Source of the DNA: Rhizomys pruinosus
Taxonomy: Eukaryota > Chordata > Mammalia > Rodentia > Spalacidae
Direction of reading: 5' to 3'
Assembly (NCBI GenBank): GCA_009823505.1
Contig: VZQC01005691.1
Span: forward strand, 1,728,969-1,792,968
DNA length: 64,000 nucleotides
Made by a program: the position numbers and the translations under genes. The notes below the pieces were generated by a model. It was given only the letters and a program-made list of their open reading frames with translations, was not told the DNA's origin and did not search any database. This document shows, piece after piece, positions 1 through 64,000 of the stretch. Position 1 is the stretch's first letter, and each line of letters begins with the position of its first letter.

Positions 1-144
1 TTGTCTTTTGGAGACAGGGTCTCCCTGTAGCCCCAGCTGTCCTGGAACTCACTCTGTAGACCAGGCTGGCCTTGAACTCACAAAGATCCGCCTGCCTCTG
101 CCTCCCAAGTGCTAGGATTAAAGGCGTGCGCCACCACGCCCGGC
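1..144 (-). mobile_element. B1 SINE, cut by window start
   Basis: Full-length antisense 7SL-derived B1 body, from GAGACAGGGTCTCCCTGTAG to CCACCACGCCCGGC. The T-tail side is lost at the window edge. Confidence 0.9.
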
Positions 145-287
145 CAGCCCTAAAAGTTTTAACTTTTAATGAAACCTAATTCGTCCATTTTTTTCTTTCA
201 TTGTTTATGCTTTGAGTATCATATGTGGCTGATAATTGCCTACCCTGAATAATGAAAATGTATTCCTATATGTTCTAAAAGTTTTTT

Positions 288-507
288 AATATTTAATTAT
301 TATTTTCACTTTATGTATATGAGTTTATTGCCTGCGTATAAGCGCACCAGTGTCATGCAATGCCCACAGAGGTCAGAAGAAAGACGTCACTTCCCCGGAA
401 CTGGAGTTAAGGACGGTTGTTAGCCACCATGTGAGTGCTGGGAATTAAACCCAGGTCCTCTATTAGACCAGCCAGTGCTCTTAACTGCTGAGCCATCTCT
501 CCAGCCC
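288..507 (-). mobile_element. B3-type SINE
   Basis: Antisense tRNA-derived SINE ending in the head complement GAGCCATCTCTCCAGCCC. Diverged, and lacking the 17-nt internal duplication seen in some copies. Confidence 0.85.
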
Positions 508-779
508 ATAAAAGTTGGGGGTTTTTGTTTTGTTTTGTTTTAATATCACCTCTCACATTTACCCCATGGCCCATTCTAAATCAGTTTTTGAGAGTGGTAT
601 GAACTAGGAGTCCAGTGCCGTTGTTGAAGTCTTTCTTTTCTCACAGAATTGTCTTGATATTCTTGACAGAAATCAATTTATCACACATCAAAAGGGCTTT
701 ATTCCATGTATTCTTGATTTTGTTCCATTGCTCAAATATGTGTATCACTAAGACAAAAATACCTGACAGTACACTATTC

Positions 780-1045
780 AAGTCCATCGTGGGCACAGAG
801 GACTTGGCAGCTTGAATCATGGTGGCTGGGAAGAAGAGCAAGTGCATGCCTGTTCTAGAGGATTCTCTCCCTCTACTTACACTTTCTTTTTCCCATCTGA
901 ACCTCAAATTATGAGAGATTCACATTCAAGGTGGGTCTTCCTCCTTAGTTAATTGTTTCTGGACACACCCTTACAGACACACCCAGGCGTGCGCTCTATT
1001 AATTAATCTCCAGGCACTTCTTTCCAGTAAGAGGGACAAGATTAA
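780..1045. mobile_element. Old dispersed-repeat fragment (same family as 5852-6493)
   Basis: Contains the GACACACCCTTACAGACACACCCAGG-type segment typical of a common mammalian interspersed repeat whose other end reads TTAGTCAGGGTTCTCTAGAG. I do not assign a family name. Confidence 0.45.
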
Positions 1046-1079
1046 CCATTACAGTATATCAGTGATACACTGCAAATTT

Positions 1080-2460
1080 TGAAATTAGGAACTGTGACTC
1101 CTCTAACTCTTCTTTTTCAAGATTCTTTTGGCTATCTGGGGTCTTTGGCATTTCTGGATACATTTAGGACCAACTTGCCCCCAAAGCAGCTGATTTTGAA
1201 AGGGTTGCTTTGAATCTGTAGACCAACATGGGGAGTATTTCCATTTTAATAACATTAATTTTTGTAATTCATGAAAATGGAATATCTTCATTTGTATTTT
1301 CTTTTTCACTGATACTTTGTAGTTTTCACTTCTCTTATTAATTCCTAGATATTTTATTCCTTCACTGTATTATTAGAATAATTTTCTTAGCTTTTTCATT
1401 GATTATTTATTGCTACTGCATGAAAATAAAATTTGTTTTGTATACTATGACATTGTGTCCTTAAACTATACTGAATTTTCATCAGTTCTATTTTAATAAT
1501 TTAAATTACTTTAAATAAATTCCATCTATAAATGGAGATGTTATAACCTCTCCCTTCTTTCCTAGTGTGGTATCTCTTACTCGCCTGTCCGCAGATGTGA
1601 AAGTGGAAATTCTTGATTTGTTTCTCAGGGGAAACTAGTCTGTCTTAAAACATTAAGTGCAATGCTGGCTGTGAGTCTGGTCTAGAAGCTCTCATTAGAA
1701 TGAAGACATTTCGGGGCTGTAGAGATGGCCTAGTGGTTAAGAGCGCCGACTGCTCTTGCAGAGGACCCAGGTTCGATTCCCAGTACCCACATGGTAGCTG
1801 AGAGCTATCTTTAGCTCCAGTCCCAGGGGAATCCAACGCCCTCTTCTGACCTCTGTGGCATTGCACGACACAGGTGCACCAACCTACATGCAGACAGTAT
1901 ACTCATACACATAAAAAATTTAAAAAAAAAATGAGGACATTTCCTTTCATTCCTAGTTTGTTGAGTTGTAGTTAACTCTTTTTCATGTTGTGATAACATT
2001 GTGACGTTTGTCCTTTTCATAGTGTATATTTCGGTGACTTTGCATGTGTGTGATAACTTTTGCTGGATGTTGTGTAGTTCTTTTCTGGGAGTTTTACAGC
2101 CTTTTGTACACTCTTCATGCTGGGTTTTGATCTGTAGTTTTATTCTGATGCCTTTTTCTGGTGTTGGCCTGGTAAGATAAATTGAAAAGTTTTCCTTCCT
2201 CTTTTTTGGAAGAGTTTATGAAGCATTAGCATAAATTTTATAGCCATTTGATAGAATTCACCACGGGAGCCAACTAAGCCTGGATCATCTTCCTTGTGAA
2301 CATTTTATAAATTAAGTCGGTACCTTTGTTATGTTATTTGGATTTTCCATTCCTTCTTGGAGTTTCTCATAGATTGACTCTTCCAACGAATCTGTCCACG
2401 GCACCTAGGTTATCCAATATTCAGTGTATGGTTTTCCACAGGATTCCTGTATAAGCCTCT
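1080..2460 (-). mobile_element. Ancient L1 fragment (ORF2 reverse-transcriptase region), antisense
   Basis: The sequence resembles the complement of L1 ORF2 in order: a CAAGATTCTTTTGGCTATCT-type segment, then TAGATATTTTATTCCTT, then the RT-encoding stretch. A B3 (1713-1930) interrupts it. No long open frame remains. It appears to continue at about 4010-4240 and 4640-4760. Confidence 0.7.
1713..1930 (+). mobile_element. B3-type SINE
   Basis: tRNA-like head GGGGCTGTAGAGATGGCC, body and A-rich tail, flanked by AATGAAGACATTT (1699-1711) and AATGAGGACATTT (about 1930-1942) as target-site duplications. Inserted in the L1. Confidence 0.92.
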
Positions 2461-2480
2461 TTTTAAAAAATTAATTTTAG

Positions 2481-2620
2481 AGCCAGGCATGGTGGTGCAC
2501 GCCTTTTAATCCAAGCACTCGGGAAGCAGAGGCAGGTGGATCTCTGGGAGTTTAAGGCCAGCCTGGTCCACATGGTAAGTTCCAGGACAGCTGGGGCTAC
2601 AGGGAGACCCTGTCTCAAAG
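2481..2620 (+). mobile_element. B1 SINE
   Basis: Sense B1 from AGCCAGGCATGGTGGTGCAC to CCCTGTCTCAAAG, moderately diverged. Confidence 0.9.
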
Positions 2621-2989
2621 ATTTGTGACCTATCCCCACATTCACTCCCACGTGACTGCACACATATAAAAATTAGAAGCTAGGATGCAGATATAATAGA
2701 GAAGAGGTACTTCTCTTTCTGTGCCTGGGTTACCTCACAGTATAGTATTTTCTAGTTCCATCTGTTTTCCTGCAGGTTTCATAAGACTATAAAGAGGAGC
2801 AGGAGAAGGGTGAGGGGAAGAGGTTTTAAGGAAGGTTATCCAGAAGGTATAAAATTGGAAAGGGAGTACTAGGGGCCAAAGGGTATAAGCAAGGGGGGCA
2901 GGGACAGGAAGGTGGGAGGGAAGAGCCAGAGAGGAGGGTTAGCGGGAACAAAACGGAGGTGAAAATGACATTTGTTTTAAAAACCTGTT

Positions 2990-3900
2990 ACTTTGTATAT
3001 AATTTTTAAAAATTTCAAACCATTTTAGATTCACAGAAAAATTAGAAAGAGAATTTCCATATATACCACATTCATTTTCATAGATTTTGATATCTAATGT
3101 TAATATAGAACATTTTTAAATTAAGGAGCCATTGCTGACAAATTACTAGTAACTGAGGCCTATACTTTATTCAGATTTAGTTTTTCCTTAATGTTCTTTC
3201 TAAGCTGATGTTCCCAGATCTCATCCAGGAAACCACATTCCATTTAGTTGTCTCCTCACATTCCTTTTGACTGTGCTAATTTCCCAGACTTTCCTTGGTT
3301 TTTGATTTTTGAGTACTACTTTTTAGTTTGGGGGACTACTGTTCAAAATATTCCAGAATATCCCTTGGGATTTATTTGTTGTGCTTTTTAGGATTGTGTT
3401 TGAAAGAAATAATAATATGCCACATTTATCACATACCAGGCAAACAGGCCGGTCACCGTGATTTGTCACTATTGATGTTGACCTTGACCCCTGCACAGAG
3501 AAAGTTTTTCAGATATCTCCACTGTAAAATCACTTTCCGTCTTTCCACACTGTACTCTTGGGAACAGGTTAATTCTGTATAACTTATACTTGAAAGGTAG
3601 AGTATCATGTGTTCCTCCATGACAGTGGCTCACCAACATAAATTACTTGGTGTTCTTCTTCATGGGAGACAGGGCTATCCCAGTTATTTATTCTGATACT
3701 AATCTATGCCAGGCTGGACTCACGGATATTTATTTCATGCTATTTTATTTTGTTGCTTGGATTGTTCCAGCTTCAGCCACCGGCACATTTCCCAGCTGGT
3801 TCCTGTCTCTTTCAACAATGCCCTGTGTGTGGGTTTTGTTTTGCTTCTTCACTGTCTGCTATTATAAAATATCCAGGCTCATCTCACATGTTTCCTGAGC
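2990..3900 (-). mobile_element. Ancient L1 3' end, antisense, nested
   Basis: Resembles the complement of an old mammalian L1 3' region (CCATTTAGTTGTCTCCTCAC, later ATTTTGTTGCTTGGATTGTTC). It sits between two parts of another antisense L1 ORF2, so it is probably a nested insertion. Subfamily not assigned. Confidence 0.5.
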
Positions 3901-4243
3901 CACATCCTAGAATCAGATATCTCTCGTAGGGATCCTGACTCCTGGCCACCCTGGCCACCCTGTTGGAAAGCCTAGCGCTCCCTCATTCCTGAAGGTCAGC
4001 AGAAGTGTCCTCAGTTTCATTTGTGATTTTAATAATTTGAATTTTTTCTCTTTTTTTCTTGATAATTCTACCTAAAGATTTGCCAAAGTTGTTCTCTTCA
4101 GAACTTTTGGTTTTGTTATCTTCTCTGTTGTGTTTTCTAATCTCTAGTCCATTTATTTCTGCTGTAATGTTCCAACTTTCTGCTGGCTTGGGTTAGGTTT
4201 GCATTTCTTTCATTTTCTAAAGACAGAAGTTTAAGGTACTGGG

Positions 4244-4250
<7 letters not shown>

Positions 4251-4297
<47 letters not shown>
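4251..4297. repeat. Poly-T tract
   Basis: A T run of about 47 bases, the A-tail of the following antisense B1. Confidence 0.95.
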
Positions 4298-4298
<1 letters not shown>

Positions 4299-4456
4299 TC
4301 TTTTTGAGGCAGGGGTCCTCCTGGCACACCTCCATGGGCTGTCCCAGAACTTGCATCTGTGACCATGGCGGGGAGCTGGCGCTTGAACTCACAGAGATCT
4401 GCCTACCTCTGCCTCCCAAGTGCTAGGATTAAAGACATGCACCACCACTCCTGGGT
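4298..4456 (-). mobile_element. B1 SINE (outer of a pair)
   Basis: Antisense B1 with a rearranged 5' half. It shares one target-site duplication with the next B1. Confidence 0.85.
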
Positions 4457-4625
4457 TTTTTTTGTTTTGTTTGTTTTTTTTTGTATTTTTGAGACAAGGT
4501 CTCCCTTTAGTCCCAGCTGGCCTGGGGCTCACTCTGTAGACCAGGCTGGCCTTGAACTCACAGAGATCTGCCTGCCTCTGCCTCCCAAGTGCTAGGATTA
4601 AAGGCGTGCGCCACCACTCCCAGCC
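4457..4625 (-). mobile_element. B1 SINE
   Basis: Antisense, nearly complete B1. The right flank GGTACTGGGTTTCTTT (4626) repeats the left flank GGTACTGGGGTTCTTT (4235) of the preceding B1. Confidence 0.9.
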
Positions 4626-4766
4626 GGTACTGGGTTTCTTTCTAATGTAGTATGTATAACTACAAATTTCCCTGCATATGCTACTTCAGCTGCATTCCAT
4701 AAGTTTTGATATGATGTGTTTTCGTTAACCTTCATGTGTTTTTTAATTTCTCTTATAATTCGTGTG

Positions 4767-4814
<48 letters not shown>
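4767..4814 (+). repeat. (TG)n microsatellite
   Basis: An uninterrupted TG run of more than 20 units beside the end of the L1 fragment. Confidence 0.95.
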
Positions 4815-4816
<2 letters not shown>

Positions 4817-5143
4817 CATGGGGGAAATGCTGGGCACATCCATGCATGTGCAGGCAGAGGCCAGAACAGGATGCCATGTCTTCCCCCATTTCTGTCTCCC
4901 TTATTACATAGAGATAGGATCTCTCATTGAACTAGAAGAGCGCCATTTTGAAAAGGAGGTACCAAGGAGGGAAGGAGAAAGGAAGGGAAGGAAGGAGAGA
5001 TAAGATGGTAGGGGGAAAGGAGAGATGATACATTAGTTGATACATGTTTTTGTTTTCTAACAATGTATAATCATCATGTTATTATTTTTGTTGAATATAT
5101 GTTAAACAGGAATAAAAACCTAATTACACTTTGAGATGAATAT

Positions 5144-5262
5144 AGTGTTTTTTGAGACAGGGTCTCACTCCATAGCCCAGTCTGCCCTGGAGCTTATAGT
5201 GATCCTCCTGCCTTAGCTTCCTGAGTGCAATGATCACAGGCATGAGCCGCCGTGCTCAGCTA
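5144..5262 (-). mobile_element. Old B1-type SINE
   Basis: Diverged antisense B1 (GAGACAGGGTCTCACTCCAT to GGCATGAGCCGCCG). Confidence 0.75.
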
Positions 5263-5322
5263 AGGCTAATATACTCCTGCTTAATGGTCTCGGAATTTTT
5301 TTACTGAGATTAATTTTTTTTT

Positions 5323-5573
5323 AAATTTTTTTTATTAATTTTTTTATTTATTTCTGTATGTGTATGAATGTATTGTCTGCAAGCAAGTCTGTGCACCCGT
5401 GTCGTGCAATGCCGCGGAGGTCAGAAGAGGGTGTCGGATTCCCCTGGAACTGGAGTTCTCCTGGAATTGGAGTTTCGGACGGTTCTCGGCCGCCATGTGG
5501 GTGCTGGGGATCGAACCCGGGTCCTCTGTAAGAGCGGTCGGCGCTCTTAACCGCTAGGTCATCTCTCCAGCCC
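5323..5573 (-). mobile_element. B3-type SINE with 17-nt internal duplication
   Basis: Antisense full-length element flanked by GAGATTAATTTTTTTTT on the left (5306-5322) and the same string after 5575. Carries the doubled CTCCAATTCCAGG-type unit in complement. Confidence 0.92.
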
Positions 5574-5891
5574 AAGAGATTAATTTTTTTTTAAGTTTTA
5601 AAGGTGACATTCTCCCTTTCCCACAATCCACTGTTTCCCACAATGCTCCTGTTTCAGGAATAAAAATTGAGATAACCTGCACATGTTTGCATTGTTATCA
5701 AAATAATAATCTAATACTGTTTTACTGAACACTCGAGACTAACAAACCTCTGGATTTCCCAGTGACAAATGATTTTTATTTTTAAGTGCTTGATTCTTTT
5801 TCTTAATTTGCTAGTTTTCATAATTACAGGTTGATTATTATTAATCCCTGTGTTAGTCAGGGTTCTCTAGAGGAACAGAACTGAAAGAATG

Positions 5892-5906
5892 AGTGCGCGC
5901 GCGCAC

Positions 5907-5939
<33 letters not shown>

Positions 5940-5946
5940 AGTGTGT
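5892..5946 (+). repeat. (CG)n-(TG)n compound microsatellite
   Basis: A short CGCG block leads into a TG run. Alternating purine-pyrimidine, Z-DNA-prone. Confidence 0.9.
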
Positions 5947-6241
5947 GTAAAGAATTTATTAATCAGCTTACTTTAACAACAACTGACTCATACCTGAGAG
6001 GTTGAGAACCTCGTAGTTACTCATCCTTGAGGCTGGGTGGGGGCTCAGCAGCCAGAGCAATCCCATAGTGGCTGTCTCACACTGGAGAAGCTGAGAACCC
6101 AGTTGTTGCTCAGTCCATGGGGCTGGGTGCCACAGCAGTCCCGATTTGGTGCCAAAAACCTGGAAGATTCCTGAAGAGTTGTTGGTCTTTAGTCAAGGAG
6201 GGAAGCCTGGAAATGCTGGCTATGATGTCAGCAAAGGAATT

Positions 6242-6242
<1 letters not shown>

Positions 6243-6275
<33 letters not shown>
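6243..6275 (+). repeat. (GCA)11 trinucleotide repeat
   Basis: Eleven uninterrupted GCA units. They are inside a dispersed repeat, so the poly-Ala open frame over them is not a gene. Confidence 0.95.
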
Positions 6276-6276
<1 letters not shown>

Positions 6277-6784
6277 AGGATAAGTCAACTTGGCAGCGAG
6301 AAGGAAGCCCGGACACATCAAGTCATCCTCCTTTTCCGTGCCCCTTTTTATCTGGGCTGCCACCAGAAGGCGATGCCCATATTTGGGTAGGCCTTCCTAC
6401 ATCAGTGAAGGCAATTTAGACAATTGTCTCAATTGATGCTCTCTACTCAGGTAATTCTGATTTATGGCAAGATGTCATTAAAACTAACCATCATAACTCC
6501 CTAGCATCCTCCAAAGGATAACAGTTTTAAGCACGTTGAGGTATACTTATTAAATGAGGCTCATCCATAATGTACTGATGGTTCAAGACACAAATGGCCC
6601 ATGCATGGCTGGTGGGAAATGACTCAGGCTAGTCGCTCTTTTCTTTGGTAAGTACACTTCCCGAAGGATGAACATGTCTTTCCATATGCCTAGAATTAGC
6701 CCTTTTGCCTGAGATCCCTAGGTCCTTTCCTGGGGAAAGGATACTGCCTGAGTTGGGTACTGATAGGAAAGGGGAACTTTTGAT

Positions 6785-7016
6785 TCTTTTAATTATTTTT
6801 TTTATTTATTATTTTTTATGTGTATGAGTGTACTGTCTGCATGAAGGTTTGTGCACCCGTGTCGTGCAATGCCACAGAGGTCAGAAGAGGGTGTCGGATT
6901 CCCCTGGAACTGGAGTTAAAGACGGTTCTTAGCCACCATGTGGGTGCTGGGAATCGATCCCTGGTCCTCTGCAAGAGCAGTCGGTGCTCTTAACCACTGA
7001 ACAATCTCTCCAGCCC
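6785..7016 (-). mobile_element. B3-type SINE
   Basis: Antisense, no internal duplication, with target-site duplication GAACTTTTGAT at 6774-6784 and 7018-7028. Confidence 0.92.
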
Positions 7017-7076
7017 TGAACTTTTGATATTTTATCTGCTAACTTATCTACTGGCCTAGTCAGGCCCAACAAGGAA

Positions 7077-7078
<2 letters not shown>

Positions 7079-7126
<48 letters not shown>

Positions 7127-7171
7127 GAACCGTGTGTCTGTCTATCTGTCTGTCTGTCTGTCTGTCTCTCT
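7079..7171 (+). repeat. (GT)n and (TCTG)n microsatellites
   Basis: A GT run to 7124, a repeated GGAACCGTGTGT flank, then TCTG units to about 7171. Confidence 0.9.
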
Positions 7172-7228
7172 GTAGTGCATGTTACGCATGTGTGCATGTG
7201 TTATGCAAATTATGAAAGTATGTACCTA

Positions 7229-7378
7229 GCCGGGCATGGTGGCGCACTCCTTTAATCCCAGCATTTGGGAGGCAGAGAGGCAGGCAGATCTCTGTGAGTT
7301 CAAGTCCAGCATGGTCTACAGAGCTAGTTCTGGGCCAGCTGGGGCTACAGGGAGACCTTGTTTCAAAAACACCAAAAA
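7229..7378 (+). mobile_element. B1 SINE
   Basis: Sense B1 from GCCGGGCATGGTGGCGC with a short A-rich tail. Confidence 0.9.
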
Positions 7379-7439
7379 ATAAAAATCAATAAAATAAATA
7401 AAGCTGTTTAGTACATGAGCTGTTGTTGGGTGTTCATTT

Positions 7440-7633
7440 GTTTGAGACATGTAGCTCAGGCTGGCCTTGAACTTTCTGTATAGCTGAGAATGACCTTGAA
7501 CTTCTGATCCTTTTGACTATTGGGTGCTAAGATTACAAGTGAAGACCTCTAAACCCAGTTTAGGTGGTGCTGGGGATCAACCCTGGGGTTTCGGGTGTGC
7601 TGAGCAAGGACTCTACCTGGGAGTCCCCAGCCC
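7440..7633 (-). mobile_element. B4-type composite SINE
   Basis: Antisense B1-like left half (GTAGCTCAGGCTGGCCTTGAAC) joined to a tRNA-like right half ending ACCTGGGAGTCCCCAGCCC, the layout of rodent B4. Confidence 0.75.
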
Positions 7634-7892
7634 TTGAACTTTTAAAGATAGCCAGTGAAATCTGAATGTAGCAATTCGATATTCCTGTTAGACATTTTAA
7701 GATAGGTGGACACAGTTTTTTAATATAATGAGAAATCTTTGGTTCTCTTTTTGATTACTGCCCTAGAAGAGTTTGTTCTATTCTTTTGTCCTAATAATTT
7801 ATGCTTGATTACCTGGCAGTTTTCTATGTAAGATAAGTTACAAGTTGAAATGTTTTTAATATGTCTATAAGGCTTTGTTAAAATTATTGCTA

Positions 7893-8148
7893 GGGCTGGA
7901 GAGATAGCCTAGTGGTTAAGAGCACCAACTGCTCTTGCAGAGGACCCGGGTTCGATCCCCACCCACATGGCGGCTGATAACCGTCTGTAACTCCAATTCT
8001 AGGACAACCCCAGTTCCAGGGGAATCCGAGACCCTCTTCTGACCTCCACGGCATTGCACAACACGGGTGCACAAGCCTACATGCAGACAGTACATTCATA
8101 CACATACAAAAATAAATGAAATTTTTAAAAAATTAAAAAAATAAATAA
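7893..8148 (+). mobile_element. B3-type SINE with 17-nt internal duplication
   Basis: Full-length sense element with A-box TAGCCTAGTGG, B-box GGTTCGATCCC and a duplicated CTCCAATTC/CCCCAGTTCC region, with an A-rich tail. Confidence 0.9.
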
Positions 8149-8224
8149 AATTATTCCTAAATTATTGCTTAATGGTATTACATTTAAGTTTTCAAAGTAG
8201 AAAGACTTCTAGAGATTGTACGCA

Positions 8225-8345
8225 CTGAAACACGTTTGTAATCCCTGTAATCCCATCACTCTGAAGGCTGAGGTGGGAGAATCACTTAAGTTCAGGAGTT
8301 CCAGACCAGCCTAGGCAACACACAGAAAGGCTGGGGGGAGACCAT
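8225..8345 (+). mobile_element. Old 7SL-derived monomer (proto-B1/FLAM-like)
   Basis: Reads as an Alu/B1-ancestor monomer (TGTAATCCCATCACTCTGAA, GAGGTGGGAGAATCAC, CCAGACCAGCCTAGGCAAC). The central region keeps the ancestral form rather than the rodent B1 form. Confidence 0.65.
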
Positions 8346-9192
8346 TGTTAGAGAGAGAAAGAAGGAGGTATTTTAGGCACTGTTATTAATACTCCTGAGT
8401 TATATAAATGGCTAAGACCATTTATATTGGGAGTGGGGCCAAAGGAGTGGGAGGAAGGTTGTAAGACTGGCTGTGATCAAGGGACATTGTGTACGTGAAT
8501 GAGATTGTCATTGAATAAAAAGATACATATTCTAAAAGATATGAATAAACATTAAAAAACAATGGGAGGGCTTTAACCAAAGAACATTGTATATAAGTAT
8601 GAAATTATAAAATAATATATTTACACTTAAAACAAAAACAGCTAATGTGGTGACTTATAGAATTTTGCCTTTAAAAATTCTAAATTACATTTTTGCAGTT
8701 ATTATTAAACCATGATTTCACATAAGTGAAAATGTTGATAAATAATTGTAGGTCATCTAAAGTAAGCATCTTAAAAACCCTTCATTTAATGAGGTGTTCG
8801 CTGCTAATGTCCAGGCAGCTTGAATGCTTTGGCTGTTTTACCACTATCAGTGTCATCGCCAGCTTGAGCTTTGTGTTCATAAACAAATCAGATGCTGTGT
8901 AACTGAAAGTAAGGCAGGGAGTGTGAAAGCTCCTGGGAGAGCCAGATGAGTGAGGGGCCCGGGTTACAGGTGACAAGAGTAAGCGGTCATGGACTGTCAA
9001 TCATCTATTAGGTGGCAGTTCAGTGTCAACAACTTTTAATTTCATGGAAAGCAAGCAATAAGAAACCATTTGACTTGCAAGATTCAATACCTGGTCACTG
9101 GAAAGTAGAAAAAGGGGCTTTACCGAGAATTACATGGCAGAGGAACACCTATGAATTCCTTTACTTAGAGGCCTGTTTAATCTATTCTGTCT

Positions 9193-9349
9193 AGCTGGGC
9201 GTGGTGGCGCACGCCTTTAATCCTAGCACTTGGGAAGCAGAGGCAGGCGGATCTTTGTGAGTTCAAGGCCAGCCTGGTCTACAGAGTGAGTTCCAGGACA
9301 GCTGGGACTACAGGGAGACCCTGTCTCGAAAAGACCAAAAAAAAAAAAA
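9193..9349 (+). mobile_element. B1 SINE (left arm of an inverted pair)
   Basis: Sense full-length B1 with A tail. Target-site duplication ATCTATTCTGTCT before 9193 and at about 9348-9360. Confidence 0.92.
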
Positions 9350-9369
9350 TCTATTCTGTCTGAAATAAA

Positions 9370-9534
9370 AATTTTAATTATTTTTTTTTTTGGTCTTTTC
9401 AAGACAGGGTCTCCCTGTAGCCCCAGCTGGCCTAGAACTCACTCTGTAGACCAGGGTGGCCTTGAACTCACAGAGATCTGCCTGCTTCTGCCTCCCAAGT
9501 GCTAGGATTAAAGGTATGCACCACCACGCCTGGC
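9370..9534 (-). mobile_element. B1 SINE (right arm of an inverted pair)
   Basis: Antisense full-length B1 about 20 nt after the sense B1, with a T tail at left and an A run after 9534. Confidence 0.92.
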
Positions 9535-9549
9535 AAAAAAAAAAAAAAA

Positions 9550-10800
9550 TGAATTTTTAAAGAAATGTTTTTGTCACATCTCTTTTTTTCCAGTCTGAAC
9601 CTCATTGAACATCTCAGTTCTCTGTGCTCTGAATGGCAAAGCTAGCCACACCAACCAGAGCTTTTCTTAGGAAAGATTGAATTCCTTTCTCTTTTCAAAT
9701 TAACATATGAAAGTACACTTTGGGGAAAATTGTTTAAATGCTGAGGAATGCATTAGGCTCCATTTGGATTAGTGGTCCAGTGAGGTTGACATTGTTATAG
9801 AATTTGGGCATTTAATGTGTACGGTTCAGGGTACTGAAGCTGAGGTGAGGGGCGTTCATGTTCCTCCCTGCTGGAAAGACTCAAACAGGGATTGTATGTG
9901 AAAGAAATGTTCCTATAGCGTCAGTGCTCATGATTACAGTCCTTTATGTAGTCAGTGAAAAGAAAGGGCTGCACTAATTGGTCTGCCCTGAAAATCAGCA
10001 GACGTTGGCTATATATGATTGGAAAAATGAAGGTTGCCTACTTATGGAATAAATGTTCTGCGATTTGTTTAGGTGGCTAAATCTGAAAGAAATCACATAG
10101 AACTTATATCCTGTTTTATCCCTTGGATCTTAAAGTTTTGCTGCCCCATGTATGAAGACCAGCGTGGTATACAGGGTACTCCCTGATGTGAGTACATCCT
10201 TGGTTGAGTGCTGAGAAGCCTCGGCTTGTCCGTGAGTGATGAAGGAGTTTTACTCTGCACCCCAGCACTGGGGGACAGAGGAGCCCTTCCCTCTGCTGCT
10301 TCCTGTGCATAGTTCTGTGTCTCAAATTCTGTGTCCATACTTCCTCTATTCTACATGTGGGAAGCAACTGTGGGCTTTTGATTAGTCACTGAACGTAGCT
10401 TTTCCCAAGTATTGTTCCCTTGTTGATATTCTAGAAAGCATGGGTAGGTAAGAGGTTGGCTTTGTTTGAGGCAATCAAGGGATTGGGGAAAGCAGGTGCT
10501 TCTCAGGCAGGTCAGTCTTCACAAGGATCTCTGGAAGTTGATTCCCTTAAACCAGTGGTCCTCTGTGTGTGGCCCCCAGATTACGGTAGCATTAGTTTCT
10601 TCTGGAAACTTGTGAAAAACAAATTCTTGGGCCACATTCCAAATTCTTGAGACTCCACAGGTGATTTTTCTATACAAACCTTGGTGACTTGAGATGATTT
10701 GTCCAGTGTAATACCCACATGATGTAATGGCTACCTTTGTATTCTTTCATCGTTGCACATTTTGGAGCCCCTTTATTTACGTTTCTTTTTTAATAATTTT
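9550..10800. other. Intronic sequence without recognisable features
   Basis: No SINE, L1 core or conserved coding frame seen. Repeated almost base for base in copy 2 (about 17165-18400). Confidence 0.6.
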
Positions 10801-11065
10801 TTATTTTTATTTATTATTATTATTTTTTTTTAATTTTAATTTATTTTTGTATGTGTATGAATGTGCTGTCTGCATGCAGGTCTGTGCACCCGTGTCGTGC
10901 AATGCTGCGGAGGTCAGAAGAGGGTCTCGGATTCCCCTGGAACTGGAGTTCTCCTGGAATTGGAGTTACAGACGGTTCTCAGCCGCCATGTGGGTGCTGG
11001 GGATCGAACCCGGGTCCTCTGCAAGAGCGTCGGTGCTCTTAACCGCTAGGCTATCTCTCCAGCCC
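10801..11065 (-). mobile_element. B3-type SINE with 17-nt internal duplication
   Basis: Antisense full-length element. Together with the next B3 it lies between repeated CCCCTTTATTTAC / CCCCTTATTTAC flanks (about 10769 and 11269). Confidence 0.9.
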
Positions 11066-11066
11066 C

Positions 11067-11272
11067 TTATTTATTATTTTTATGCGTATGAATGTACTGT
11101 CTGCATTGCACCCATGTCATGCAATGCCACAGTGGTCAGAAAAGGGTGTCAGATTCCCCTGGAACTGGAGTTAAGGATGTTTCTTTGCCTCTATGTGGAT
11201 GCTGGGAATTGAACCCGGGTCCTCTGCAAGATCAGTCAGTGCTTTTAACCGCTGATCCATCTCTCCAGCCCC
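11067..11272 (-). mobile_element. B3-type SINE
   Basis: Antisense element without the internal duplication, directly abutting the previous one. Confidence 0.9.
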
Positions 11273-12060
11273 TTATTTACTTTTCTGAGCCAAGACCCTC
11301 AGGCCAGACTAACTAGGGCCATTTCCTTGGTATCCCTCGAGAACTGACTCATATGATCTGGTCTGGGGTCCTTGAGAGGTGACCTTAAGCTCTATGAACA
11401 GCTCCATAGGTCAGGGCCAAGGTTTGCAGAAAAAAAAAAATGTTGGCCCTGGGTATTTGCCATTGTGGAAGTCCCAATTACAGTCCAGAGAGGAGAAGTT
11501 TAATGCTATCTTCAGAAGAAAGACTGACTCATTTTCTCCCTCTGATTCTTGCTCTTGCTCTTTAACCTTTTAAAATTATTTTTCTTAAATTTGTTCTTTG
11601 ACAATTTTATACATGTATGTAACAAATTCTGATTGTTATCTCCCCACTACCACCACCCCACCAGTTCTTTTCTTAGATTCATGACTTTTGGGTTTAGTTT
11701 GGGGCCCATTCAGTTTAAACCAGGGCCATCTGTGTAACCATTAAATTGGAACTATCCATTGGAGCCTGGTGCGGTCAGAAGTAGGTACACAACTAAAGAC
11801 AATGACTTCCTCTCCCTCCTAATCTATCAGTAGTTAATAGTTTAGCAGTGAGGGGTAGGACCCTCTGAGTCCCTCCTCCATCCATGCCTATTGGTGCAAA
11901 CCCAGTGCAGGCAACTGCACCTGCTGTGGGTTCCTGATTGCAGTGCCTGTGTCTTGCTCAGAAGTTGCATTTCTCAGTCCTTCTCCCTGTATTCCACAGT
12001 GCCCTCTCTTCCACAGTGTTCTCTAAGCTTCAGAGAGGTTAGTATAAAAGTCTTGTTTAA
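11273..12060. other. Intronic sequence without recognisable features
   Basis: Nothing identifiable apart from short AT-rich runs. Open frames here carry no known domain. Confidence 0.55.
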
Positions 12061-12294
12061 GGGGCTGGAGAGATGGCCTAGTGGTTAAGAGCACCGACTG
12101 CTCTTGCAGAGGACCCGGGTTTGATCCCCAGCACCCACACGGCAGCTGAGAACTGTCTTTAACTCCAGTTCCAGGGGAATCCGACACCCTCTTCTGACCT
12201 CCATGGCATTGCATGACACGGGTGCACAAACCTACATGCAGACAGTACATTCATACACATACAAAATAAATAAAATTAAAAAAAATATTTTTAA
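12061..12294 (+). mobile_element. B3-type SINE
   Basis: Sense, no internal duplication. Target-site duplication AAAGTCTTGTTTA at about 12047 and AAAGTCTTGTTTG at about 12293. Confidence 0.92.
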
Positions 12295-12946
12295 AGTCTT
12301 GTTTGAGGCTGAGCTCTCATCCATCACATATTCTTAGCCCTTTACACAGCTGTGAGTCTCCCCACCAGTGTTCACTGGGAGAGACTTCTCTAATAAGGTT
12401 GGAAGTAGCATTTGTCTATAGGTATAAACATAAATACTTAAAAGGCAGTTTGACACTATGTTAATTTAGCTAAACAGCAGTATTCAACTTAGCCTCCTCC
12501 TTGGGCTGTGATCTCCCCACCATGATGGATTCCCTCCTGTGGAATGGGTCTCAAATCCAGTCAGCAGTTGGTTACCCCCATAACAGTGGTGCTGCTATTG
12601 TACAAATTGGCACATCTTACCTGGCCACTTGGTCTCATAGTTCACAGGTTCATGGCCGGCTCAAACTGCTGCTTTTCTTCTCCAGGAGCCCGCATGGAGC
12701 CTTCATCTTCTCCTCATCCTAGCTTCAGGTCTACAATATTTTGCATCCAACTTGGAGTTACTGTAGAAGCCAGGAAACTAGTTAAGAGGCCATTGGAAGT
12801 TGGGTTCCTTAAGGGAGGAAAGATAGTAGAATATAGGTACTATGAATATAGAAAGGGGGATTCTGGGAGTGGAAAGGTTTAAGTAGGGAGGGGTAGAAGA
12901 CAGGGAAAGGCCAACCAAAAGGAAGGGATATAAAAAAGCTATGTGA

Positions 12947-13093
12947 GCCAGGCCTGGTGGTGCACACCTTTAATTCCAACACTTGGGAGGCAGAGGCAGG
13001 TGGATCTCTGTAAATTCAAGACTACCCTGGTCTACATAGCAAGTTCTAGGCCAGCTGGGAATACAGGGAGACCTGTCTCAAAAAAAGACCAAA
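12947..13093 (+). mobile_element. B1 SINE
   Basis: Sense B1 flanked by AAAAAAGCTATGTGA (12932) and AAAATAAAGCTACGTGG (13093). Confidence 0.9.
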
Positions 13094-13137
13094 AAAATAA
13101 AGCTACGTGGAAACCTATTTTATAACCAAATTAGAAA

Positions 13138-13196
13138 TATATAATTTTTATATATGTGCATATATACATATATATGTACATATATATTTTAAAGAA
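13138..13196. repeat. AT/TATATG-rich simple repeat
   Basis: Imperfect TATATAC/GTATATA palindromic stretch, likely cruciform-prone. Confidence 0.8.
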
Positions 13197-13601
13197 TTTG
13201 AAGGGGGAGATCCTGTCTGGCTGAGAAAAGCTGCCAGGGGTGGAATACCTGTTTATAAGTTGTTGGTCAAGGAGTTCCCCAAGGACCCCAAACAGCATAG
13301 GTCCTTGCCGTTCCTCTGCCCACCATAGCTAGATGATTAGACCCTATTGTTGAAGAAACCATATGCCTTGGGTGCATGATATAGAGAAACCAAGCTGGAA
13401 CTGACTTAGAGCTTTCTCCCTGCTTAGCTTTCATAGTCCCTGAGGGTGCTTTTAAACACTTGTTAACGGTACCAGAATCCTCCATCTTACCTGCTTTGAT
13501 TTGTGAAAGATGCCTTACATATGGTTCTTCATATTTCCAGATTCCCTTCTACTTCAGATCCTTTGAAAGTGTGACTATTGGTCCTATTAAAATACATATC
13601 A

Positions 13602-13811
13602 GGGCTGGAGAGATAGCCTAGCGGTTAAGAGCACCGACTGCTCTTGCAGAGGACCCGGCACCCACATGGCGGCTAAGAACAGTCTGTAACTTCAATTCCA
13701 GGAGAACTCCAGTTCCAGGGGAATCCGACACCCTCTTCTGACCTTCGAGGCATTGCACGACATGGGTGCACAAACCTACATGCAGACAGTACATTCATAC
13801 ACATACAAAAA

Positions 13812-13854
<43 letters not shown>

Positions 13855-13855
13855 A
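13602..13855 (+). mobile_element. B3-type SINE with 17-nt duplication; right flank lost
   Basis: Sense element after left target-site duplication AAAATACATATCA (13589-13601), with a long (AAAT)n tail. The expected right duplication is absent here but present after copy 2 (21471-21483). Confidence 0.92.
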
Positions 13856-13859
13856 GTAT

Positions 13860-13976
13860 TCCTAGAGCTGGAAAGAAGGCTCAGTGGTTTAAAAAGGCTC
13901 TTACTGTTTTTACAGAAAGTGGGAGTTTGAGTTCCCAGCACTCATTCCAACAGTTCACAATTACCCCTAACTCCAG
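13860..13976 (+). mobile_element. Orphan B3-like fragment at contig end
   Basis: Diverged tRNA-SINE head and body (GAGCTGGAAAGAAGGCTCAG to CCCTAACTCCAG), truncated by the N. Not found after copy 2, so its true location is uncertain. Confidence 0.6.
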
Positions 13977-13977
13977 N
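13977..13977. other. Unresolved base (N), probable assembly join
   Basis: A single N between an orphan B3-like fragment and the start of the second 7.5-kb copy. Its position at the repeat junction suggests a nominal gap between contigs rather than a single miscalled base. Confidence 0.85.
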
Positions 13978-14299
13978 TTTATCAAATAATTTCATTAAAA
14001 CTAACCATCATAACTCCCTAGCATCCTCCAAAGGATAACAGTTTTAAGCACGTTGAGGTATACTTATTAAATGAGGCTCATCCATAATGTACTGATGGTT
14101 CAAGACACAAATGGCCCATGCATGGCTGGTGGGAAATGACTCAGGCTAGTCGCTCTTTTCTTTGGTAAGTACACTTCCCGAAGGATGAACATGTCTTTCC
14201 ATATGCCTAGAATTAGCCCTTTTGCCTGAGATCCCTAGGTCCTTTCCTGGGGAAAGGATACTGCCTGAGTTGGGTACTGATAGGAAAGGGGAACTTTTG

Positions 14300-14542
14300 A
14301 TTCCTTTTTTATTATTTTTTTTAATTTATTATTTTTTTAATGTGTATGAGTGTACTGTCTTCATATGAAGGTTTTGTGAACCCGTGTCGTGCAATGCACG
14401 GAGGTCAGAAGAGGGGTCGGATTCCCCTGAACTGGAGTTCTCCTTGAATTTGTTCTTAGCCACCATGTGTGCTGGGAATCGATCCATGGTCCTCTGCAAG
14501 AGCAGTCGGTGCTCTTAAACCACTGAACAATCTCTCCCGCCC
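14300..14542 (-). mobile_element. B3-type SINE (copy-2 counterpart of 6785-7016)
   Basis: Same element with many small indels. An apparent CTCC insertion and base losses differ from copy 1. Confidence 0.85.
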
Positions 14543-14608
14543 TGAACGTTTGATATTTTAATCTGCTAATTATCTCTACTGGCCTAGTCAGGCCCAACAA
14601 GGAAACCG

Positions 14609-14700
14609 TGTGTGTGTGTGGTGTGTGTGTGTGTGTGTGTGTGTGGTGTGGTGTAGGAAACCGTGTGGCTGTCTATCTGTCGGTCGGTCTGTCTGGTCTC
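14609..14700 (+). repeat. GT and TCTG/TCGG simple repeats (copy-2 counterpart of 7079-7171)
   Basis: GT run broken by extra G bases (GTGTGTGGTG), unlike the clean run in copy 1. Confidence 0.85.
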
Positions 14701-14764
14701 TCTGGAGTGCAGGTTTTGTATGCATGTGTGCATGTGTTATGCAAATTATGAAAGTATGTACCTA

Positions 14765-14930
14765 GCCGGGCATGGTGGCCGCACTCCTTTAATCCAGCAT
14801 TTTGGAGGCAGAAAAGAGGCGGCAAATCTCGGTGAGTTCAAGTCCAGCATGGTCTACAGAGCTAGTTTCTGGGCCAGCCCTGGGGCTCAGGGGAGACCTT
14901 GTTTCAAAAAAACACAAAAAATAAAAATCA
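14765..14930 (+). mobile_element. B1 SINE (copy-2 counterpart of 7229-7378)
   Basis: Same B1, with doubled bases such as GTGGCCGCAC and a stretched A tail. Confidence 0.85.
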
Positions 14931-14984
14931 TAAAATAAATAAAGCTGTTTAGTACATGAGCTGTTGTTGGGTGTTCATTTGGTT

Positions 14985-15190
14985 TGTTAGACTGTAGCTC
15001 AGGCTTGGCCTGGGGCTGAACTTTCTGTAAGTGCTGAGGACATGCCTTGAAACTTTGATCCTTTTGGACTATTGGGTGCTAAAGTTTACAAGTGAAAGAC
15101 CTCTAAACCCAGGTTTAGGTGTGCTGGGGGAATCAACCCTGGGTTTCGGGTGTGCTGGAGCAAGGACTCTACCTGGGAGTCCCCAGCCCT
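14985..15190 (-). mobile_element. B4-type SINE (copy-2 counterpart of 7440-7633)
   Basis: Same composite element with several insertions. Confidence 0.7.
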
Positions 15191-15457
15191 TGAACTTTTA
15201 AAGATAGCCAGTGAAATCTGAATGTAGCAATTCGATATTCCTGTTAGACATTTCTAGCATAGGTGGAACACAGTTTTTTTAATATAATGAGAAATCTTTG
15301 GTTTCTCTTTTTGAATTACTGCCCTAGAAGAGTTTGTTCTATTCTTTTGTCCTAAATAATTATTATGCTTGATTACCGGCAGTTTTCTCATGTAAAGATA
15401 AAGTTACAAGTTGAAATGTTTTTAATATGTCTATAAGGTTTGTTAAAATTATTGATA

Positions 15458-15745
15458 GGGCTGGGAGAGATAGCCTAGTGGTTAAGAGCAAGACCACCTT
15501 GCTCTTGCAGAGGACCCGGGTTCGATCCCCACCCACATGGCGGCTGATACCGGCGGACTAACTCCAGATTCGAGGACAAATTTTCCCCAGTTCCAGGGAA
15601 TCCGAGGAATCCCGTCTGGACCTCCCGGGCAGTTGCACAACCACGGGGGTGCAAACAGGCGTACATGGGCGACCAGTACATTCATACACAGTACAAAAAA
15701 TAAAAATAAAACTTTGTTAATAAAAATATTGAAAAAAAAAAATCA
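15458..15745 (+). mobile_element. B3-type SINE (copy-2 counterpart of 7893-8148)
   Basis: Same element lengthened by scattered insertions (for example AGAGCAAGACCACCTTGCTC in place of AGAGCACCAACTGCTC). Confidence 0.85.
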
Positions 15746-15824
15746 TAATTTTAAAGTATCCTAAATTTATTGCTTAATGGTATTACATTTAAGTTTTCAA
15801 AGTAGAAAGACTTCTAGAGATTGT

Positions 15825-15955
15825 ACGCACTGAAAAACCAACGTTTGTAATCCCTGTAATCCCATCACTCTGTGAAGGCTCTGGGTGGGAGAATCAACTT
15901 AAGTTCAGGAGTTGTCCAGACCAGCCTAGGCAACACACAGAAAGGCTGGGGGGAG
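15825..15955 (+). mobile_element. Old 7SL-derived monomer (copy-2 counterpart of 8225-8345)
   Basis: Same proto-B1/FLAM-like monomer with a few extra bases. Confidence 0.6.
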
Positions 15956-16812
15956 ACCATTGTTAGAGAGAGAAAGAAAAGGAGGTATTTTAGGCACTGT
16001 TATTAATACTCCTGAGTTATATAAAGGCTAAGACCATTTATATTGGGAGTGGGGCCAAAGGAGTGGGAAGGAAGGTTGTAAGACTGGCTGTGGATCAAGG
16101 GACAGTGTGGTACGTGAATGAGATGGTCAATTGAATAAAAAGAGCACATATTCTAGAAGATATGAATAAACATAAAAAACAATGGGAGGGCTTTAACCAA
16201 AGAACATTGTATATAGTATGAAATTATAAATTAATATATTTACACTTAAAACAAAAACAGCTAATGTGGTGACTTATAGAATTTTGCCTTTAAAAATTCT
16301 AAATTACATTTTTGCAGTTATTATTAAACCATGATTTCACATAAGTGAAAATGTTGATAAATAATTGTAGGTCATCTAAAGTAAGCATCTTAAAAACCCT
16401 TCATTTAATGAGGTGTTCGCTGCTAATGTCCAGGCAGCTTGAATGCTTTGGCTGTTTTACCACTATCAGTGTCATCGCCAGCTTGAGCTTTGTGTTCATA
16501 AACAAATCAGATGCTGTGTAACTGAAAGTAAGGCAGGGAGTGTGAAAGCTCCTGGGAGAGCCAGATGAGTGAGGGGCCCGGGTTACAGGTGACAAGAGTA
16601 AGCGGTCATGGACTGTCAATCATCTATTAGGTGGCAGTTCAGTGTCAACAACTTTTAATTTCATGGAAAGCAAGCAATAAGAAACCATTTGACTTGCAAG
16701 ATTCAATACCTGGTCACTGGAAAGTAGAAAAAGGGGCTTTACCGAGAATTACATGGCAGAGGAACACCTATGAATTCCTTTACTTAGAGGCCTGTTTAAT
16801 CTATTCTGTCTA

Positions 16813-16968
16813 AGCTGGGCGTGTGGCGCACCCTTTAATCCTAGCACTTGGGAAGCAGTAGGCAGCGGATCTTTGTGAGTTCAAGGCCAGCCTGGTCTAC
16901 AGAGTGAGTTCCAGGACAGCTGGGACTACAGGGAGACCATGTCTCAAAAGACCAAAAAAAAAAAAAAT
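16813..16968 (+). mobile_element. B1 SINE (copy-2 counterpart of 9193-9349)
   Basis: Same B1 with base losses (GTGTGGCGCACCC). Confidence 0.88.
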
Positions 16969-16989
16969 CTATCTGTCTGAAATAAAAAA

Positions 16990-17149
16990 TTTTAATTATT
17001 TTTTTTTGGTCTTTTCAAGACAGGGTCTCCCTGTAGCCCCAGCTGGCCTGAGAACCACTCTGTAGACCAGGGTGGCCTTGAACTCACAGAGATCTGCCTG
17101 CTTCTGCCTCCCAAGTGCTAGGATTAAAGGTAGCACCACCACGCCTGGC
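16990..17149 (-). mobile_element. B1 SINE (copy-2 counterpart of 9370-9534)
   Basis: Same antisense B1 with small indels. Confidence 0.88.
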
Positions 17150-18404
17150 AAAAAAAAAAAAAAAATGAATTTTTAAAGAAATGTTTTTGTCACATCTCTT
17201 TTTTTCCAGTCTGAACCTCATTGAACATCTCAGTTCTCTGTGCTCTGAATGGCAAAGCTAGCCACACCAACCAGAGCTTTTCTTAGGAAAGATTGAATTC
17301 CTTTCTCTTTTCAAATTAACATATGAAAGTACACTTTGGGGAAAATTGTTTAAATGCTGAGGAATGCATTAGGCTCCATTTGGATTAGTGGTCCAGTGAG
17401 GTTGACATTGTTATAGAATTTGGGCATTTAATGTGTACGGTTCAGGGTACTGAAGCTGAGGTGAGGGGCGTTCATGTTCCTCCCTGCTGGAAAGACTCAA
17501 ACAGGGATTGTATGTGAAAGAAATGTTCCTATAGCGTCAGTGCTCATGATTACAGTCCTTTATGTAGTCAGTGAAAAGAAAGGGCTGCACTAATTGGTCT
17601 GCCCTGAAAATCAGCAGACGTTGGCTATATATGATTGGAAAAATGAAGGTTGCCTACTTATGGAATAAATGTTCTGCGATTTGTTTAGGTGGCTAAATCT
17701 GAAAGAAATCACATAGAACTTATATCCTGTTTTATCCCTTGGATCTTAAAGTTTTGCTGCCCCATGTATGAAGACCAGCGTGGTATACAGGGTACTCCCT
17801 GATGTGAGTACATCCTTGGTTGAGTGCTGAGAAGCCTCGGCTTGTCCGTGAGTGATGAAGGAGTTTTTACTCCACCCCAGCACTGGGGGACAGAGGAGCC
17901 CTTCCCTCTGCTGCTTCCTGTGCATAGTTCTGTGTCTCAAATTCTGTGTCCATACTTCCTCTATTCTACATGTGGGAAGCAACTGTGGGCTTTTGATTAG
18001 TCACTGAACGTAGCTTTTCCCAAGTATTGTTCCCTTGTTGATATTCTAGAAAGCATGGGTAGGTAAGAGGTTGGCTTTGTTTGAGGCAATCAAGGGATTG
18101 GGGAAAGCAGGTGCTTCTCAGGCAGGTCAGTCTTCACAAGGATCTCTGGAAGTTGATTCCCTTAAACCAGTGGTCCTCTGTGTGTGGCCCCCAGATTACG
18201 GTAGCATTAGTTTCTTCTGGAAACTTGTGAAAAACAAATTCTTGGGCCACATTCCAAATTCTTGAGACTCCACAGGTGATTTTTCTATACAAACCTTGGT
18301 GACTTGAGATGATTTGTCCAGTGTAATACCCACATGATGTAATGGCTACCTTTGTATTCTTTCATCGTTGCAGCAATTTTGGAGCCCCTTTATTTACGTT
18401 TCTT

Positions 18405-18680
18405 TTTAATAATTTTTTATTTTTATTTATTATATTATTTTTTTTTAATTTAATTTATTTTTGTATGTGTATGAATGTGCTGTCTGCATGCAGGTCTGTG
18501 CACCCGTGTCGTGCAATGCTGCGGAGGGTCAAGAAGAGGTCTCGGATTCCCCTGGAACTGGAGTTCTCCTGGAATTGGAGTTACAGAACGGTTCTCAACC
18601 GCCATGTGGGTGCTGGGGACGAACCCGGGTCCTCTGCAAGAGCGTCGGGTGCTCTTACCGCTAGGCTATCTCTCCGCCCC
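18405..18680 (-). mobile_element. B3-type SINE (copy-2 counterpart of 10801-11065)
   Basis: Antisense B3 with the internal duplication, carrying indels around the head complement. Confidence 0.88.
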
Positions 18681-18889
18681 TTTATTTATTATTTTTATAA
18701 TGCGTATGAATCGTACTGTGCATTGCACCATGTCATGCAATGCCAAAGTGGTCAGAAAAGGGTGTCAGATTCCCCTGGAACTGGAGTTAAGGATGTTTTC
18801 TTTGCCTCTATGTGGATGCTGGGAATTGAACCCGGGTCCTCTGGCAAGATCAGTCAGTGCTTTTAACCGCTGATCCATCTCTCAGCCCC
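18681..18889 (-). mobile_element. B3-type SINE (copy-2 counterpart of 11067-11272)
   Basis: Antisense B3 without the duplication, with indels. Confidence 0.88.
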
Positions 18890-19677
18890 TTATTTTACTT
18901 TTCTGACCAAGACCCTCAGGCCAGACTAACTAGGGCCATTTCCTTGGTATCCCTCGAGAACTGACTCATATGATCTGGTCTGGGGTCCTTGAGAGGTGAC
19001 CTTAAGCTCTATGAACAGCTCCATAGGTCAGGGCCAAGGTTTGCAGAAAAAAAAAAATGTTGGCCCTGGGTATTTGCCATTGTGGAAGTCCCAATTACAG
19101 TCCAGAGAGGAGAAGTTTAATGCTATCTTCAGAAGAAAGACTGACTCATTTTCTCCCTCTGATTCTTGCTCTTGCTCTTTAACCTTTTAAAATTATTTTT
19201 CTTAAATTTGTTCTTTGAACAATTTTATACATGTATGTAACAAATTCTGATTGTTATCTCCCCACTACCACCACCCCACCACAGTTCTTTTCTTAGATTC
19301 ATGACTTTTGGTTTAGTTTGGGGCCCATTCAGTTTAAACCAGGGCCATCTGTGTAACCATTAAATTGGAACTATCCATTGGACCTGGTGGGTCAGCAGTA
19401 GGGTACACAACTAAAGACAATGACTTCCTCTCCCTCCTAATCTATCAGTAGTTAATAGTTTAGCAGTGAGGGGTAGGACCCCTGAGTCCCTCCTCCATCC
19501 ATGCCTATTGGTGCAAACCCAGTGCAGGCAACTGCACCTGCTGTGGGTTCCTGATTGCAGTGCCTGTGTCTTGCTCAGAAGTTGCATTTCTCAGTCCTTC
19601 TCCCTGTATTCAACAGTGCCCTCTCTTCCACAGTGTTCTCTAAGCTTCAGAGAGGTTAGTATAAAAGTCTTGTTTAA

Positions 19678-19910
19678 GGGGCTGGAGAGATGGCCTAGTG
19701 GTTAAGAGCACCGACTGCTCTTGGCAGGACCCGGGTTTGATCCCCAGCACCCACACGGCAGCTGAGAACTGTCTTTAACTCCAGTTCCAGGGGAACCGAC
19801 ACCCCTCTGACCTCCATGGCATTGCATGACACGGGTGCACAAACCTACATGCAGACAGTACATTCATACACATACAAATAAATAAAATTAAAAAAAATAT
19901 TTTTAAAGTC
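19678..19910 (+). mobile_element. B3-type SINE (copy-2 counterpart of 12061-12294)
   Basis: Sense B3 with base losses (CTCTTGGCAGGACCC, GGGGAACCGACACCCC). Confidence 0.88.
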
Positions 19911-20555
19911 TTGTTTGAGGCGGAGCTCTCATACCATCACATATTCTTAGCCCTTTACACAGCTGTGAGTCTCCCCACCAGTGTTCACTGGGAGAGACTT
20001 CTCTAATAAGGTTGGGAAGTAGCATTTGTCTATGGGTAAAACATAAATACTTAAAAGGCAGTTTTGACACTATGTTAATTAGCTAAACAGCAGTATCAAC
20101 TTAGCCTCCTCCTTGGGCTGTGATCTCCCACATGATGGAATTCCTCCTGTGGAATGGGTCTCAAATCCAGTCAGCAGTTGGTTACCCCCATAACAGTGGT
20201 GCTGCTATTGTACAAATTGGCCATCTTACCTGGCCACTTGGTCTCATAGTTCACAGGTTCATGGCCGGCTCAAACTGCTGCTTTTCTTCTCCAGGAGCCC
20301 GCATGGAGCCTTCATCTTCTCCTCATCCTAGCTTCAGGTCTACAATATTTTGCATCCAACTTGGAGTTACTGTAGAAGCCAGGAAACTAGTTAAGAGGCC
20401 ATTGGAAGTTGGGTTCCTTAAGGGAGGAAAGATAGTAGAATATAGGTACTATGAATATAGAAAGGGGGATTCTGGGAGTGGAAAGGTTTAAGTAGGGAGG
20501 GGTAGAAGACAGGGAAAGGCCAACCAAAAGGAAGGGATATAAAAAAGCTATGTGA

Positions 20556-20702
20556 GCCAGGCCTGGTGGTGCACACTTTAATTCCAACACTTGGGAGGCA
20601 GAGGCAGGTGGATCCTGTAAATTCAAGACTACCCTGGTCACTAGCAAGTTCTAGGCCAGCTGGGAATAAAGGGAGACCTGTCTCAAAAAAAAGACCAAAA
20701 AA
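20556..20702 (+). mobile_element. B1 SINE (copy-2 counterpart of 12947-13093)
   Basis: Sense B1 with a few missing bases. Confidence 0.88.
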
Positions 20703-21205
20703 ATAAAGCTACGTGGAAACCTTATTTTAAACCAATTTAGAAATATAAATTTTTTATATATGTGATATATACATATATATGTACATATATATTTTAAAGA
20801 ATTTGAAGGGGGAGATCCTGTCTGGCTGAGAAAAGCTGCCAGGGGTGGAATACCTGTTTATAAGTTGTTGGTCAAGGAGTTCCCCAAGGACCCCAAACAG
20901 CATAGGTCCTTGCCGTTCCTCTGCCCACCATAGCTAGATGATTAGACCCTATTGTTGAAGAAAACCATATGCCTTGGGTGCATGATATAGAGAAACCAAG
21001 CTGGAACTGACTTAGAGCTTTCTCCCTGCTTAGCTTTCATAGTCCCTGAGGGTGCTTTTAAACACTTGTTAACGGTACCAGAATCCTCCATCTTACCTGC
21101 TTTGATTTGTGAAAGATGCCTTACATATGGTTCTTCATATTTCCAGATTCCCTTCTACTTCAGATCCTTTGAAAGTTGACTATTGGTCCTATTAAAACAT
21201 ATTCA

Positions 21206-21415
21206 GGGCCTGGAGAGATAGCCTAGCGGTTAAGAGCACCGACTGCTCTTTGCAGAGGACCCGGCACCCACATGGCGGCAAGAACAGTCTGTAACTTCAA
21301 TTCCAGGAGAACTCAGTTCCAGGGGAATCCGACACCCTCTTCTGACCTTCGAGGCATTGCAAGACATGGGTGCACAAACCTACATGCAGACAGTACATTC
21401 ATACACATACAAAAA

Positions 21416-21466
<51 letters not shown>

Positions 21467-21470
21467 AAAT
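21206..21470 (+). mobile_element. B3-type SINE (copy-2 counterpart of 13602-13855)
   Basis: Sense B3 with (AAAT)n tail and a clean right target-site duplication AAAATACATATCA (21471-21483). The left duplication reads AAAACATATTCA, an indel-damaged form. Confidence 0.9.
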
Positions 21471-21916
21471 AAAATACATATCAAACCATGACAGCTCTTA
21501 GCTAAAAAATAGAACACCTAGCCCTTGAGGGTGCAGGAAGATGACAAAGAAGTCTGACCAAAGTTTCCTGTCCTGCCTTTAAGCTTGCTCAGCCCTGCTG
21601 AGGGGCCCAGGAGCTGTGCCATTGTCACGGACCCTGTGTCTGCCGAGGCTTTTTAATGAACATTGATGATGCTTTTACAATTGGCCTGTCCAATCCTGTG
21701 CTCAGGCTATCACCCCACATGGATGGGGGTTGGGGGGATAGTCTCTGGTCAGTTGAGAAGAAGAACTGTTCCTCCATTAGTGCTTTTTCATTAATCCCCC
21801 TTCTTCCTGCCTGGAGCATTCTTACTTGGTTATGAGAACACAACATGGGGCCATTCAAGGACCTCACGGAGGCTTAGTAACCACTTTGTTCTGTGAACAA
21901 ACTGCTCCTCTACTAG

Positions 21917-21960
21917 CTGACTCTTCCCAGCGTTCACTTACCTCATCTTTTACATTGCAG
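21917..21960 (+). promoter_or_regulatory. Pard6g: 3' splice site of Pard6g exon 2
   Basis: A CTGAC branch-point-like motif at 21917-21921 lies about 40 nt before a pyrimidine-rich stretch that ends TTTTACATTGCAG at 21960. The position is fixed by the PB1 reading frame, which starts with Phe at 21961. The branch point itself is an inference. Confidence 0.75.
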
Positions 21961-22183
21961 TTTGGGGCTGAATTCCGAAGGTTCTCCTTGGACCGTCATA
22001 AGCCTGGGAAGTTTGAAGATTTTTACCAGTTAGTCGTGCACACCCACCACATCGCTAACACCGAAGTCACCATCGGCTATGCTGATGTGCATGGGGACCT
22101 GCTGCCCATCAACAATGACGACAACTTCTGCAAGGCAGTCTCCAGTGCAAACCCCTTGCTCAGAGTCTTCATCCAGAAGCGAG
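21961..22183 (+). CDS. Pard6g: Pard6g exon 2: most of the PB1 domain of PAR6 gamma
   Basis: This exon encodes 74 codons plus one base of partitioning-defective 6 gamma, an adaptor that links atypical PKC, CDC42/RAC and PAR3 at the apical or junctional cortex. It begins in phase 0 with [11 protein letters not shown] and ends FIQKR plus the first base of a Glu codon. It spans nearly the whole PB1 domain, including the acidic OPCA-like stretch [17 protein letters not shown]. In PAR6 proteins PB1 docks on the aPKC PB1; the basic Lys used for this is normally encoded just upstream, in exon 1. The acceptor is TTTTACATTGCAG and the donor GAG|GTACGA. The gamma paralogue call rests on the exon 3 tail. 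Without splicing the frame runs on to a stop ending at 22254, so splicing at 22183 is required for the full protein. The frame is open with no damage. Confidence 0.95.
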
Positions 22184-22482
22184 GTACGAGGCAGCTGAGC
22201 TGCTCTGCCCAGCGAGAGCTTAGGAAGAACTATAATTTTAATTTTGTGTGTTGATATGGAACTGTGAGATTCAACTTGCTAGCATGTAGTTGTGGGTTTT
22301 AAAAAGTCATTTTCAGATCAATATTGATAGTGAAAAAGGCTAAAAGTAGCAATACTGTCTTTTGCACTTTAAATATCATTAACTTCTGCCTTTTAAAGAC
22401 ATAAAAATAATACTGATACTTTTAATATTTTATGGAAGAAGAAATAATACTGATAATTTTAGTATTTATTTATTTATTTATT

Positions 22483-22634
22483 TTTGTTTTTTTTTTTTGA
22501 GACAGCGTCTCCCTGCAGCCCCAGCTGTCCTGGAACTTTCTTTGTAAACCAGGCTGACCTTGAACTCACAGAGATCTGCCTGCCTCTGCCTCCCAAGTGC
22601 TGGGATTAAAGGTGTGCACCACCATTCCCGGCCT
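22483..22634 (-). mobile_element. B1 SINE
   Basis: Antisense B1 preceded by an ATTT run, about 300 nt after exon 2. Confidence 0.9.
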
Positions 22635-24890
22635 ACTTTTAGTATTTTAATTCAGTATTATTATTGAATTATTATTAACGAGTTCAGTAATAAAGAGGCA
22701 CTTGCATCTTAAGGATTGAACACGAGGACCCTAGTATGTATTTTCCACATCTTTGTAGGAGTAGGGAAAAACGTTTACTTTAAATTATAACTTTGGTTGA
22801 CTTTACCTTGTTGCTGTAAGTAAACCCACTATAATATTGTATTGAAATGAAATTCTAATGGGTTGGTTGAGAGGAGACGGGGCCTCTGTGGTTTCATGCC
22901 CCTACTTCTTAGAAGTGTATGTCAGATTTTTTTTTTTCTTCCCAGCTAAGCTTCAGAAAACCAAGCTCTTAAAAATATTATGCTAAAGAAAAGAACCACC
23001 TGTAATGAGGCCCAGAATCAGGGGAAAGAGCATTATTATAATTGATTTATTAATGATTATTCCTACTTCCTTGGGCAGACGTACTTTGTGCACTATTAGT
23101 GTTGACTTGGGACAAATGCTGACTTGTCCTTCCTTCCTGGAGTAGACCTACTACCTACAGTGTGCACAGCCTCAGACTAAGGAGCCAGTGAAGGCCGTTG
23201 CAAAACCACATTGCGGCACACCATGTCTGTGGTTAAGGGCTTCATCATAGGGGTCTTTTCCGAGGACTTGGTAAGGGCTCCATGGAGGGCAGACCACAGC
23301 AGTGTGCTGAGTTAGAGAATAGGAGAGCCAAGGTGTGGAAGTTAGCTATGTGGTTCGCAGCTGCAGTACAAGCCCACTGTGTCCTGCACCTTAGTGTCTT
23401 TGTTTGCAAATGGGAGTACCAATGGCACTACTCATCAGGATATGATGAAGTGACACACTCAGTATGCCAGCTGACGTCTGTGAGCTGTAAATATTATCTC
23501 TTGTTATTCTTACCGTAGTGATGGGAAGAGGCCCCTGACCTCACTCAGTCCAGTTCTCTGGCACAAGATGAGAGCACTCATTCTAGAATCAGTACTGTTC
23601 TAGTAGATCTGGCCTGCTCTGCTGATGGTGCTGAAAGGCCCATACAGCTTTTCCTTCCTCATAATGACTAGGAGATGTCGGGGTTCAGGACCCCTGTGGG
23701 CCTTGCATCTCTCCGTAGCCTCCAGCGCCCCCCTTCTCCCTTCTCTGCTGCTGCCCTCTGTAGTGGCCAGCAGCTGGTCCTAGTGTAAACACCTGCATCC
23801 TACCGCCCTTGGCTGGAACTCCGCCCATCTCATCATGAGGAAGTCTGCCCGTTGACACTGCCTTCTCAGACAGGCCAGTTTCGTCTGCTCTTCCTAGCTC
23901 ATGTGTTCCTCTGGCCATCTGTCCTCTTATTCTGCTCTCTGTTATCTATTAGTAGTTCTTGGAGTTGCTTGCTATCTATCTCCATCAGACTCCAAGGTCC
24001 AGAGGGGCTGGTTCCTGGCCATGGCACAGTGACCTCAGGTCATGGCTTTACTCAGGCAGCAGGCAGAGGCTTGAGGACTCTAAATAAATGGCACTTGTGC
24101 ACACAGGCCTTGTTATCCATCATGAAGAATCCTAGTGTTTTTATCTCCTTGGCTGCGGAGTTAGGGCCTTGAAGTCCCAGCAGAAGCTGACCTGAACGTG
24201 ATATGGTCCCTTACTATGGAATTGCTGAAGCTGGAGGGAGACAGGGACTTCAGGTCTGTGTGTTGCAGGTAGAAATGCATCAAGCTCCCATGCAGCTTGA
24301 GTGGCTTTGCCTTCTCCAATAAGCTGAGGCCTAATTCCCTTTCTGTGTTATTTTCTTTTCCTGCTTCTGCCTTCAGTAGCAGTAATGGCATTTACTAGGC
24401 TGTCTTTTTCAGTGGGAGCATGCCAGTGACGTCACTTGCCCATCTCTGTCATGTAAGCTTACTCTTTTATCCTGGGCTTTACCATCTTCTTCAAGGTGCT
24501 AGAGTCATATCTGCATTCTCAGTTATTGTCAGATCCCATATTCATAAGCTCTTGGCTGGGCCTGTGTATACCATCCTGGCTCCTCATCACACCATTGTGT
24601 AGTTCAGAGCCTTCTCTATCCCCACCTCATGGGGTTCTGACTATAGTAGCTGTGCATAGACAGAGAGTCTGTGCATTTGTGAATCTGTAAATAGCTGGAC
24701 ACCTTTGGATACAGGAGAGACTTGCTGACCCATTGTCCTATGTGGTTGGGGTCCTGAGCCCATCCAGCATCAACAGTCACGGTCCATTGCTGTTCTGTGG
24801 AGAGACCAGTCACTACCATGCCATCTTTGCAATGCTAGCACAGCCCCACCTCCTGTGTCATAGGTAGCTTTCTATAGTGACACAGATTTT
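22635..24890. other. Intronic sequence with one weak MIR-like segment
   Basis: No coding exon or clear SINE seen. The 23385-23500 stretch (TTTGCAAATGGGAGTACCAA then GATGAAGTGACACACTCAGT) resembles a sense MIR core. Confidence 0.45.
22689..22694 (+). terminator. Possible intronic poly(A) hexamer
   Basis: AATAAA 506 nt after the exon 2 donor, with a weak T/G-rich stretch (TAGTATGTATTTTCC) about 40 nt on. It could end a transcript that fails to splice intron 2. Chance occurrence is equally possible. Confidence 0.2.
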
Positions 24891-25110
24891 TTTAAATTAT
24901 TTTTAATTATGTGTATTTGTATGCCTGGGGGTTTGTACATGCAAATGTACAAACAAAGGTGCCCGTAGAGGCCAGAGCAGGCATCTGATCCCATGGAGCT
25001 AGAGTTAACAGGTGGTTGTGAAGCATGGGACATGGGTGCTAGGTATCAAACTCTGGTCCTCTGCAAGAACAGTACATGTTCTTAACTGTTGAACCATCTC
25101 TCCAGCCCCA
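24891..25110 (-). mobile_element. Diverged B3-type SINE
   Basis: Antisense, old copy ending GAACCATCTCTCCAGCCCC. Confidence 0.8.
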
Positions 25111-25114
25111 ACTG

Positions 25115-25525
25115 ACAGAGGAAACTATATTACTATCACTAAAGAAAAGTAAGCATTCTTTATGCATGTTGAAATAAACCCACAACTATACTTAAATCTG
25201 CTACTTGAAATAGTTCTTCCCTCCAGCCACACAAGGACATGATAGTAAAGCAAGTATAGACCTATAACCTGAAACAGAACCCAAGTGTGTGGACACATAT
25301 CCACACAAAGGCCTGCATACAGATGTGTGCAGCAGCAGCATTCCCCATAGCCCAAGGGATGACAAGACCTAACTATCCACCTGCCGATGAGCAAGTGCAC
25401 ATGTTCATTTAAGGGAATGCTACCCACCCATAAGAAGGAATAATGTACTGCCAAGTAGCAGCAGAGATCACAGCCAGTATGTTGAGGGACACAAGGCCAC
25501 TTATCATAGTGCTCACTATTCAAAG
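25115..25525 (+). mobile_element. Ancient L1 3' fragment, sense
   Basis: Follows the L1 ORF2 C-terminal and 3' order: CAAAGGCCTGCATACAGATG, AGCAGCAGCATTCCCCATAG, CACCCATAAGAAGGAATAAT. Heavily diverged, with no usable sense frame. Confidence 0.65.
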
Positions 25526-25529
25526 GGGT

Positions 25530-25736
25530 TTTTATTTATTTATTATTATTTTATGTCTATAAATATACTGTCTGCATGTATGTTGGTGCATCATGCAATG
25601 CCATGGAGGGTGTTGGATTTCTCTGGAACTAGAGTTAAAGACGGTTCTTAGCTGCCATGTGGGTGCTGGGAATCGAACCCAGGTCCTCTGCAAGAGCAGT
25701 TGGTGCTCTTAACCGCTGAGCCATCTCTCCAGCCCC
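25530..25736 (-). mobile_element. B3-type SINE
   Basis: Antisense, no internal duplication. Flanks TCAAAGGGGTTTTTA / TCAAAGGTTTTATA suggest a target-site duplication. Confidence 0.88.
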
Positions 25737-25826
25737 TCAAAGGTTTTATAGTTGAAAATTTGTCTACTTATTAAAATTTACTTAAAACCACAAATCAATA
25801 CTTAACAGTGGTTTTCTGGTCTTTTT

Positions 25827-25973
25827 TTTTTCGGGGGGAGGTATTCTTTTCAAGACAGGGTTTCCCTGTAGCCCCAGCTGGCCTGGAACTACCTATGTAG
25901 ACTAGGCTAACAGAATTCACCTGCCTTTGCCTCCTGAGTACTGGGATTAAAGGCATGCACCACCATGCCCAGC
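25827..25973 (-). mobile_element. B1 SINE
   Basis: Antisense B1, first of a stack of three SINEs lying between TTTTCTGGTCTTTT at 25813 and 26337. Confidence 0.9.
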
Positions 25974-26131
25974 TTTTTTTTTTCCCCCAGTCTTTTTGAG
26001 ACAGGGTCTTCCTGTAGCCCCAGCTGTCCTGGAACTCAGTCTGTAGACCAGGCTGGCTTTGAACTCACAAAGATCCGCCTGCCTCTACCTCCAGAGTGCT
26101 AGGATTAAAGGCGTGCACCACCACGCTTGGC
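25974..26131 (-). mobile_element. B1 SINE
   Basis: Antisense B1, second of the stack. Confidence 0.9.
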
Positions 26132-26334
26132 CTCTTTTTTTTTTTTAAGTGTATGTGTGTTTTGCCTGCATGTATATAATTGTACTTGTGTCATACAATA
26201 CCTATGGAAGCCAGAAGCAGGGATCAGATGAGTTAAGGACGGTTGTTAGCCACCATTTGAGTTCTGGGAACCAAACCTGGGTCTTCTGCAAGAACAGCCA
26301 GTGCTCTGAACCACTGAACCATCTCTCCGGTCCC
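26132..26334 (-). mobile_element. Diverged B3-type SINE
   Basis: Antisense B3, third of the stack, followed by the right target-site duplication (26337-26350). Confidence 0.85.
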
Positions 26335-26877
26335 ATTTTCTGGTCTTTTGAGAACATGCATGGAGTGGTAGAAAATTAGAATCACTGTATGCATATGTTC
26401 CTAGCTGGGAAGGAGCATAGTCAGGCTCATCTTGCTGTCTTGGCTTCTGACAGCAACCATGTCACATACTGTTCAATGCCATGCTTTCTCGTTTTTGTTT
26501 TTTTGTTGCGATTTCACTGTTGAAAGTGGATTCAAGCCTAGGGCTGAAGTGCTGTCTAATGTCCTCAGCTCAGGAAGCTGTGATGTCCCTCACGGAGGTG
26601 TGTATGTTGAAGAAGCTACATTCAGGCTTGCTGGGCCTGAGTTCAGCAGATAATATATAAATTGTCTTTAAACAGACACAAGCTAATATATTGAGTGGTT
26701 ATTGAAAATGTTATGACTTTCTTGCAATACCCTGACCATGGCTTTCTTCAGGAATCATGGCTCTATGTTCACTAAGTCATTGTTTTCAGTGACTTACAGA
26801 AAATAAGAACTCCAAATAATGAGAGTTAGCTGTATGTGAAAAAAACAAGATGAGAAAATTCATAGGGACAGAAGGTT

Positions 26878-27104
26878 GATTTGGGCTGAGAAGATGAATC
26901 AGTAAAGCGCCTACCACACAAATCTAAGGACTTGAGTTTGGATCCTCAGCACCCATATAAATTTGGGTGTGACAGCATATGCCCATAACTCCAGTGCTGG
27001 GGTAAGGCAGAGACAGGTGGGTCCCCAAAGCTCACTGGACAGCCAGCTAAATTGATGAGCTTTGGGTTCACTGAGAGATGCTATCTCAAAAAATAAAGGT
27101 AGAG
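26878..27104 (+). mobile_element. Rodent composite SINE, 5' part
   Basis: tRNA-like head (TTTGGGCTGAGAAGATGAATC) with a B1-like right part (GGCAGAGACAGGTGGGTCCC). Resumes at 27331 after a B3 insertion. Family not assigned. Confidence 0.6.
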
Positions 27105-27330
27105 GGGCTAGAAAGATGGCTCAGTAGTTAAGACCACTGGCTTCTCTTGCAGAGGCTCAATTCCCAGCACCCACATGGCAGTTCACAACCCTCTGTAACT
27201 CCAGTTCCAAGGAATCTAACACACTCTTCTGACCCCTGCCTACATTGCATAACATGAGTGCACTTACATATACACAGGCAAAACACTCATGAATATCAAA
27301 TGAAAAATAAGTAAAAAGAAATAAAAATGA
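27105..27330 (+). mobile_element. B3-type SINE inserted in the composite element
   Basis: Sense B3 (GGGGCTAGAAAGATGGCTCAG) with A-rich tail. Confidence 0.85.
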
Positions 27331-27458
27331 AGGCAGAGAGTGATCAAGGAAAGACATCAACCTCTGGCCTGAGAATCAACATGCAACATGTTCTTTTACC
27401 CACACACATCTGCACATACCCACATTAACACAATACACACACACACACACACACAATT
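27331..27458 (+). mobile_element. Composite SINE, 3' part with (CA)n tail
   Basis: Continues the interrupted element (AACCTCTGGCCTGAG) and ends in a CA run (about 27431-27458). Confidence 0.6.
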
Positions 27459-27603
27459 TAGAAACAAAATTATCAGAGTTGGTTCACAGCTGCCAGAGTG
27501 TGAGGAAAGAAGGGAGGAGCAGGACTTCTTCTGAGGGTGCAAAAATGTTCCAGAATTAGAAATCTCTGTGAATATAAAACTGTGTGTGCCTAACAGTTAC
27601 AAG

Positions 27604-27670
27604 TGTTTGTTACCTGCCATGTGGATGCTGGAAATCAAACCCTGGTCCTCTGCAAGACTTATCCCCCCAG
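27604..27670 (-). mobile_element. B3-type SINE fragment
   Basis: Only the head-proximal part remains (CTGCCATGTGGATGCTGG, CCTGGTCCTCTGCAAGA). Confidence 0.65.
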
Positions 27671-27696
27671 GATAATTCTTAAAAGTTCCGGGCCTT

Positions 27697-27925
27697 GGGG
27701 CTAGAGATATGGCTCAGCAGCTAAGAGCACAGGATGCTCTCGCAGAGGACACAGGTTCAATTCCCAGGACCCACATGGTAGCTAACAGCCACCTGTAACA
27801 TAACTCCAGTTCTAGAGGATCCAACACCCTCTCTGGCCTCCATGGCCATTGCATAAAACAGGTCTACTTATATGCATGCAGGCAATACACTCATACACAT
27901 AAAATAAAAATAAATTTAATTTAAT
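27697..27925 (+). mobile_element. B3-type SINE
   Basis: Sense, flanked by TTCTTAAAAGTTCCGGGCC (from 27676) and TTCTTAAAAAAGTTCTGGGC (from 27925). Confidence 0.9.
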
Positions 27926-28255
27926 TCTTAAAAAAGTTCTGGGCCTTTCTCTCTATAAACAGTGGCTTTCATTCTGCTCTTCACATTAATGTTCTGTCTG
28001 TGTGAGTGAGAGCTTCAGCAGACCCAGGATGAAGGGGTCAGAGTACATGTGTTTGCATGTCAAGGTTGCAGACCTGGTAAGTGTTAGTGACCCATTTTTC
28101 TATTCCCCTGTCTATCCTCCTGCCCACCCCAGTGGGAGCAGTAACACTTGGGAAGCTGTCTCTAGTCAGAGAACTAAAGACCAATGAAGATACTCACCGT
28201 GGGGCTGGAGAGATGGTGCTGCCTTTAAAAGCTCAGGCTCACAACCAAAAAAGAC

Positions 28256-29369
28256 ACTCATAGTGTCTTCTCCTGTTTTTAGCAGAATAAACAGGAAGTG
28301 CAAACACTAACATTTCAACACTGATCCATCCTTAATTCCTTAAAACTGCAGTGGACCCCATGGTCTTGCCCACTTCCGGCTCTACCCAGGGCCAGGTGGG
28401 CTAGGGAGGCTCCTGAAGTACATGTTGTACCTGTGCACGAGGCTGTTACCTGTTCTGGGCATTTGTGATACTCTTTTTGGATTCCTACAGTAAACAGAAC
28501 ACATTTGTAAATGCTTAGATTTATCAGAATTGTGTGAAGTTATATTTGTTGGTATTTCGTTTAAGTCACTTGCTGTGAAAAATAATAAGGAATGTTCTTC
28601 AAAGTCAGCAGAACAATTGAGACTTGCGACACAGACGCGGAGTTTTCAAGTATCAGGCGTCAGAACACTCGCCGTTCACACTGCTTGGGTTCTCCCGTGT
28701 TGGCTCCTGGGTTGGAGGCCTACTCCTTAGCAGAAAACATCAGTGAGCACTCAGACATCCCGTGTTACTAGGTCCTTAGAGGCTGCCTAGTATTGTAAGC
28801 TGCATTTTGCTGCACTGTCATTATGTCCCTGTGCTTACGGGGACAGCATGGAGCTGGCTCACCCCTCCGCTGCAGGAACCCCTCCATGTAATGTTTAAGC
28901 TTCCAAGCTGTCCCAGATTCCCAGAAGCTTGCATGTTTGGAAGATTTCCTTTCTCTGTTTTGTTTTGTTTTTTTAAGTTTCTTTTTTTTTGTTGTTGTTT
29001 GTTTGGGTTTTTGTTTTTTTTTTTCTCTCTCTCTAAAAAAAAGGCCTCCTCTAGCTCCATCCCCGTGGGAACATGGAGAAAACACCAGGCCTACAGCCCT
29101 GTCTTAGAGTAGGCGTGGGGAGAATGTGCTGAGGCAGCCTGTGAAAAGACACACTAGAGGCACCCACCACCCAGAGGAATGTGGCTCTCAGGGAGCCCAC
29201 TCACTGCCACCCGGTAGGCCCCATCCTGTGCTAACTGGTTCTTGTATGCTTCCTTCTGGCTAGTGTCTGATTGGCACGGTCTCTAGCAGCCCCAGCAGGG
29301 AACTGGTGTGTTAACAGTGAGGTTTCTCACTCATTGGATCAATTCTTTTCTTTTTCCCCCTAGTGATGT
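28256..29369. other. Intronic sequence, one T-rich stretch, no gene seen
   Basis: Mostly unique DNA. 28955-29030 is a T/G homopolymer-rich run with low-complexity open frames on both strands, not a gene. Confidence 0.55.
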
Positions 29370-29372
29370 ATA

Positions 29373-29530
29373 TATATTTTTTTGTTTGGTCTTTTTGAGA
29401 CAGGATCTCCCTGTAGCCCCAGCTGTCCTGGAACTCACTTTGTAGACCAGGCTAGCCTTGAACTCACAAAGATCCGCCTGCCTCTGCCTACCAAGTCTAG
29501 GATTAAAGGCATGCGCCACCACGCCTGGCT
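29373..29530 (-). mobile_element. B1 SINE
   Basis: Antisense full-length B1 with flanks GTGATGTATA / GTGACGTATA. Confidence 0.9.
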
Positions 29531-29983
29531 GTGACGTATACTTTTATATATTCAACCCATAGTGTGTGTATCATAAACATATCCTTAAGTGCTTTATAAA
29601 ACATCTTTAAGACTTTTTTGTTTATAACATATTTGTGAAAGGAAATTTAGGTGATGTAGAAATAATCCCCTGCCCCAAAGTGACACAGCATTTGATAAAA
29701 ATCCTTCCAACCTCTCACTGTAGATACAATTGAATGTGGTATACCACTGCAAATCATTGAATTATGCTGAGTATGCCTTGACCTGGCATATATGCATTTT
29801 TTTCTTTTTATAGATGTGTGTAGATTAGCATTTCCCTTTTATGATAGGCATGAATGTTACGAATGCCTTCATAATTGACACTTAAATTGCCCCAGTTTTT
29901 CTTTGTTAGAAACTATGTTGAACAATTTTATATAGCTGTCTTTTTCTCTCTTGGGCTAAGCTAATAGAAATGTTCTTGCTGGG

Positions 29984-30238
29984 GGGGCTGGAGAGATGGC
30001 CTAGCGGTTAAGAGCACTGACCGCTCTTACAGAGGACTGGGTTCGATCCCCAGCACCCACATGGCGGCTGAGAACCGTCTGAAACTCCAATTCCAGGAGA
30101 ACTCCAGTTCCAGGGGAATCCGAAACCCTCTTCTGACCTCCGCGGCATTGCACGACACGGGTGCACAGACTTGCATGCAGACAGTACATTCATACACATA
30201 CAGAAATAAAAATTTTTTTTAAAAATTAAAAAAAAAAA
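29984..30238 (+). mobile_element. B3-type SINE with 17-nt duplication, young copy
   Basis: Sense, full length, with a perfect 18-bp target-site duplication AGAAATGTTCTTGCTGGG (29966-29983 and 30239-30256). A-box TGGCCTAGCGG and B-box GGTTCGATCCC are intact. The 17-nt units are at 30083-30099 and 30100-30116. Confidence 0.95.
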
Positions 30239-30858
30239 AGAAATGTTCTTGCTGGGTTGGATGTATATTTTGGAGTAAAGGTATATGATGTCAGTGTTTC
30301 TTTCCTCAATAAACTCTCAGAGTAACATTCAAAGCATGTTTGAACATAGGTAGCCATTGTATACTATGGAAATTTGTGGGTTTTGAATTTGTCTTATTAG
30401 ACACAGTGATGAAGGCCAGCCTTCCTGCCAGGATGACTAGAACTAGGTCGAGGGTGGCCATCCCTGGTGTCCTGCAAGCCCTGGATACTGCCTTCCCAAG
30501 TACCTGCTGTTTGTCCACTCTTGGCCTGGTGTTTCTGAGTCTGCAGAGTTTGACCTCCTGTCAGTGTGGATGCCCTGCATGTGAACAGTTCACACGATGT
30601 GGTAGTTTGCTCTCACCTTAACCAAAGTATTGGAGGCCTGGGAATTGTTATCTCGTTTCTTTGCTATGAAATTGGAGAGCTTCACTGGATGGCAGTAAGC
30701 ATGTTTGATATGCACCAGTTTGGGGCTTTCCTTTTAAGCTGGTGATAACCTGAAGCCAAAGTGATTGGTTTTCAGATCTCTTAGGTTGACAGGATATGTC
30801 TTTGAAACAAATCTTTTTTGAATAAAAAATAGTGCAACAGATAAAGTAACTGGTCTGT

Positions 30859-31068
30859 AGGGGCTGGAGAGATGGCTCCGTGGTTAAGAGTTCTCACCAG
30901 TTTGATTCCTAGCACCCACATGGCGGCTAACAACCATCCCTAACTCCAGTTGCAGGAGATCTGACACCCTCTTCTGACCTCTGTAGGCATTGCAGTGACC
31001 TCAGTGAACTAATATACATGCAGGCAATGCACTCAAACATATAAAATAAAAATAATAAAATTAAATTT
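30859..31068 (+). mobile_element. B3-type SINE with internal loss
   Basis: Sense B3 missing part of the anticodon-arm region (GAGTTCTCACCAGTTTGATTC). Confidence 0.85.
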
Positions 31069-31960
31069 TGAAAAGTGACAGGGCTGTGCATCTCTGTTTC
31101 CACAGTAACTTAGGGTCCTATGTGCTATTGGCAGTTTCAGATGTGAGCAGTTCTTCAGCCTTTTACAGTAGCTGCTGAGGAAACCTACGCCCTGCCGATA
31201 CCACGCAGACTGGGCTGCTCAGCCACTGTAATAATACCAGTGGGGTCTCATCTATTGGTGGATATCTCAGTCATGCAAACTGTAATGTTTGTTCCTGAGT
31301 CCCCAGAAGCTTGGTGGTCTTCCTAGGTGCTCTGGCAAACAGATAAAGTATGGCTTCCATTCTCTCAGCAGAAGCCTCTGCTGAGCTAACTGCAAAATGC
31401 AAAATGAGTAACATGATTTAAGCAATCGTGAAGGTTGTAGAGAAAAGCAAGCTTACCATGATGCCTCTCTGGGGGCTGCTTGTAGAAAGGATGCTTGAGC
31501 AAGGCCTCCCAAGAGACCAGCAAGAGCTGGTGATACAGAAGATGTCCAGTAAGGAACAGGCCTACTTACTGGCAGTAGGCCTGGCCCACAGGGACACATA
31601 GGCTATGCTGGGTAGAGGTTTCCACTGGGGGCTCCAGAGCCAACCACAGGACCTGATAGTGCCAGGACCCCACAGGTGTGTCTGTTAGAGCCTCGCTCTG
31701 AAAGCCAAGACCCTGCCGGTCCTTTACATCTGAAAGGCCAGCATGTGAGCGCCAGTGGATAAGGTCTGGCAGAAACTTCTTGTGCTAGCAAAAATAAGTG
31801 AAAATTCAGCATGCTTCCCTCCCACCCACCAGCCCTGTGCTCAGCCAGGGTGACTGAGCTTTCCAAGTCCTTCCTGGGTCAGTGACCACAGGTGTCCACT
31901 AGAAGCATTTGCTTAAGAAGCAAGTGATTTGGGAGATATGACCTCTCAAAAGTCAGGGTT

Positions 31961-32196
31961 GGGGCTGGAGAGATGGCCTAGCAGTTAAGAGCACCGACTG
32001 CTCTTGCAGAGGACCCAGGTTCGATCCCCAGCACCCACATGGCGGCTGAGAACCGTCTTTCACTCCAGTTCCGGGGGAATCTGATGCCCTCTTCTGACCT
32101 CCCAGGCATTACATGACACAGGTGCACAAACCTACATGCAGGCAGTACATTCATACACTTACAAGAATAAATAGACATTTAAAAAAAATTTTTTTT
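31961..32196 (+). mobile_element. B3-type SINE
   Basis: Sense B3 without the duplication. Target-site duplication AAGTCAGGGT at about 31950 and 32197. Confidence 0.9.
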
Positions 32197-32220
32197 AAGT
32201 CAGGGTCTCGTTTTATTCCC

Positions 32221-32523
32221 CTTGACCTGGACATCTCTATGTTAGTCAGCCTGGGCTTTATACCACAAAATACAGAGCCGTCCACAAGAGGTCCAGTGCA
32301 TAGACAATCCTCGTCACCACTTGACCTGACATCTCCTACGTCAGTCAGCCTGGGCTTTATATATACCACAAAATACAGAGCCCTCCACAAGAGGTCCAGT
32401 GCACAGACCATCCTCGTCACCACTTGACCTGACATCTCCTACATCAGTCAGCCTGGGCTTTATACCACAAAATACAGAGCCCTCCACAAGAGGTCCAGTG
32501 CATAGACCATCCTCGTCACCACT
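32221..32523 (+). repeat. Three-copy tandem repeat, unit about 100 bp
   Basis: Units start at 32221, 32320 and 32423 (99, 103, about 101 bp). Each carries CTTGACCTG, GTCAGCCTGGGCTTTATA, ACAAGAGGTCCAGTGCA and CCTCGTCACCACTT. Units 2 and 3 are more alike than either is to unit 1. Open frames across it are side effects of the period. Confidence 0.95.
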
Positions 32524-33596
32524 TACTGCCCTTGTGTCCATTCCACCAGCAGTCTAGTGGGCTTGTCATGCACGCCTTATTAACACACAAAGCTCTGAGG
32601 AGCAGCCAGTTCAAGGCTGCCTTCCATACTAGGCACCTGCTGTATGCTAACACTCTGCTGCCTCCTGAAGACACAAGGCTAGATCAAGGCTCCCATCTTT
32701 GAGGGATCTGTGACCCTAGGAGTGCAGTGTCCCCAGGTGACAGGTGCTGTGCTCAAGGTGAGCAGGACATGCCTGGGGGAGTATAGAGAAGCCTTCGTCA
32801 GGAGGTGACACCAGTATTGTCTGGAGACTAGATTGTAGAGTTGGGCCAATGGCCTCTGAGACACACAGCAAATCATGTATAATATCAAGGAGATGAATAA
32901 GTTGGAGCTCAGCCTAGAGCTGCCGATGGAAATGCACATTTTCAAGACATGGCAGGGGTGACAGGAGCCAGCAAGCTTCACAAGTGCATTGGTGAGGGAT
33001 CACCCTGGACGAAAGCTCGTTTTTGCAGGAGGCTTGAGAGAAGAGGGGAAACGTGAGGACACCACCCCCACTACCACACACACAGCAGTTCAGCTGGGAC
33101 TGTCGCCCAGAAACCTGAATCTGGAGTGCCTAGAGTTGGGACATTCATGGCATGTGCATAGTGACTAGCTGAAGCATGGTTTGTGAAGTGAGGGATTAGT
33201 GGTAGACACTGACTTTAATCTGTGTCTTGTAAAGCATTTGGCATTTGAGGCATCTTTGTCAGAACAAAGTGCCACATACTGTCTGCCAGAGGCTACCTTT
33301 TAGTACATACCTCTGTATGGCTCTGGGGCTGCCCAACTTGGAAACCATTTACATTCCCAGTTGCTAGTAATTCTGAATTTAATAGCATATCTGCTTGGGG
33401 AGAGTTGGGTGGGTACTAGCTCCCAGATAGCCCTTGGGGGAAGAGATGGAATATCCCTACGTTGAATCCTGCTCTATTAAAAGGGCTTACAAGACCAGAG
33501 CATGAGTCCCATTGGCCAGATGACAGCTGTGGGACGTCAGGTCAGTGGAGGTCCCATGCATAGCCTATACTGCAGTCTGACCTGGGCAGGACTCAA

Positions 33597-33722
33597 AATG
33601 GAGGAGGAGGGGGGAGGGGGGGGAGGAGGAGGGGGAGGAGGAGGAGGAAGAAGAGGAGGAGGAGGAAGAGGAAGAGGAGGAAGAGGAGGAAGAGGAGGAG
33701 GAGGAGGAGGAGGAGGAAGAAG
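33597..33722 (+). repeat. GGA/GAA purine tract
   Basis: About 126 bases of almost pure purine built from GGA, GAA and GGG units. Open on both strands as poly-Gly/Glu/Arg and poly-Pro, as expected for such triplets; not a gene. Confidence 0.95.
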
Positions 33723-33723
33723 G

Positions 33724-35150
33724 TCATTCATAACAAGCCACAGGGAACCAGGAAACACAGTCTCTGACCATGGTTTCCAGATTCCCACTTGAAATCACCC
33801 CCTTCTGATGCTCCAAGGTGTTTCTTGCCTTTTTCTGCTTTTCTTTCTTCAATCCCCGACTCTAGCCTGTCTTCTAGCACCACGGACAACTTTCCCACAC
33901 TCTGCCTGGCCTCACCCCTTCTTTGGGTTCTGAGGCTCCAAGGCAGCCCAAGCCCCCAGCTGAAGTGAACAGGTTTCCTTGTGCCTTTGTCCTCCTGGTG
34001 CTACACAGCTCATAGGGGCATTACAGCCCCAGTAGTCCAGACACAGGAGAATTCACTGAGCACATCCCAATTAAAGTGCCACTGTGAGCCTCCATAGTGT
34101 CCTCAGAACACTTTGCCTCAGTTTTTCTGTCCCATCCCTGTCATTCCCAACTCGTTGCTCAAAAAGCTGTCACATTCCAGAATTCTCTGTGACTGTTCTG
34201 ACGTTAGAAACCCTTAGCCCTCATTCCCCACGTGCAGCCTGGGAAACTCCAGCTCTAGGCTTTAGACTGTGAACTGTGTAATCTAGGTTCACCCCAGCTC
34301 CCAGGCACAGGATCCTTGGGGCATAGGCTGTGGCCTAACTTTTCCATGACTCAGCACATTGAGGATTCTGAACTATTGCCTGAGAGCAACAGAAACATTT
34401 ATTTAACTACTTACTGTTAGCCAAAGGCTTTTCAAGTTATGTGAGGCCCACAATAAATTGAGTTGCATGACTCTCCTTTAGCATATGATTAAACTGAAGC
34501 TTCAAGAAACTCAAGCAGTGTGTACTCAGATCACGTTGCTTGAACTGAGGTCAGTGTATCTGCCTGCTGAGCTTTTACAGAATTCCCGAGAGGAATGAGG
34601 CATCTCTAAGCTAAAGCCAAGCGGGCAGACCTCATAGAATATATTGCATTGAGACCTGTGCTTTTGCCAGGCCAGGAGAACCCTTATTTCTATCCATTAG
34701 CGTCAAGAAGTTCATTGCAGAAATGATTCACTTCTCCTGCTTTGGAATCTAGAGATATAAAAATTTCCACCATGAACTCTACTTTTCCAGAAACATAAGC
34801 AAGAGTTGGATTTCCTCTTATACAGCAGTTTCTTTTCCTGTTTTGCCCTTATCTCTGTACTTTCCACCTCCCCTGTGGGAAAGTGGTTCAGCGCAGGGGT
34901 CACCACCTGTGCCTGCCTGCTCATCCCCAGCCGTGCTATTGCGCTTAACAAGCACACACAGACCCCCCATTGAACCTGGAGCTGTTTACTTCAATGTAGC
35001 AGTGATTTGGGGTGTGCTCACCCTGGCTCTGCCTGGCTACATCCCCACAAGTGTAATTAAGTTGGAGCTGAAGGCACAAATTTTATCAAATTCTAAAGGA
35101 GAATATTAACACTAATATGTATTAAGTAATACTGAAGATTATTTGCCTTT
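33724..35150. other. Intronic sequence with a weak MIR-like stretch
   Basis: Mostly unique. 34470-34560 (GATTAAACTGAAGCTTCAAG then GATCACGTTGCTTGAACTGA) resembles an antisense MIR core. Confidence 0.4.
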
Positions 35151-35159
35151 TCTAATAAA

Positions 35160-35290
35160 ATATATATCATAAAATTTGCCATCTTAGCTATTTTTAGGTA
35201 GGTATTTCAGTGGTCTTAAATACATCCACACTGTTAGGTGACCATCACAACCATCCATTTCCAGAAGTTTTCGATCTTCGACTTCTGGAT
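35160..35290 (-). mobile_element. Ancient L1 3'-region fragment
   Basis: TCATAAAATTTGCCATCTTA followed by CAGTGGTCTTAAATACATCC and CCATCACAACCATCC resembles a common old L1 3' segment; a continuing segment of the same kind appears at about 41090. Confidence 0.5.
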
Positions 35291-35991
35291 ATAGATTCCT
35301 ATAAAACATCAATGGAGCATTCTTATCATTGATGTCTGTGACCTCATCAGATATTCCAAATCAAAGGTGAGAAATTATACTTTTTCAGACAGCAAATCAC
35401 TTGAGAAATAATTATCCCATGCTAAAATACTATTGCTCTCCTCCAGACCCCAAACCCTTGCCTGTCGACTATGGCCACACAGTCTTTCCCATGCAGTGCA
35501 CATGTACTGCATGGGAACAACATAGGGATTGTGGAGTGGGCACCTCTGATTTAACTAGGGTTCACAGTGCACACACTGGCGTTAGGAGGGCTCTTTAGTT
35601 CACGTCAGGACATGCAGAGTGCTAGCCATGCTACCTATCACCTGCCTGGACCTGTCTGAACCAGAAAATAGTCCTGTCTACTAGGAAGTGAATTCTTGAG
35701 ACCCCAGCATCCCACAGAGTATGCTAGGAGCAGGACCCAACACATAGAAAGAGCTAGAGATTTTATCCTCTACATCCTCTTCCCTGCCATACAGGAATGA
35801 AGGAAAACCACAGCCAGCTCACAAGTCAAAGGCCCCATAGAGGCTTGCAGGGTCAGATGCTAGGGCTAGGACTGCACCATGGCTCGAGTAGGGAAGGGGC
35901 CCAGAGACCACCCATAGAGGTACACTTAGTTTTGGAAATGGGCAAAGGGTCCCTTCATGTTGTGTGGTTCCTCCGTAAAATGCACTGCATT

Positions 35992-36211
35992 GGGCTGGAG
36001 AGATGGCCTAGCGGTTAAGAGCACCAACCTCTCTTACAGAGGACCCGGGTTCGATCCCCAGCACCCACATGGCAGCCAAGAACCGTCTGAAACTCCAATT
36101 CCAGGAGAACTCCAGTTCCAGGGGAATCCGACACCCTCTTCTGACCTCCGAGGCAGGTGTACAAACTTGCATGCAGACAGTACATTGATACACATACAGA
36201 AATAAATAAAT
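35992..36211 (+). mobile_element. B3-type SINE with 17-nt duplication (5' half of a B3-B1 composite)
   Basis: Sense B3 lacking about 15 nt of the GGCATTGCACGACAC segment, fused at its A-rich end to a B1. Left flank AAAATGCACTGCATT (35977-35991). Confidence 0.9.
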
Positions 36212-36357
36212 GCCGGGCGTGGTGGCACACGCCTTTAATCCTAGCACTTGGGAGGCAGAGGCACGAGGATCTCTGTGAATTTGAGGCCAGCCTGGTCTAC
36301 AGAGTGAGTTCCAGAACAGCCAGAGCTACAGGGAGACCCTGTCTCAAAAAGACCCAA
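36212..36357 (+). mobile_element. B1 SINE (3' half of a B3-B1 composite)
   Basis: Sense full-length B1 whose right flank (36358-36372, AAAATGCACTGCAT) repeats the left flank of the B3, not of the B1. Confidence 0.9.
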
Positions 36358-36372
36358 AAAAAATGCACTGCA

Positions 36373-38950
36373 TCAAGCATCATGACCTCTACATCTGCCA
36401 GGATTTTTTCTAGGACTGATGATGAAACTCTGGGCCTTGTGCATACAAGGTGAACGCTCTTCCAGTGAGCCATGTCCCCAGCTGTCAGAATGTTTAATGT
36501 TTCCTTAAAGATCAAATGGAAGCCATTTGTGTGGTTACACTGACTTTGCATATGAAAATATGTATAGATAAACATTTTTAGTGTTCAGGATAATCATGAA
36601 GGTACAGTTAGACACAGGTGACAATTTTAGGCTCAAGGCTTAGGAGGCTGGGGTGTACATGCTGGGAAACCTTGAAGCAAATCTCACCAATGTAAGTTTC
36701 CTGAGCAAATGGCTCTTCTACCCTTGATGTCTAGCATCCATATCTAAGCCTCTGTACTTAATAAGCATTGAGTCTCCTCCTAGTCAGGTTGTGAGACTGC
36801 CAAGAAGTTAAAGGTCATCTTGCACAGCCTTCTGAACTCTGACATATATGTTCATCCTATACACTGGCATTTTGCAGACTTGGTTTTTGCATAGACCAAA
36901 GTGTAAAAGGTAGATGGAAGTGATTCAAAAACTGTATTCTGTGGAAACAGTCATGTGCTTAGACATTGTTGGGGCTATGAGCTCTGTCTCTGCATATGCT
37001 GTTCATGGATGAGTTTTGTTGTATTGTTGGGAGCTTGGAGAGAGTCCCAAGGGCCTCTTGCCTCAAAGATGTGCCAGGGCACCTGCCTTGCAGCCTTCAA
37101 ACACTCCTGGAAATGCCTGCCCCTGCCTCCATTTCCTTGAGTCCCAGTTCTCCCCACATACAGCTTTTCTAAGAAAGGACATTGCTCCTTTTACAGAGGA
37201 CAAAACTGAGTCCCAGAAAAACCTGAAACTTTCTGTAGCCACACAGCGTCTGGTAACAGGCCAGGAATACACCTCAGTCTCCCTCCAAAGCATCACTCTG
37301 TCCAGTTGTTGAATACCAGATACATATGCAAATCAGATGTAGGATGGCTAGAATTTCATTGCACCAAAGTCCACGGTTGTATAATGTTCTTTGGTGATGG
37401 TCCGCACAGGAGACAGACCCAGCCCAGCTGGAGCTTAGTCTCTGGAGGCTGCCTCTCAGAACTCTCACCCTCATGGATTCCTGCACCCATATCTGGATTC
37501 CCACCTTGCACTGAAGACTTCTTTCAACAGCAGGAAGATGACATTCAGTAATTAAAACCCAGGATCTTTACAAATTAAGTAGAAAACAAAAAGTGTACTA
37601 TCGTAGTAACAAAAGGAGGAACCTGGGTCCCTGCTCACATTGGCTCATATTTGCATAAATAGGCTCTGGAACAATCCATAAACTAGGGAAAGTCTGGGTT
37701 TGGGGTGATAAGCTGAGGATGGGAAGGAGTACCCATAGGTCTGGGTTTCTTTTAGGGGTGACAAAAACACTCTGGAATTAGACTGTGGTGGTAACTGTGC
37801 AACTGTGCATACCAAAAGCCACAGAATTGTATGCTTTAAACATGTGAATTTACTAGACAAATCACGTACTACATAATATCACAATCCAGCAATTTACAAA
37901 TGCTTCTGTCAGCAGTATTTCTGAGCTTCGAGCTGCCACAGTTTCCTGTCCTTTCATCCCAGGAGAGGTCTGGTGTGGTGAGAGCTAAGGGAAGAGCCTA
38001 GGGGTGAAGGGGCCTCAAGAAGACACACTTGGGGCCATCTCTGCACCAGGGGTCAGTGAGCCAGCAGGACATGGTAGCAGAGCACTCACCTGGAGGACTG
38101 TGGGGCTAGGAGTGGACTGCATACACCATGGTGGGCTTCTGACGGGGCATTGGTAGGGTAATTAAAGATCTTTAAAGTTTTCTCTTGTAGGCATGGAAGA
38201 AAAAAGACATTCCAGCTGCTGGCATGTCTGACTGGACTCATGACGAGCCACAGACACTGTGCTGGTGTCCTCTCTTAGCAGGATGTCATGTTTGTCTTGG
38301 CGTCACCTTATTGTGAGGTAATCCAGGCCCACAGCTGAGGATGGGGCAGGTCCTGGCGGCCTATCCCATGAGACCTTCTTGGCACCCCGTTTGTGGGGCT
38401 TCTGCAATCTGTCTGGACTGGTGACTTCACAAAGCCTTCCCTGGGAATTACTGAAAGAGGTTTGCCCTAAATATGGGCTTTTCTGCCAACAGTTATTTTC
38501 AGTTTTTTCGATTATGGTTGTGCTCTCTGGTAACCACTGCAGTATCTCATAAATACAGACTGAATCACAGCTAGGCTGTGGAGCCAACTCTGGTGTGGGG
38601 ACAACACGTGGATAGCCTGGAGACAATCTTCTGCCCACAGCCTAACAGTGTCGGGTCAGGCAGCCCACTGAGCAGGGCTGAGCAGAGCAGAGCTGGTGGT
38701 CTCCAGCAGCCGGGTGCTGACCAGGTGTTATACGTTCTTCACCCCCTGCTCTCACCTGAAGTTGCTCTGGATTGGGGAGGCATGGTGGGTTTACCACCCC
38801 CCAGACCTGAGGAGGCCTCAGGGACTGCACCCTGCCCTAACCACCCTGAGCTCATCACCTACCTTGCCCTCATGATAAGGTGAGGTCAAGCTTAGGAGGG
38901 CCGTTAGCCAAGGCCCTGCCTGCTTCTGACTTTAATCTCTCTCTGCAAGA
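36373..38950. other. Intronic sequence with an old MIR-like element
   Basis: 37185-37305 (CTTTTACAGAGGACAAAACTG, GTAGCCACACAGCGTCTGGT) fits an antisense MIR. The rest shows nothing recognisable. Confidence 0.5.
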
Positions 38951-38956
38951 AAGGGA

Positions 38957-39112
38957 CCCAAATACACAAATGTACTTAAGCTTCCCAGCTGTGTGGCCAA
39001 TGTGGCTATCTCAGACTCCCACTGAGGGAGTCTGTACTCACCCCTCATTAACTAATAGAGGTCAGTTTGGATTCTATAAAGCTGGTTACTTTTCTTTCCT
39101 TTATTTCTCCGC
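38957..39112 (+). repeat. Diverged direct-repeat segment A
   Basis: Shares order and many words with 39797-39950: ACACAAATGTACTTAAGCTT versus ACACAAAGGTACTTAAGCTC, CACCCCTCATTAACTAATAG versus CACCCCTCATTGACTGATAG, CAGTTTGGATTCTATA versus TAGTTTGGATTGGATA, then TTACTTTTCTTTCC versus TTGCTTTTCTTTCC. Possibly a second LTR of the same family. Confidence 0.5.
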
Positions 39113-39796
39113 AATGGTAAGCATTTAAGGAACAGGCCAGAGGGTATAGGACAACCATTCTTTGGCAAAGTGAGACTCAGAAAAGGCCGAAGGTCTCTCT
39201 GCTGTTACCTGTGCTTGGGAAAGTCACGTCACGGGATGGTCTGTTGGAGCTCAAGGCCAGGTGTGCTGAAGACAGGAATGTTGGGAAGAAGGTTGGCATG
39301 AGGAGGGACCTAGGCCTCCAAACTGCTGCCACTTGAGCTCTCAGTTCTGAGTTACAAAAGAAAGAGGGGGGGCAGGGGCCGGGGTTCTTGTTGAACAAAA
39401 CACCAGCTCTGGGATCCAAATCCCTGTTCCCCAGAAATCCACATTGGGTTCAGTGTGCAAACCTGAGTCCGTGATATAGTAAGAATCCTCAGTGCACTCA
39501 GGTAGCAGGACCCATGACCCCCAGGGGCACCTAGGATGTGTGCCTGGCTCTCTCAGTGCCCCAAAGTCCTGGTCAAATGCCATCTAATTAAACTACAGCA
39601 GATACTGAAGAGGCATGAGAATAGTATGTGTGACCACACTGTCTGCTGAACTTCACTACTGCACATTATCTGAGACCAGCACCAAAACTTGAGTTTTCCC
39701 AAGTCCACACCCTCTGAACCACAAAGATTCTGGCAGGCACAGACCCTTACTAGAGAAGAATGCAGGCCCTAGATCCTCTATCCGGGTCCTCTGAAT

Positions 39797-40052
39797 ATTT
39801 ACATACACAAAGGTACTTAAGCTCCCCTCCTAGTTGGCCCATGTAGCTCCTGCAGACTAGTCATTAGTCACCCCTCATGAGTAGTCACCCCTCATTGACT
39901 GATAGTTAGTTTGGATTGGATATGGTTGGTTGCTTTTCTTTCCTACCTGCAGCTCTTTCAACTCCTAATCCTAACATTCACCTAGGAGTTTTAACCCAGG
40001 AGAAAGCTCCCTGATTAAAACTCCGATTCCTAACATTTTGGTGCCAAAACCC
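39797..40052 (+). mobile_element. Candidate degraded LTR with tRNA-Phe-like primer-binding site
   Basis: The direct-repeat segment B continues to a TAACA end (40031-40035). TGGTGCCAAAACCC (40039-40052) starts 3 bases later. This resembles a primer-binding site complementary to the tRNA-Phe 3' end, with one mismatch in the first 14 bases. No gag, pol or env frame follows that I recognise. The 5' boundary is unknown. Confidence 0.4.
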
Positions 40053-41085
40053 AAGAGAGAATTCAAATGTCTAATTCCTAACAGGCATAATGCTATTCAG
40101 TGGCCAAGAGCCTTTGACGCAGTCTTGTGGTCTCGTGGTCATCTCCTAGATGAGAGCCCCGTGTGCAGGATACCTTGTATGTGGTGAAGTCTTGCAGACA
40201 GCAGGGTGAGTGGACACCACTTGCAGAGGCCTACAGGTCACTCAGGGATGCCCAAGGTGGCAAAATTTTACTAAAATGCTGGATCCAGAGAGATCAAAGA
40301 ACTGATCTCTTCCATCCTCTATGTAGGTTCTGAATTTCAACTCTCTAGGTTGTCTTAATACGCTGTAGCTTATTTCTCTTATACAAAAATAAGATGATTT
40401 GACCAAATCTGCTAAGTTTGATTGGCATTAATGAAACAGTGTTAGCGGATAATGAGTGTCAGGAAGTAATGATGCACCACAGTCCTTAGCAGCTTATTTC
40501 GTTCCACTTTCCCGCTTGCCCTGGACTAAATGGGATAACAAGGGCCTGGGGTTAACCCCCATGACTCCTCCTCACTGTGGCCCAGCCGTCTCCAATCACT
40601 GAAAGGCCATTGTAACCAAAATTGAAGCAATATGATTGAGAGAATAAAGGGCCCTCCCCAGGAATATAGTCATGTCATGGTATAGTCATGGACACTTTGA
40701 CTAGAATTCACAGACTCAGTCATGTTTGCAGCCAGCTAGAATGGCCAGACCCTGGCCAGAGATCCCCTTCGGGGCTCAGGGCTACCCACAAGCCATTATC
40801 ATGACTCCTTTTTCATGGGACTTGCTTGAAAATGGAAGGCAAGATGTCCTAGGACAACAAGCATATGTGCAGTCCATGCTCACAGGTAGCATAGTAGAGG
40901 CAATGCTTTCCAGTTCCATTTGTTAATGTGGAAGGAAGGAGTATAGAATAAAGCCCAGAAAAGGCTGGGCTCTCCCAAATTGAAGGCATCTAGGATTGTA
41001 GCAGGTAAGAACACACCATGTAAGAAGTTTCTGGAAATATAAGTCACATACCATGTCACTTGCCTATCCAAAGTGTCCCGCTAGC
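40053..41085. other. Intronic sequence after the candidate LTR
   Basis: No retroviral coding homology and no SINE seen. The short open frame at 40726-40926 has no recognisable domain. Confidence 0.45.
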
Positions 41086-41089
41086 TCAT

Positions 41090-41478
41090 TTTCAGTGCCT
41101 CCTCAGAGCTATGTAGCCATGGCCACAGTAAAATAGAGAACATTTTCATCACCCCCTCAAAAGGAAACTGTCCCCATTACCAGTCACCCGCCTACCTTGC
41201 CTGCACCTGGAAAGCACTAGTCTGCCTTCAGATTCTGCGTTGGCCTAGTCTGGACATTTCGTGTAAACAGAACCCTGTGCTTCGTGGCCTTTGGTGGCTT
41301 CCTTCACTCAGCGTCATGTTTGCAAGGTCTGTCCATCTTACAGCATGTAAGTGCTTCATTCTTGAGAGGAGATAATATCCATTCTGTAGACAGAGCATTA
41401 TCTGCTTTACTTGCTCTTTTTAGTTGGCAGGCATTTGGTCTCTGTGTACCTCTTGGCTGTTATAACTGTGGACATTCA
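41090..41478 (-). mobile_element. Ancient L1 fragment, antisense
   Basis: Matches the antisense order of old L1: GAACATTTTCATCACCCCC, TAGTCTGGACATTTCGTGTA, TTCCTTCACTCAGCGTCATG, CAAGGTCTGTCCATCTTACAG. Interrupted by the B3 at 41479. Confidence 0.7.
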
Positions 41479-41702
41479 GGGCTGGAGAGAGGGCTCAGCG
41501 GTTAAGAGCACCAACTCCTCTTGCAGAGGACCCAGGTTTGATTCCCAGCATCCACATGGCAGCTAAGAACGGTCTTTAACTCCAGTTCCAGGGGAATCCG
41601 ACGTCTTCTTCTGACCTCTGAGGCATTGCACAACACCAGTGCGCCAATCTACATGCAGACAGTACACTCATACACATAAAAAATAATAAAATAAAATATA
41701 AC
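41479..41702 (+). mobile_element. B3-type SINE
   Basis: Sense, no internal duplication. Target-site duplication ATAACTGTGGACATTCA (41462) / ATAATTGTGGACATTCA (41703), one mismatch in 17. Confidence 0.93.
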
Positions 41703-42695
41703 ATAATTGTGGACATTCATGAAAAATGCCTGTGCACTCAGATAAACTTGGTGATAAACAGTCACAGTGTAACCCAGCAGTCCCACTGCCAAAGAGAGGT
41801 TTCCTCTTACCTGGAGTCCTTTATTTTTTCTTGCTTAATTGCCAAGGCTAGAAGGATAAGGAAAAACACTCTCATCCTGCTCTTGACCTTGTGGGTTTCT
41901 GTAAGGCCTGATTTCTCTTTTCAACGTCAGGAGGAAATCACCTTGGATGGCTTCACTTCATTTTGTTTGGAAATAAGAAGGACCAAGGAACATAGAGGTC
42001 CTTGACCACCACTGTATTCATCAGTAAAGCTCACAAAAACAAGTAGCATTCCCCTCTCCACATGTGACACTGAAGTCATAACTCGACTGCAGCTACACAC
42101 GTGGCTTTCCCCTGTGTGCTCCGCTCTTTGCCCAGAATGACCACATCGGCTCTCCCACTGAAGAAATCTCAACCTTACTTGCAGGTTTCACTTACTGTAT
42201 TTTCCCTTCTTACTGGTTAAAAGTTTATAAGAAAAAAAAAAAAACTATTATAGCCACTTTGAAACAGAGGGATCATTGTGACTAGTTTCACTGAATTTAA
42301 ACCATCGTGGTCTGGAAGGCAGTGTGTATGCAAGCCAAAGGAATGTCTCTGCAGAAATAAATGAGGCTTCTCCCGTGAAGAGAACCAGACAAAAGACAAA
42401 GCAATTCCCAGCCTGCTGGCTTCTGAGGAGAGAACTGCCGTGGCCGCTCTGAGCTGGGGTTTTATGCACTTTGTCCGGCAGCCTGCCCTCCCTCATTGGC
42501 CTGAGCCCTCAGGAAATCTCCCCTGCCAGTGGGAATTGTTTGGCTGTGGTAGACCAACGTGTAGTTTTAGAGCATTGGGATATACACATTCCGCTGCCTC
42601 TGTGTTACAGTTCCTGCCCCGTGCTTACTTGCCACTTCCAAAAAATCTTTTCTTTGACTTGTTTCTCTCACATTGCTGGGTTTGCCCTTTCCTCT

Positions 42696-42908
42696 TTCTC
42701 AGTTGTTTTTTTTTTAATGTGTATGAATACGTTGCTTACATGTGTATAAGGGCACCATGTCACTCAGTGCCCACAGAGGCCAGAAGAGGACATTGGATCC
42801 CCTGGAACTGGAGCTACACACAGTTGCCAGCCACCATGTGGGTGCTGGGAAGCCAGCCCGGGTCCTCTGCATTGCTCTTAACCACTGAGCCATCCTCTCT
42901 CCAGCTCC
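42696..42908 (-). mobile_element. Diverged B3-type SINE
   Basis: Antisense copy ending GAGCCATCCTCTCTCCAGCTCC. Confidence 0.85.
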
Positions 42909-43685
42909 ATCGCCTTTTCCTCTTTAACTTCTCTGCAGAACATTAATTCAAAAAGAAGCAGGTTCTTGGTTCGCAGGTTCTTGGTTCACAGGCTCATGTT
43001 CGATGAGGCTAATGCCTCTGCTCCATCTTACAAGCATGCCAAGGTGAGAATGGACTGCCTGCCCACCTGCCCTCTAAGACCTGCCAGCTCCTCAGAAGCC
43101 CCAGCCGTCTCCTTCCTCGGGAGCCGTGGAGGAAAGCTGAAGGAGTGATTTAGCCAGATGTTCAGCCCTGTGCCCAGAACTGAAAAATAAAATTGAAGCA
43201 TCAACCTAAAAGGCCACTGATCATGGTTTTTCCAAAGAATCAGTCAGTCTTATACACCCTGTGAATGTGAATATGCTTTCTGAAAAGCAAGGTGAGGCGG
43301 ACTTGGTTTACGGCTGTTCTCACTTCCCAGGTGACTTCCAGCTCATTTGCAGTGTTGAAATAGCTTCCTTTATCTCAGTGAAAGCTATTTTTGATGCAAT
43401 TTTGTGTTTGTTTTCAAAACACATTAGCCAAAAAACATTACCGTATCATGTGAATTGACTTATTTGTTTATTGAAGTTTCGTGCATTTCATACATCATTT
43501 CTCAGTCCAATTTAGACTCAGTTCCCTTTCCATGCCCCCCACCCCACCCAGGTTCATGTCTTGTATTTTTTTCTGAGTCTTTTTAAAGTTTTTTAAAGCA
43601 GAGGATTATTGTTTTGGGGAGAACTTTACTGTTTCAATCAGTTCTTTGTCCCAGTTTTTTTTGTTGTTGTTCCCTCCAATTTGTA

Positions 43686-43740
43686 TTGCAACATATGCAT
43701 ATATGTCACATATACATATATATATATATATATATGTCAC
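43686..43740. repeat. (AT)n-rich simple repeat
   Basis: TATATGCATATATGTCACAT then an uninterrupted TA run. Confidence 0.9.
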
Positions 43741-43980
43741 ACCTATACTAAAATTTTGTCATCTGAAAATAAACTGTATGTTATTTCCAAATCATATTTC
43801 AGGATTCACATTTTTCCCTTTTAATTTTATATTACTCTAAAATATGCATGCATACCCTCCACCCATATACCAAGATTACAAAGTCTGAAAATAAGTTGCA
43901 GGTTAATTCTAGACCCTGTTAAGGGATTCACATTATAAAAGCACAGTTCCTTTCAGATAAAGAGGAATATAACATTAACG
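43738..43980. repeat. Diverged two-copy repeat, period 122 bp
   Basis: TCTGAAAATAA occurs at 43762 and 43884, GGATTCACATT at 43802 and 43924, both 122 bases apart. It adjoins the L1 3' end and may be part of an L1 3' UTR. Confidence 0.6.
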
Positions 43981-44245
43981 TTGCTCAGTTTGCCTTTCAA
44001 CTATGGATTTGGTGCTAGCATCCACAGATGAGGGATAGCATTTGTTTTTCTGGGACTGTTACTTCACTCAGCATGATATCTTCTAGTTCCATCCATTTAC
44101 CTCCAAAGTTCATGATGTCATCTTTCTTTACCTCTGCATAGAACTCTATTGTGTAAAATGTACCACATTTTCGCTATCAACTCATTGGTTGAGGGGCACT
44201 TGGGTTGGTTCCAGCTCTTCGCTATTGTTAAGAAAGCTGCAATAG
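43960..44245 (-). mobile_element. L1 ORF2 3'-terminal segment, antisense
   Basis: The complement fits the ORF2 C-terminus (TTCCATCCATTTACCTCC, GGTTCCAGCTCTTCGCTATT). Interrupted at GCTGCAATA by a B3. About 130-160 bp expected before the next L1 part (44803) is absent. Confidence 0.75.
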
Positions 44246-44500
44246 GGGCTGGAGAGATGGCCTAGCGGTTAAGAGCGCCGACTGCTCTTACAGAGGACCC
44301 GGGTTCGATCCCCAGCATCCACATGGCGGCTGAGAACCGTCTGTAACTCCAATTCCAGGAGAACTCCAGTTCCAGGGGAGTCCGACACCCTCTTCTGATC
44401 TCCGTGGCATTGCATGACATGGGTGCACAGACCTACATGCAGACAGTACATTCATACACATAAATAAATAAATAAAATACTAAAAAAAAAAAAAAAAAAA
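44246..44500 (-). mobile_element. B3-type SINE with 17-nt duplication inside L1
   Basis: The element itself reads in sense (+) orientation, GGGGCTGGAGAGATGGCC to an A-rich tail; the strand field marks the host L1. Target-site duplication GAAAGCTGCAATA (left) / GAAAGTTGCAATA (44501). Confidence 0.9.
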
Positions 44501-44514
44501 GAAAGTTGCAATAA

Positions 44515-44630
44515 AGCCGGGAGTGGTGAGGCACGTCTTTAATCCTAGCACTCCGGAGGCAGAGGCAGGTGGATCTTTGTGAGTTCAAGGCCAGCCTGGT
44601 CTACAGAGTGAGTTCCAGGCCAGCTGGGGC
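44515..44630 (+). mobile_element. B1 SINE, truncated at the N
   Basis: Sense B1 from GCCGGGAGTGGTGAGGCACG to CAGCTGGGGC, then N. Confidence 0.9.
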
Positions 44631-44631
44631 N
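44631..44631. other. Unresolved base (N), probable gap between two B1 elements
   Basis: The N interrupts what reads as a B1 element ending CAGCTGGGGC, followed by the head of another B1 beginning CGGGCGTGG. An L1 segment expected between the flanks is missing, so the N is likely a gap placeholder. Confidence 0.75.
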
Positions 44632-44797
44632 CGGGCGTGGTGGCGCACGCCTTTAATCCTAGCACTTGGGAGGCAGAGGCAGGCGGATCTTTGTGAGTTC
44701 AAGGCCAGCCTGGTCTACAGAGTGAGTTCCAGGACAGCTAGGGCTGCAGGGAGACCCTGTCTCAAAAAGACAAAAAAAAAAAACAAAAAAAAAAAAA
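44632..44797 (+). mobile_element. B1 SINE, starting at the N
   Basis: Sense B1 lacking its first two bases, with a long A tail, followed directly by L1 sequence. Confidence 0.9.
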
Positions 44798-44802
44798 CAT
44801 AG

Positions 44803-45672
44803 TGATTGTATGAGTTTACATTCCCACCAGCAGTGGATGAGTGTTCCCTTTTCCCCACAACCTCTCCAGCATTTGGTATCATTTGTTTTCTTGATCCTAG
44901 CCAGACATATTGGAGTGAAATGATATCTTAAAGTGGTTTTAATTTGCATTTCCTTAATTATTAGCGATGTTAAACACTTTTTGAGATGTTTCTCAGCCAT
45001 CTCTAATTCCTCACTTGTGAAGTCTCTGTTCAGCTCTTTACTCCATCTTTTGGGTGAGTTATTTGTTTTCTTTCTTCTTTGTTTTTTGAGTAGTTTATAT
45101 ATTCTGGAAGTTAATGCTGTATCAGATCTATCAGCAGTGAAGGTTTCCTCCCACTCTGTGGGTTTTCTCTTCACTTCCCTGATTGTTTCTTTCACTGTAC
45201 AGAAGCTTTTGAGTTTAATGAGGTCCCACTTGTCAATTGTCGACCTTATTTCCTGCGCAGCTGCTGTCTGATTTGGAAAGTCTTTTCCTATGCCTGTGTC
45301 CTGTAGGTTGCTGCCAACTTTTTCTTCTATCACCTTCAGAGTTTCGGGTTTCATGTTAAGGTCTTTGATCCATTTGGAGTTGATTTTTGTACAGGGCAAG
45401 AGGTAAGGGCTTAATTTTATTCTTCTACAAGTGTTGATCCAGTTTTGCCAACACCATTTGCTGAAGATGCTGTCTTTCCTCCATTGAATTTTCTTGGCCC
45501 TTTTGTCAAATATGAGGTGGCTGAAATTGTATGTGCTCAGGTTTGGATCTTCAACTTTGTTCCATTGGTCTACAGGTCAGTAGACCAGTACCAGGCTATT
45601 TTTATGACTGTAGCCCTATAGTTTAGTCTGAAGTCTGGTATAGAGATCCCCCGTGTTGCTCTTTTTGCTGAC
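44803..45672 (-). mobile_element. L1 ORF2 fragment with an open frame, antisense
   Basis: A minus-strand frame starting at 45399 reads L1 ORF2 C-terminal sequence downstream of the RT core (for example KINSKWIKDLN, DKWDLIKLKSFC, EMQIKTTLRYH), reaching the Cys/His cluster CWRGCGEKGTLIHCWWECK. It then runs into the B1 complement (to 44659). The frame has no stop for about 190 L1 codons, so this is a relatively young insertion, but it is 5'-truncated and lacks ORF1, endonuclease and RT, so it is not functional. Sequence from 45400 to 45672 continues the same L1 with disruptions. Confidence 0.85.
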
Positions 45673-48229
45673 TTTTACTGTGCATTTTCAAATATCATTA
45701 GAAATAGCTTTCCAAGACCAGGTGATAGCAGAACACGAGAAGACCGACTGCACTGCCACTAACTAGCAAGGATTTCGTTTACTTTTGTGTTTCCAGGATT
45801 CGGTGCTGGCCCCTCCCATTCTGTCCTGTGAGGTAACTTTCATGCCCCTCTCAGTAGACTGGGAGGCTGTTGTCAATGAACAAGGAGAGCCAAGTCCTCA
45901 TCAGAGGCAGTGGATAGGAACACAGGAGGTTGTGCAGCACGAGGGACTGGGAGCAGGCCTGCTCAGTCCCTTGGCCTCCACCTCGCAGAGCAGATAGATC
46001 TATAGAAGGCACTGCGGCAGCAGCATGCAGTATGGGGCTGACAGAAATGCAGGCGTGTGGGACAGCTCTTCGAGCCCAAGCCACAGATGCAGCTCATTCA
46101 GGTGCAGTCCCTGAACCTTCCCCACCTGTGGAAACAGGCAGGGGGCTCACAAGGAGGCCCCTCTCGGTGCCTTCTGGCCCTCTAGGAACAGGGTCCCCAG
46201 CAGAGTCTTGGCTGAGGACTGGGCCTCTAGGCTGCATAGCTTCCTCTCCTGCCCACTAAGCCTAGTTCTTAGCCACGTCTTCATCACACAGACGGCTTGT
46301 AAGATTTCACGGAGGCCTTCGAGGAGCCCCCTTTGCTGAAGGTGTGGGGAAGCAGGGATCTCCCTCCTGGCACTGTTGACCACTCAGCCACATAATTCTT
46401 TGCTGCCAGGCATCTTGGGCACAGTGGCAGGTTATCTGCAGTCTGGGCCTCCAGGTAGTTGCTAGTAGTGCCCTCCCTCCCCAGTCTGATAACTAAAACT
46501 TACCCAGATGTGCCCACATGTCCCCTGGGACAGAATCATCCAGGTTGGGGGAGGGGTTGAATGGTGGCCCTTGTTAGAGAGGTTACATGTCGTGGTGGAG
46601 AAGGGGCTGGATCTACAGTAAGCTGACCTCCCTTTGAGCCTGTGCCAGGGTAACTGAGTGTGCCACCTCCCCAGGAATGGCCAGCTGCGTCACGTGAGCA
46701 GCCAGTACGGAGATCACTGACACTCTTCAGGCCTGCGTGTACATATGATGGTCTGTGGCGCTGAGCATCCCTGTCATTTGTGGTGGATAGAGACAGTAAA
46801 TGTTTGAAAATAGGATTGCCCTTCCAGAAACTTCCAAGGCCATAGGCAGAATAAGAACTATGGGGACAGGTTGAATCACTCTGGAGAGGAACCCAGCAAC
46901 ACTTGAGGTAACAAAGGGTTATACTTTGAATTCCCTCCCCAGGAAAGTGATGTCACTTCCTTTCTACAAAGCTCCTCCTTCCCCCAGAGGTCCCTGCTGC
47001 CTGCAGCAATCATATTTACTGTGTCCACTCCGCTGTAGAACACCAACAGGAGCCTCAGGGAAGCACAGGCTGTCCCTCAGCCCCTTGGGAATGTGGGAAT
47101 AGAGGATTTTACTCACGTCTGCTCCAGGTGGGCAGCTGCTCCAGGAGCCGCGCACCCACTGCCCCCACAGGCGGGTCTGAGGCACCGTGTCCTCTTCTAT
47201 GCTCCTGTGGTTCCTCGGACCACTGCATTCCAAGGCAGAATGGTGCCTACCTAGGGATCATTTTGTTTCTGATAATCTTACTGCTTATCTTAGCTGATGT
47301 CTCACTTGGGTGTTTGCATGATAAAAATGGCCCCTAGGCCTCCCTTAACCAGAGGTGTGGGTATTTGTCTCTGTGCTTTACTATCCCATAGGAGGTGAAG
47401 GCCTAGCTAGGGTGAGGTCTGTGCCGAGCTAGCTGTCCTTGTACCTACAGCTCTGGGGAATCCTGGTCTCAAGGGACTCAGAGGCAGGAGAAGTGTCTAA
47501 AACATGTCATGGGGACTCCTCTATAGTGGTTTTGGGACTGTGGCCCCTGAAGGCAGGGCACAGAGGAAAGGCATGTGGGCCAGAACACCCGTTGCTGGCC
47601 CAGAGCCATCTCATTGTTCTTACTGAGCTCTGAGGCTTTCTTCAGCTGCTGGATTAACAAGTGAAACCTTTTACTCCTCCTTAAAAAAAAAAAGTGGCCA
47701 CAGCCACCCAGGCCCTTCCTTCTAGGGCCTTGTAGACCGTGCCTCCTGAGCCTGCCTCTGGCTCCCTCTGTGTTTCCTGACGGGGGCTTAGAAGCCAACA
47801 GCAAGGTCCCAGTGCTGCTTGGTGAGCAGATCTTCCTCACCTCTGTGGCTCGTCCCCATTCCCTGGGCCCCGATGTCCCTTTTGCACTGGTCTCATAGTA
47901 TGTTTCCCAGGTAGCTTCTCTGCTACCCTTCCCTACCCTCTGCTCCTTCCTCCTGGGAAGAGGGGCCAGTGGCCTTCTGGCTGATTTATAATTGGCACGA
48001 CCATGAAGGGAGGGAGGGATGAGGGCTGACCAGTGTTCTCCTGATGTGTCATATGGAAGATACCCTTTGGGTTTCAATTACTGTGCTAAAGGGGCCCTCT
48101 GCAGCCTCTGGGAGGCTCCACCCTCCCAACCCAATGAGGACCACAGCCACACTGATGTGTGGCTCCATCAGTCATCTGCTAGGGAGGCCCAGGGCTAGAT
48201 GGTGCCGTAACAGATTGCCTTAGTAAAGA
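45673..48229. other. Intronic sequence without recognisable genes or SINEs
   Basis: Relatively repeat-free. Long open frames on both strands (for example 47478-48077 minus) show no known domain and overlap low-bias sequence; not called. Confidence 0.55.
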
Positions 48230-48238
48230 TAACCATAA

Positions 48239-48345
48239 GGGGGATAGACCGATGGCTTAGTGGTTAAGAGCACTGACTGTTCCTGCAGAGGACACAGGTT
48301 CAACTCCCAGCACCCACATGTATGACGGCTAAGAACCGTCTTTAA
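48239..48345 (+). mobile_element. B3 head (5' part of a B3-B1 composite)
   Basis: tRNA-like head and early body of a B3 (GATGGCTTAGTGGTTAAGAG to AAGAACCGTCTTTAA) stop abruptly and join a B1. Confidence 0.85.
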
Positions 48346-48541
48346 GCTGGGCCTGGTGGTGCACACCTTTAATCCTAGCACTTGGGAGGCAGAGGCAGGT
48401 GGATCTCTGTGAGCTCAAGGCCAGCCTGGTCTACAAAGTGAGTTCCAGGCCAGCTGGGGCTGTAAGGAAACCCTGTCTCAAAATAAAATAAAATAAAATA
48501 AAAAATAAAATAAAATACAATATTAAATATTAAATAAAATG
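48346..48541 (+). mobile_element. B1 SINE with AAAAT-rich tail (3' part of a B3-B1 composite)
   Basis: Sense full-length B1. The TAACCATAA at 48542-48550 repeats that at 48230-48238, so one target-site duplication encloses the B3 head plus the B1. Confidence 0.88.
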
Positions 48542-48550
48542 TAACCATAA

Positions 48551-49440
48551 AGTTGAGTTGGACATCTGTATATGTTTGGGGTGCTCCCTGGAGCACACAC
48601 CACTTATACCCTCCTTGTGGAATTCAGTACCCCAAAGGACAGAATATTGTGGGGATTCGTTGTTCTTGGAGAGTCCTTCAGTCACTCTGGTATAGTAAAG
48701 GAAGCGAGCACTGAGCAGGAGCAGCCAGGAGTGGGGGGGAGCTTGCCTCAGCAGTGTCGATGCCATGTGAGGTGTGAAATCACCATGGAAACAGGCCCTA
48801 GAGTTTGGCCAGAAAATGCCAAATTTGCAAAGATAAACCATAGTATCCCTGAGCAATCAGGCCCGGTTCTCCCAGTGACCTGGCAGTGACCCCCAGTGGT
48901 TGGAGAGGGTTGTTATTGCAATCAATACTGTGGCACTTAATGGTCAGAGAGGTCCCTGTGTATTTCGTTCCATTCCCCCAAGGGTGTTACCATCAGGATT
49001 CACATAGATACAACCCAGGTCGCTAAGAATGACCAAGTTCAATCACCTGCATTGATTGTTCCTTAGGGAAGATTCATCATGTCTGACCCACAGCTGTTTG
49101 TCCCGTGTGTGCACATTCTTCTTTGTGTGCATGTGCCCCACTTCTCAGGGCCTGTAAGGGTGTATGTACAGGAATAATGTTTTGCTCGTGGCCTGTATTT
49201 GCTTTGGTCAGTGTTCACCCAGCACAGCTGCTGGTCCCCAGGTGAGACCAGCCTTCATTAGCAGTCATTCTTTATATGGCTGTGTGAGAATAAGAGACTG
49301 GGTAGGCAGTGGAAGCAGCCCCTTCTGGGGGCCGCATACACTCACCGCCGGCCAAGTTAGCTGCTCTGTGCTCTCCAGGGTGGCTAAGACCAGCGTGCCA
49401 AGATCCAACGTCAGAGCCTGTCTAAGCATTTGGAGCTTTT
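48551..49440. other. Intronic sequence without recognisable features
   Basis: No SINE, L1 or coding homology seen. Confidence 0.55.
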
Positions 49441-49456
49441 TATTTTTCTTTTTTAT

Positions 49457-49709
49457 TTTTTTTATTTTTTTTATTAATTTTATTTATTTCTGTATGTGTA
49501 TGAATGTACTGTCTCCATGCAAGTTTGTGCACCCGTGTCATGCAGTGCCGCGGAGGTCAGAAGAGGGTGTCAGATTCCCCTGGAACTGGAGTTCTCCTGG
49601 AATTGGAATTACAGACGGTTCTCAGCCGCCATGTGGGTGCTGGGGATCGAACCCGAGTCCTCTGTAAGAGCGGTCGGCGCTCTTAACCAATAGGCCATCT
49701 CTCTAGCCC
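49457..49709 (-). mobile_element. B3-type SINE with 17-nt duplication
   Basis: Antisense full-length element, target-site duplication TATTTTTCTTTTTTA at 49441 and 49711. Confidence 0.92.
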
Positions 49710-50418
49710 CTATTTTTCTTTTTTAAAGGAATTTAAAGTATATATTAATGCCACTCATTGGGAATTAAAATGGGTCGAGCTGGCAAAGGATGCTTATGTT
49801 CTAAGTTTAAACTAAACTAGAGGTCTCCATTCATTTTCCAAGTTAAGAGAGGACAAGCTTGAGTGAGGGGCACGTGTTCACGGGCTTTGCACAGGGTGCC
49901 TGCTGGCTTCTGGTCCCCGTCCCTTTAGTGGTTACTCTGTCCTCTTTGGCCTGCCTCTCTCTCCTTGATGCTTTCCGTCTGTGACTTCTCACCTTGTCTG
50001 TCCCATTCGCCTGTGTCTCCTGCAGCCCTTTGCTCCCCCACCTTGTGGGTTGTTCCTAACCACAGACACTCAATGTAGAGCCATGAATTTCTCCCCTCCT
50101 CTGCACATACTTCCCCTAGAAGCCTCTTGGGTCTGCTGGCCAGATCACATCCGGGTACTCCTTCCAGTGACTATATCATACTAGTGATGCTGTGGCCTGT
50201 GCACATTGGGGATCGCTGGGTTTGGAGAGCCTGCTTGTAGGATCTCTCACTCAAACAAGTGGGGAAGACACATGACGCATATCAGTTAACATGCATCGGT
50301 TCTACTTCCAGGAAGAAGTCACCCAGAGGCTTGGGGAATACCTATGTATTCTCCACAGCAAATATGACAGGAATGTTTGTTAGGCACCCAGTGCCCACGC
50401 AGAGAGTCAGAAGAGGTT

Positions 50419-50711
50419 AGTTGGACGTGGTGGCGCACGCCTTTAATCCTAGCACTTGGGAGGCAGAGGCAGGTGGATCTTTGTGAGTTTTGTGAGTTCA
50501 AAGCCAGCCTGGTCTACAGAGCAAGTTCCAGGACCAGTGGGGCTACAGGGGTGGTGGCGCACGCCTTTAATCCTAGCACTTGGGAGGCAGAGGCAGGTGG
50601 ATCTTTGTGAGTTTTGTGAGTTCAAAACCAGCCTGGTCTACAGAGCAAGTTCCAGGACCAGTGGGGCTACAGGGAGACCCTGTATCAAAAAGCCAAAAAA
50701 AAAAAAAAAAG
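50419..50711 (+). mobile_element. B1 SINE with a 124-bp internal tandem duplication
   Basis: Sense B1 in which GTGGTGGCGCACGCC recurs 124 bases later (50427, 50551). Both units share GTGAGTTTTGTGAGTTC, an extra 9-bp duplication rare in other B1 copies here. One A tail. Confidence 0.92.
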
Positions 50712-51040
50712 ACGAGGTTAATAGGACTGCATCCTTACTGCAGTGTGGAGTAGGCTCTGTCCTGACAGGGAGAGCCACTAAGACACAGGATGTGAAAGAG
50801 CAGTTACAAGTTACATCATGCTGTTGACTCAGTTATGTCTCTTAGATTCCTATGCTGAAGCCCCAGCCATCTATGGGGTCTTCAGGAGGAGAGCTAAAGG
50901 CTAAATGAGGTTGCAGGGGAAGAGCCCTAATCCAAAGCTGTCAGAGGAGCATTTCTTTACTAACCATATACTGGTATGCTTTAGTTGCACAGCAGAGCCT
51001 GGAAAAATTACATGTGAGACTGTCAATAAAAGGTAGGATT

Positions 51041-51183
51041 GCCAGGCATTGTGGCACATGCCTTTAATCCCAGCACTCAGGCAGAGGCAAGAAGATCTCT
51101 GTGAGTTCAAGGCCAACCTGGTCTGTTTAGCAAGTTCCAGGCCAGCTGGGACTACAGGGAGACCCTGCTTCAAAAAAAAAAAA
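51041..51183 (+). mobile_element. B1 SINE
   Basis: Sense, diverged, flanked by TAGGATT on both sides. Confidence 0.88.
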
Positions 51184-51239
51184 CCTAGGATTATGGGATC
51201 CATGGGGTATCTGAGTCATTACCTTCTTCCATTTGACTT

Positions 51240-51400
51240 CTGGTCATGTCTGTGAGGCATTTTCTTAATTGTTAACTGATGTAAAAGGGCCCAGCCCATG
51301 GCGGATTGTGCCACCCCTGGGCACATATTCTTTACACATTCTAGATACAATCCCTTAGAAAGTACAAGGCTTGTGAATATTTTCTTCCATTTTGTGGGCT
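51240..51400 (-). mobile_element. Old repeat and antisense L1 scrap
   Basis: AAGGGCCCAGCCCATGGCGG looks like a common rodent dispersed motif. CTAGATACAATCCCTTAG with AATATTTTCTTCCATTTTGT resembles antisense L1 ORF2. Confidence 0.45.
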
Positions 51401-51418
51401 GTATTAAATTTTCCTGCC

Positions 51419-51530
51419 TTTTTTTTTTTTTTTTTTTTTGGAGACAGAGTCTTCCTGTAGCCCCCAACTGGCCTAGAACTTGCTATGGAGACCAGGCTGG
51501 GATTAAAGGCATGTGGCACCACTTATAGCC
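51419..51530 (-). mobile_element. B1 SINE with internal deletion
   Basis: Antisense B1 lacking the CTTGAACTC to AAGTGCTA part, with target-site duplication GTATTAAATTTT at 51401 and 51535. Confidence 0.88.
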
Positions 51531-51994
51531 CATAGTATTAAATTTTTTGATGAAGTCCAAGGCTCCCAGGTGGTGAGCAAGCACAATACTTTGAGGCCTT
51601 GATGCAGGAAGGCCCTCTGGCCTGGGCAAGTTGAGAGCCACTGTCCAGTGCACTGGAGTCTGTTGGCCTCAGAGAGCTTCTTATTATTTCAGAGCCCAGT
51701 TTCAAATCTGTAACTTGGGATCAACTCAGAGAACTTGGGGTGCTGGACCCAACTTAAGTGACAGCACACTGGCTTCTGTGTACATAATACGAGTTTCAGG
51801 AGCCTACCCCAGCCAGTCCCCACCCCAAACCCAGCCATGGCTTCCTTTTTGCAAAGAAAGGGTGTCACCCTTAGCCTTATTTTCACTCTGCAGTTTTCAA
51901 GAAAGAGCTGTTTGAGGAAAATGTATTTAACTGCAGGGGAAAATCAGCGCCTATTTCTGATTTCCCCCTTTCTGTAGGTGGTATCTCTGGAGTA

Positions 51995-52126
51995 TAGCTG
52001 CCCTTCCCTGTATCTGTGGCCACAGGGGAACAAACAGGTTGGTTTGGTGCCAACTACCAAAAGGAACACTCATACACTTTTGGTAGAACGATAGCCTGGT
52101 GTAGCCACTATGAAAATCACCATGGA
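51995..52126 (+). mobile_element. Ancient L1 fragment, sense
   Basis: ACTCATACACTTTTGGTAGAA and GTAGCCACTATGAAAATCACC recall the L1 ORF2 C-terminal segment. Confidence 0.5.
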
Positions 52127-52275
52127 AGCTGGGTGTGGTAACACACGCCTTTAATCTCAGCACTTGGGAGGCAGAAGCAGGAGGATCCCTGTGAGATGGA
52201 AGCCAGCCTGGTCTACATAATGATTTCCTGGCTAGCTGGGACTACAGGGAGACCCTGTCTCCAAAAAGAAAAACA
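52127..52275 (+). mobile_element. B1 SINE
   Basis: Sense B1 (AAGCTGGGTGTGGTAACACAC to CTGTCTCCAAAAAG). Confidence 0.88.
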
Positions 52276-52284
52276 AGAGGAAAA

Positions 52285-53490
52285 TTTAATACTGTGATAT
52301 ATCAAAGGACACTGTTGAGAACATGAAAGATATCCCTCAAATGGAAGAAAATATTTGCAAATCCTGTGCCTTCTAAGGGACTGTATCCTGAATATGTAAA
52401 TAATATGTGATAAACGGAAAAAGACAATGGAAAATGGGCAAAAGATCTAATAAACAGTTATCCAAAGAAGATATCAGATGGCTGACAACATCATAAAGAG
52501 TTGTTCAGCATCACTGGTCATGAGGGAAACCACCCCACACCTACTAGGATGTCTGACATTAAACAGACAAAAATTAGTATTATTGAGGCTGTGGAGGAGT
52601 AAACAGCCTCACACCTCGCCATGCTGCTTATAGAATATAAAACAGCTGCAGCCAGGGCTGGAGAGTTGCCTCAGCAGTTAAAAGCACTGACTGCTCCTGC
52701 AGAGGACCCAGGTTCAGTTTCCAGCACCCACATGGCAACTAACAACCATCAGTTCCAAGGGATCTGACATCCTCTTCTGACCTCCACAGACATTGCAAAA
52801 CATGGGTGTACTTCCATACATGCAGGCAGTACACATATACACATAAATAAAAATAATAAAATATTTTTAAATGTTACGCCACTGTGACAGTCTAGCAGTT
52901 ACTTAAAGTACTAACCTGGGTGCAGCTCTCTGCCAGCATGTATATGCCAAATGTACAAGGCTTTAAGTTTGGTACACACACACACACACCAGAATTGCCA
53001 GTGACTGTAAAACTTGTACACATATGGCTTTATAGAGCATTATTCACAATAGGCAAAATTAGAAATAACCTAATAAATATTGATGGCTGAATGAATATAC
53101 AAATCTCATGTATCCATAGAAGGGAACAGAATTCACCCATAAAAGGAAATTAACTTGTACAACATGGATGAACCTTGAGGAAACATGGCACAGAAGAAGC
53201 AAGACACAGAGAACTACTTTGCCTGAGTCTGTTCATGAGATATCCAGAGCAGGCAAATCCCCAGAAGACCAAGGAGAGGTTTTTCAGGGGCAGGAAGATG
53301 GGGACATTGTAAGTAATAAGCTTCTTCTTGTGTGTGTGCAACAAGCTTCCTGTGGGGTGAAAACACCCTGTACATTAGGTAGTGGCAGAGCTTCTGCAGC
53401 GAGCTAAACCTCTCATTTGTATACTCTCAAAATAGTTTTAGCTAAAAAAAGGTTTAAGCCAAATGGACAAGAACAAATAAGTGGGAGCTA
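52285..53490 (+). mobile_element. Ancient L1 ORF2 3' part, sense, interrupted by B3
   Basis: Follows the L1 order GGACACTGTTGAGAACATGA, AATATTTGCAAATCCTGTGC, AAAATGGGCAAAAGATCTAA, GAAACCACCCCACACCTACT, and after the B3, TTATTCACAATAGGCAAAAT, ACATGGATGAACCTTGAGG, CATGAGATATCCAGAGCAGG. No intact frame. Confidence 0.8.
52655..52873 (+). mobile_element. B3-type SINE inside L1
   Basis: Sense, partly degraded B3 without the internal duplication. Confidence 0.88.
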
Positions 53491-54147
53491 ACAATCGGGC
53501 TGTTGACAGAGAGGCCTCAGTGCCTCGCCAACCCACCTGGATGCCCTTCTGTGCCCTCTTCTCATGGAGGTTTTCTAGAGAGTAGAGATGTCTACCATAG
53601 TGGCCTCTCAAATGTCCAAGAGTGTGGATGTTACAAGATGCTCTCCGCGGAGCAGCCTTCAGCTCTGCCCTTCTAACAAAGGCTGCTCCTATTTGGGATG
53701 CCAGCAGGCTGGCCTAGAGTGCTGAGACAGTACCAGAGTCTTTTAATTATTATTTTTGCACCTACATTTTTTCTGTATCAAATGCAGATGATCTGGCTTT
53801 TTTCCTCACAGGCTGGGGACCACAGGGCCTCATGTGTGCTACCCACGGGCCCTCACACTGCATCCTAACCCAGAACTTGAATTATTTTTAATGGAGGGAA
53901 ATAACAAAAAGCCAGAAGAGGTGCTTCATAGAAGGCTCGCGCCCTGTTAGCAGGCCTCTCCCCAGCCTTAGTCTGGCGTCAGGACAGCACTGGCTCCTGT
54001 TGCCTTCGGCTCCATCCTGGGAGGCAGCAAGACAGAAGCCTGACCGCTGTGCTGAGGAGGGGACCCTAGAGGGAGCTGGGAACTCTAGGCCGCAGAGGTC
54101 CTGTCTTCCTGTGTTAGGGAAAATTAAATATCCCTTAAAAGTTACAG

Positions 54148-54206
54148 AGCCGGGCGTGGTGGCGCACACCTTTAATCCCAGCGCTTGGGAGGCAGAGGCA
54201 GGCTGG
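54148..54206 (+). mobile_element. B1 SINE, 3' truncated
   Basis: Only the first 59 bases of a B1 (GCCGGGCGTGGTGGCGCACA to GGCAGAGGCAGGC). Confidence 0.85.
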
Positions 54207-54797
54207 ACCTCCCTTGCCATAGCCTGTGTACTGGTGCCTAGCATCGTGCACTATGCAGCATGGCCGAGTCTCCTTTAAGAAGACTGGAACACATGTGCCC
54301 CCATTTTCACTAGCCTGTGGGAGGGAGTGCTGGGGGGCACCCAGGCCAGGAAAGGCCCCAGCTCAGGTGCCTGGTCAGAGCAAGACAGAGTCCTAAGGAG
54401 AAAGCCCTGCTCCACAGCTCCTCGGATGAACAGGTTTCAGGATGTGCAGGCACCCAGGGTACACTGTGGCACGTACTCTGCCACAGGGCCCAGCATCCGA
54501 ATCTCCATCGTGTTGTTCATTCTTTCAGATTTAGTATAATTTTATAAGGTTGTGTTGACATATGTTCTTCTCTTGCTCTTAACAACCCAGTCCTCATATA
54601 CACGCATATTATTAATGAATGTTGTTCAGTAAATCATAACTCCTTTGAAACTGTTCAGTCATATTTTCTTGACTCACTACCTGAACACAGAGGCAAAGAC
54701 ATTTTGTGCTGACTTTTCTTTCTCCTGGAGATTCCTGCTCAATACATGGCACGTTTGGTTTTTCAACTCCTATGACAGTCTTTAAAGGAGGCGATGC

Positions 54798-55015
54798 TGG
54801 GGCTGGAGAGATGGCTCAGCGGTAAGAGCACTTGCTGCCCTTGCAGAGGACCCGGGTTCTACTCCCAGCACCCACGAGGCATCTAAATTGTAACTATAAC
54901 TCCAGAGGAACCTGATGCCCTCTTCCGACTCCACGGGCACTGCACGACACAGGTGCATTTACACACACGCACACAGTACACTCATACCCATAAAATAAAA
55001 ATAATTTTTAAAAAT
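54798..55015 (+). mobile_element. B3-type SINE
   Basis: Sense, target-site duplication GGCGATGCT at 54789 and 55016. Confidence 0.9.
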
Positions 55016-55278
55016 GGCGATGCTTCTACTGTCATTAGAAATGAAATCCTGTAGCAGCTTGTTTGGGAGGCAGCAGGGTAATTCCTCTACGGTGCTTCCC
55101 GTGTGTCTACATGTGGGTTACTGTGCGAAGGGAAGCTGGCTAGTCTCAGCTGCCCGCAGACAAGTTGGGGCTGGGAACATGCTTCTGCAGGCGTGCTGGC
55201 CGAGCAACTCGAGTCTTCCCTCTGCCCCTCACGCCAGTGTCCCTGAGAGGACAGAAAGCATTTTCTGTCTCTCTGCTT

Positions 55279-55341
55279 CTTCCTTCCTTCCTTCCTTCCT
55301 TCCTTCCTTCCTTCCTTCCTTCCTTCCTTCCTTCCTTCCTT
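55279..55341 (+). repeat. (TTCC)n microsatellite
   Basis: About fifteen uninterrupted CTTC units, a homopyrimidine tract. Confidence 0.95.
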
Positions 55342-55370
55342 CTCTCTCGTTTTAAACTTTTCTCTCTTTT

Positions 55371-55534
55371 CTTTTTTTTTTTTTTTTTTTTTTGTCTTTT
55401 TGAGACGGGTCTCCCTGTAGCCCCAGCTGTCCTGGAACTCACTCTGTAGACCAGGCTGGCCTTGAACTTATAAAGATCCACCTGCCTCTGCCTCCCAAGT
55501 GCTAGGATTAAAGGCGTGTGCCACCACGCCCGGC
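55371..55534 (-). mobile_element. B1 SINE, young copy
   Basis: Antisense with a perfect 16-bp target-site duplication AACTTTTCTCTCTTTT at 55355-55370 and 55535-55550. Confidence 0.93.
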
Positions 55535-55710
55535 AACTTTTCTCTCTTTTAAGTGGTCCTTTTGCTCGTGTGCAGTGTTGAGGCCACTCAGTGGCCACAA
55601 GCACACACCAGGTGAGTGACTCATAACTGCAGATTAAAGTTGGCATTAATGACATTTTCTTATATTTGTTTCTATGGCTGAATCAGGAGGTATAGGGCCC
55701 GGCACAATTC

Positions 55711-55957
55711 TTTTTTAATTTTTTTTTATTTTATTTCAGTATGTGTATGAATGTACTGTCTGCATGCAAGTTTGTGCACCCATGTCGTGCAATGCTGCGG
55801 AGGTCAGAAGAGGCCGTCAGATTCCCCTGGAACTAGAGTTCTCCGGGAATTGGAGTTTCAGATGGTTCTCGGCCACCATGTGGGAACTGGGGATCGAACC
55901 CGGGTCCTCTGTAAGAGCGGTCAGTGCTCTTAACCGCTAGGCCATCTCTCCAGCCCC
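55711..55957 (-). mobile_element. B3-type SINE with 17-nt duplication
   Basis: Antisense full-length element. Flanks share GCACAATT. Confidence 0.9.
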
Positions 55958-56084
55958 AACCCCAGCACAATTTCAAACAGCTAGAATGGATTAATTTATG
56001 ATATTGACAGAGTCCTCTTGTCAGGGAGTCATCCTCAGGGTGTGCAGTGACATTCACAGTTCCCAGCGGCTGCTGCATCGTCAC

Positions 56085-56300
56085 TATCAGTCCAAAACTT
56101 AAATTTAACTAAATGTCTGACAATAGGATGGGCAAAAGAACCCAGGAAAAATCCGTATATGAATCTTACATAGCCATTAAAAGTCTTTCAGAGTGGAATA
56201 GTTACTGAATATTCCTAACCTACAGCATCAGTATAAACACATCTCACTATGTGAAACACACACAGAGACACCAGCATGGATCACTGTCATCATCCCAATT
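56085..56300 (+). mobile_element. Possible ancient L1 3' fragment
   Basis: ACTAAATGTCTGACAATAGG and TTACATAGCCATTAAAAGTC fit the layout of old L1 3' ends, weakly. Confidence 0.35.
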
Positions 56301-56398
56301 GTGGAGAACCAGGAGTTTAATTCACCCTCTATGGGCACCACTTGGAAAAGACAGTAGTGAGCACACATCACTTCTAATTTTTAAAAACAGTATCTTTC

Positions 56399-56542
56399 CA
56401 GGCATGGTGGTGCACGCCATTAGTCCCAGCACTCAGGAGGCAGAGGCAGGAGGATCTCTGTGAGTTCAAGACCAGCCTGGTCTAGAGAGTAAGTTCCAGG
56501 CCAGCTAGGGCTACAGGGAGACCCTGTCTCAAAAACAACCAC

Positions 56543-56569
<27 letters not shown>
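56399..56569 (+). mobile_element. B1 SINE, first of a serial triple
   Basis: Sense B1 with a 27-base A tail, followed by a copy of the target site (AGTATCATGA). Confidence 0.92.
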
Positions 56570-56574
<5 letters not shown>

Positions 56575-56580
56575 TCATGA

Positions 56581-56756
56581 GCCAGGCGTGGTGGCGCACA
56601 CCTTTAATCCCAGCACATGGGAGGCAGAGGCAGGCAGATCTCTGTGAGTTCAAGGCAGCCTGGTCTACAGAGTGAGTTCCAGGACAGCTGGGACTACAGG
56701 GAGACCCTGTTTCACAAACAGCAAAAATAAATTAGTTAACCAATTAATTAAAAAAG
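56581..56756 (+). mobile_element. B1 SINE, second of a serial triple
   Basis: Sense B1 followed by ACAGTATCATTTA. Confidence 0.92.
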
Positions 56757-56772
56757 TAAAAACAGTATCATT

Positions 56773-56922
56773 TAGCCAGGCATGGTGGCACACGCCTTTA
56801 GTCCGAGCACTCAGGAGGCAGAGGTAGGCGGATTCCTGTGAGTTCAAGGCCAGCCTGGTCTACAAAGTGAGTTCCAGGACAGCTGGGGCTACAAGTCTCA
56901 AAAAGACCAAAAAACAAACAAA
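56773..56922 (+). mobile_element. B1 SINE, third of a serial triple
   Basis: Sense B1 followed by ACAGTATCATTTA again (56925). Confidence 0.92.
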
Positions 56923-56939
56923 AACAGTATCATTTAAAA

Positions 56940-58299
56940 CAACTACCACTAAGGGGAGCAGTTGTGGGGAAGACAGGAACCTTCCAAACAAGGACTGTTA
57001 TGAATGCTGTGCCAGCCTGTGTGGCCGGTAGCATCGGGCAGGCCAGGTGAGACATGTCTCCCGTCTCCACCTCCTCTTCTGCCTCAGGGTGTCCCCACAC
57101 CTGCTCCTTTGTGCATCATGTGTAAAGTGACAGTGAGATAGTTCCATGTATAGTGCCAGCATGTGGCAAAAGCCCCATCAGAGTCAGTATAGAGTATAGA
57201 GCTGGGAGTCCAGAAGCCTGCTCAGAACCACACAGCAGGCACCAGCCATGTCTTTCCGGTGTCATCTTGAATGGGTATCCAGGCTCAGAGCTCAGATCAG
57301 GGACACCAACCCCCTTTTTCTTACTTGTACTTTGGTGTGGATTGTTGGTATTCCCACTGCAAGAGACGTGTAGACACATGCTCGGGCTGTAACTCCCATA
57401 GAGACTGGTTTTTACAGAATAAACAAAGGGCAAAACTGATATCATCCACCGTTCTAGGCAAAGGTCCACAGGATGAGAATAGAGGCCATGGAGTACCTGC
57501 CCGGCCTGCTCCGTGCTCCTGACAAACAATGAGAGACTCTGCCTTGTTGTGTTTTTGTTTTCTATAGAAATGGGAATACTGGGGATACAACTGTCCACAG
57601 CAGGGAAGCATTGGAAAGCATCCCAGAAGCTCGTGACCCTGTAAGCACTGAACTCTGCTGACAAGCAGAGGTCATGGAGCAGATGGTCCCACCTCACCCA
57701 TGGTTGGGCCAAGGCAGCAGTTGCAGTTCCAGAGCTTAGCCTGGCCTGAAGGGTTGCCATTGCTTAGAAGCAGCCTATTCAAACCTGCTTCAGAGTCTAG
57801 GACGGGATGATTTGTGGTCCTAGACATTTTGCTGTCTAATGCAGCTGACAGTGGAGGCTGGGGTAGTCAGCCGAGTCTCTTTGCATGCCAAGAGGCAGCA
57901 TAACCCTGAGCAGCAGCATATATAGATGAGTGCTGCCTAGGGCTGGCTAGCTGGGTTTCATGATGCAGACCATTGGTGGGTCACTGCCAGTATGCAGCAG
58001 TAACTTGAAGCAGACATTGATAGACATTCTAATCCTTATCCAGAGTACCTCATAGAAAATGAAAAGGGGGCTTTACAAACCAAGAGCTCTGCCAGGCCCT
58101 TCCTGACGCCAAGCCGTGGGTTTCCCAAGTCCCTGCATTCTAAGGACACCAAGGCATGGAGATGAACAGCTTCCTGTTCTTGTATTTTGCCAAAGTCCAG
58201 TGAAACAGGCTCTGTCTGGGAGGATAGCACCAAAGCCCTCTGAAGGAGGCAGGTTCTGCCTCAGTCTGAGAAGGACTGACTCAGAGATAGGGATAGCTT
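56940..58299. other. Intronic sequence without a supported gene
   Basis: A 214-codon minus-strand open frame (57116-57760) has no recognisable domain. Nothing else seen. Confidence 0.5.
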
Positions 58300-58309
58300 T
58301 TTAATATAT

Positions 58310-58492
58310 GTTTTATTATTTTATTTTATGTGTACGAGTGCATTGAGTACCCTCGGAGGTCAGAAGGGGGTGCCACATTCCCCTGGAACTGGAGTTACAG
58401 GTTGTTAGCTGCCATGTGGGTGCTGGGAATCGAACCCAGGTCCTCTACAAGAGCAACCAGTGCTCTTAACCACTGAGTCAATTCTCCAGCCA
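58310..58492 (-). mobile_element. Diverged B3-type SINE
   Basis: Antisense, shortened in the middle, ending GAGTCAATTCTCCAGCC. Confidence 0.85.
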
Positions 58493-58519
58493 CAGGGGAT
58501 TGTTTTTTTGTTTTGTTTT

Positions 58520-58590
58520 GTTGGTTGGTTGGTTGGTTGGTTGGTTTGGGTTTTTTTGTTTTTTTTTGGTTTTGTTTTTTTTTGGTTTTG
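58520..58590. repeat. (TTGG)n and T/G-rich low-complexity tract
   Basis: GTTGG units then GTTTTTTT-type runs, the tail region of the next antisense B1. Confidence 0.8.
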
Positions 58591-58738
58591 GTTTTTGGTC
58601 TTTTTGAGACAGGGTCTCCCTTTAGTCCTAGCTGGCCTGGAGCTCACTCTGTAGACCAGGCTGGCCTTGAGCTCACAGAGATCTGCCTGCCTCTGCCTCC
58701 CAAGTGCTGAGATTAAAGGTGTGTGCCACTACGCCCAA
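58591..58738 (-). mobile_element. B1 SINE
   Basis: Antisense nearly full-length B1. Confidence 0.9.
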
Positions 58739-58820
58739 CTCCCTGGGATAGTTTTAAACCACACATGCATGATATAAGGACTTGTCTGTAAGAAAATGTT
58801 CCTTTAAAAATCTGTTTTCA

Positions 58821-59041
58821 GGGGCTGGAGAGATGGCCTAGTGGTTAAGAGCACCGACTGCTCTTGCATAGGACCTGGGTTCAATCCCCAGCACCCACAT
58901 GGCAGCTGAGAACCGTCTTTAACTCCAGTTCCAGGGGAATCTGACACCCTCTTCTGACCTCTGCAGCATTGTACGACACAAGTGCACAAACCTACATGCA
59001 GACAGTACATGCATACACATAAAAAAAATAAATAAAATTTT
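58821..59041 (+). mobile_element. B3-type SINE
   Basis: Sense B3 without the duplication, inserted after AAAAATCTGTTTTCA, which recurs in damaged form after the tail. Confidence 0.9.
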
Positions 59042-59049
59042 TAAAAAAT

Positions 59050-60230
59050 TTTGTTTTCTAGAACTGTAGCCACCAGAGTTGTATAGTGCCGAGCCTCTGT
59101 TTCCTCTGTTATTGAGGACATCTTGAAACCAAAATTAAAAAAAAAAAAGACCGGGAGAGGACAGGATTTTGGATATATCCTGCTAAAAAAATGAAATTCT
59201 TTTAAAATTGTTTACTTTGTAGAAGAAAGGTTAGCATATCCGTTGGTGAAGAAGTGTGACAATTTTGCTTTTAAAAAAGGTATTTCAGAAACTAATGTTG
59301 GAATTTTAGGAATAGGACATTTTATTTTAAGACAGTTTGGAATTTTTTTTTACAAATAAATTCCATGTGTGATGGTTTGTATTTAAAATGAGATAAACAC
59401 ATCACTGTCTGAATCCCAGCATGCCAGTCTGTCTTCTCGACCGCAGGTGCTGGAAAGAGGCCAGCCAAACCCTGCAGCTGACCCCAGAAACTACCGAAGT
59501 CACACACATTCTTTTTACTTGGTGGCACCTGCCTGTTTCCCCATAGAACGCCCCACCACAGAGGGCGGTAGAGGGCCTGCGGTGGAGGCTTGGTGGTTAG
59601 GGTGCATAGTCAGCACAATAAAGTTTAAAAGTTGGGAGACCTGGTTTAATGGGTCTTATTACTTACAATCACAGAGCTGCTAACAAAAGAGGCACCTCTG
59701 GCGCCTCGGACCCCACTTTGTAGATGTGGATAACAACTTTTCAAAAAGACAGATAAAATATATCCATATGATTAGGTACTTAGAATTGGAGAACTCAGAT
59801 TTGTGAGCATAATTCCATGTGTTAGAGAAAAATTCCAGTCCCAGGTAGCTGTGGGGCTGAGGACTAGCTTTAAGGTTGGTCACATTCACAAGTCCCAGGC
59901 TGCACTAGTCACACCTCCAAGATCTCACCTTCCTGCTGTCTGGGCCTCCACAGCTGCGGGCTGCTGCCTGGCCCAGCCTTGCTATAGTATCCGGGGATCT
60001 TCACATCACAGATACTGGTGTTTGCGCTGGGGCGACTGGTAGCTTCTGGTGTGTTCTATGCACAGGAATTCAACTGAGGGAGAGAGTTCAGTCACACATA
60101 GCAAGCCACTGCTTGGCTGCTTCTAGACACACTTTCTGGGCTCTGGCTCAGCAAGGATGTTAGGCTGGTCCCTGGAGAAGGGGAACTCATAGTGCTTGTG
60201 TGCCAACTGCAAGGCCAGCTGTGCGTTTAG
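59050..60230. other. Intronic sequence without recognisable features
   Basis: No SINE, no coding homology, a short A run at 59139. Confidence 0.55.
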
Positions 60231-60234
60231 CCCT

Positions 60235-60565
60235 CTTACTTGAGGTAGTGATGACCATTCTCAAAACTTAACCACTTGGGTACCACCATTCTTGGCACCA
60301 ACTGGCTTGTGAGCACAGCAGGAGCCTTCTTTTCTTTCCAGTCCTGAACTGAGTAGCTGAGGGCTTCCTTTTGAAGGGGCGCCTCAGGAACACCCACCAG
60401 TTGGGAATATCTGCCTAGGAGCACAGGTCTCGGCTACAATGAGGCTTCTCCTTCTTGGGCCCTACAACCTTGAGGGTGTCCTTTCCGGCGCTGCCCCCGG
60501 CATCAGGCCTCTTGGCTTCAGGTTTCCTCTTCTTCATGTCCAGCTTCTGGACTTTTCCACAAGCC
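60235..60565 (-). pseudogene. RPL6-like processed pseudogene fragment
   Basis: On the minus strand the translation resembles the N-terminal third of ribosomal protein L6. It includes [14 protein letters not shown] and [10 protein letters not shown], which parallel the Lys-rich RPL6 start, and continues in another frame from about 60424 with GRYS and, near the end, VLTSQLVPRMVVPKW. RPL6 makes many dispensable retrocopies. At least one frameshift (around 60420), a stop ending the first frame at 60415, and loss of the rest of the protein show it is dead. No introns are seen in the matching part. Sequence 5' of about 60565 (to 60690, same frame) does not look like RPL6. It lies in Pard6g intron 2, antisense to the gene. 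The family call is from memory of the protein and is not a search result. Confidence 0.6.
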
Positions 60566-60569
60566 TTCT

Positions 60570-61980
60570 TCCAAGGTGACAGACAACAAGTTTTCTTGGT
60601 TTTTAAGAGAATTATCTTGCCAGCTCCTGTGACTATTTGCAGTTTGTTCTTTTCTTTTCTCTCAGCCAACCTTCCCTGCTGGTGGTCCATTTCTTTTTAT
60701 TCTACCATCAGTCTTTTGTTTGTTACAGCCACACAGTGAAGAAGGCCAATATCAGCATCAAGACTGCTGGGGGAGGGGGCAGGGCTCAGTCTCCTGCTGG
60801 CAAGGGCATGAGCCCGAGAAATGGGCAGCCTTTGAAGAGAGGGGTGTCAGGAAGAGAAATAGTTTCCTAGCCAGGTTTTTGTTGGCAAAGAAAGGCGCCG
60901 ACCTCCCAATCCATGCAGAGTAGGCCACGGTGAGGTGCAGACTCCACAGGACCCGCGTGCCGAACAGACACGTGTGTATCCAGAGAGCAGGGCCGTGGGG
61001 AGCCAGGCCTTTGATCTGAGCCCAGAAGTCCTTTCTTTACAGCTTTGTGTGTCAAATAGAAGAGGCTTAATATAAAAATAAATGTAATATGTTTTTCTAA
61101 CCTGAGAAAATGTTCTCTTCAGCGTTTCCAGACACCACCATCTACTCCTTTTTGTCTTCTAAAAACGTTGCTTTAGATCAAGCTCTTCGGCATATCCCTG
61201 GCGGGCTAATTCATCCAACGTGTTTTATCTTGCAGTAGCCTGCCACACCCTTACCTGTGCAAGGTGCCATGTCTCACCTCATCGGTCACTGACCAGAAAC
61301 AAGCAGAAATTATTCTCTAAGGAACTCTGTCAGGTCCCTGAGTGCTGGTTAGAACTGTTGTGCTAAGGAACTGTTGTGCTTACACACAGACGAGCATTGG
61401 GAGAGTCTGCTTGGGAATGAGTCCAAGATAGAACTAATTCTCTGTGGAAGACAAGATAACAGAGAGTCACTTGGGGACTCACTTGGGAAAGTTTCTAAGA
61501 AGCCCTCTAGTCCAGCCTTCTGTTTATCTCTGTGAAAGTTCCCGACAGCCCAGGCGCTGGTGGGTTTAACCCTTGTTTTCTGCCCTGCCAGCCTGCCAGA
61601 GACTCAAGCTTCCTTTCTTTTGTGAATTCTCTTTCCTGCATCTCTTACCTTCTAAATCATTGTTTGGATTCCCGTGGGCCAGTCTGGAGACACCTGTGCA
61701 GAGTTCATTTTAAGGAGGTGACCATGCTTGCACTTGACCTGGAGTGCACATGGAACCCATTCTACCTGGGCGGAGCTGGAAAGTGAAGTAGTTCAAAGTC
61801 ACTCCAGTGTTTCTGCATGTTGAATCCCAGTTATTACAGTCCTACCAGAATTCAGGCTGTCGGGAGGGGTAGTTGCAAGACAGGAGGAGTAAGTTGCAAA
61901 AGCAGGAGGAGCAGCAGCCTCGGGCTTCCTGATAACGCAATGTGTGCTTTTACTTCCTGCTCTTCTCTGACTGTGTAATG
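60570..61980. other. Intronic sequence before the last exon
   Basis: No repeat family or exon recognised. The open frame entering exon 3 (from 61988) begins before the acceptor and is not the protein start. Confidence 0.55.
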
Positions 61981-61982
61981 TG

Positions 61983-62024
61983 CTAATGTGCCCCTCTCAC
62001 TGTTCCCTCTCTTGATTGTTTCAG
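61983..62024 (+). promoter_or_regulatory. Pard6g: 3' splice site of the last Pard6g exon
   Basis: A CTAAT branch-point-like motif (61983-61987) is followed by a nearly uninterrupted pyrimidine tract and CAG ending at 62024. The spacing of about 38-40 nt is typical. The downstream bases AAGAGGCA complete the phase-1 Glu codon left by exon 2, which fixes this acceptor. Confidence 0.85.
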
Positions 62025-62881
62025 AAGAGGCAGACCATTACAGCTTTGGGGCAGGCACTCTGTCAAGGAAGAAGAAGGTGCTGGTGACACTGAGGGACGA
62101 GGGCCCACGTCGGCGCACCCACCTCGACATTGGCATGCCACAGGACTTCCGCCCTGTGTCCTCCATCATTGACGTGGACATCCTCCCTGAGACGCATCGG
62201 CGAGTGAGACTCTACCGACATGGCTGTGAAAAGCCACTGGGCTTCTACATTCGAGATGGCACCAGCGTTCGAGTGACCCCGCATGGCCTGGAGAAGGTAC
62301 CTGGCATCTTCATTTCCCGAATGGTGCCCGGGGGCCTCGCAGAGAGCACCGGGCTGCTGGCTGTGAATGATGAAGTCCTGGAGGTGAACGGGATTGAGGT
62401 GGCCGGAAAGACATTGGATCAAGTCACAGATATGATGATCGCCAACAGCCACAACCTTATTGTCACTGTCAAGCCTGCCAACCAGAGGAACAACGTGGTC
62501 CGTAGCAGCCGCACATCGGGCAGCTCTGTCCAGTCCACAGACATCACCGCCAGTCACCACAGCCTGACAGCTGCCCATATCCTACAGAATTTCCACCCTG
62601 AGGAGATGGAGAGTGATGAGGAAGCCGACATCGTCATTGAGGGGGTCCTGGAGCCTATGCCCATTCTCAAGACGCAGGGCGTAGCTCCAGGGAGCCTCTC
62701 CAGGGCCAATGGCACCAGCCTTGCTCACAGGCTGCATAGGGACTTGGCCCTGCATAGCTCTGGGAGGGAGAGCAACGGAAGCATCCACAAATTTCTCAGC
62801 TCCCTGAAACCAGAGCCCCGCAACAGCCTGATCCTCCCGCAAGGAGGGGTGGAGGAACACGGGCCAGCTATCACACTCTAG
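62025..62881 (+). CDS. Pard6g: Pard6g last coding exon: linker, semi-CRIB, PDZ and C-terminal tail
   Basis: This exon encodes 284 residues plus the completed Glu of PAR6 gamma. Numbering assumes 24 residues from exon 1. A basic linker (RKKKVL, about 113-118) precedes the semi-CRIB (about 133-152, with PVSSIIDVD), which in PAR6 binds GTP-CDC42/RAC together with the PDZ. The PDZ (about 157-250) has carboxylate loop PLGFYI, then [16 protein letters not shown] and [11 protein letters not shown]. In this family the PDZ binds Crumbs and PALS1 tails and is tuned by CDC42. A less conserved Ser-rich linker and acidic segment ([13 protein letters not shown]) follow. The tail [12 protein letters not shown] matches the PAR6 gamma C-terminus and separates it from PAR6 alpha and beta. 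Total length is about 383 residues, normal for the rodent orthologue. The frame is open throughout. An antisense open frame (62063-62578) is a shadow of this exon. Confidence 0.96.
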
Positions 62882-63975
62882 GGCTCAGGCCACTTGGGCA
62901 GACCGAGGTCCCAGACAGACTGTGTTGCAGCAGGACCTGAGGTGGAGAAAGCTTTGGGACAGCTGGTGACACTATTGGATGGATAGTGACTCCAAAGGGA
63001 AAATTTCCAAAGGGAAATATTTTTAAACTTTTATGCCAATTTTAAAGTAAGAAAAATAATTGTGTGCTTCATCTTTTATTCTTTTTTCTCTCCTTCATCC
63101 CTGTCCCCCGCCCAACCATATTCTTTATTTAAGCTTTTGGACAGAAATACTGTCTATTTTTATAGGATTTTTTTTCCCATAGAACTTAAAGTATACACAA
63201 CTGCACATGGCCTGGGCTAGACCTGCAGGTCCCAGCACCTTTGCAAAGTGAAAGAAAATACCTAGGTATGGAAAATACTTTATTTTAAATTTCTTAAATA
63301 CTTCATTTTTTAAAATGAAGTTTATCAATAACTTTTTTAAATAAGAGAGGCTCATGTTTTTAACCTAGTTCACACAGAAACATCTTGTGATGCTTGAGCC
63401 CTCTCCTGACCCAGCGTGGCTGTGACAAGATGAGAACTGTGTAGGGACAGATACTCCCACAGGTATGACAGGTTCCATCAGAGAAGAATGTCAGTTTTCA
63501 CATTGTTTACAGCCGCTAGTCAGTACTCCAGAAGCACTGGAGTCATGGTGCCCTTTATTTGTGGAGCCGTCCCAGCCTGTAACAGGCAGGCAGCCTCTGC
63601 TGGCTGGAAGGTAAGGCTGAGTGATCCAGGTGGGATTAAAAGCCAATGTTTGCATCAGTGTTTTTTGGGCTGACTGGTGAGGGCAGTTATAAGATGTGTT
63701 CAGAAGAAATGAGAAGGAACACCATAACTTCTGAAGCCCCACGGCAGTGGGGAGGGTGTGCCTGTTGCTTCTAAAACAACTGGTTCTTTTCTTAAGACAA
63801 GGTTAGAGCATGCTAATACCCATTCCTAGAATGGTGCTCAGTGGCAGGAATTCTCTTCTTTTAACTGAAACAATTCTTGTCAAAACATAATGGTTTTGAC
63901 AAATATTCATTATCACTTTCCTTTGACCTTAGAGGCTTATTGTTTGATCCAATTAAATTTTATATGAACTGTGAT
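62882..63975 (+). other. Pard6g: Pard6g 3' UTR
   Basis: Non-coding sequence from the TAG stop (62879-62881) to the predicted cleavage site. It is largely free of SINEs, unlike the introns, and AT-rich around 63000-63350, which fits a retained 3' UTR. The end is inferred from the ATTAAA at 63952 and a GT-rich element after it. Earlier or later poly(A) sites remain possible. Confidence 0.7.
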
Positions 63976-63985
63976 GTGTGTTTTC
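63952..63985 (+). terminator. Pard6g: Candidate Pard6g polyadenylation signal
   Basis: ATTAAA at 63952-63957 is followed about 13-25 nt later by TGTGATGTGTGTTTTC (63970-63985), the usual hexamer plus GU-rich arrangement. Cleavage would fall near 63970-63975. Confidence 0.6.
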
Positions 63986-64000
63986 TATTTGGGTACAATG

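What the first reader, a model, noticed from the sequence alone, without database searches (positions are those of the whole stretch)
6475..21483. 7.5-kb direct repeat across an N is probably a false duplication
Seen: 6475-13855 and 13992-21470 are the same sequence in the same order, including every SINE, with offsets between 7517 and 7619. Unique parts are identical across hundreds of bases, and only one N lies between the copies. Inference: a contig end and a gap-fill that overlap but were not merged. If read literally it would add 7.5 kb to Pard6g intron 1 just before exon 2.
Basis: partly seen in the sequence, partly recalled or inferred. Interest (0 to 1): 0.75.

Follow-up and report, generated by a model that had tools for sequence, protein, structure and literature searches.

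The report
False 7.5-kb duplication at assembly gap
A 7.5-kilobase stretch in a rodent gene's first intron appears twice only because an error-rich long-read copy was left beside a good copy of the same DNA at an unresolved assembly gap; it is an ordinary assembly mistake, not a real duplication.

Summary
The repeat is really in the sequence but is very probably false in biology. Copy A (6461-13855) and copy B (13978-21469) align in order at 95.7-96.0% identity; B starts on the base after the single N (13977). B is a noisy copy of A: 247 differences, 50% insertions, 32% deletions, 18% substitutions (10 transitions, 34 transversions). Of 170 difference clusters, 58 favour A, 1 favours B and 111 are undecided when compared with other DNA of this genome. 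SINEs of B have more indels than those of A in 9 of 9 pairs. The left contig ends in a chimeric tip: 13856-13976 also occurs in scaffold C353, reached through a shared B2 3' end. The B2's 14-bp target-site duplication is clean on the 5' side only in A and present on the 3' side only after B, so the copies are two readings of one locus. The unique interior gave two matches in the whole assembly, both here. Most likely a long read anchored in the right contig was pasted leftwards over DNA already present, and the foreign tip prevented merging: a homotype false duplication, lengthening Pard6g intron 1 by about 7.6 kb, 491 bp before exon 2. Reads were not available; depth is untested.

The parts
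6461..13855 (+). Copy A: the accurate copy, up to the end of the (AAAT)n tail of a B2 SINE; the array itself may already belong to the chimeric tip
   Evidence: favoured in 58 of 170 difference clusters, disfavoured in 1, undecided in 111
13588..13601 (+). 5' target-site duplication (14 bp) of the B2 element, intact in copy A
   Evidence: this 14-mer occurs at two places in 264 kb, here and at 21470
13602..13855 (+). B2-type SINE with (AAAT)n tail in copy A (11.8 units of AAAT)
   Evidence: the name B2 is recalled
13856..13976 (+). Chimeric contig tip: identical to C353:1622097-1622217
   Evidence: 272-bp match 13705-13976, one mismatch at 13745; 13857-13976: 14 matches, two at 100%, the other 12 at 85% or less
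13977..13977 (.). Single N: unresolved join between contigs
   Evidence: one of 7 single-N gaps in 264 kb of this scaffold
13978..21469 (+). Copy B: noisy, long-read-like copy of 6461-13855 (false duplicate)
21470..21483 (+). 3' target-site duplication of the same B2, present only after copy B: the true right-hand junction
21961..22183 (+). Pard6g exon 2 (PB1 domain), 491 bp after copy B; not affected
   Evidence: Pfam PB1 E=2.5e-15; splice boundaries read from the sequence printed

Best explanation
One genomic stretch is represented twice. The left contig is accurate, but its last 121 bases (and perhaps its AAAT array) are a wrong extension: in the 3' half of a B2 SINE the assembler crossed into another B2 copy, whose proper place is scaffold C353. 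The right contig was extended leftwards by an insertion-prone long read (or a thin consensus), incompletely corrected, running from the B2 at about 21.4 kb back over 7.5 kb already present in the left contig. The true gap between the accurate contigs was about zero or negative. Because the left contig's last bases were foreign, no overlap was recognised, and the two were left side by side with one N. Shown: the repeat, the one-sided errors, the foreign tip, the split target-site duplication, two matches genome-wide. Inferred: the long-read platform, the gap-filling step, and why merging failed. Odds: about 0.95 that this is a false duplication of some kind, about 0.75 for this version of it.
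For: Copy B starts on the base after the N. 247 differences: 124 insertions, 79 deletions, 44 substitutions in B relative to A (50/32/18%); the PacBio profile used in the PBJelly paper is 9% insertions, 4% deletions, 2% mismatches (PMC3504050, passages read). Substitutions are 10 transitions to 34 transversions: compatible with random (p=0.15 against 1/3), unlike neutral evolution if that is taken as 2/3 transitions (p=3e-9; the 2/3 is recalled). Polarity: of 170 clusters, 58 have the A form commoner in 259,650 bp of other own-genome DNA, 1 the B form, 111 undecided. SINEs of B have more indels against family members than those of A in 9 of 9 pairs, Wilcoxon p=0.004. Events are denser in repeats than in unique DNA: 107 vs 53 per kb (6461-8612) and 36 vs 10 per kb (8613-13855), as expected if short reads corrected mainly unique parts. 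Target-site duplication clean 5' only in A (corrupted in B), 3' only after B. Tip 13856-13976 = C353. Unique interior 9540-10740: 2 matches in the 3.67-Gb assembly, both here.
Against: No reads, coverage or second assembly could be examined. Identical stretches of up to 713 bp mean B is not raw read throughout, so a correction step must be assumed. Single-N gaps do not generally carry such overlaps: none touching the gap at the 5 upstream, and a 113-bp B1/B1 match at 44631. Indel-rich SINEs elsewhere are not enriched within 8 kb of single Ns: 7 of 62 near, 11 of 95 far, p=1. The noise threshold (indel/mismatch ratio 0.25) was chosen after seeing A and B; by raw indel rate 5 of 27 other window SINEs also exceed 3%, all of them old (mismatch 14% or more). 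One-base deletions are not concentrated in homopolymers (33 of 70, expected half). One published CLR data set is deletion-rich (PMC5964698, passages read), so the profile does not fix the platform.
Confidence: 0.75

Rival explanations
1. False duplication, but copy B is the low-coverage end of an independently assembled long-read or hybrid contig, placed next to the left contig by a scaffolder, rather than a gap-filler's extension.
For: Noise is highest at the end next to the N: 57 and 87 events in the first two kb, 4 to 25 per kb in the later full kb, as expected at a thinly covered contig end.
Against: By the indel/mismatch ratio, 0 of 27 other window SINEs are noisy, including those after 21469, so the right contig as a whole does not look long-read quality; the noise stops about where the left contig's true sequence ends. 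Unique DNA after 21469 cannot be judged this way.
Confidence: 0.2
2. Heterotype false duplication: the two copies are the two parental haplotypes of a heterozygous locus, assembled side by side.
For: Adjacent copies separated by a gap are typical of it (PMC2864568 and PMC9516828, passages read).
Against: Differences are 82% indels, transversion-rich, denser in SINEs and one-sided (58 to 1, 111 undecided); haplotypes should differ mainly by substitutions, on both sides.
Confidence: 0.03
3. True recent tandem duplication of 7.5 kb in Pard6g intron 1.
For: Two collinear copies in the assembly, high identity.
Against: The breakpoint coincides with an N; copy A runs into sequence found in another scaffold; the target-site duplication is split between the copies; errors are one-sided and indel-rich.
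Confidence: 0.02

Closest known systems
Homotype false duplication (Vertebrate Genomes Project term; PMC9516828, passages read)
   Same: [quoted passage not shown] gap between the copies; same scaffold; no sign of two haplotypes.
   Different: Here a chimeric contig tip in a SINE probably also blocks the overlap; read depth, part of the published criteria, could not be tested.
Overfilled gap of long-read gap filling (PBJelly; PMC3504050, passages read)
   Same: Flank-extending sequence is placed into a gap, no overlap between the two sides is identified, and more sequence is placed than the gap predicts.
   Different: The authors read overfilled negative gaps as wrong joins that should be split; here the join itself looks right. 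The filler actually used is unknown, and the passages read give no source for a remaining gap of one N.
Duplicated overlapping contigs (PMC2864568, passages read)
   Same: Two neighbouring contigs whose ends overlap are placed in tandem.
   Different: That paper's cause is haplotype divergence; here one copy carries read-like errors.

Membership tests
Homotype false duplication | Gap between the duplicated pair on the same scaffold | tested here: met
   Single N at 13977, copy B starts at 13978
Homotype false duplication | One copy carries sequencing errors rather than haplotype variants | tested here: met
   One-sided, indel-rich differences; judged from the assembly only
[quoted passage not shown] discordant read pairs | not testable with these tools
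   No reads held
Heterotype (haplotype) false duplication | Differences behave like allelic variants on both copies | tested here: not met
   58 clusters favour A, 1 favours B, 111 undecided; 10 transitions, 34 transversions
Overfilled long-read gap | Extension next to the remaining gap with a long-read error profile | tested here: met
   Noise in 13978-21469 next to the N; insertions > deletions > substitutions
Overfilled long-read gap | More sequence placed than the scaffolder's predicted gap, without recognised overlap | not testable with these tools
   No assembly records; the sequence implies a true gap of about zero
True tandem segmental duplication | Each copy with its own intact junctions | tested here: not met
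   Copy A lacks the 3' target-site duplication and runs into sequence of C353

The most novel reading that the evidence does not exclude
This is one instance of a recurrent artefact in this 3.67-Gb assembly: chimeric SINE tips on short-read contigs block merging with long-read extensions and leave many multi-kilobase tandem copies next to single Ns, inflating intron lengths and part of the apparent genome size. In the 264 kb examined, 1 of 7 single-N gaps shows it.
Probability: 0.25. Interest if true: 0.25.

Novelty: not a real feature. Interest (0 to 1): 0.08.

Why it matters
Only as quality control. Taken literally it adds about 7.6 kb (21469 minus 13855) to Pard6g intron 1 as a false segmental duplication, and it places 121 bases of another locus here. 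It also shows how such errors can be recognised from the assembly alone: a split target-site duplication, one-sided indel noise in SINEs, and a contig tip that matches another scaffold.

Tried and rejected
True duplication and haplotype duplication were considered and rejected on error polarity, substitution type and the split target-site duplication. The idea that single-N gaps in this scaffold generally hide overlaps was not supported: of the other six single-N gaps in 264 kb, five show no match touching the gap (12 kb searched on either side), and 44631 shows a 113-bp, 92% B1-to-B1 match without gaps, better read as two SINEs. The idea that noisy SINEs gather near single Ns was not supported (7 of 62 within 8 kb, 11 of 95 farther, p=1), although noisy patches exist upstream (18 of 130 SINE intervals, nine of them in C1409:1544822-1550674), probably closed long-read fills. 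The first MAFFT alignment used gap settings that turned indels into false substitutions (283); I took counts from the second alignment. A search for a published single-N convention (then passages of two papers) gave no source; that some scaffolders write one N for a negative gap is recalled only.

Full report
What is there. The window is G000:C1409:1728969-1792968 of a 3.67-Gb assembly in 3,921 contigs. Copy A (6461-13855) and copy B (13978-21469) are collinear; BLAST gives 96.0% identity with 67 mismatches and 194 gap openings over 7,544 columns, and a global alignment 95.74% over 7,583 columns. Offsets drift from 7517 to 7621. The first bases of B pair, noisily, with 6461, so B begins at the first base after the N at 13977.

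One copy is noisy. The alignment has 247 difference events: 124 insertions and 79 deletions in B relative to A, and 44 substitutions, of which 10 are transitions. Of 89 one-base insertions, 68 repeat a neighbouring base, where 43% would be expected for random bases; one-base deletions show no such preference (33 of 70 in homopolymers, half expected). To decide which copy is wrong I grouped the events into 170 clusters and counted each form, with 6 flanking columns, in 259,650 bp of other DNA of the same genome: 58 favour A, 1 favours B, 111 are undecided (with 7 flanking columns 55, 1 and 114; with 8, 45, 1 and 124). A second measure is the indel rate of each SINE against other family members: B is higher than A in 9 of 9 pairs (Wilcoxon p=0.004); with a threshold set on the indel/mismatch ratio after seeing the data, 8 of 9 SINEs of B are noisy, 0 of 9 in A and 0 of 27 in the rest of the window. 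By raw indel rate 5 of those 27 also exceed 3%, all of them old elements with at least 14% mismatch. So copy A is good and copy B carries the errors; SINEs after 21469 look normal again, while unique DNA there cannot be judged this way.

Pattern of the noise. Event rates are higher in repeats than in unique DNA in both parts of the copy: 107 vs 53 per kb in 6461-8612 and 36 vs 10 per kb in 8613-13855 (Fisher p=4e-5 and 4e-9). Exact runs of up to 713 bp occur. The simplest reading, an inference, is a long read corrected with short reads where these place uniquely, and poorly corrected in SINEs and near its far end. The mix (50% insertions, 32% deletions, 18% substitutions) resembles the PacBio profile given in the PBJelly paper (9%, 4%, 2%; PMC3504050, passages); another paper lists a deletion-rich CLR data set (PMC5964698, passages), so the platform is not proven.

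The junction. Copy A ends in a B2-type SINE with an (AAAT)n tail. The 14-mer just before this B2 (13588-13601) occurs at only one other place in the 264 kb held, 21470-21483, right after the B2 in copy B. It has the place of the B2's target-site duplication: the 5' one is intact in A and corrupted in B, the 3' one exists only after B. Copy A instead continues into 13856-13976, which matches C353:1622097-1622217 exactly; of 14 matches of 13857-13976 in the assembly, two are at 100% (here and C353) and the other 12 at 85% or less. The match to C353 runs from 13705 to 13976 with one mismatch, at 13745, where A agrees with B and not with C353; the shared stretch 13746-13855 is therefore where the left contig could have crossed over. 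The AAAT array length in A equals that of C353 (no gaps in the 272-bp match), not that of B (11.8 vs 13.8 units), so the array of A may already belong to C353. In C353 the seven-base word TATTCCT flanks the B2 cluster on both sides (sequence printed), weak support that the junction is native there.

Copy number and context. The unique interior 9540-10740 has two matches in the whole assembly, both in this pair. The flanks could not be searched. The locus is Pard6g: exon 1 (MNRSFHKSQTLRLYDCSAVEVKSK) lies at C1409:1696932, about 32 kb before the window; exon 2 is 21961-22183 with a PB1 domain; a PDZ-coding exon begins at 62025, and its best matches among solved structures are Par6 proteins. Copy B ends 491 bp before exon 2, so no coding sequence is affected. 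The same intron also holds a gap of 20,583 N at C1409:1708386.

Mechanism. The left contig, wrong only at its tip, and the accurate right contig, which starts near 21.4 kb, should meet in or next to the B2. A long read anchored in the right contig ran back over 7.5 kb of DNA already in the left contig. With a foreign 121-base tip on the left contig the overlap was not recognised, and both were kept, separated by one N. This is close to what the PBJelly authors call an overfilled gap: extensions from the two sides without identifiable overlap and more sequence than the predicted gap. They assign 444 of 1,007 such gaps in one draft to regions labelled as negative gaps, which they read as wrong joins that should have been split; here the join itself looks right. 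In the terms of the false-duplication literature it is a homotype false duplication (PMC9516828, passages), of the overlapping-contig type (PMC2864568, passages) without the haplotype cause. Which gap filler was used, and whether the single N marks a negative gap, are inferred or recalled. The main rival, that copy B is the noisy end of a separate long-read contig, is also a false duplication.

How general. In 264 kb of this scaffold there are seven single-N gaps and two longer ones; only 13977 has a long flanking repeat. Noisy SINE patches occur elsewhere (18 of 130 upstream intervals), but not preferentially near single Ns (p=1).

Verdict. It is an assembly artefact of a known type and of low interest beyond quality control. 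The untested, decisive evidence is read depth and spanning reads.

Noticed in passing
G000:C1409:1544822-1550674 (upstream of the window): Nine SINE intervals in 6 kb with unusually many indels against their family: probably a closed, poorly corrected long-read gap fill.
   Followed up: partly
G000:C1409:1676093-1680560 (upstream of the window): A 4.5-kb tandem array with a unit of about 49 bp, copies about 95-96% alike.
   Followed up: no
44518-44788: The second single N (44631) lies between two B1-type SINE pieces; the 113 bases on either side are 92% alike without gaps, better read as two SINEs than as a duplicated one.
   Followed up: partly
G000:C1409:1708386: A gap of 20,583 N inside Pard6g intron 1; a gap of 66 N lies at 1555316.
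   Followed up: no
L009/L010 (C353:1621600-1622320): A cluster of nested or joined B2 pieces that shares 110 identical bases with the B2 at 13746-13855, the likely crossover point of the chimeric contig tip.
   Followed up: partly
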